Part shown: positions 1 to 24,392 of the stretch, one piece after another
Layout: each line of letters starts with the position of its first letter
How positions within the stretch are numbered: the first letter of the stretch is position 1
From: a virus
DNA: 24,392 nt
Virus record (IMG/VR): IMGVR_UViG_3300005264_000107
Span: 1 to 24,392 of that record
Strand: one strand, 5' to 3'
The notes under the pieces: model-generated
What the model was told of the DNA's origin: nothing
The model's database searches: none
Seen by the model: the letters and a program-made list of their open reading frames with translations, nothing else
Made by a program: the position numbers and the translations under genes

Positions 1-148
1 GGTCGCCCGCCAGCTTCTGGATGACGGCCCCGCCCCCGGCCGCCGCCGCAAGCAGGTCGAGGTCCACCAGATCACGCACACGCTTGATCGCATCGACGTT
101 GATTTCGACGGTCCAGATCCGGTCGGCATTGTCTTTGAATGTCTTCAT
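1..148 (-). CDS. Probable tail assembly chaperone-like protein, 5' part only
   Basis: The first 49 codons of a gene that leaves the window on the left. The ATG at 148 is preceded by AAGGA about ten bases upstream. The visible N-terminus reads MKTFKDNADRIWTVEINVDA and continues with a helical, Leu/Ala-rich stretch and then a Gly/Ala-rich turn. This opening resembles small proteins encoded between the tail tube and tape-measure genes of siphoviruses, which are usually thought to be tail assembly chaperones. Its place directly after the tail tube gene is the main argument, because the fragment is too short for a firm family call. If the call is right, the full gene may show a programmed frameshift near its 3' end, which lies outside the window. 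Confidence 0.6.
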   Translation of the reverse strand, partial: MKTFKDNADRIWTVEINVDAIKRVRDLVDLDLLAAAAGGGAVIQKLAGD

Positions 149-199
149 GGTTTCGGATTCCTTACTTTTTGGAACTTGGCCCTTGGCACTTTTTCAGTT

Positions 200-640
200 T
201 TACGGGATCACCACCACGACCCACTCGTCGAACTCGGCGAGCTTGGCGGTGACGGATACCTTGATCGCCTCTTCCAGCGCCTCGTTGCGGGAGAAGTTGG
301 TGATCGAGAAGGAGCCCTTCGGACCTTCCGCGCCGTCCACGGTTCGGGCCTGGTCGAGGATCGCCAGCTCGACGGTCCCGTTGGACAGGAACGCGGCCTT
401 GATCGCGTCGAACCCCGCGTCGCCGGGCTTCCAGACCATCTCGAACTCGACGGAACATTCTCGCAGCGTCGGGGCCGTTCCCCGCCAGCCTTGATTGGCG
501 CGGACGGTGATGTCCGCCTCGCCAGCCTCCATGTTCACCGTCACGTCGCGGACGTTTCCCATCTCCGTCAGGTCCGCCAGGTCGTCGCCGGTGTCGCCGA
601 AGTAGATCTTCGCGTTCATTCCCAATACGAAACTTTGCAT
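200..640 (-). CDS. Phage tail tube protein
   Basis: A 146-residue protein starting MQSFVLGMNAKIYFG. The ATG at 640 is chosen because AAGGAGA sits six bases upstream. A longer reading starting further upstream would overlap the previous gene and lacks such a site. The composition is beta-rich, with a central segment containing ECSVEFEMVWKPGD and a C-terminal strand-rich end (EFDEWVVVVIP). This matches the general build of siphovirus major tail tube proteins, which stack as hexameric rings around the tape measure. It lies between an HK97-gp10-like tail completion gene and a probable assembly chaperone, the usual place for a tail tube gene. No catalytic motif is expected or seen. The role rests on size, strand pattern and position. 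Confidence 0.65.
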   Translation of the reverse strand: MQSFVLGMNAKIYFGDTGDDLADLTEMGNVRDVTVNMEAGEADITVRANQGWRGTAPTLRECSVEFEMVWKPGDAGFDAIKAAFLSNGTVELAILDQARTVDGAEGPKGSFSITNFSRNEALEEAIKVSVTAKLAEFDEWVVVVIP

Positions 641-651
641 TTTGATTCTCC

Positions 652-1062
652 TTAATGGATGCTCCCGGCCCACATTCGCGGCAGCCGGGGTTTGATTTTT
701 TCCAACGCCGGTCCCATGAAGGGCCGGGGTTTGTATCGTGCGACCCTGCTACGACGCCTCGCGCGTCGCCGTCCGCCGAACTCATGCAGCGCACCGGAGA
801 GGCCCACGCCGCCGAAGGCCGGGCCGATCACGACCCGGTCGGCATGCTTCTCGACGGAGTAGAGAATCGATCCGCGAAGCGCGCCGGTATGCGTATGCGG
901 CGGGGTTCCAGGGGCAGACGGGCCCTTGCGACGACGGATGCTCCGTCTGGCCGTCAGGCGAAGCGCGGCCCCGGCATGGCCGAGGGTCACGATGTTCGCC
1001 CGGCGGACCTTGCGGAGCACCTTCTGGACGTCGGATCGCGTTTTGACCTTCATGCCGATCAT
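652..1062 (-). CDS. HK97 gp10-like head-tail / tail completion protein
   Basis: A 136-residue, very basic protein. Features typical of the HK97-gp10 family are visible: an N-terminal helix (SDVQKVLRKVRRANIV), a central Pro/His segment followed by HTGALRGSI, the motif GALHEFGG, and near the C-terminus RPFMGPALEKIKP. Members of the family sit at the head-tail interface or complete the tail. The ATG at 1062 overlaps the stop of the upstream secreted-protein gene in an ATGA arrangement, so translation is probably coupled. AAAGGA lies about nine bases upstream. The gene resumes the ordinary tail programme after three non-structural-looking genes. Twelve bases separate its stop codon from the tail tube start, and that spacer holds the tail tube's ribosome binding site. 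Confidence 0.75.
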   Translation of the reverse strand: MIGMKVKTRSDVQKVLRKVRRANIVTLGHAGAALRLTARRSIRRRKGPSAPGTPPHTHTGALRGSILYSVEKHADRVVIGPAFGGVGLSGALHEFGGRRRARRRSRVARYKPRPFMGPALEKIKPRLPRMWAGSIH

Positions 1063-2120
1063 TTATCTGTTTCCTTTGTGGCAAAACAGGTCGCCGCGAT
1101 CTTTGTCTTGAACGTCGCGTCCTTGAGGTTCGCGCAGTGGAACGTGATCCCCGCCCAGCCCTGCTTCTGGATGAGGGCCGCGAAGATTTTTCCCTTGGCC
1201 GCCCAAACCGCAGCCGTCCGTTGCGTCTCGCCGCCGCGCGTGCCGAGGAAGTCCAGCAGGACCACCGGTTTCCTGGCGTCGATCCCGACGGCCTGGCAGA
1301 TCGTCGCCCGGGTCTGGGTGGCGAAGAGCGTAAAATTGTGTGCGTTGGTTATCGCGTACCCGTCGAATTTTTTGAGCCGTTCCTCGATCCGTTGCCCGAG
1401 CCGTTGAATCCACCCCGCCCGGTAATTTGCGTAATCGACGGCCAGGACCAGCGGCGTTTCGCTGATACGGCCCAGCAATCCACGCAACGCATCCACGCGG
1501 TCCGCGACGGCCTGGTATTCATCGGGTTTCTGATTTTCGCCCGCACCGACTCCGAGAACCGCGTACAGGACGTTTTTGCAGGCCAGCGCCCGGGCCATGT
1601 CCGGACCGACGCCCTTGTCGCAGACCAGAACGAACGTCCGCGCCGTGGATGCCACGACAAAATCCGCGAGGGTCTTATTGGCCTCGGGCGACTCGTCGCA
1701 GAACCGAAGGACCATCGGGACCGCGGCGTCGAGCTTTTTCAGGTCGTCGAGCTTGTAGTCCGGCGTCTGGCCCCATTTGAACAGCCCGACCGCCGGAGCA
1801 AACGCGGGGAACGCTCTGGCCTTTTGGGGTTCATCCGAGATCGTCACGCCGTTGGATTTCAAGAGGTCCTCCGCGGCCTTGGCCTGCCCGGAGTCCAGGT
1901 ACATCCCGATCCGTCCCTCGTCGGTGGTGGCTTCCTTTTTCGGCTCGGCGACAGGCGAGGGAGTTTTTACGGCCTCTGTGTTGAGCGTCCGGTCCACCGG
2001 CAAGGTGATCGTCTTCTTGCCGAGCTTTTCGGTCAACCACTCGGGACGATCATCGGCCCAGACGATCCCCGCCAGGGATGCCAGAGTCAGCCAAACAAAA
2101 TATCCGGTCATTCTTTTCAT
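1059..2120 (-). CDS. Secreted protein of unknown function (third of signal-peptide cassette)
   Basis: A 353-residue protein with a clear N-terminal signal peptide: a basic start (MKRM), a hydrophobic core and a likely cleavage after IVWA, about residue 22. The mature part begins with a charged segment and a Pro/Lys-rich linker. A mixed alpha/beta domain of roughly 230 residues follows, with regularly spaced hydrophobic strands such as VPMVLRF, FVLVCD, PLVLAVDY and KPVVLLDFLG near the C-terminus. That alternation suggests a barrel-like or Rossmann-like fold, perhaps hydrolase-related, but I see no diagnostic catalytic motif. It follows the TPR-like secreted gene by four bases, with GGAG in the upstream gene's end serving as the ribosome binding site. 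It overlaps the gp10-like gene downstream. The family is not recognised. An export signal is unusual for a gene inside a tail operon. Confidence 0.7.
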   Translation of the reverse strand: MKRMTGYFVWLTLASLAGIVWADDRPEWLTEKLGKKTITLPVDRTLNTEAVKTPSPVAEPKKEATTDEGRIGMYLDSGQAKAAEDLLKSNGVTISDEPQKARAFPAFAPAVGLFKWGQTPDYKLDDLKKLDAAVPMVLRFCDESPEANKTLADFVVASTARTFVLVCDKGVGPDMARALACKNVLYAVLGVGAGENQKPDEYQAVADRVDALRGLLGRISETPLVLAVDYANYRAGWIQRLGQRIEERLKKFDGYAITNAHNFTLFATQTRATICQAVGIDARKPVVLLDFLGTRGGETQRTAAVWAAKGKIFAALIQKQGWAGITFHCANLKDATFKTKIAATCFATKETDK

Positions 2121-2124
2121 GATT

Positions 2125-3453
2125 CTATTCTCCGGGGTTCAAAATGTCGGCGATGGGGTTTGTGGCGATTTCGTTGTTGACCCATTTGACGAATTCCACA
2201 TCTCGGCCGTTGTACTGCTGGTCGATGCACCGGACCGCGGCCGCTGTGGTCAAGACCCACCGTTGGAACAGGAACCGGTCCTTTTCGTTTTGGGCATAGG
2301 ACCAGGCCAGCCGCGCCGCCTGCGGGTACATTCCCCTCAGAAGAAGACTCATGCATTTGGCCTCGCGGGTGTCGTATGGGTCGATCAGGGCGGCCAGGGC
2401 TCGCGCCTCGGCGGTCGTCTCGAACGGTCGAAATGTCCCGCCGTCGGTCAGCTGGTCGATCATCGTTTTGCTGTCGTTGGTGGCGATGCTTCCGGGTTGT
2501 CGGGCGTTCCAGGAGACCCTGCCCCTGACGACGGTTTGCATCGAACTGGTGGACAGGTAGATCGTATCGTTGGCGGGGATCCCCACCAGCTGCAGCAGGA
2601 CGCCCGGGTCACGGCTGGAGATGCACGCCCGGTGTGAGAAAATCTTGGCGACCATGGCGGTCAGATTAGTATCTGGCTTGAGGGCCTTCAATTGCACCAG
2701 ATTATCGTGCAGCCATCCAATATCGGACTTCGCGTAGTTGATTGAATCCGCCAGTGTTTTGGCCTGGCCGTCCCGGTCCTTGGCGCGGCCCTGCAGTCGG
2801 GCTAGTTTCATGCTTCGCACCAGACCTTTCGTGTGGTCGGACCGATGATCCCGGTAGGCCTTTGGATGTTTTGTGACGTCCAGCGAATCCTTCAGCGCCG
2901 CGATGGCCTCGGGGCGTTTTCTCTCGCCCAGGAGAATGGACGCCTTGCGTTCCAACAGGTCGGCCTTGTTCCAGTCGCCGGTCAGATCCTTGATGCGTTT
3001 ATCTTCCGATGCGGCGTTGGCGGGGTTGTTGACGACGGTTTCGGCGGCCGCAAGGTGCGTGCGGGCCTTTTTCCAGTCCTTCGCTTCGATTGCAGCTCGA
3101 AGCGCAAAGCCGCTGTAGCGGAACTTCGTCGGTTGCATGATCTCCGCACCGTGGACTTCAATACATTTTTCGTAGGCGGTGAGCGCCTCGGCCGGCTTTT
3201 TGGATTTGGAGCGGAGCTGCGCCACCTTCGCCCAGGCCTGGACGCGAGTTGTTTTCTTTGTGCTCGGATATTTTTCGATCCACGCGGTGACCTCGGCTTC
3301 CGTCCCGGCCTTCTTCAGCTCGTCCCTTTGCGGATCGAGTTTTTTGGGTTTCGCGGGTTTTTTGGGGTTGGCCGCAACGACCGTCGAACCGACCAGTAGA
3401 ATGATCGCCGTCATTGTCAAAAATCCCATGAGTTTTTTTCGCATGTTTGTCAT
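2125..3453 (-). CDS. Secreted TPR-like helical repeat protein (second of signal-peptide cassette)
   Basis: A 442-residue protein with a signal peptide. It has a basic start (MTNMRKKLMG), a hydrophobic stretch through about residue 26 and a likely cleavage at VVAA-NP. The mature N-terminus is Lys/Pro-rich. The body is mostly helical with repeated patterns like those of tetratricopeptide repeats, for example AWAKVAQLRSKSKKPAEALT, DWKKARTHLAAAETVV and LLERKASILLGERKRPEAIA. Such repeats normally mediate protein-protein contacts outside the cytoplasm. The C-terminal 200 residues are not assigned. GAGGAAGG stands seven bases before the ATG and lies in the last codons of the upstream gene, which supports the start and implies coupling. 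The function is unknown. Envelope-associated proteins of this general kind are common in planctomycete chromosomes, so host acquisition is possible. Confidence 0.7.
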   Translation of the reverse strand: MTNMRKKLMGFLTMTAIILLVGSTVVAANPKKPAKPKKLDPQRDELKKAGTEAEVTAWIEKYPSTKKTTRVQAWAKVAQLRSKSKKPAEALTAYEKCIEVHGAEIMQPTKFRYSGFALRAAIEAKDWKKARTHLAAAETVVNNPANAASEDKRIKDLTGDWNKADLLERKASILLGERKRPEAIAALKDSLDVTKHPKAYRDHRSDHTKGLVRSMKLARLQGRAKDRDGQAKTLADSINYAKSDIGWLHDNLVQLKALKPDTNLTAMVAKIFSHRACISSRDPGVLLQLVGIPANDTIYLSTSSMQTVVRGRVSWNARQPGSIATNDSKTMIDQLTDGGTFRPFETTAEARALAALIDPYDTREAKCMSLLLRGMYPQAARLAWSYAQNEKDRFLFQRWVLTTAAAVRCIDQQYNGRDVEFVKWVNNEIATNPIADILNPGE

Positions 3454-3458
3454 TGGTT

Positions 3459-4208
3459 TTACCTTCCTCGATTCACGTAGACCCAGACGATTTGCTTGTC
3501 AGCCACGCGGCCATCCGTCTGGCCGGGCGTGTTGCCGTCCGCGTCGATGTATTTGTCCGCAGCGACGTCCGAGCCGATCAGGTCGTTCGTCACGCCGTTG
3601 TCCCATTGCTCCGTCCCGTCCAGCGCATCCATCAGGTTCACGTTCCCTGCCGTGTCCACCACGCGGATCAGGAGCAGGAAAGATTTTCCGGGGGTCAACT
3701 CGATGGTCCGACCCTGCAGCAGGTCTCCCTGCCAGGTGGAGGTTTCCGGCTCGCCTTCGGGGATCGGGTTGTCGATCTCGTATCCCACGACGTTCCCCTC
3801 GTCAGCGCTGGGCTTCAGTTCCACGACCTTCGTCCATTGCGTCGCGTCGTCGCCCTCGTCGGCGCGGCCATTGCCGTTGGAGTCCGCCCACTTCCAAATC
3901 TGGATGTGCGTGACCAGGCCGTTGGCGAAGGCCTGCCCGGCGTGGTGCGATCCGCCGACGTGGGCATACCCGCGAAGGGTGGACAACCCCGTGACGGTCT
4001 TGGAGAGCCAATAGGTTCCGTCGCCGGACTGCACGTCGTTCAGGAGAATCGGCGTCGTCTTGGAAAAACTCTCGGCCGACCCGTGAAGCTGAACGGCTTC
4101 CGTGGCGTCGTATTCGATGGCCGCAAACGGCAGCGAGACGTTCAGATGCCCGAACGCGACGGCTGTCATCAGCAGCAAGATTAGGAAACTACCAGAGAAT
4201 GATTTCAT
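3459..4208 (-). CDS. Secreted protein with two Ca-binding-like loops (first of signal-peptide cassette)
   Basis: A 249-residue protein. The start at 4208 gives a textbook signal peptide, MKSFSGSFLILLLMTAVAFG; a GGAG element about eleven bases upstream is weak. The mature part is beta-rich and acidic. Two loops resemble dockerin or EF-hand-like calcium loops: DSNGNGRADEGD at residues 109-120 and DADGNTPGQTDGR at residues 222-234. In known families such loops bind Ca2+ through the Asp/Asn side chains; here that is inference. Residues 165-200 look like an immunoglobulin-like strand pattern (TIELTPGKSFLLLIRVVD). The gene overlaps the end of the preceding structural gene by 20 bases and is followed after five bases by the next secreted gene, so it is the entry point of a three-gene exported cassette. 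No specific family is recognised. Confidence 0.7.
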   Translation of the reverse strand: MKSFSGSFLILLLMTAVAFGHLNVSLPFAAIEYDATEAVQLHGSAESFSKTTPILLNDVQSGDGTYWLSKTVTGLSTLRGYAHVGGSHHAGQAFANGLVTHIQIWKWADSNGNGRADEGDDATQWTKVVELKPSADEGNVVGYEIDNPIPEGEPETSTWQGDLLQGRTIELTPGKSFLLLIRVVDTAGNVNLMDALDGTEQWDNGVTNDLIGSDVAADKYIDADGNTPGQTDGRVADKQIVWVYVNRGR

Positions 4209-4677
4209 CGTGATACACGCTCCATTCGTCATGGCCGCGAGCCTTCTGCCGGCTGCGGCGGATGTATTTTTTACCTGGGATCAGCAATGCCAATGGCTCC
4301 GACGCCAGCGGGACCAGCAGCTCGCCCGACCGACGATTCGAATCGACTTCCGAGAGTTTAGTGGCGATCCCGCCGTCGGTCAGCGGGGTGATCTCGCCGG
4401 GCACGCCGCAATAGTCGATCCTGGCATACAGGCCCGCGTAGTCCACGGACGTATCACCCTCCAGCAGCGGTGACGCGAAGGTCGGATCGTCCAAGGCCGC
4501 GATGGCGAACTGAACATCCCAAGTGACATCCTCGATTCCCTCGACGTGCCAGATCGGGAAGGCCAGCAGTTCAAAATCTTCCTGGGCGGAGGACTCGATG
4601 CTGCGCACCAAAACCGCGCCGGTGGGATCGTGCACCTGCAGGTCCGTTGCCTGAAGCCATTTTCGTTTGTATCCCAT
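4189..4677 (-). CDS. Hypothetical phage structural-module protein
   Basis: A 162-residue protein read from the ATG at 4677 (MGYKRKWLQATDLQVHD), with GGAA six bases upstream. A TTG four codons earlier is possible but would use up that site. The sequence is mixed, with a long central region containing DVTWDVQFAIAALDDPTF and a C-terminus rich in aromatic residues (DEWSVYHDEIILW). No signal peptide, membrane segment or known motif is visible. It lies immediately downstream of the tail-terminator-like gene, and its 3' end overlaps the first secreted gene by 20 bases. Position suggests a minor tail or connector role. Equally, it could belong functionally with the secreted cassette. I do not recognise the family. 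Confidence 0.65.
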   Translation of the reverse strand: MGYKRKWLQATDLQVHDPTGAVLVRSIESSAQEDFELLAFPIWHVEGIEDVTWDVQFAIAALDDPTFASPLLEGDTSVDYAGLYARIDYCGVPGEITPLTDGGIATKLSEVDSNRRSGELLVPLASEPLALLIPGKKYIRRSRQKARGHDEWSVYHDEIILW

Positions 4678-4693
4678 ATTTCGTTCCAATCGA

Positions 4694-5131
4694 TTACCGG
4701 AATGCCCGGTACGTCAAAGTCAACACGCTCGTAAACTGCCGGAACTGCTCCAGATGCTCCTGGGAATAGACCGGCACGTTTTGGTCCCGGACCCAAAGGG
4801 CGTGCGGAAAATCCGTCAACTGCCGCTGGCGAAGGTGGTCGGCGATCTGCTCGACCAATGCCATCAACTCGTCGATCTCCCCGGCCATCGCCGTATCCGT
4901 CTTGGAGAGTTTTTGCTGAATCGCAATGTCGACCTGCACGTCCGTCCGGTGCGTCGTCCGCGTCCCGGCCTCGCTCTCGATACCGTGCGGTACGACGGTC
5001 ACGTGCAGAGTTTTCATATCGGGAAGCTCGAACTTCGGGGCGTAGAGCCGTTCGGCCTCGAAGTCCCTGGAGAACGACCCGGCGTTCAGTTCCGTCTTGA
5101 CCGCTTCGGCGATATCAATTGTGGCTGGCAT
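4694..5131 (-). CDS. Tail terminator / minor tail-like protein
   Basis: A 145-residue protein starting MPATIDIAEAVKTELNAG. The ATG at 5131 has GAGGAG about five bases upstream. The N-terminal helix (DIAEAVKTELN), a strand-turn-strand centre (TLHVTVVPHG, then a DVQVDIAIQQKL segment), a helical stretch (EIDELMALVEQIADHL) and a final strand (FTSVLTLTYRAFR) resemble the alpha/beta build of siphovirus tail terminator and completion proteins of the lambda gpU type. Those proteins cap the tail tube at the head-proximal end. The call comes from secondary-structure pattern, length and neighbours. A head-tail connector role is the main alternative. Sixteen bases separate it from the next gene. Confidence 0.55.
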   Translation of the reverse strand: MPATIDIAEAVKTELNAGSFSRDFEAERLYAPKFELPDMKTLHVTVVPHGIESEAGTRTTHRTDVQVDIAIQQKLSKTDTAMAGEIDELMALVEQIADHLRQRQLTDFPHALWVRDQNVPVYSQEHLEQFRQFTSVLTLTYRAFR

Positions 5132-5143
5132 TTTTTCTCCTCG

Positions 5144-5425
5144 TTACTCTTCGATCTCTACGTCCATCTTGGTCGCCAGGCGAACGACGTTCTTGTCCAC
5201 CTTTTGCAGAGTGGTCGCGATTTCCTTCATCCAGGTCTCGCGGCCATGACAGCGGGTGTGGATGTTGCCGATCTCGGTTTTCAGCAAGGCAATCTCGCCT
5301 TCCAAATGGATCAGCCGTCCGCGAAGGTTGAACATCCCGGAGATGACCCACCAGGCCGACCCGGTCAAAGCGCCGCCGCCCAAAAGCAGCGACGCAATCG
5401 CCAAAATTAATCTGTCCGTGCCCAT
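5144..5425 (-). CDS. Small membrane protein with coiled coil in the structural operon
   Basis: A 93-residue protein read from the ATG at 5425, which overlaps the stop of the head-closure gene (TAATG), so coupling is likely. Residues 4-30 form one hydrophobic membrane segment containing LILAIASLLLGGGAL and AWWVISGMF. The rest is a charged helical region with heptad-like spacing (LIHLEGEIALLKTEIGNI, then TTLQKVDKNVVRLATKM), likely a coiled coil. Small membrane proteins of this build sit in many phage structural operons. Some are holin-like or spanin-like, but a single transmembrane segment followed by a long cytoplasmic or periplasmic coiled coil is not diagnostic. I found no endolysin nearby, so a lysis role is only a possibility. 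Confidence 0.65.
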   Translation of the reverse strand: MGTDRLILAIASLLLGGGALTGSAWWVISGMFNLRGRLIHLEGEIALLKTEIGNIHTRCHGRETWMKEIATTLQKVDKNVVRLATKMDVEIEE

Positions 5426-5784
5426 TAGATTGTCTCCACGTGTTTCGTGTGAATCCGCATCGTCATTCGGTGCGGATCGTTGAACCGCCAATGGCCAGCA
5501 CCCGCCAGGGCCATGACCTCGTACACCATGCCATCCGTCGTGATCCGGTCGCCGCGTTTCGGTTGCTCGAACGTCGCGGCCAGGTCCTCGCCAAGGATCA
5601 AAAAGTCAATCACCGACGCGCCGACCCGAAATCCGTTCTCATCTTCGACCTCGTATTCCGTTTTCCCGAAGGTCGCCTGAAGCTCCGCTTCCGTCTCGCC
5701 GCGACTGTAGGTGACCGGGCTGGAAGCATGCTCTTTGAGCATCGCCCCTAGCCAGCGACTTCCTTGTCGTAGAAGGTCACCCAT
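5425..5784 (-). CDS. Head closure / head-tail connector-like protein
   Basis: A 119-residue protein read from the ATG at 5784 (MGDLLRQGSRWLGAML). AAGGATCGGGCGC precedes the start and gives a good ribosome binding site. The longer open frame upstream is Arg-rich and overlaps the DUF2190 gene in another frame, so it is rejected. After an N-terminal helix, the protein looks like a small beta-barrel with strands such as VIDFLILGEDLAATF, RGDRITTDGMVYEVMAL and HRMTMRIHTKHVE. This fits the general design of lambda gpFII/HK97 gp7-type head-closure proteins, which bridge the portal ring and the tail. Position after the capsid and decoration genes agrees. The exact class is inferred. Confidence 0.6.
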   Translation of the reverse strand: MGDLLRQGSRWLGAMLKEHASSPVTYSRGETEAELQATFGKTEYEVEDENGFRVGASVIDFLILGEDLAATFEQPKRGDRITTDGMVYEVMALAGAGHWRFNDPHRMTMRIHTKHVETI

Positions 5785-5795
5785 GCGCCCGATCC

Positions 5796-6122
5796 TTATT
5801 GGTTCATCCGAACGCGGACGGTCGTATCGCCATCCGCCGCCGCCAGGATGCACTTGCCGATCAGTTTGTTGCCGGTGGCGGTCGTCACGGCCTGCTGGCT
5901 CGTCGCGTTCCAATAACACTTCGCTCCAGCTGCGATCGCGCCGCTGCCCTTGGCGAAGTCGAAGACTCCCGCCACCGCCAACGCGCCCAGCGCGTCCGCC
6001 GCGATCGGTTGTTTCGCCACGCCGACCAAATCGCCCTGGACGATCACGTCGCCCGCCGCCACGTCCGCCGAGGGCGTGTAATCAATTGCGTTTCCGTCTT
6101 GCACAAATGTTGCTTTTGCCAT
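5796..6122 (-). CDS. DUF2190 family capsid decoration / cement protein
   Basis: A 108-residue protein starting MAKATFVQDGNAIDYTPSAD. The family features are easy to see: a short N-terminal strand, the pattern AAGDVIVQGDLVGVAKQPI, Gly/Ala-rich beta turns, then GVFDFAKGSG and a final strand-rich segment with GDTTVRVRMNQ. DUF2190 proteins are small beta-structured decoration or cement proteins that bind the outside of HK97-fold capsids and stabilise them. The position directly after the major capsid gene fits. The ATG at 6122 is preceded by AGGAGAAAAGAACC, a strong ribosome binding site. The stop is followed after eleven bases by the next ATG. Confidence in the family is high; the capsid-stabilising role follows from family knowledge. 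Confidence 0.85.
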   Translation of the reverse strand: MAKATFVQDGNAIDYTPSADVAAGDVIVQGDLVGVAKQPIAADALGALAVAGVFDFAKGSGAIAAGAKCYWNATSQQAVTTATGNKLIGKCILAAADGDTTVRVRMNQ

Positions 6123-6179
6123 GGTTCTTTTCTCCTGATGTCTTCAGGTTTCGGATTTCGTTTCTTCGTCGGTTCGGGC

Positions 6180-8201
6180 CTACGCTTCGCCCTTCATCTT
6201 CAGTGCGCCGCGATGGTCCTGCTCCCGGACACCGAAATCGATGTACCCGCGGAACTGAATGCCCAGCGTGTTGAAGTCCGCGTCGGTCTTCTCCACCGTC
6301 GGGCGGTCCACCCCGTTGAGGAACGCGATCTCGACGGCGGGAAGCCGGTTCGGGTCGGTCATCAGATACCACGCCTTATTCGACGCACCGGCGAACGACG
6401 TGTTGGCCAGATAGACGCTGGAGACCACATCGAATTTCCCGACGTGTGGGTTGGTCGCGGGCTTGCCCTTGTTGGCGGTGGTGGTCTCGTTGAGCTGAAG
6501 GCTCTTCATGAGCATCTCCGCCGGAACCTTCAACGCTGTCGGGACCAGCAGAATGCTGGCGGGCATCCCCAGCGGTCGGCCGTTGGGTTTGGTCTGCCCA
6601 CCGAACGCCACCTCCGCAGCCGTCAGAGCATCGACGCTCAAGGCGGTGGTCGCCCCGGTGACGTAGTTCTTGTGGTCGGCGTGGAAGAACGCATTCCCAT
6701 CGGCCTGCGTCGGGTTGGAAAGCCACAGGCCCCATACCGCATCGGCGATGGACTCGGCCGCACCCATTCCGATCTGTCGCGGAATGTCGGTGAACGCGCC
6801 CATATCGTCGTTGATAATCATCTGCCGCGTCAGGGCGAACATGATCCCGTGTGTGTCGGCCTTCTGCCCGAAGCTCTGCTCGTCGAGCTTTCCGTGCTTC
6901 ATCTCGCCGTCGGGGCCGACCTGCTCGAACTTGAACGAACCGGTCATCCGGTAGCGGGAATGTTCCTTAAAATCGTTGACCGACGCGACCTTGGCGATTC
7001 GACGCCAGGCGTCCTCGACGTAGTTGTATCCTTCCAGCAACATCTTGTTGGCGATGTTCGAAAGGATCCCCGGCAGGCTCACCGTGCTGAACGCCGCCTG
7101 GAGCCAACCGCTCGCATCGCGCCGGAAGCGCGGCAACTGCAAGCCGGAAGCCCGTTCGCAGAACTCTTGGATGCCCACGCCGCGCAGACGCTCGGCGGCT
7201 TCGAGAACCGGCTCGCTGTAAGCCGCTTCGATCCGTGAGCTGGGCAGACCCGACGCCATCAGGGCCGCAGCCTCAAAGACGTGCGGACCGTTGTTCTGGG
7301 GCCGCGTGTGGACCGAGGGCGCCGCCGGACGCGAAGCGCGAAGGACGTGCAGTTCGGTCTCGTTCGTATCCCAGCCTTCCTCGATGGCCTGGGCCTCAAT
7401 GTCCGGATGCTCGCCCCTGCAGATTTTGCGAACGGCCTCGACGCGCCGGGTCTCGGCGGCCATCCGTTGCCGCATCGAAGCGACGGGGTTGTCGTCCGAG
7501 GCCGATGCGTTGACGGTGTCGGGAGTCGCGGGAACCTCGGGAGCCTGCGGCTCGGACGGCTCACTCGTCTCCGGTGAGGTCGGCGTCTCGTCGTCCGTTT
7601 CGACCGGCAGGTTTTCGTCGATACCTTCCTTGGTCTTTTTGTCTTGCGTGTCTTTCATGGGTTCGTTCTCCTGTGATTCGGCGGCGACGCGCACCGAGGT
7701 GTCGGTGTCCGCGCCGCTTTCTACGAATGAAATTTCCTTCAGAACCGCCTGCCGCACCACGTGCAGCGGGCCTTCAAATGTCTGGCCGTTGACTTCCACC
7801 CGCCCGCCGAACGGCACAAAATCAGCTTTAATCACCGCCGCGCCGATCGACGCCTGCCAGGGGAAACCGTTTGATCCGCTTCTCGCCACGTCCCGGGCCC
7901 ACGAGGTGTCACGACTGACCAAGCCATCGGCCACCAACCGTCCATTCTCGACCGCCACCTGCTGGGTATGCCCGACGCCCTGGCGGCGTTCGTGATCCAG
8001 ACGGATCGGGACGGTCTGGCTGGGAATCTGAAGCCCAGTCAGATCGACCACAACCGGATGGGGGAATCCACGAATCCGCATCACACCGCCGGTGTAGGCG
8101 ACCATGTGAAAACGGGGAAGTTTCTGACCGTCGTCGCTGGCCGCCTCGATGGTCAGCGGGCAACGCATCGTGACAAAATCAAGCTGCTTGTTTTGCGACA
8201 T
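6180..8201 (-). CDS. Fused prohead protease - major capsid protein
   Basis: A 673-residue polypeptide joining two usually separate phage functions. Residues 1 to about 170 resemble a Mu/HK97-type prohead protease, with a candidate catalytic His in PIRLDHERRQ (H70), a candidate Ser in PWQASIGAA (S118) and a conserved-looking LKEISFVESGAD segment. Residues about 175-240 are an acidic Pro/Thr/Glu-rich linker, probably scaffold-like (delta domain). Residues about 290-673 look like an HK97-fold major capsid protein, with a helix-rich start and a typical C-terminal region (WYLMTDPNRLPAVEIAFLNG). Protease-capsid fusions are known in several phage groups; the protease is expected to cut scaffold from capsid during maturation. 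The start overlaps the portal stop by 23 bases. Confidence 0.85.
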   Translation of the reverse strand: MSQNKQLDFVTMRCPLTIEAASDDGQKLPRFHMVAYTGGVMRIRGFPHPVVVDLTGLQIPSQTVPIRLDHERRQGVGHTQQVAVENGRLVADGLVSRDTSWARDVARSGSNGFPWQASIGAAVIKADFVPFGGRVEVNGQTFEGPLHVVRQAVLKEISFVESGADTDTSVRVAAESQENEPMKDTQDKKTKEGIDENLPVETDDETPTSPETSEPSEPQAPEVPATPDTVNASASDDNPVASMRQRMAAETRRVEAVRKICRGEHPDIEAQAIEEGWDTNETELHVLRASRPAAPSVHTRPQNNGPHVFEAAALMASGLPSSRIEAAYSEPVLEAAERLRGVGIQEFCERASGLQLPRFRRDASGWLQAAFSTVSLPGILSNIANKMLLEGYNYVEDAWRRIAKVASVNDFKEHSRYRMTGSFKFEQVGPDGEMKHGKLDEQSFGQKADTHGIMFALTRQMIINDDMGAFTDIPRQIGMGAAESIADAVWGLWLSNPTQADGNAFFHADHKNYVTGATTALSVDALTAAEVAFGGQTKPNGRPLGMPASILLVPTALKVPAEMLMKSLQLNETTTANKGKPATNPHVGKFDVVSSVYLANTSFAGASNKAWYLMTDPNRLPAVEIAFLNGVDRPTVEKTDADFNTLGIQFRGYIDFGVREQDHRGALKMKGEA

Positions 8202-9630
8202 CGTCCTGTCTTTCTGCTTGGGGTTGCGGTTGGGCGTCCTGTTCCGTGAGGCCCAGTTCGGCCATCATTTGTTTTTCCCGGGCGCGCTGGTGAAGTTCCG
8301 TCTCCCAATCCTTGCCCTGCCGGGCGTACTCGTTGGCCAGCGTGGTCGTGTGATTCTTGAGCCGCGTTTCCTGCGCCCGGGCCTCCTTGGCCGGGTCCAC
8401 ATGCTCCGTGCCGTCCCAGAACCACTGGCGGTCAATACGCTCCACGCCGCGCAGGAATCTAAACTCCGTCAGCAGCATTGCCTCGGCCAGCCAGGCGTCG
8501 AAGATCCGATCGAGGACCATGTTGTTGCAGTGCGCCTGCTCGACGCGGATGCTCTTGAAATACGTCTGATGGTCCAGCCGCCCCGATGCGTAGTTGTATC
8601 CCGAGGAATTGCCCGACGCGACGTTGAACGGCATGTTCAAGCACCGCGCGATTTCGTTGAGAATTTCGTGTTTGAACTCGGCGTAACTCGTCCCCGGCTG
8701 TTCGGCCTTGATCTGCCCGAGCTTCCAGCCGTCCGGCAGGACCGTCGCCATCCGCTTCTCCAACTCGATGATGTCCATCGGCTCCACCGACGCGGCCTCG
8801 CCGCTGGCAGGAGCATCGGTAAACAACACCGCCGCAAAGTCAGCCGCAGTCTCCGCCGCGCCGAGAACCGCCAATGTGTACCGTCGCAACTGCGCGAACA
8901 GAGGCAATGCAGGCGTGATCTCGGGAACCCCCCGATGCTGGCCTGGCCGATCCGTGCGGAACCAGTGAATCATCGCCCCCGCCGCAATCCGTTCATGGGT
9001 AAACATGCTCTCGGCCCCGAACAACGCCGAAGAACCGGGATGCTCACGCAGGACAAAATACGCGCGAGGATTGCCGTGGACGTCAAACTCCACGCCATCG
9101 GCTGTGCTCCCCAACGGAGTGGGAAGCGCGTTAGGCCATCGCGGATCCGTCACCCGGTCGGCCTCGACGAGCCGCACGTCGAGTTTGACCGGCGACGCCA
9201 AATCCGGATTCGCCGTCAAAACCGCAAACGCCTCGCCGTCGGTCGCCTTGGACATCCGCATCGTGCGGAGTTTTTCGGCAAGCCCAACCTCCTCGCACCA
9301 AGCCGCAAACGCCGACTCGACGATTCGATTCGTCTCACTCTCGGAAGCCAAAAGCTGCAACCGCGGCCCCGTCCCCACGCAATCGTTGGCCAGCGTCAGC
9401 ACAATCCCCTTGGCATACGAATTGTTCCCCGCCTCATAACGGGATCGATTCCGAAGCGTCCGCCGCACATCCGAAGACGCAGCCGCGTCGGCGCTCAAGC
9501 CATCCGCATTGGCCCAATGACGCGAGTTCTCCGAAGTCGTCTGCGCCGCGTCATACCGCGCGCGGAACTTAATCGGAACGCGAAAGAAGCGTCCAGCCTT
9601 GCGTCGAGTTTTAAACGGCCAAAGTCTCAT
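8179..9630 (-). CDS. Lambda-family phage portal protein
   Basis: A 483-residue protein (MRLWPFKTRRKAGRFF from the ATG at 9630; a GTG at 9651 is a possible earlier start, and neither has a strong ribosome binding site). Portal features of the lambda GpB family are visible: the early region with SSDVRRTLRNRSRYEAGNNS and ANDCVGTGPRL, the middle segment with MIHWFRTDRPGQHRGVPEI, LRRYTLAVLGAAETAADFAA, and the conserved FNVASGNSSGYNYASGRLDH followed by a DRQWFWDG segment. Portal proteins form the dodecameric ring at one capsid vertex and dock the terminase. The charged, Gln-rich C-terminus is probably disordered. It sits between a small conserved gene and the protease-capsid fusion, as expected. 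Confidence 0.92.
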   Translation of the reverse strand: MRLWPFKTRRKAGRFFRVPIKFRARYDAAQTTSENSRHWANADGLSADAAASSDVRRTLRNRSRYEAGNNSYAKGIVLTLANDCVGTGPRLQLLASESETNRIVESAFAAWCEEVGLAEKLRTMRMSKATDGEAFAVLTANPDLASPVKLDVRLVEADRVTDPRWPNALPTPLGSTADGVEFDVHGNPRAYFVLREHPGSSALFGAESMFTHERIAAGAMIHWFRTDRPGQHRGVPEITPALPLFAQLRRYTLAVLGAAETAADFAAVLFTDAPASGEAASVEPMDIIELEKRMATVLPDGWKLGQIKAEQPGTSYAEFKHEILNEIARCLNMPFNVASGNSSGYNYASGRLDHQTYFKSIRVEQAHCNNMVLDRIFDAWLAEAMLLTEFRFLRGVERIDRQWFWDGTEHVDPAKEARAQETRLKNHTTTLANEYARQGKDWETELHQRAREKQMMAELGLTEQDAQPQPQAERQDDVAKQAA

Positions 9631-9637
9631 TTTTTTG

Positions 9638-9835
9638 TCAAATCGTCCCACCCGGAGAAATCTTCATCAACTTGATCCCAAGCCCCCGCCCACTCGCAGC
9701 GGCCTTACCAGCCAAGTGCTTATCCGCCGCGATCTGATCGCCCAGCGAATGTTGCTCCACACTGACGCCATCGCCGGACGCACGCTTCGGCCCGGCGGCG
9801 TTGTCTCGAATCGAATTGTCCAAATCGTCTGTCAT
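9638..9835 (-). CDS. Small conserved protein preceding the portal gene
   Basis: A 65-residue protein read from the ATG at 9835 (MTDDLDNSIRDNAAGPKRAS), with AAGGA about seven bases upstream. It has a central GDGVSVEQHSLGDQIAADKH segment and ends in KLMKISPGGTI. Similar short proteins with a SGDG...EQHSL..QI.AD pattern and a basic C-terminus are common immediately before lambda-type portal genes. They occupy the place of the lambda gpW head-tail joining protein, though I cannot show homology to gpW. The stop codon lies seven bases before the portal ATG and inside the portal frame if the GTG start is used. A strong minus-strand terminator lies just 35 bases upstream of its start, so it may need its own promoter or read-through. 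Confidence 0.7.
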   Translation of the reverse strand: MTDDLDNSIRDNAAGPKRASGDGVSVEQHSLGDQIAADKHLAGKAAASGRGLGIKLMKISPGGTI

Positions 9836-9869
9836 TTTTTTCCTTCTGCTCGTCCCGTGAGGTCCCAAG

Positions 9870-9913
9870 AAAAAAACCCCACCTCCACACCCGATCAGGT
9901 GAAGGTGGGGTTT
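9870..9913 (-). terminator. Rho-independent terminator (minus strand)
   Basis: An 11-base perfect stem (AAACCCCACCT at 9874-9884 paired with AGGTGGGGTTT at 9903-9913) with an 18-base loop. On the minus strand the stem is followed by seven T residues (9876-9870). On the plus strand the tract after the stem is only TTT then CAGTTT, so minus is the favoured direction. It would end transcription coming from the terminase operon or from an RNA made in 9914-10400, just before the 65-residue gene. Confidence 0.75.
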
Positions 9914-9974
9914 CAGTTTCGTCGCCGAGACTCAGGCCTGGCCGGGCCTGCTTCCTGGGGAATATTCGGTTGTC

Positions 9975-10000
9975 GATTTTCAGCCTATCGTCTGAAAATC
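9975..10000. repeat. Perfect 9-bp inverted repeat
   Basis: GATTTTCAG (9975-9983) and CTGAAAATC (9992-10000) are perfect reverse complements with an eight-base loop. There is no T-tract directly beside it in either direction, so it looks like an RNA hairpin or protein site rather than a terminator. Confidence 0.55.
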
Positions 10001-10034
10001 CAAATACAAAATAAAATCTACGCACAATCTCATT

Positions 10035-10054
10035 AAGTTCCATATCTGGAACTT
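10035..10054. promoter_or_regulatory. Operator-like inverted repeat AAGTTCCA-N4-TGGAACTT
   Basis: Two perfect eight-base arms separated by TATC, lying in an AT-rich non-coding segment. The geometry suits a dimeric DNA-binding protein. The half-site contains GTTCCA, the hexamer clustered at 18587-18845. A shared regulator is an inference. Confidence 0.55.
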
Positions 10055-10400
10055 TTGCGAAAAAAATGCAGCAAACGGGGCTTTTCTCGGTCTGCTGGCA
10101 GACAGATTCGGTACGGCGATGCGGAAATATTCCGGCAAAAAATTCTTTCCCTGCCTGAGTCGCAGCAGACAATCGTTGCGGCTCGCGGTGGAACGCGAGC
10201 ATATTGGACACTCGGACTTGGGCTGTAGTCGCATCCGTGAAACACATCAGGGCATGAAAGAAACACGGCGGCCGCCGGCCTCGTAGGTGGGATTCCATGC
10301 ACGCAGCCATTACGGAAGAGGTGTTGCGTCCGTACAAGGGGAATTGGAAAATCATCGACAATAATCTGAAATGATCAAGGGGTTCTAATCCGTCGTCCGA

Positions 10401-10574
10401 CTATTGCCTTTTTTCCACCGTCGAAATCATCCGTCCGCAGTTTCGGCATTGGCGGCGACGGTGGGTTCGGCCGCCTGCGGCTGGGCGGGTGTAGTACACT
10501 GGCAACTGCCGGCATCCACAGTTCGGACATTTCAGACCTCGGTGATCAGCGGGGTTGTCTATTTTCATGGTCAT
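10401..10574 (-). CDS. Small zinc-ribbon protein (NrdR/Ogr-like CxxC...CxxC)
   Basis: A 57-residue protein from the ATG at 10574, which overlaps the terminase stop as ATGA; AAAGGA lies about seven bases upstream. The core reads KCPNCGCRQLPVYYTRP, then an Arg-rich turn with HRRRQC, and CRNCGRMISTVEKR. Two CxxC pairs (C16/C19 and C43/C46) and the Arg cluster between them resemble the zinc-ribbon half of NrdR and the Ogr/Delta-type phage activators, which bind DNA. The ATP-cone domain of NrdR is absent. Being coupled to the terminase gene, it could be a late-gene regulator or a terminase accessory. The zinc-binding call is firm from the motif; the role is inferred. Confidence 0.7.
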   Translation of the reverse strand: MTMKIDNPADHRGLKCPNCGCRQLPVYYTRPAAGGRTHRRRQCRNCGRMISTVEKRQ

Positions 10575-12835
10575 CGTTTTTTCCTTTGCATCTCCGAGAG
10601 TTTCACTCGTTTTCGTGGGGCGCGTTTTGCGCCGTCGGTGCCGAAGAGGATCGCGCCTTGGATGCTGGCTGCTGCCGCAGCGCCGACGAGGCAGTCGAGC
10701 CAGTGGTTGTCGGGTTTGCCCGCGCGGAGTTTCCATTCGTCGACGATGCGGCCGCGGGCTTCAGTTCGGACGTGGTATTCGGAGGTGAGCTGCTCGGCGA
10801 GGAGTTGGTGGTCGGCGGGTTTGACGCCGAACAGCGACAAACAGCCGGGGTCGCCGAGGGGGACGGCCAGGCGGGCCTGCAGGAATGACTTCCAGTAGTT
10901 GGTGTCGATCAGGACGTGGCGAACCTGGCGGCGGCCATGGACGTTGGGGATGCGCCAGTGGTGGCCGATGCGGTCGCCGCGTTTGCGTTTGTATTCCGAG
11001 AACGGCATGCTGGACGCGCCGACGTAGCGGCCGTGGCTGGGCATGACGATTCCGGCGTGGACGCTTTGGCGGCAGAACTGGTAAATCACGTCGGTGGATT
11101 GGCCCCAGTTGGCGTCGATCAGGCAGCGGTCGATTTTCATTTGCGCACCGTCGTCGCGCCGCCATTGGCGCGACAAAAATTCCCCAGTGAGTTTTTCCAG
11201 CCCTGCGTAGATCGAACCCTCCAGCCCCGCCCCCGGCGCGGCGCGGCCGAGAGTTTTTTGCATATCGCGTAACGTAAAATAGGCCCGATGCTGGTCGGGA
11301 TATGTGCCGTAGGCAATCACGTATCCCGTGAAGTTATCCTCCCACGCGACCACGGTGTAAAACAGCGCCTTGCCCTGCACGTCGATGAACATCGTCAGGT
11401 AGTTGCAACCCAGCGGGACTTCGCACCGCTTGCACCCGTTGGTTTTCTGCGTGATCTGTTCGGCGGTGAGTTGGTCGATATCGCCCTCGATCTCTGGGAG
11501 CGGCTCGTTCTGAAACTCGGCCCAGAAGGCACGCTCGTCTTGGAGCTTCAGGTTCATCGCGTGCTGGATGGCGGACAGTTCGTCTTCGTTATGACGCTCC
11601 GGCCAGGCGACGACCGCACCAGCATCCATCGCCTCGCGGTGTTCGCGGTAGAACGCCGTCGCCTCGCGCCCGTCACCGTCGTTGCGGAAACTGTCGCCCC
11701 GGATTTGGGCGTATTGCTCCCAGAGCTTTTCGTTGGTCGGGAGGGAATAGACCAGCTTCGTCCGCTGGCCCTGCCAGGTGGGATGCTTGTCCCGGTCGAG
11801 GATCTGGTCGGCCATGTCGCCGGGTCGGATGACCGTGCAAGGCATGACGCCCGCGATCTTCTGGCCCGGCCCGGCGAGGTTCAGGATCGCACCGTTCAGT
11901 GTATCCATCCGCGCGCGGGTTTGCGGATCGCTTCGGGCCGACTCATCCGTTTGCGGATCGTCCAGCACCACCAGCGACGGTCGCACCGCACGGCCGTCGG
12001 CGCGCTTGAATTTCATACCGCGAATCCGACTCTCGATCCCCGCGACACGAATGATCGCGCCGGATGCCTTGGAGTCCGGGATCGTCGGTAAAACGATCTC
12101 GTCCGCCGTCCAGTGAATCCGCGTATGTTCCCCGCCGCAGAGCTGGCCCTTGGCGCGGTTGTGAATTCGCTCCAGCGCGTGGATCGGAAATACGGCCTCG
12201 GGATAATCTTCCAGCAATCGCTCGTTGGTCTCAAACTCGACCTTGATGCTCTCTAGCATATTTCGGGCGTGCCCGGCGTCCGAACCGATCAGGCAAACGA
12301 ACTCCCGTGCGCCGGTCAGCATCGCCCAAATACAGGCACTCTCTGCGAGCGTCGTTTTTCCAGATCCGCGAGGCATGGCCATGGCGAACAGTCCGCCGCG
12401 AAGGACGGCCAGTTTGATTTTGGCGATCACTTTCAAGTGGTCGTCCGACCAAGGCAGGCAGAACGCCTCGGGAAAATACGTCTCGCAAAAGAATCGAAAA
12501 TCCGTCTCGGCTTTGGCCTTCCGCTGTGGGTTGGCAACGTCGGGGATCGCGCCGATGTCCCGCCCGATAGCGGACAACTCCGCGTTTCGCGCGCGGGCGG
12601 CTTCCTTCCTGGCGTCGTAATCGGCGGCGGGTATTTCGGGTTCGGGATGATGACGCCGCCACGCCAGCCAGGCGGCGTAGCGGAACAGGTCCACGTGTTT
12701 ATCGTCGCCGATTCGGTATCCGGCGCGGCTGCGATGGTTGTGCAGGGTCCGTTCCGTGATCACCTCGCCCAGCGGCGTGGAGTTCAGCATCCGCGTCAGG
12801 CTCGACGGGCGAAGCTGTCTGGGATCAATCGCCAC
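10571..12835 (-). CDS. Phage terminase large subunit, GpA type
   Basis: A 754-residue packaging motor read from the GTG at 12835, with AGGGAGGT five bases upstream. This start overlaps the preceding gene by eleven bases. The N-terminal 75 residues form a small extra domain ending in HVDLFRYAAWLAWRRHH. The ATPase follows, with Walker A PRGSGKTT at residues 155-162 and Walker B LVVLDDPQ at 288-295. The nuclease half begins near NYLTMFIDVQGKALFY and includes CLIDANWGQSTDVIYQF and PDNHWLDCLVGA, each supplying an acidic residue expected at the metal site. GpA-type enzymes cut and package concatemeric DNA into the portal-bearing prohead. The length is slightly above the usual GpA size because of the extra N-terminal domain. 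Confidence 0.9.
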   Translation of the reverse strand: MAIDPRQLRPSSLTRMLNSTPLGEVITERTLHNHRSRAGYRIGDDKHVDLFRYAAWLAWRRHHPEPEIPAADYDARKEAARARNAELSAIGRDIGAIPDVANPQRKAKAETDFRFFCETYFPEAFCLPWSDDHLKVIAKIKLAVLRGGLFAMAMPRGSGKTTLAESACIWAMLTGAREFVCLIGSDAGHARNMLESIKVEFETNERLLEDYPEAVFPIHALERIHNRAKGQLCGGEHTRIHWTADEIVLPTIPDSKASGAIIRVAGIESRIRGMKFKRADGRAVRPSLVVLDDPQTDESARSDPQTRARMDTLNGAILNLAGPGQKIAGVMPCTVIRPGDMADQILDRDKHPTWQGQRTKLVYSLPTNEKLWEQYAQIRGDSFRNDGDGREATAFYREHREAMDAGAVVAWPERHNEDELSAIQHAMNLKLQDERAFWAEFQNEPLPEIEGDIDQLTAEQITQKTNGCKRCEVPLGCNYLTMFIDVQGKALFYTVVAWEDNFTGYVIAYGTYPDQHRAYFTLRDMQKTLGRAAPGAGLEGSIYAGLEKLTGEFLSRQWRRDDGAQMKIDRCLIDANWGQSTDVIYQFCRQSVHAGIVMPSHGRYVGASSMPFSEYKRKRGDRIGHHWRIPNVHGRRQVRHVLIDTNYWKSFLQARLAVPLGDPGCLSLFGVKPADHQLLAEQLTSEYHVRTEARGRIVDEWKLRAGKPDNHWLDCLVGAAAAASIQGAILFGTDGAKRAPRKRVKLSEMQRKKR

Positions 12836-13025
12836 CGGCCACCTCCCTGGCCAGCCAGGCCGTGTAGTGAACCAGGTTGATCGTCCCATCCGGATTCACC
12901 GGCGCGTCGGCGTCAATATCGGCGCGGATCATCTCCTCGGATATCCGCCGACCGCCGACGGCGGAGAGGATCTTCGCGGTCTGGGCCACGGTCAACGCCA
13001 GAGGGGTGGGTGATTTTTCGGTCAT
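12825..13025 (-). CDS. Small DNA-binding-like protein, possible terminase small subunit
   Basis: A 66-residue protein and the first gene of the minus-strand late operon. The ATG at 13025 has GGAAGGA seven bases upstream. It reads LTVAQTAKILSAVGGRRISE, then EEMIRADIDADAPVN and a final helix INLVHYTAWLAREVAGGD. The layout (helix-turn-helix followed by a helix ending TAWLARE) parallels the N-terminal extension of the terminase encoded directly downstream, where the matching end is YAAWLAWRR. Small terminase subunits of the Nu1 type carry a winged helix that recognises the packaging site, and this gene stands in their usual position. The sequence is short and the identification rests on position plus this likeness. 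Confidence 0.6.
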   Translation of the reverse strand: MTEKSPTPLALTVAQTAKILSAVGGRRISEEMIRADIDADAPVNPDGTINLVHYTAWLAREVAGGD

Positions 13026-13222
13026 TTTGCCGTCCTTCCATCGAAAAAACGCGGAATTCCGGGCGAATTCCGGGGCCGATATCGTAAGTCTCGAACATGT
13101 CGTAGGTTATGGGCGAAAAAACATCGCAAAAAACATGGTTTTCTGCTTCCCATTTGCCGCCCCCGAAGCGAACATGAACATGTTCGATGAAGACGTAAAC
13201 CATTTATACGAAAGGATTTACA
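13026..13222. promoter_or_regulatory. Divergent control region with repeated GAACATG motifs
   Basis: This 197-base gap separates the minus-strand late operon from the plus-strand cassette, so it must hold promoters for both. It carries CGAACATG at 13092-13099 and 13169-13176 and the palindrome GAACATGTTC at 13176-13185, overlapping the second copy by one base. A direct repeat GGAATTCC/GAATTCC occurs near 13055-13075. A TATAAAT box facing the minus strand lies at about 13203-13209, without a convincing -35. GAAAGGA at about 13210 is the ribosome binding site of the first plus-strand gene. The GAACATG elements look like operator half-sites. The exact promoters are not certain. Confidence 0.55.
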
Positions 13223-13444
13223 ATGCGTAAGACAGAAGAAACCACGAACCAAACGAACGAACGAATCGCCGACGCCGTCGCGTCGCTGGCCCTGTTCACC
13301 ACGAAGGAACTGGCCAAACGAGCGAACGCCACCCTCGCCACGACACGCAAGGCGATCCGGGCGATGATCGACGGCGGCACGGTCCAGGAATACGGCCGCG
13401 TCGACGGCGGATACAAACTGTTCGCCCTCTCGATGCTGTTCTAG
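13223..13444 (+). CDS. Small winged-helix-like DNA-binding protein
   Basis: A 73-residue protein and the first gene of the plus-strand cassette, with GAAAGGA six bases before the ATG. After a hydrophilic N-terminus (MRKTEETTNQTNERIADAVA), residues 23-66 form a typical winged-helix pattern. TTKELAKRANATLATTRKAI gives helices two and three, IRAMIDGGTVQEYGR forms the wing, and a final strand is GGYKLFALS. Such proteins are usually transcription regulators of their own operon. Being promoter-proximal and beside repeated GAACATG sites, it is the natural candidate for their ligand, though that is inference. It is followed after 33 bases by the next gene in the same frame. Confidence 0.7.
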   Translation: MRKTEETTNQTNERIADAVASLALFTTKELAKRANATLATTRKAIRAMIDGGTVQEYGRVDGGYKLFALSMLF

Positions 13445-13477
13445 AGAACCACCCTCAAACGCCAAGGAGCAAAAACC

Positions 13478-13921
13478 ATGACCAATGAAACGAAAATCAA
13501 CGAAACGGCGAAAGCGAAAAAGAGCCTCGAAAAGGAACTGGGCGAGTTCCTCTATATCCGCGACAGCCTGATGCAAGACCTCGTCATCAATACCGACAAG
13601 GTCATCGCAGAGGCCCGGAAGGGCAACTACACCACCGGGGCGACCTTCAACGTCAGCGACATTCTGGACAGGCTCCAAACGACCAAGAACAACATCGAGA
13701 AGATCGAAGACGAAATTGACAGCCTGGACGCGCCCAAAAGCGAAGACGAAGAAAAAACGCCCGACACGCGAACAACGCACATCCTGATGATGCGAGCATT
13801 CAAAACCGCCGAGTGCCATGTACGCGATGAAGACCGGACCCACTACGAGGCGATGCTGAAGGCCCAGGGCGTCGACGACATCGACGCGATGATTCACAAC
13901 TTCATCGAACTGACAAACTGA
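13478..13921 (+). CDS. Hypothetical coiled-coil protein
   Basis: A 147-residue acidic protein. AAGGAGCAAAAACC precedes the ATG. Residues 10-35 and 60-85 (DILDRLQTTKNNIEKIEDEI) show heptad spacing, suggesting two coiled-coil helices. An acidic Asp/Glu/Lys-rich linker follows, then a C-terminal part with HILMMRAFKTAECHV and a helical end (DDIDAMIHNFIELTN). No signal peptide, membrane segment or catalytic motif is visible. I do not recognise the family. It sits in the plus-strand cassette after the winged-helix gene and is probably co-transcribed with it. A structural or adaptor role is possible but unsupported. Confidence 0.65.
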   Translation: MTNETKINETAKAKKSLEKELGEFLYIRDSLMQDLVINTDKVIAEARKGNYTTGATFNVSDILDRLQTTKNNIEKIEDEIDSLDAPKSEDEEKTPDTRTTHILMMRAFKTAECHVRDEDRTHYEAMLKAQGVDDIDAMIHNFIELTN

Positions 13922-13948
13922 ACCATGAAAAAACGAAAGGGCAAAACC

Positions 13949-14206
13949 ATGACCGCAACGAAAGCAAAAAACGCGCAGCCGAAACCCACCACCCGGGCGG
14001 CGTACAAGGAATGCCAACGCGAGATCGCCAGCCTGCTGGAATGGATTCAATTCAACGTCGACGGCCACGCCGAGATGCATGACGCCGACGAGATGGTGCT
14101 GGAACAGATGTCCCCGCGACGCCTCCGCGAGATGAAGATCGTTCGACGCCATCTCAAAGAGGTTTTGGGGATCGCGGAACTGATGATCGAAGACGAGAAC
14201 GAATAA
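13949..14206 (+). CDS. Hypothetical small protein of the plus-strand cassette
   Basis: An 85-residue protein read from the ATG at 13949 (MTATKAKNAQPKPTTRAAYK). AAAGGG lies about seven bases upstream. An ATG at 13925 is in frame but has no ribosome binding site, and the cassette's other genes begin with the same ACC-ATG-ACC context. The N-terminal 20 residues are basic and probably disordered. The rest is helical (ECQREIASLLEWIQFNVDGH, then RRLREMKIVRRHLKEVLGIAELMIE) with an acidic tail. The MTATK opening is repeated in the next gene, and related versions appear in other cassette members, so gene starts may have been copied or selected together. No family is recognised. Confidence 0.6.
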   Translation: MTATKAKNAQPKPTTRAAYKECQREIASLLEWIQFNVDGHAEMHDADEMVLEQMSPRRLREMKIVRRHLKEVLGIAELMIEDENE

Positions 14207-14239
14207 CCCCACCCCAACGGAAAGGACCGAACCATGACC
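14200..14239 (+). repeat. 40-bp gene-junction repeat, copy 1
   Basis: The same 40 bases occur at 14617-14656. Each copy covers the last codons and stop of one gene, the complete spacer with the ribosome binding site GGAAAGGA, and the first two codons of the next gene. Identity across a stop-spacer-start junction suggests duplication of a junction rather than convergence. Confidence 0.8.
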
Positions 14240-14623
14240 GCAACGAAAAAGATCAAAAACGCACGCGAGCAAATGGCGCCGCCGACCGAAGACGCCTGGG
14301 GCTTTTGGGGCACGATCCGAAGCAACAGCGGATACCGCATCAGCGAAGATGTCACGAGCGACATCTGGCACGCCGCATTCGTTTCCGTCGAGGCGGCATT
14401 CGGCGAAAAAAGCCCGGAGGTCATTCGGAATTTTCTTCGGAGCAGCTACGGACGACACCTGGCCGACGAGGCTTTCAACGAGGCCGCATCTGAAACCATC
14501 GACGACCTGATTCAGGGCGTCGTGATTGCCCTTGGGCAGACGAAACGAAACGGACGCCTGACCTGGCAAAAACAATTCGACGAAATCAAGGCCGTCACCG
14601 AAGACGGTGCCTGGAGCGAATAA
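14234..14623 (+). CDS. Hypothetical protein with WGFWGT motif
   Basis: A 129-residue protein with GGAAAGGACCGAACC before the ATG. After a basic N-terminus (MTATKKIKNAREQ) it shows AWGFWGTIRSNSGY (residues 21-34), a helical segment with IWHAAFVSVEAAFGEKSPEV and the pattern NFLRSSYGRHLADEAFNEA (about residues 66-84). The WGxWGT and FL.S.YGRH.ADE elements recall a widespread but uncharacterised family found on phages, plasmids and integrated islands. No enzyme motif can be named. The gene is preceded by the first copy of a 40-base junction repeat and followed by the second copy, so its flanks are duplicated. The function is unknown. Confidence 0.65.
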   Translation: MTATKKIKNAREQMAPPTEDAWGFWGTIRSNSGYRISEDVTSDIWHAAFVSVEAAFGEKSPEVIRNFLRSSYGRHLADEAFNEAASETIDDLIQGVVIALGQTKRNGRLTWQKQFDEIKAVTEDGAWSE

Positions 14624-14656
14624 CCCCACCCCAACGGAAAGGACCGAACCATGACC
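14617..14656 (+). repeat. 40-bp gene-junction repeat, copy 2
   Basis: Identical to 14200-14239. The gene between the two copies (14234-14623) is therefore flanked by direct repeats, an arrangement that would allow its loss or gain by homologous recombination without disturbing the reading frame or ribosome binding site of the neighbours. Confidence 0.8.
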
Positions 14657-15049
14657 ATCACGCTGCGAACGATAGACACGAAAATCAAGGTCGCCGAATT
14701 GGTGACCGTCAGGCGAGAAACGCTTCTCCGGCTGACGACCCACCTGGAGGAATTCCAGCGAACGGCTCAATGCCTGGCGCGCCTCGACGGGACAGGCGGC
14801 AAGAAAGACGGCCACTTCCAATACGCCGCCGTCACCGACGGGACGCACGTCGTTCTGGTCAACGCAGAGGGCTACGACTACCCACGATACCGCAGCCCGC
14901 GAATCGCCATCGAGCTTCTCCCCGAGATCACAGAGGAAATCGCCAATCGCCTCTGTGTCCGCAAGAGCATCTGGCCGAAAGATATCACCCTTGAGACGAC
15001 CGAACAAATCGAGGACATCGCGGCCCGCTGCTACGACATCGTCCTCTAA
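14651..15049 (+). CDS. Hypothetical protein of the plus-strand cassette
   Basis: A 132-residue protein with GGAAAGGACCGAACC upstream of the ATG. The first third alternates strand and helix (ITLRTIDTKIKVAELVTV, then RRETLLRLTTHLEEFQRTAQ). The middle has two candidate strands (HFQYAAVTDGTHVVLVNAEG), and the end is helical (EQIEDIAARCYDIVL). The compact alpha/beta look suggests a folded cytoplasmic protein, but I see no conserved motif or metal-binding cluster. It shares its leader with the preceding gene through the 40-base junction repeat. I do not recognise the family, and nothing in the sequence allows a function to be proposed. Confidence 0.6.
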   Translation: MTITLRTIDTKIKVAELVTVRRETLLRLTTHLEEFQRTAQCLARLDGTGGKKDGHFQYAAVTDGTHVVLVNAEGYDYPRYRSPRIAIELLPEITEEIANRLCVRKSIWPKDITLETTEQIEDIAARCYDIVL

Positions 15050-15070
15050 CCCCACGCAAGGAGCAAAACC

Positions 15071-15316
15071 ATGACCGCGACCACGAAAAACCCCGAACGC
15101 AAACCCACGCGAACGGACCACGAGGACGCCCTGATCGACGCGATCCGCGAGCTGCTCGGCCCGAAGGCCGTGGCGATGATCGCCGCGTACATCCAGCCGA
15201 TTCGCACGATGGACCGCGACGTCGTTCGCCAGGTCAACTGGTTCAAGAATCTGCTGATCGAGATGGTCGGCGGCAACGACGAATGGGACCGACTCTGCAA
15301 AGAGATCGGCCTGTAG
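15071..15316 (+). CDS. Hypothetical small helical protein
   Basis: An 81-residue protein with AAGGAGCAAAACC upstream of the ATG. It begins with a basic disordered stretch (MTATTKNPERKPTRT) and continues with three predicted helices: HEDALIDAIRELLGPKAVAM, IRTMDRDVVRQVNWFKNLLI and GNDEWDRLCKEIGL. The MTAT opening and leader again resemble other members of the cassette. No DNA-binding, membrane or catalytic motif is visible. It is followed by the only long gap in the cassette (93 bases, with two hairpins). The family is not recognised. Confidence 0.6.
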   Translation: MTATTKNPERKPTRTDHEDALIDAIRELLGPKAVAMIAAYIQPIRTMDRDVVRQVNWFKNLLIEMVGGNDEWDRLCKEIGL

Positions 15317-15333
15317 ACGGCCCGTCGCCGAAG

Positions 15334-15376
15334 GCCTCGCATCGGGGCCCGAGGCGATGGGCCGGAACGTCCGGCC
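15334..15376. repeat. Two adjacent GC-rich hairpins in the cassette's longest spacer
   Basis: GCCTCG (15334-15339) pairs with CGAGGC (15350-15355), and GGCCGGA (15360-15366) pairs with TCCGGCC (15370-15376) around an ACG loop. No T-tract follows, so a classic terminator is unlikely. They may adjust or protect the mRNA between two parts of the operon. Confidence 0.5.
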
Positions 15377-15409
15377 TGCATCCCGAAACCCATGCACAGG
15401 AGCAGAACC

Positions 15410-15985
15410 ATGAAAAAGAACGAAGTAAAAATTGGCGAGACGTATCGCGTGAAGGTCAGCGGCGCATTGACCGTCGTGAGAATCACTGAGGCCCATCGCA
15501 ACGGCGGATGGGTCGGCGTGAACATCAACTCCAAACGCCAGGTCCGAATCAAGACCGCCGCCCGGTTGCGAGGCAAGGCCTCGCTCGGCGGGCCGTCGAA
15601 GGGACGAAAAATCGTCACCAAGGCCGAATACGAAGCCGAGGCGAAGGTCGAACGCACCGCCAGGGGCGAACTGGGCGGAACCGCGAAGAAGGCGACCAGG
15701 ACGGCCAAGGTCGCCACGAAACGCGACCCGGGCGAACGTGGCGCGAAGAAAAAACGCCTCAGCGGCCTGGACGCCGCCGCAAAGGTTCTGGCCGATGCCG
15801 CCGAACCAATGGGCACGACGGTCCTGGTCGAGAAAATGCTGGCCAAGGGCCTGTGGTCCACCAAGGGCAAAACGCCCGCCGCGACGATCTACGCCGCCAT
15901 CGTCCGCGACATCCAAAAACACGGCGACGCCTCCCGCTTCCAAAAAACCGAACGAGGCAAGTTCGCCCTGCGGAAGGGAGCGTGA
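15410..15985 (+). CDS. HARE-HTH domain protein with SH3-like N-terminus
   Basis: A 191-residue basic protein from the ATG at 15410, with AGGAGCAGAACC upstream; an ATG at 15392 is in frame but lacks such a site. Residues 1-65 look like a small beta-barrel (KIGETYRVKVSGALTVVRIT, then GGWVGVNINSKRQVRI). Residues 75-116 form a Lys/Arg/Ala-rich linker. Residues about 117-190 match the HARE-HTH fold (LSGLDAAAKVLADAAEPMG, then VEKMLAKGLWSTKGKTPAAT and IVRDIQKHGDASRFQKTERG). HARE-HTH modules are winged helices found in RNA polymerase delta, ASXL and restriction-linked proteins and are thought to read DNA, possibly modified bases. Here the tail suggests nucleoid- or DNA-associated action. The domain call is strong; the role is inferred. 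Confidence 0.8.
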   Translation: MKKNEVKIGETYRVKVSGALTVVRITEAHRNGGWVGVNINSKRQVRIKTAARLRGKASLGGPSKGRKIVTKAEYEAEAKVERTARGELGGTAKKATRTAKVATKRDPGERGAKKKRLSGLDAAAKVLADAAEPMGTTVLVEKMLAKGLWSTKGKTPAATIYAAIVRDIQKHGDASRFQKTERGKFALRKGA

Positions 15986-15988
15986 ACC

Positions 15989-16345
15989 ATGCGACGCGAA
16001 CGCGACGAAACGTTCGATGCTGTCGACGGCCACCTGATTCGCAAGGTCGTCCCGGGTCGGGGCAGGCCCTACGAACATCGCTGTCCCATCGAGGATTACC
16101 GGAACCTCGCCCATGCCGCCGAGGAACTCGGCGAGGTTGGCTTCACGCTGGAAGACCTCGCGGCCCGGGCCGGGACGCCCAACACCCCGGCGGCTGTCGC
16201 CCTGGCCTTCTGGAAGGAACGCAGTTGCGTGGTCACGCGCTTTCGGCGGAACTTCCCGGCCTCGAACATTCTCTTCGAGGATGCGATGACGGAGTTTCAC
16301 GCCTTGGAACACCACATGCGGACAACCGTCAGAAAGGAAACCTGA
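15989..16345 (+). CDS. Hypothetical protein of the plus-strand cassette
   Basis: A 118-residue protein whose ATG follows the HARE-HTH gene's stop after three bases (TGAACCATG), so translation is likely coupled; GGAAGGGAGCG within the upstream gene serves as ribosome binding site. It starts MRRERDETFDAVDGHLIRKV and contains a Pro/Arg/Gly turn, then EDYRNLAHAAEELGEVGFTL and a helix-turn-helix-like stretch (FTLEDLAARAGTPNTPAAVA) followed by two further helices. The last pattern could be a DNA-binding motif that guides a small regulatory protein, but the match is loose. It appears similar to small proteins seen in planctomycete mobile regions. No firm family is assigned. Confidence 0.6.
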   Translation: MRRERDETFDAVDGHLIRKVVPGRGRPYEHRCPIEDYRNLAHAAEELGEVGFTLEDLAARAGTPNTPAAVALAFWKERSCVVTRFRRNFPASNILFEDAMTEFHALEHHMRTTVRKET

Positions 16346-16348
16346 ATC

Positions 16349-16600
16349 ATGGAACCCACCGCCAAGGAAAAAAACGCTCGCCGCACCGCGGAGGCCGAGA
16401 CCGCCATTCGCGCCTTCGTCGCGGCCCAGAATGACGAGGCCCCGGCGGACATCGAGCGGGTCGATTACGACATGTATCTGACCGACCTGCTGGCAAACCT
16501 CCGCCACTGGGCCGCGAGCGGCGGCATCGATTTCAATCGCGCCGCCCGCATGGCCCACCAGCACTACGAGCAGGAATGCGACGAAGAACAAGGCTTTTGA
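16349..16600 (+). CDS. Hypothetical small protein, last gene of the plus-strand cassette
   Basis: An 83-residue acidic protein starting three bases after the previous stop (TGAATCATG), with GAAAGGAAACC upstream. The C-terminal half has the pattern MYLTDLLANLRHWAASGGID, then FNRAARMAHQHYEQE. This LTDLL..L.HW...GIDF..A..MA..HY.. signature recurs in short uncharacterised proteins of many phages and mobile elements. Its molecular role is not known to me. It ends 24 bases before a strong terminator hairpin and so closes the operon. Confidence 0.7.
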   Translation: MEPTAKEKNARRTAEAETAIRAFVAAQNDEAPADIERVDYDMYLTDLLANLRHWAASGGIDFNRAARMAHQHYEQECDEEQGF

Positions 16601-16608
16601 ACCAACCC

Positions 16609-16818
16609 TCATCTCACATCCTCCACCGCCCCGGATAATTCCGGGGCGGTTTCGTTTTGCTCGAAGGTCGGCAATGCAAAAATGATCAACTCCCGGATCG
16701 CCCGCGAGACCGTCACGCCGTCGCGGTCCGCGATCCGGGAAAGCTGTTCGTACAAATCCTCGTCGCACCGAAACGCGACCATCCTGGCACGTGGGATTGT
16801 GGGTGAAATCCGTTTCAT
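16609..16818 (-). CDS. Ribbon-helix-helix (CopG/Arc-like) DNA-binding protein
   Basis: A 69-residue protein read from the ATG at 16818, which overlaps the methyltransferase stop as ATGA and has GGAG about five bases upstream. A longer reading would intrude into the methyltransferase in another frame and is rejected. The N-terminal strand and two helices fit an RHH fold: ARMVAFRCDEDLYEQLSRIA, then DRDGVTVSRAIRELIIFALP. RHH proteins bind operators as dimers through the strand. It is the last gene of the right-arm operon. Its final 15 codons lie on top of the plus-strand terminator, so the two convergent operons share that DNA. Autoregulation or control of the methyltransferase is plausible but unproven. 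Confidence 0.75.
   Translation of the reverse strand: MKRISPTIPRARMVAFRCDEDLYEQLSRIADRDGVTVSRAIRELIIFALPTFEQNETAPELSGAVEDVR
16625..16658 (+). terminator. Rho-independent terminator of the plus-strand cassette
   Basis: An 11-base perfect stem (ACCGCCCCGGA at 16625-16635, TCCGGGGCGGT at 16640-16650) with a TAAT loop. On the plus strand it is followed by a T-rich tract (TTTCGTTTT). On the minus strand no T-tract follows, so it acts in one direction. It lies inside the end of the RHH gene. Confidence 0.85.
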
Positions 16819-18173
16819 TTTTTCTCCTTCGTTTTGGTGGGTTTGTCCTCCGTTTTGACGGACTTGTCCGCGGGGATCCGTTCGGCCTTGCCGCCAGTGA
16901 ACTGCTCCCAACGTTTCACGATCACGTCGCAGTAAAGCGTGTCGAGTTCCATCAGGTAGGCGTGTCGCCCGGTCTGTTCACAGCCGACCATCGTCGAGCC
17001 GGAACCGCCGAAAAGGTCCAGAACATTCTCGCCGGTTTTGGAGGAATACTGGATCGACCGGACCGCTAACTCGGCGGGTTTTTCCGTCAAATGGACCATC
17101 TTTTGGGGACACACTTTTTTGACGTGCCAGAGGTCCGTGGCGTTGTTTGGCCCGTAAAAATGGTGCCCTGCGCCTTCCCTCCACCCAAAAAAGCAAATTT
17201 CGAAGGCACCCATGAACGTTTTGCGAGTCAGGACCGGATGCTGTTTGTCCCACACGATTCCCTGGCTGAAATACAGCCCCGAGGACTTCAGCGGCGCGGG
17301 GTAATTACCGAGGTTGGCGTACCCGCCCCAGATGTAAAATGACCCGCCGGGCTTCAGGACGCGCGATGCGTTTCCGAACCACGCCAGGAGCATCTCGTCA
17401 AACGCATCGTCGGACACAAAGTCATTTTCCAGCGGTCGGTCCTTGGCCCTCATTTTCCGCTTGGCCTTCTTTGTGTCGATCGCGCCGCGTTCCACGTCGA
17501 ATTTCTGGTGGTGCATCTTCTTCGAGAGGTCCGGATGCGAACTCATTCCCGCGGCGATGGCGGTGCTGCTGCGCGGCTCGATTTTCACGTTATACGGGGG
17601 ATCCATATTTACCAGGTCGATGGTTTTTCCATCCAGCAAGCGGTCCAGATCCGCCTCGCTTCCACTGTCGCCGCACAGCAGCCGGTGGTTGCCCAAGACC
17701 CACAGGTCACCGGGTTGCGTGATCGCCTCATCCGGCGGTTCGGGAACTTCGTCCGGGTCGGTCAGGCCCTCGGTGAGGTCCATCTCGAGCAAGCCGGCCA
17801 GGGCCTTCTCGTCGAATCCCAGCAGCGACAGATCGAACTCCATGCCCTGCAGGTCCTGCAACTCGATGGGCAGCAGGTCGTAATCCCATTCCGCCAGGGT
17901 CGCCGTCTGGTTGTCCGCGATCCGATACGCCTTGATCTGCTCGGCCGTCAGGTCCGTGGCGACGTGGACGGGAACCTGCTTGAGGCCAAGCTTCAGACCC
18001 GCCTTCCACCGGGTATGACCGACGATGATCACCCCGTCGGAATCCACCACGATCGGTTGGCGGAACCCAAACTCCCGGAGGCTCGCCGTGACCGCCTTGA
18101 CGGCCCCGTCGTTGATGCGTGGGTTGGCCTCGTAAGGCTTGATTTCATTGATGTTTCTGGTTGTTACGTTCAT
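16815..18173 (-). CDS. ParB-domain N6-adenine DNA methyltransferase
   Basis: A 452-residue enzyme with GAAAGGA eight bases before the ATG. Residues 1-95 form a ParB/Srx-type domain (NINEIKPYEANPRIND, then DGVIIVGHTRWKAGLKLG). The methyltransferase follows with DPPY at residues 191-194 and the S-adenosylmethionine loop FGGSGST at 388-394, with HLTEKPAEL between. DPPY before the FxGxG loop defines a beta-class amino-methyltransferase that methylates adenine N6 or cytosine N4; DPPY favours adenine. The Lys/Thr-rich tail is probably disordered. No restriction gene is visible, so it is likely an orphan phage methyltransferase protecting or regulating its DNA. ParB-methyltransferase fusions are common in phages. 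The target site cannot be read from the sequence. Confidence 0.9.
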   Translation of the reverse strand: MNVTTRNINEIKPYEANPRINDGAVKAVTASLREFGFRQPIVVDSDGVIIVGHTRWKAGLKLGLKQVPVHVATDLTAEQIKAYRIADNQTATLAEWDYDLLPIELQDLQGMEFDLSLLGFDEKALAGLLEMDLTEGLTDPDEVPEPPDEAITQPGDLWVLGNHRLLCGDSGSEADLDRLLDGKTIDLVNMDPPYNVKIEPRSSTAIAAGMSSHPDLSKKMHHQKFDVERGAIDTKKAKRKMRAKDRPLENDFVSDDAFDEMLLAWFGNASRVLKPGGSFYIWGGYANLGNYPAPLKSSGLYFSQGIVWDKQHPVLTRKTFMGAFEICFFGWREGAGHHFYGPNNATDLWHVKKVCPQKMVHLTEKPAELAVRSIQYSSKTGENVLDLFGGSGSTMVGCEQTGRHAYLMELDTLYCDVIVKRWEQFTGGKAERIPADKSVKTEDKPTKTKEKK

Positions 18174-18294
18174 TGGAAAATCCTTTCTAAAAAATTTCTA
18201 CACCGGAAAGAAACTCTGTCTATTAGCACGGCTGGTCCCACTGGCGTCAGGAGAACTGATTGCCCGGAAGTACCTATTCGCTTTGCCGTATATG
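18174..18294. other. Spacer before the methyltransferase gene
   Basis: The 121 bases between the Cys-rich small gene and the methyltransferase hold the methyltransferase ribosome binding site (GAAAGGA at about 18182-18188) preceded by an A/T-rich tract. I see no gene, terminator or convincing promoter. Co-transcription with the upstream gene is likely. Confidence 0.4.
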
Positions 18295-18495
18295 TTATTC
18301 ACTTGCTTGCTCCACTCGCGCCGGATCCCCACAACAACGGGAAAACTTCCCGCACCAGGACGACACTGTGACCACGGGCCACCGACTGGGAAGAGGCCAG
18401 CTATCGCTGGCGACCGGTGGTGAGTGACGGCACTCGCCTTCAGGGCGATTTAGGTTCTCGAAAAACTTGCAGCATCCGCATCGTTTTTGGGTCAT
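18295..18495 (-). CDS. Small Cys-rich protein, probably zinc- or metal-binding
   Basis: A 66-residue protein from the ATG at 18495, with GAAAGGA five bases upstream. It reads CGCCKFFENLNRPEGECRHS, then PP, a Trp-rich segment and SSWCGKFSRCCGD. The pattern CxxC-F-(x)n-GxCR..PP-(x)n-WCG-F resembles short, widespread phage proteins of unknown role in which the spaced cysteines probably hold a metal ion. The open frame can be extended upstream to 18915, but that part is a repetitive intergenic region and lacks a ribosome binding site. It is the first gene after the GTTCCA array. The function is unknown. Confidence 0.7.
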   Translation of the reverse strand: MTQKRCGCCKFFENLNRPEGECRHSPPVASDSWPLPSRWPVVTVSSWCGKFSRCCGDPARVEQASE

Positions 18496-18832
18496 GACAT
18501 TCCTTTCGATTTGGGGTGTATAAAAACTTGTATAACTTTTTGTTTTCACGTTCTCGCGGCCCCCCCGTAGGGGGGGAGCGCCCGAGGTTCCAGCATATGT
18601 TCCACCTGAATTTGCCCTAACCCCTTGTTTTTGCAGAAGATATCTAAGTCCAGTTTTGGAACAGTTCTGGGCGCGCCCAGATTCCGCGCCCAGGTTCCAA
18701 CCTCTTGTTTTTCCTAACCGACTTATATTCAAGGGCTTAGAGAAAATAAGTTGGAACATGAAGGCCGTTTTTTTGGAACATGGATTTTTGCCATGTTCCA
18801 GACAGGTTCCATACAAACGTCGTTTTTTCGAC
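18496..18832. promoter_or_regulatory. Candidate replication origin or operator array (GTTCCA repeats)
   Basis: A comparatively AT-rich gap between the primase-helicase and the Cys-rich gene. GTTCCA or its complement occurs at 18587, 18599, 18657, 18694, 18752, 18774, 18795 and 18806, plus 18840 inside the primase stop region. About 0.1 copy would be expected by chance over this length. Also present are the perfect palindrome CTGGGCGCGCCCAG (18667-18680), a C7-GTA-G7 hairpin (18560-18576), an inverted pair ACTTAT/ATAAGT (18721-18751) and two copies of ACAGGTTCCAT-CAAA 34 bases apart (18803, 18837). Such clusters are typical of iteron-type origins and of multi-site operators. Which of the two applies is not determined. 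Confidence 0.6.
18774..18800. repeat. Perfect 10-bp inverted repeat in the GTTCCA array
   Basis: TGGAACATGG (18774-18783) and CCATGTTCCA (18791-18800) flank a seven-base loop. A T-tract precedes it on the plus strand but does not follow it in either direction, so it is a binding-site pair or cruciform rather than a terminator. Confidence 0.75.
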
Positions 18833-21481
18833 CTAACAGGTTCCATGCAAAATCCTCCTGATTCGGTTGACATGCTGCCTAGTCGCGCCGACCTCGTTTC
18901 CGATTTCCTGCGCATCGGCGTCCGGATTATTTGCCAAAAGCGCGGCGATCCAGAGCGATTTTTCGCCGCTTACGCCAGGCCGGTTTTTGACGTAAAATGA
19001 CCTGGATCCGATACTGACTTTTGATGCGAATCCGTGATCCTGCGCCAGGTCGAGCATGTTCCGCGCGTGTCGTTCGGACAGTCCAAATTGTTTTTTTGCT
19101 TCCTGCAGGACCGTCGTTCGCAAGCAGGGATCGTGGGGCGACAGGCAGACCTCGATGAAATCTTCCATGGGGACTTCGATGGATACGAATTGCGATTCGT
19201 CGTCGCTCGCCATGGCCGCGAGGTTTTGCGCGAGGATCGCGCCGGTTTCGGCATCGATCACTTCCAGAGCCGCCGAGGCGACCGCGTTGCCGTAGTCGTC
19301 CACCAGGCCGGGGAGCTTTACCGTGTTGAGGTCCATGACGACATGTGGGGGGAGGTCCGCTTCCTTCATTTTCGTGGCCGTCAGCAGCATCCGATCGGTC
19401 TTGGACATGCGGTATTCCGCGTCGAGCGCGGCCTTCAGCGCAATGGCGCCCCGGGCGCGGTTCTTGTCGGAATGGCCGCTGTGATGGACGACCAGGACCG
19501 TGCATCCGAATCGCTTGCGAAGGTCGTCGCAGGCCGCTACGAACAGACCCATGTCCTGGGTGGAGTTCTCGTCGCCGCCCCCGAAACACCGCGCGAGGGT
19601 GTCCAGAACGATCAGGGCCGGCGGGCCAGCCTGCTCCTCGATGGCCACGACCAATTCGTTGAGCGATTCGGAATCTGTGATCCCCACCGCAGGCGCGACG
19701 AAGAGGGGCGCCCCGTCTAACTTTACGTCATTAAAAACCTCCCACGCCCGGATACGCCGCCCGAACCCCTGCTGGCCCTCTCCCGCGATGTAGACCACCG
19801 GGCCGCCCGGAACCGCATGGCCGCGCCAAGGCGTCCCCGTGGCGATCCTGCACGCCCAGTCGATGGACAGGAACGACTTGCCGCTGCCAGGGTCGCCGAA
19901 GACCATCGCCAACGTGTCACGCTCCAGCATACCGCGAAGCAGCCAGTCGGGCGGGCGGATTTCGATCTGGTCGGCGCGCGTAAGTTTGAATTTTCGCGAT
20001 TTTTGCGATGAGTTCTCGGCGGGGATCGTGCCATTGTGGGAATTGTGTGACGAGGAGGCGTGACTCTCGGTCGACATTTCCACAATCGCCGAGATGTCCA
20101 CGCTGTCGTCCACATGTTCGGATTCTCCGAAGCCCATTTCCGACAGGGCGCGTGTTGCGGCCGAGAAGTCGCCACTGTGCTCCAGGTGTGCGTAGACGGC
20201 GAAGGGACTGTAGGATTCGTTCGGTTCAAACGGCGTGGCATTGGAACTGAAAACATAGAGCGTGCTGTCCTCGATCCGCACCGTCGCGGACTGGCCGCTT
20301 TCCTTACCTGGCCTGCGCCAGAATTCGTTCACTTCGTCGCGTCGCAGGTAGGTCCAGCCGTGGGATTCCAAAAACGACCCCACGTCGCCGTGGGAATTGA
20401 AATCATCGCCGGGCCGATGCGAGACATTTTTTTCGCGATTTTCATGCGTATTTTCATGCGACCCGGTTTTCTCATGTGCGTGGGCTTTTTTATGCGTTTT
20501 TTCATTCGCATGCATTTTTTCCGCGCCCAAAACCGATGTCGATTTGACATTTCCATGCGACGCATTATTTTCGCGACTTTCATGTGTTTTTTCATGCGAC
20601 CCGGTTTTCTTATGCCCGTGGGCCGAAAAATGAGGCGAATTGTCCGAAGCATTGTGGAGTTTGTCGGAGCATACTGACCGAGAACTCGTATTTGTGGAGT
20701 TCTCGGTAGCACACTGGCGAATGTCGGAGTTCTCGGTAGCACACTGCGAGTTATCCGAAGCATCGTGGAGTTTGTCGGAACATACTGGCCGAGAACTCGT
20801 ATTTGTGGAGTTCTCGGTAGCACACTGGGAGTTGTGCGAGTTGTCGGCAGCACATTGGGAGTTGTGCGAGTTGTCGCCCGATTTTTGGCCCACAGTGGCG
20901 TTGTGGGGCGAGATTCGCCTGCCCTTGGCATCCTTGGCCGACTTGGGTTCCCCGAGCGCCCAGGCGGCCTGCATGAGCATGTCGCGTTCGGATTCGGTGA
21001 TCGTCGGCGGGTCGGCCAGATCGCCTTGGATCAGTTCGTATCCTTCCGTCGGGGCGCAGAGGAATAGACCGCCCTCACCACGAGTTTCGATCAAAGTTTT
21101 GAGTTTCCCGTCAATTCGCCGGGAGGCCAGTTTTAGGTTTCCGCTGACCGGCGTTTCGCATCGGTAGACGACGTGCTTGCCGCCGGATTGCGAGGTTTCG
21201 ACGACCAGATGGGCCAGAAGTTCGTCGGGGATTCGTTTCGACCATTCGTCATACAACATACCGCCGTGGTCGAAGTCGATCATCTCCAGGTTTCCAGAGA
21301 CTTCTCCGCAGACCAGGCAAAGCGCGTCGTGCCCGTTGGCGAACCAGGCATCCGTTTCGGCGGACGTTGGAAGCGCAGACTGATATTGCTTCCACCGCCG
21401 GACGGCCGGGCGCTTTTCGGCTCGGCGGGCTGGCAGAACGCACAACCCGGCCTCTCGATATTGTTCCGCTGTCCCCCTCAT
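18833..21481 (-). CDS. PrimPol primase - RecA-like helicase fusion with repetitive linker
   Basis: An 882-residue replication protein; its ATG overlaps the upstream stop as ATGA. Residues 1-160 form a bifunctional primase-polymerase domain, with metal-binding MIDFDHGG (D69, D71), GGKHVVYR (H103) and the glycine-rich segment IETRGEGGLFLCAPT. Residues about 200-355 are a low-complexity Asn/Ser/His/Cys-rich linker with tandem repeats. Residues 366-450 are a primase-associated domain (EFWRRPGK, YSPFAVYAHLEHSGDFSAA). Residues 508-730 are a RepA/DnaB-like ATPase with Walker A GDPGSGKS (529-536), Walker B LIVLDTLAR (623-631) and VVHHSGH. The C-terminus carries an HTH (DAQEIGNEVGATRQHVNRI). Such fusions prime and unwind phage or plasmid DNA. 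The candidate origin lies immediately downstream. Confidence 0.88.
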   Translation of the reverse strand: MRGTAEQYREAGLCVLPARRAEKRPAVRRWKQYQSALPTSAETDAWFANGHDALCLVCGEVSGNLEMIDFDHGGMLYDEWSKRIPDELLAHLVVETSQSGGKHVVYRCETPVSGNLKLASRRIDGKLKTLIETRGEGGLFLCAPTEGYELIQGDLADPPTITESERDMLMQAAWALGEPKSAKDAKGRRISPHNATVGQKSGDNSHNSQCAADNSHNSQCATENSTNTSSRPVCSDKLHDASDNSQCATENSDIRQCATENSTNTSSRSVCSDKLHNASDNSPHFSAHGHKKTGSHEKTHESRENNASHGNVKSTSVLGAEKMHANEKTHKKAHAHEKTGSHENTHENREKNVSHRPGDDFNSHGDVGSFLESHGWTYLRRDEVNEFWRRPGKESGQSATVRIEDSTLYVFSSNATPFEPNESYSPFAVYAHLEHSGDFSAATRALSEMGFGESEHVDDSVDISAIVEMSTESHASSSHNSHNGTIPAENSSQKSRKFKLTRADQIEIRPPDWLLRGMLERDTLAMVFGDPGSGKSFLSIDWACRIATGTPWRGHAVPGGPVVYIAGEGQQGFGRRIRAWEVFNDVKLDGAPLFVAPAVGITDSESLNELVVAIEEQAGPPALIVLDTLARCFGGGDENSTQDMGLFVAACDDLRKRFGCTVLVVHHSGHSDKNRARGAIALKAALDAEYRMSKTDRMLLTATKMKEADLPPHVVMDLNTVKLPGLVDDYGNAVASAALEVIDAETGAILAQNLAAMASDDESQFVSIEVPMEDFIEVCLSPHDPCLRTTVLQEAKKQFGLSERHARNMLDLAQDHGFASKVSIGSRSFYVKNRPGVSGEKSLWIAALLANNPDADAQEIGNEVGATRQHVNRIRRILHGTC
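20417..20884 (-). repeat. In-frame repeats encoding the primase linker
   Basis: A 111-base tandem duplication (within 20636-20827) encodes two near-identical copies of a segment with QCATENSTNTSS and CSDKLH. A second pair encodes HKKTGSHEKTHESRE and HEKTGSHENTHENRE. Each 111-base copy carries the perfect inverted repeat CCGAGAACTC-N9-GAGTTCTCGG (20678-20706 and 20789-20817). Confidence 0.8.
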
Positions 21482-21726
21482 CCTGACGACTCCGGGTGGA
21501 TGTCAACGGCCTCGATGTTGCACCGGAAATGCCAGAGCATTCGCAGCGCCTGACGCGAGATGGGGAACGGTTCGGGCGGCGGGTCCATCAGCCCGGCATC
21601 CGACTCGTGCGCCTCCTGCATGACCCGCTCGAGCCGGTCGATGGGGATCGCGACGACGGCCTGTAGAACCCGATCGACGGTGGGGATGATTTCACTGTGC
21701 GTGTTTTTTGCCATGTTTTTTGTCAC
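21478..21726 (-). CDS. Hypothetical 82-residue protein between helicase and primase
   Basis: Read from the GTG at 21726, with GAGGTG about eight bases upstream; an ATG four codons later is possible. The protein is mostly helical (PTVDRVLQAVVAIPIDRLER, then VMQEAHESDAG) with a Pro-rich turn and a C-terminal MLWHFRCNIEAVDIHPE. Its stop overlaps the primase-helicase ATG, so the two are translationally coupled, and it starts eleven bases after the helicase stop. No DNA-binding or catalytic motif is visible. Position suggests an accessory of replication, but the family is not recognised. Confidence 0.6.
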   Translation of the reverse strand: MTKNMAKNTHSEIIPTVDRVLQAVVAIPIDRLERVMQEAHESDAGLMDPPPEPFPISRQALRMLWHFRCNIEAVDIHPESSG

Positions 21727-21737
21727 AATCCTTCACC

Positions 21738-23510
21738 TCAAAATGGAATGTTGTCTCCCGCCCAGGAGTAGTCGGGTTCCCTCTCGGCCAGGTCGCCTTC
21801 CGTTGTGGATGGGGGTTTGGTGGGCAGTTCGCAGGCGACGATCTGATCAAACCTTTCACCCGCAACAGTCCGGACGGTGATCGCGGACGGTTCGGCCAAA
21901 GCGCCCGCATCGGCCAGATCGACGGCCTCTTTCGCGGTCGCGGGGAGCGGTTCGTCGGTCCGGGCCCGCCACCACGCCTCAAACTTATTGCGGGCGAATC
22001 CGGTGTGCTCCGGACAAACCCATTCGTTTTTCCAGTCGCCAAGGGAGATCTCGTACTCGACGCGCATCGTTTGGGGATGGCCTTCCGACGCGCCGCGCTT
22101 GGTGTGGATGTAATAACAGACGCCGATCACGTCGTACTCGGTGTCCGTCACCTGGCCGGTCAGGATCCCCTCGTTGCTGGCCTTCGCGTCGTGGTCCTGT
22201 CGTTCCGGCGGCGGGAATTCATATCCGCACTCCGGACAAGTTGTGTATCCGGCATGGATCAACGCCTGGCACTTGGGACATTCCCGGGCGGGCGCTTCAC
22301 CGTCGCCACGGCCCGGTTCGTCGGTAACTTGTAGATCATCCACCGGACCGTGACGCAGGATGTTCCCGCCGTAATCGAGGACGAGGCAGTCTTCCTTCTC
22401 CGGATGCAAACGGAATCCCCGTCCCACCATCTGATAGAAAAGCCCCGGCGAGTTCGTCGGGCGAAGCAGAACCACACAGTCGATATTCGGCGCATCGAAT
22501 CCGGTCGTCAGCACATTGACGTTCACCAGGTATTTGATCTGCCCCGTGCGGAAGCGGAATAATGAACTTTCACGCTGCAGGCCGGGCGTCTTGCCGCAGA
22601 CGAATTCGCAATCGACACCAGGGTCATATCGTTCGAGGGTCCGCGTGATCCGCTCGCCGTGCTTGACGCTCGACGCAAACACCAACACACTGGATCGTTC
22701 GGCGGTTAGTTCGACGATTTCCTTGCAGGCCTCGTGGACGAGCGTGCCATCACCCATCGCCTCGTCGACCTCCGAGGCGATAAACTCGCCCGCGCGGAGA
22801 TGTAAGTTAGAGAGGTTCGCTTTGGCCTTCCCGGCCTTGGATTTGAGCGGACAGAGATATCCCTGAACGATCAGTTCCTTGACGCCCGCCTCATAGCAGA
22901 TGTGGTTGAGGAAATGATCCGCCTTGGCGATCAGGCCGCCCTTGAGTCGATACGGCGTTGCGGTCAAACCGATAACGCGAACATTAGGGTTCACGACCTT
23001 CGCGTCGGTCAGGAATTGCCGGTAACGACCGAGGCCTTCCATCGTTATCATGTGACACTCGTCTGCTAACACCAGATCAAAACGGTCCAGTTCCCCGGCG
23101 CGTTTATAGACCGACTGAATCCCCGCGACGATGACCGAATGGCCGGTGTCGCGGGAGTTCAGCCCAGCGGAATAAACGCCGATGTCCAGATCGGGCGCCA
23201 TACGACGCAACGTCTCGGCCGTCTGGGTCAGCAGCTCCTTGACGTGGGCGGCCATACGACGCAACGTCTCGGCCGTCTGGGTCAGCAGCTCCTTGACGTG
23301 GGCGAGGATCAGGACTCGGCCGCCCCATTTTTCAACGGCGTCTCGGCAGATCGTCGCCATCAGGGGCGTCTTGCCGGATGCGGTCGGCAGGACGATCAGG
23401 GGATTATCCTCGCGCGTTCGCAGGTGCTCATACACCGCGTCGAGCGCCTCGACCTGATAAGGGCGCAAGACCATCGCGGGCACTTTCGGTTTGGGGAGTA
23501 GTGATTGCAT
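21738..23510 (-). CDS. SF2 DEAH/DECH-box helicase with C-terminal zinc ribbon
   Basis: A 590-residue helicase. Walker A PTASGKT is at residues 42-48, DECH (motif II) at 150-153, motif III GLTATP at 181-186 and motif VI QMVGRGFR at 360-367. After the two RecA-like domains a CxxC...CxxC zinc ribbon follows (C411, C414, C425, C428), then about 150 residues with a Trp-rich segment. This architecture is common in phage replication and recombination modules and is related to type III restriction-like helicases. Residues 70-87 and 88-105 are identical copies of an 18-residue segment spanning motif Ia, from a 54-base duplication. That could disturb the fold. The ATG follows the upstream stop by one base. 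Confidence 0.9.
   Translation of the reverse strand: MQSLLPKPKVPAMVLRPYQVEALDAVYEHLRTREDNPLIVLPTASGKTPLMATICRDAVEKWGGRVLILAHVKELLTQTAETLRRMAAHVKELLTQTAETLRRMAPDLDIGVYSAGLNSRDTGHSVIVAGIQSVYKRAGELDRFDLVLADECHMITMEGLGRYRQFLTDAKVVNPNVRVIGLTATPYRLKGGLIAKADHFLNHICYEAGVKELIVQGYLCPLKSKAGKAKANLSNLHLRAGEFIASEVDEAMGDGTLVHEACKEIVELTAERSSVLVFASSVKHGERITRTLERYDPGVDCEFVCGKTPGLQRESSLFRFRTGQIKYLVNVNVLTTGFDAPNIDCVVLLRPTNSPGLFYQMVGRGFRLHPEKEDCLVLDYGGNILRHGPVDDLQVTDEPGRGDGEAPARECPKCQALIHAGYTTCPECGYEFPPPERQDHDAKASNEGILTGQVTDTEYDVIGVCYYIHTKRGASEGHPQTMRVEYEISLGDWKNEWVCPEHTGFARNKFEAWWRARTDEPLPATAKEAVDLADAGALAEPSAITVRTVAGERFDQIVACELPTKPPSTTEGDLAEREPDYSWAGDNIPF
23197..23304 (-). repeat. Perfect 54-bp tandem duplication in the helicase gene
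   Basis: The two 54-base units (23197-23250 and 23251-23304) are identical, with no mismatch. They keep the reading frame and repeat 18 residues (AHVKELLTQTAETLRRMA). Perfect identity points to a very recent event or an assembly artefact. Confidence 0.95.
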
Positions 23511-23511
23511 T

Positions 23512-23688
23512 TCAGTGTAAAAGAGCGGATGCCTGGATGTGATTGTCCAACGCGCGTCGCAAGTTCAGGGTTTCTTCCTGCTGGTGGCGAAGGCCTTCAA
23601 ACAGGTCATTGCATCGCTGGCCAAGGGTCTGGACCTGCCCAGTCAATGCGACAACTTGTTGCTGCAGCAGCTTTACGTCTTCATCCAT
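23512..23688 (-). CDS. 58-residue coiled-coil protein
   Basis: A short gene between the RusA and helicase genes. The ATG at 23688 follows AAGGAAA by six bases, and the stop lies one base before the helicase ATG, so it is tightly coupled to both neighbours. The protein is almost entirely helical and Gln/Leu-rich (MDEDVKLLQQQVVALTGQVQ, then RHQQEETLNLRRALDNHIQA) with heptad-like spacing, suggesting a coiled-coil dimer. No other motif is visible. Small proteins of this kind can act as adaptors or loaders for nearby helicases, but no function is supported here. Confidence 0.7.
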   Translation of the reverse strand: MDEDVKLLQQQVVALTGQVQTLGQRCNDLFEGLRHQQEETLNLRRALDNHIQASALLH

Positions 23689-23690
23689 GA

Positions 23691-24047
23691 TTATTTTTCC
23701 TTAAGTTTGATAACAAGTTTTCCACCGGGGCAAACCTCGCGGCGACGAATGACCAGCAAGTCAATCATGCTGTCGTCCTCGTAAACGCCCGCGTGGGCCA
23801 GTGAGTCCTGGACGGCCTTCGGTAAATTATCTAAATCTCGACGACGGCGGTCCGGTGGAAACGCATCGATGACCAGAGCGATCCGCCCGGTCATGGTTTC
23901 CCGCCCGCTGTGGGCCAGGAGTCCGCAAACGAGTTTGCGGTACTCCCGGCCCTTGCGGCTGATCAGCACGCGCGGACCGACGTTGCGCCAATAGTGATTG
24001 ACGGACGGCGGCCAGGGCAGTGTGATCATCCGTTTCGCAGCGCCCAT
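23691..24047 (-). CDS. rusA: RusA-family Holliday junction resolvase
   Basis: A 118-residue nuclease read from the ATG at 24047, with GGAAA eight bases upstream; a GTG at 24062 would overlap the preceding gene by 13 bases and is less likely. The family hallmarks are clear: LPWPPSVNHYWR near the N-terminus, then RRRDLDNLPKAVQDSLAHAG, where the Asp residues of the DLDNLxK and QDSL motifs bind the catalytic metal, followed by DDSMIDLLVIRRREV. RusA-type enzymes cut four-way junctions as dimers and clear recombination or replication intermediates before packaging. The length is normal for the family. The position among replication genes is typical of phages. Confidence 0.9.
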   Translation of the reverse strand: MGAAKRMITLPWPPSVNHYWRNVGPRVLISRKGREYRKLVCGLLAHSGRETMTGRIALVIDAFPPDRRRRDLDNLPKAVQDSLAHAGVYEDDSMIDLLVIRRREVCPGGKLVIKLKEK

Positions 24048-24049
24048 GG

Positions 24050-24392
24050 TTATCGTTTCCACGGCGGGGTGCTGTCGCCGGTGGACGCCTGGACGGGTTT
24101 TCCCGCAGCGGCCTCCTTCGGAGCGTAGCCCTTGACCTCGTTGGTCATCTCGCCGGTGTCCTCGCGCTTCTTGAGCTTCACGCTTACCTGAAGCGGTAAG
24201 TTATGCAACTCGACCGAGTCTTTCGGCTGCAACACGCCGACAGCCCGGCAGATTGCGGACAACGCGCCGCGAGCGATCTTTTGCGTCAGCTCGTTGGGAT
24301 GATTGAGGCACAATCGATCCCATACGTTTCGGTTTTTGTACTCGCCTTCCAGGACGACGAGTTTTAATTGCAAATAACTCCCGTCGCCCTTC
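24050..24392 (-). CDS. DUF669 family phage protein, 5' end outside window
   Basis: At least 114 codons, open to the right edge; residues before the first possible start (a TTG at 24373) already fit the family (KGDGSYLQLKLVVLEGEYKN), so the true start lies beyond the window. The rest shows the DUF669 pattern, with VWDRLCLNHPNELTQKIARG, SAICRAVGV and a LPLQVSVKLKKR strand, and ends in a Gly/Ala/Lys-rich tail. DUF669 proteins occur in phage replication and recombination modules and are often suspected to bind single-stranded DNA, which is not established. It overlaps the RusA region only if the GTG start is used there. Confidence 0.8.
   Translation of the reverse strand, partial: KGDGSYLQLKLVVLEGEYKNRNVWDRLCLNHPNELTQKIARGALSAICRAVGVLQPKDSVELHNLPLQVSVKLKKREDTGEMTNEVKGYAPKEAAAGKPVQASTGDSTPPWKR

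Follow-up and report, generated by a model that had tools for sequence, protein, structure and literature searches.

In phage T5, the llp gene adjoins oad, the gene for the receptor-binding protein. The exported lipoprotein of T5 disables the receptor of T5's own receptor-binding protein (PMC9586334). The locus analyzed here resembles that arrangement in that phage proteins would be exported to the outer surface and in that their three genes (SP1, SP2, and SP3) lie next to g4189, a gene for a proposed virion appendage, as llp lies next to oad. It differs in that Llp is one small, early-expressed lipoprotein, whereas SP1 to SP3 are three large proteins encoded in a tail operon, with no sequence relation to Llp. 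Like phage morons (lysogenic conversion genes), the trio looks like nonessential cargo and is carried by some relatives only, but it shows no sign of its own transcription unit, and it has overlapping gene ends and a fixed partner gene. As the initial annotation had supposed, the composition of the cassette matched no described system in Pfam, PHROGs, NCBIfam, the INPHARED phages, or the papers searched, the last of these in a search that reached few subscription journals. No relative of SP1 to SP3, g4189, or the tail tube was found by tblastn among the 50,697 phage genomes of INPHARED.

The window, meaning the whole 24,392-base virus record, carries a caudovirus structural operon on the minus strand, to which all window coordinates below refer. 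The gene order is terminase, lambda-type portal, protease-capsid fusion, cement protein, head-tail joining protein, small membrane protein, g4694, g4189, SP1, SP2, SP3, gp10/neck, and tail tube. The small protein between the head-tail joining gene and g4694 (5144 to 5431) has one transmembrane segment and lies outside the trio. A conserved tail gene, g4694 (4694 to 5131), is syntenic in nearly all relatives and marks the upstream side of a slot; g4189 (4189 to 4689) follows and encodes a protein without a signal peptide. The trio consists of SP1 (3459 to 4208; 249 amino acids [aa]), SP2 (2125 to 3444; 439 aa; ATG at 3444, with an alternative ATG at 3453), and SP3 (1059 to 2120; 353 aa). Directly downstream of SP3 is an open reading frame (ORF) for a gp10/neck-type tail completion protein (652 to 1062; phrog_5, E = 8.7e-10), and the tail tube gene (200 to 673; Phage_tail_2, E = 6.2e-9) forms the downstream border. 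The gene before the trio had been described as connector-like, but g4189 carries no connector signature; the slot is flanked by regular tail genes, with g4694 at one end and the gp10/neck and tail tube genes at the other.

SP1 starts (ATG at 4208) within the end of g4189, SP2 begins 14 bases after SP1 (5 bases from the alternative ATG), SP3 begins 4 bases after SP2, and the stop of SP3 and the start of the gp10/neck gene overlap as ATGA. The g4189/SP1 and SP3/gp10 overlaps leave no space for separate promoters at those two junctions. The earlier claim that the ends of the trio overlap or abut structural genes was thus borne out, and the late production that had been claimed with it agrees with the position in a late operon, from which we infer the timing of expression. 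Elsewhere in the window, the helicase ORF (21738 to 23510) contains AHVKELLTQTAETLRRMA read twice in tandem, possibly a recent duplication or an assembly artifact, and in the primase/RepA-like protein (18833 to 21481), the middle is of low complexity and contains repeated units of the SHNSQCATEN and HEKTH types.

The N termini of SP1 (MKSFSGSFLILLLMTAVAFG), SP2 (MRKKLMGFLTMTAIILLVGSTVVAA), and SP3 (MKRMTGYFVWLTLASLAGIVWA) each begin with a predicted Sec-type signal peptide, as called with our own simple rule set, not SignalP. Three consecutive tail operon genes with export signals had been proposed from the initial reading; ORFs were found at that place, and all three were called positive, against a background of 12 positive calls among 670 core structural genes from all loci. 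Calls were positive for SP1 homologues (12/12), SP2 homologues (8/8), and some SP3 homologues (3/8, including SP3 of the window), the last count being partly a consequence of the choice of start codon. SP1 and SP2 of every lineage have a short basic n-region, a hydrophobic core, and an A-x-A/G-type site. Exclusion lipoproteins of the Llp/Cor type are comparable in the predicted signal peptide but differ in that SP1 of the window lacks the lipobox cysteine (AFGH at the site, versus A[LW]AC in relatives and LVAC in L050).

A scan with SP1 recovered a relative with 58% identity (L002), and the resulting alignment recovered L046 to L053. Homologues of SP1 were found in L002, L046 to L053, L136, and L141, with more distant ones in L065, L070, and L146. 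About 10 other virus contigs keep the order SP1-SP2-SP3, at identities as low as 27%, and the trio and its order persist across identities from 58%, 27%, and 29% (SP1, SP2, and SP3, respectively) up to ~90%. A synteny search in related phages, which had been suggested with the initial annotation, revealed that all intact copies are ordered g4694-g4189-SP1-SP2-SP3, followed by gp10 or tube. SP2 and SP3 are 22 to 29% identical to their distant relatives, with alignments that span the C-terminal parts and with signals retained. Among close copies, dN was well below dS for SP1, SP2, SP3, and g4189 (dN/dS of roughly 0.2 to 0.55 for the trio); by this measure, the trio is under purifying selection. 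Because signal-bearing homologues occur elsewhere in matching order and dN is well below dS, the trio genes are real, each with its predicted export signal.

In L050, SP1 sits after a truncated capsid gene. This arrangement was not taken for a genuine alternative order; the complete order is present in L141, which comes from the same metagenome, so L050 was interpreted as a deletion or an assembly chimera. The SP3 homologue of L002 (8867 to 10795) has a long tandem Pro-rich repeat linker (VVGPQPVTLSAPP type) from the signal peptide to the barrel. Between the terminase and portal region of L048 (551 to 1597) is an ORF for a protein that starts with a signal peptide, contains beta-propeller repeats, and carries a PEP-CTERM sorting motif at its C terminus.

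The g4189 domain directly precedes SP1 in all 11 SP1 loci with an intact upstream region (the window, L002, L046 to L049, L051 to L053, L136, and L141), and g4189 without SP1 was not found in the other loci. As judged from gene order, the trio recurs as a module linked to g4189. The N-terminal tag of g4189, KRWLQATDLQV, is a motif found at the N terminus of interchangeable proteins of 115 to 173 aa in the slot. One KRW-tag slot protein ends in a BclA_C-like domain, and the neighbors in other phages are a G8/beta-helix protein, a LamG lectin, or a GDSL lipase. These genes for appendage-like proteins occupy the genomic slot of the trio and have the N-terminal tag family in common with its partner gene, but their products lack the signal peptides that SP1 to SP3 have. 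Of 59 tube- or portal-derived loci with the slot fully covered, 10 encoded a KRW-tag protein. The C-terminal domain of g4189 is restricted to loci with the SP1-type trio. In L136 and L141, the remainder of g4189 (~40 to 49% identical) stands behind a different tag, MPYxCxC, which is also found at the start of the L114-type counterpart; SP1 and SP2 follow in both, and SP3 follows in L141, while L136 ends inside SP2. Since SP1 and SP2 are still adjacent after this tag swap, the trio goes with the C-terminal domain of g4189, not with the tag. The slot looks like a virion-appendage slot, the tags would be virion-docking segments, and g4189 may be located on the virion and face outwards, a placement suggested by the exchangeable tag only.

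Between cement and tail tube, the slot is hypervariable in L003 to L045 (e.g., L003, 134 to 496, and L011, 6339 to 6860). The slot proteins there have a common short N-terminal tag, [KR]RW[IL][NQG]SxD[VI], and C-terminal parts that are otherwise unrelated. An open frame of 1,855 codons occupies the same slot in L039 (1970 to 7537).

The reading that we favor, tentatively and with a probability of roughly 0.35, is that the trio forms a cassette of late, exported proteins by which the host surface that the linked appendage recognizes is altered or masked, for superinfection exclusion or release. SP1, SP2, and SP3 would be cotranscribed, and probably translationally coupled, with g4189, and would be expressed late in infection. 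While g4189 docks on the virion, all three proteins would be exported by Sec and act jointly at the host envelope, where they would change or occupy the surface structure bound by the linked appendage. Infected cells and debris would therefore stop capturing progeny, which would exclude superinfection and help with release. Known exclusion factors need far less than three large proteins, which counts against the exclusion reading.

Rather unlikely is the alternative that SP1 to SP3 are exported virion accessories that fold outside the cytoplasm, with calcium and under oxidizing conditions; at lysis they would bind particle-borne g4189 and form an outer adhesin or decoration. The obligate link to the g4189 domain even with a swapped tag, the invariant calcium-type loop of SP1, and the appendage-like proteins that otherwise fill the slot are all consistent with such a role, but no tailed phage is known to us to build its appendages from Sec-exported parts, and the SP3 barrel described below is not a known tail fold. 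Improbable is a virion appendage system with outer parts made via host export, in which SP1 to SP3 are secreted, acquire their fold with calcium outside the cytoplasm, and either cooperate with virion-docked g4189 or are loaded onto it. If true, export-made outer parts would be a two-compartment way to build or serve the adhesion apparatus of a tailed phage.

The protein types that had been proposed for the trio fared differently. SP1 has a DxNGNGxxDxxD calcium-type loop, as proposed, that is invariant among homologues. Its AlphaFold model (pLDDT of 49) was too poor to interpret, with a best, FN3-like match at a Z score of 5.0 (rmsd of 2.4 over 81 residues); FN3-like matches were therefore left out of the interpretation, and the fold of SP1 is uncertain. 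The TPR assignment of SP2 fell below the cutoff, with a single TPR_2 repeat (E = 0.0028; 18.1 bits, versus a Pfam cutoff of 27); this weakly suggests that SP2 is probably a TPR-like alpha-solenoid. SP3, proposed as an alpha/beta protein, has a disordered linker (residues ~23 to 78) and a predicted (beta/alpha)8 barrel (residues ~105 to 350). Its AlphaFold2 model (pTM of 0.70) has eight alternating strands and helices over residues 105 to 350; the structure prediction and search suggested earlier thus gave a TIM barrel, and not a known tail fold, for SP3. No usable family was found for SP1 or SP3 in Pfam, PHROGs, or NCBIfam, where SP2 matched the subthreshold TPR only, and PDB sequence searches were empty or gave chance matches.

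The best structural match of the SP3 model was the clan-A glycosidase 5d9p (VIA Z of 12.8; rmsd of 3.9; 238 residues aligned). The top structural matches were at 6 to 12% identity, with other TIM barrels within ~1 to 1.5 Z; the best were among GH5, GH53, GH18, and GH1. In BFVD, a phage GH5-type protein was matched. Clan-A enzymes have their nucleophile in strand beta-7. SP3 is similar to clan GH-A (GH5, GH53, and others) in predicted fold and in having an acid in this strand (D290 in the window; all six relatives have E), but a conserved glutamate or other acid was absent from beta-4 in the alignment of the window and its relatives. For SP3, the prediction is a TIM barrel that resembles clan-A glycosidases without their two catalytic acids, and the protein may bind glycan instead of cutting it. 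Degradation of the envelope for lysis or egress, with SP3 as an exported glycan hydrolase and SP1 and SP2 as binding and scaffold partners, would fit the glycosidase matches and the beta-7 acid; it is rather unlikely given the missing beta-4 glutamate and the nearly equal scores of TIM barrels of many functions. Most relatives also lack the trio and, near their tail genes, encode small lipoproteins and membrane proteins separately, so the trio is not the common lysis set.

The tail tube was common to 43 viral contigs, and a portal profile matched relatives among bacterial genome records, almost all of which carried the label Planctomycetota, mostly Phycisphaerae. Some of these relatives are metagenome-assembled genome (MAG) contigs, possibly co-binned phage rather than integrated prophage. 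From these labels, the hosts are mostly Phycisphaerae. One complete Planctomycetes chromosome (CP087563.1; syqfu; 7.4 Mb) has portal genes of this phage family in at least 12 separate places (L075, L081, L083 to L085, L088, L092, L095, L097, L101, L103, and L124).

Profiles of SP1, SP2, and SP3 found nothing outside phage-like contigs in a nonexhaustive sample of 387 to 397 Phycisphaerae genomes, in a search whose first-look step scores few candidates per genome and could miss distant homologues. SP1 was found there only in the prophage-type contigs L134 (a copy of L070), L135 (a copy of L065), and L136; the last runs on into g4189 and g4694 and was the sole contig with SP2. No credible SP3 homologue was found in the Phycisphaerae genomes searched. 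The match of L150 to SP3 (E = 0.003), on a 3.1-kb piece, was rejected as chance because it covers 49 residues and the longest frames of the piece look noncoding. When GTDB was scanned with the initial SP1 profile, nothing matched. The initial annotation had raised the capture of host genes; recent capture is not supported, given the lack of homologues outside phage-like contigs in the ~390 genomes. Also unlikely is moron or lysogenic conversion cargo unrelated to virion biology, made by lysogens to change the host surface. Exported proteins, variable layouts, and related phages in bacterial genomes would agree with it, but the trio is embedded in a structural operon with gene overlaps, has a fixed link to g4189, and lacks those outside homologues.

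In L065, L070, and L146, the slot precedes g4694 and encodes, in order, a protein of 115 to 120 aa (tag [TV][RK]RWIG[SA]AD), an exported protein of 353 to 362 aa, a protein of 333 to 349 aa in the SP3 position, and an SP1 homologue with a signal. The protein in the SP3 position has an N-terminal hydrophobic stretch without a clear cleavage site, and one of the three proteins in these phages may be membrane anchored rather than cleaved. Profile comparison among layouts (hhalign; background of 153 family pairs) was decisive only for SP1 of the L065 type and of the window type (P = 4e-12); for SP2 and SP3, P values were 0.057 and 0.15, and kinship is suggestive at most or unproven. L114, L148, and L149 encode three exported proteins (197, 420, and 272 aa in L114) with ATGA overlaps, after two small genes and in the same position as in the window; their kinship with SP1 to SP3 is unproven. 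A TIM candidate of the L114 type was compared to SP3 of the L065 type (P = 0.0048; rank 2 of 153) and was rejected, since this P value is insufficient for that many comparisons. At least two exported proteins were present in the slot in 2 of the 59 fully covered loci (L065 and L114). That the N termini anchor ordinary virion proteins in the membrane or serve them as pilot segments, as the hydrophobic start in the L065 type could suggest, is very improbable given the complete signal architecture of SP1 and SP2 in every lineage and the rarity of signal calls among core virion genes.

An exported cassette linked to an appendage, as in the favored reading, ties three exported proteins by gene order to a probable virion surface protein and points to a two-part system on both sides of the host envelope. 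To our knowledge, phages of Planctomycetes are nearly unstudied. The cassette provides concrete genes for testing how these phages deal with an unusual bacterial surface, and the short N-terminal tags of the exchangeable slot offer, on their own, a means of finding host recognition genes in this large phage group.

Follow-up and report, generated by a model that had tools for sequence, protein, structure and literature searches.

The window analysed here is the whole 24,392-base virus record IMGVR_UViG_3300005264_000107 from IMG/VR, and the locus of interest centres on a minus-strand gene (18833–21481) encoding a protein of 882 residues that combines a PrimPol domain, a RepA/DnaB-like (AAA_25) helicase and a C-terminal double DNA-binding domain (CTD). 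The first two were assigned using Pfam (Prim-Pol, E = 7.5e-11; AAA_25, E = 3e-43), and among solved structures the helicase matched RSF1010 RepA (PDB 1g8y, E = 9.9e-8). The C-terminal region (residues 765–882, encoded at 18836–19189 on the minus strand) was modelled by AlphaFold with a mean pLDDT of 91.5 and the element order H H H E E H H H, as a winged helix (residues ~772–832; HTH1) followed by a three-helix HTH (~840–879; HTH2). HTH2, with the recognition helix TRQHVNRIRRIL, is encoded at 18845–18964 (minus strand). Residues 5–71 of the CTD model resemble the winged helices of the MCM C-terminus, MecI and SAMD1 WH (Z 8.8–9.8, VIA-align 2), which are generic winged-helix matches that barely cover the last HTH, and Foldseek returned no match for this CTD at E below 0.001. 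Upstream of the primase-helicase gene, and co-directional with it, a small protein, a helicase of SF2 type and a RusA resolvase are encoded, so the locus is a replication module. Downstream, a small Cys-rich ORF (18498–18298, minus strand) precedes a methyltransferase gene whose product carries a ParB_N domain (E = 3.3e-7), so the intergenic space spans about 18499–18832. A ribbon-helix-helix protein is encoded close by (16609–16911).

Nine exact copies of GTTCCA or its complement TGGAAC lie at 18587–18845, within 259 bp, the same number that the first-pass annotation had noticed in about 260 bases. Six are on the plus strand (18587–18592, 18599–18604, 18694–18699, 18795–18800, 18806–18811 and 18840–18845) and three on the minus strand (18657–18662, 18752–18757 and 18774–18779). 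The array had been described as directly downstream of the primase-helicase gene, and the gene in fact ends inside it, with the copy at 18840–18845 overlapping its last codons. The remaining 19 copies in the window are scattered across 24.1 kb, or one per 1.27 kb, and the array stands far above this background. From the rest of the window, 0.20 sites would be expected per 259 bp (Poisson P ~1e-12), and 2000 dinucleotide shuffles of the array region gave a mean of 0.22 and a maximum of 3, so the background density on which the origin reading had been made to depend is low. GTTCCA is the only hexamer in the window to reach nine copies in 294 bp (the runner-up has seven).

Several other elements are found within or beside the array. 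Its far end is marked by a perfect GC-rich hairpin (C7-GTA-G7 at 18560–18576; C7-TAC-G7 on the strand of the primase-helicase gene), in agreement with the C7/G7 hairpin that had been proposed. A palindrome between the iterons was also correctly noticed, although it is 16 bp long (TCTGGGCGCGCCCAGA, 18666–18681) rather than 14 bp; it is absent from the relatives that we compared. The predicted 10-bp inverted repeat (18774–18783/18791–18800) is present as well and consists of two iterons facing each other. The array as a whole is 56% AT, compared to 40% for the window, and it has two site-free gaps of 52 bp each, at 18605–18656 (60% AT) and 18700–18751 (65% AT). A gap of ~60 bp is retained at the place of the first one in relatives. 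The second is a possible unwinding region and contains CGACTTATATTC, an instance of the word RCTTAY that also occurs in the arrays of planctomycete relatives. The hairpin was separately considered as a terminator and rejected, as no T run follows it and it was absent from the terminator scan. Neither the array nor the hairpin regions of relatives matched an Rfam family, and the GC skew of the window is nearly flat and uninformative about the position of an origin.

Searching with the primase-helicase protein yielded dozens of phage contigs, and at each locus we sought the hexamer that was most clustered in 300 bp. In 71/76 loci, the densest cluster lay at -200 to +1200 relative to the helicase stop codon, and a cluster of at least seven copies was found between -200 and +1700 in 224/246 loci, many of them near-copies. 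Because of these near-copies, redundancy was removed on the last 110 residues, leaving 57 lineages. In 32 of these, the 600-base tile at the stop codon held such a cluster, vs 4/707 control tiles. A strong array was missing from the stop codon in about 40% of nonredundant relatives, including Endozoicomonas prophages, L091 and L287/L297 (the last named with a window-type CTD). For L012, L016, L023, L028 and L076, the array lies 0.7–1.6 kb downstream, beyond another gene.

The place of the array is thus shared among these lineages, and the repeated word differs (CGTGAC, TTCCAA, AGTGGA, GTCCAA, GTCTCA, CGTTGC, GGGACA, CGGACG, TACCGA, CACCGA, ACTACG and others). Cultured phages with arrays include Alteromonas phage PB15 (GGTTCA, 13 copies), Idiomarinaceae phage 1N2-2 (GGTACA, 11 copies), Roseobacter phage CRP-823 (CTACAAA, 11 copies) and Rhizobium phage 16-3 (GCGTGACA, 12 copies), with a weaker array in Salicola phage CGphi29 (six copies); among the cultured phages scanned, BFK20 and Nocardia phage NBR1 had none. 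The helicases closest to the window's are from planctomycete (Phycisphaerae) genomes, and the window virus is a virus of a planctomycete bacterium. The window CTD alone, used as the query, had no matches among phages, viral contigs or plasmids; relatives with this CTD were found only in planctomycete genomes and via the alignment query.

In the relatives with a window-type CTD, the arrays are built from CAGTTCCG, AGTTCCG, AGTTTCA, AGTTTCCA, ATGTCCG or AGTTGACA, and most of them end at a hairpin, CCCCCTACGGGGG (or CCCCTAAAGGGG, CCCCTTACGGGG), of the general form C5-7/TAC/G5-7. The C7-TAC-G7 hairpin of the window occupies the same place. Pairing in the stem of the relatives' hairpin has been kept by two-sided (compensatory) changes in three pairs. 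In other lineages, hairpins centred on TATA, TTAA or similar lie within the array (by a strict rule, in 25/40 arrays vs 8/1196 control windows); the window's hairpin is missed by this criterion, and its recognition rests on the comparison with the CTD relatives. Measured from the hairpin on the strand of the primase-helicase gene, the window's sites are at -21(-), -33(-), -91(+), -128(-), -186(+), -208(+), -229(-), -240(-) and -274(-), and those of L269 are at -22(-), -34(-), -93(+), -136(-), -196(+), -208(+), -226(-) and -238(-). Counting a site as matched if it lay within 4 bp and had the same orientation, ten relatives together matched 48 window sites, compared to a mean of 14.3 for random layouts, of which 1 in 5000 did as well (the relatives are not independent of one another). 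Tested singly, four relatives reached 4/5000 or fewer. Conservation of spacing in relatives, the other point on which the first-pass annotation had staked its reading, was therefore found for both site spacing and orientation among relatives that share the window CTD.

It is the CTD, rather than the helicase core, that the site sequence follows. In a set of 40 nonredundant lineages, similarity between motifs correlated with CTD identity once identity in the helicase core had been controlled for (partial r = 0.47, 0/2000 permutations), vs a partial r of -0.12 for the helicase core with the CTD controlled for. Within the planctomycete clade (15 members), the corresponding values were 0.53 (0/2000) and 0.02. 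Individual pairs illustrate this. L161 and L162, two contigs of one MAG, have cores that are 92% identical, CTDs that are 51% identical and unrelated iterons (ATTCCAAT, of the TTCCAA type, vs CGTGACG, of the CGTGAC type), and the L162 iteron matches those of distant cores that share its CTD type (AlphaFold was confident only for the winged helix of the L162 CTD, ~residues 55–119, pLDDT near 90). Conversely, the window and L269 are ~35% identical in the helicase region and 47% identical in the CTD, with the iterons GTTCCA and CAGTTCCG. Judging from these sequences, natural swaps of the CTD against the helicase core occur in both directions. A site that changes with the tail of the protein across relatives is expected if the tail reads the site.

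Within the window's CTD family, we compared the two DNA-binding segments using 17 related sequences and consensus hexamers picked by hand. Identity in HTH2 predicted the iteron (partial r = 0.49, 1/5000, a permutation figure that is optimistic as the hexamers were hand-read and the sequences are related), vs a partial r of -0.04 for the winged helix, HTH1. The pairings are as follows: SERY(V/I/L)RQ occurs with GTTCCG, SERH(V/L)RRIK with TGTCCG, RQYV or SQYV followed by Q(I/V)R with GTTTC, SRQYVYQLR with GTTGAC, and the window's TRQHVNRIR with GTTCCA. This rule held in L298, L301, L305, L309 and L311, all of which were retrieved after it was set. L298 has a winged helix near-identical to that of L269, and both its HTH and its iteron are of the TGTCCG type. 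The C-terminal HTH, which had been suggested as the binder, is therefore the segment of the protein that best predicts the site sequence, and we consider it the likely iteron reader.

Taken together, 18560–18845 is very probably the viral replication origin, with the adjoining primase-helicase as its dedicated initiator. The array itself, its lineage-wide position, its layout relative to the hairpin and a site that covaries with the last HTH are directly observed, and the best explanation for them is an iteron origin to which the initiator binds through its own C-terminal HTH, the hairpin being a probable unwinding or priming element. In such a mechanism, the C-terminal HTH would bind the GTTCCA iterons with additional contacts from the winged helix, as the covariation and the predicted fold suggest. 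The bound molecules, at fixed positions and orientations, would then assemble into RepA-like hexamers and melt one or both AT-rich gaps. The hairpin, either extruded or single-stranded, might halt or position the helicase or be the place where PrimPol starts, which is the least certain of these steps; its role in priming or loading is inferred from the ssi sites of RSF1010 and the stem-loop of pRN1 (PMC4234260). Finally, PrimPol would lay primers and the replisome would depart.

Other functions for the array were weighed against an origin. The most plausible of them, although improbable, is a multi-site operator, at which a repressor or the initiator itself would control the downstream operon (the Cys-rich ORF and the ParB-methyltransferase). 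The array is indeed 5' of a co-directional operon, several cultured phages likewise have downstream genes in the same direction, and the ribbon-helix-helix protein is encoded nearby. However, the array keeps its place at the 3' end of the replication gene even where a different gene follows, and its motif covaries with the initiator's CTD. Further, no sigma-70-like promoter was found at the array (planctomycete promoters may differ), and nine sites across 260 bp with two gaps of 50–60 bp are atypical of an operator. The array may additionally serve in regulation. Still less probable is a centromere-like (parS) role in which the adjacent gene product would bind the sites through its ParB_N domain: this protein is a methyltransferase fusion, no ParA was seen, no annotated ParB gene lies beside the arrays of cultured phages, and the motif goes with the helicase CTD. 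Chance or compositional clustering is excluded by the shuffles and the Poisson estimate, and binding by a host regulator, for instance LexA with its GTTC-rich boxes, can be set aside with it, since the alphaproteobacterial LexA spacing, GTTC-N7-GTTC, is matched by a single pair (18795/18806) and GTTC is absent from the core of most relatives' arrays. Overall, what tells against the operator, parS-like and host-factor readings is that the array remains beside the initiator gene and changes with the CTD of its product.

Beyond an origin with a dedicated initiator, a broader proposal is conceivable, which we put forward tentatively and rate below even chances: these proteins might form a widespread family of one-protein initiators with exchangeable C-terminal HTH modules, a readable residue-to-base code, and iterons specific to each lineage, set at fixed distances from a conserved GC hairpin at which the fused PrimPol would start. 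If so, the last 20 residues of the protein could serve to predict the origin of such a phage and its specificity. To our knowledge, origins are unknown for most uncultured phages. Here, the putative origin, the initiator and the probable reader segment can be located by sequence in planctomycete and proteobacterial prophages, freshwater phages and several cultured phages. With the naturally swapped domains, a protein–DNA recognition code could be tested directly, using short proteins and duplexes, and the set layout around the hairpin would limit how a RepA-like helicase and a PrimPol can load jointly.

Our literature search found no paper on iterons 3' of PrimPol-RepA genes in phages, which is a weak negative as subscription papers were thinly covered; such domain fusions have been described (Kazlauskas et al, 2018; PMC5862659), in a paper in which the word iteron is absent. 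The closest precedents are SaPI Rep/ori and SCCmec Cch2 (AAGTG iterons), in which a self-loading initiator helicase uses short iterons just 3' of its own gene. For SaPI Rep it is established, and for Cch2 it has been shown, that the C-terminal domain of the helicase binds these iterons (PMC7581432). The window's array has the same position, directly 3' of the initiator gene, and its origin specificity likewise appears to come from the helicase CTD, as indicated here by covariation. Given this precedent for CTD-bound downstream iterons, the module is of a known kind. Its parts differ, in that the SaPI and SCC helicases are D5-like and DUF927, while the window has a PrimPol fused to an AAA_25 helicase that matches RSF1010 RepA, a tail of winged helix and HTH, and a fixed hairpin.

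In RSF1010 (IncQ), RepC binds the iterons, the hexameric helicase RepA unwinds and RepB' primes at a small hairpin (PMC4234260). By description, these functions map one to one onto the window's protein, which is a RepA homologue, except that RSF1010 uses three proteins and the window virus a single polypeptide; the conserved hairpin would be a putative counterpart of the ssi priming hairpins. The window's module is thus a SaPI-like kind of system built from other parts, with one polypeptide in place of RepA, RepB' and RepC (plus ssi). ORF904 of pRN1 also joins a PrimPol, a helicase and a winged helix, and 3' of its gene lies an essential stem-loop whose stem sequence varies while its structure is kept (PMC4234260), as is the case for the hairpin here. 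Unlike the window, pRN1 has an SF3 helicase, a 100-nt stem-loop and, per its authors, no iterons (PMC4234260). Lastly, the alpha protein of phage P4 is a primase-helicase whose winged-helix domain binds origin repeats (PMC4234260), which makes it similar in domains and in the use of origin repeats, although its primase is of the Toprim (DnaG) type and the window's is a PrimPol.

Arrays of repeats at the stop codon of a PrimPol gene were likewise found behind other PrimPol proteins of planctomycete genomes (loci L271, L276-L278, L272, L273, L279 and L280), with the array sequences GGGTGAAA, CACAAAACGAA and CACACCACGAA. Since the helicase core of the window resembles these proteins poorly or not at all, the array-at-stop-codon arrangement is wider than the window's helicase type.

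The word RCTTAY (forms CACTTACG and GACTTA) occurs in the site-free gap of the window's iteron array at 18700-18751 and repeatedly in the arrays of planctomycete relatives, where the copies often lie apart from the iterons; it is possibly a host-factor or unwinding element. In L284, L286, L289, L270, L288 and their relatives, a second, longer hairpin directly follows the CCCCCTACGGGGG hairpin, and GTAGGG is also present past the latter. In this group, GTAGGG could pair with CCCTAC to give mutually exclusive structures; the window has neither the second hairpin nor this GTAGGG.

Between the array and the methyltransferase gene lies a small Cys-rich ORF (MTQKRCGCCKFF..., 18298-18498, minus strand), which had no match in Pfam or PHROG. 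Sequence comparison identified a conserved noncoding element of ~67 nt (18206-18276, minus strand), with the consensus TAGGTACTYC-N-GGGAAC-N-ACAGAGTTTGTTT and a near-constant span. The same element is found in L155 (~6255) and L004 (~7335) and in 75 viral contigs (L325-L399), 65 of which carry a ParB_N-methyltransferase homologue downstream of it. Rfam holds no family for the element, and a search for RNA covariation within it gave nothing convincing. A packaging (cos) site and a leader element are candidate roles, offered as leads only. Some retrieved stretches stop a few bases past the element.

Distant from the proposed origin, GTTCCA also forms a minor cluster at 10037-10194 of the window, with three copies in ~160 bp.
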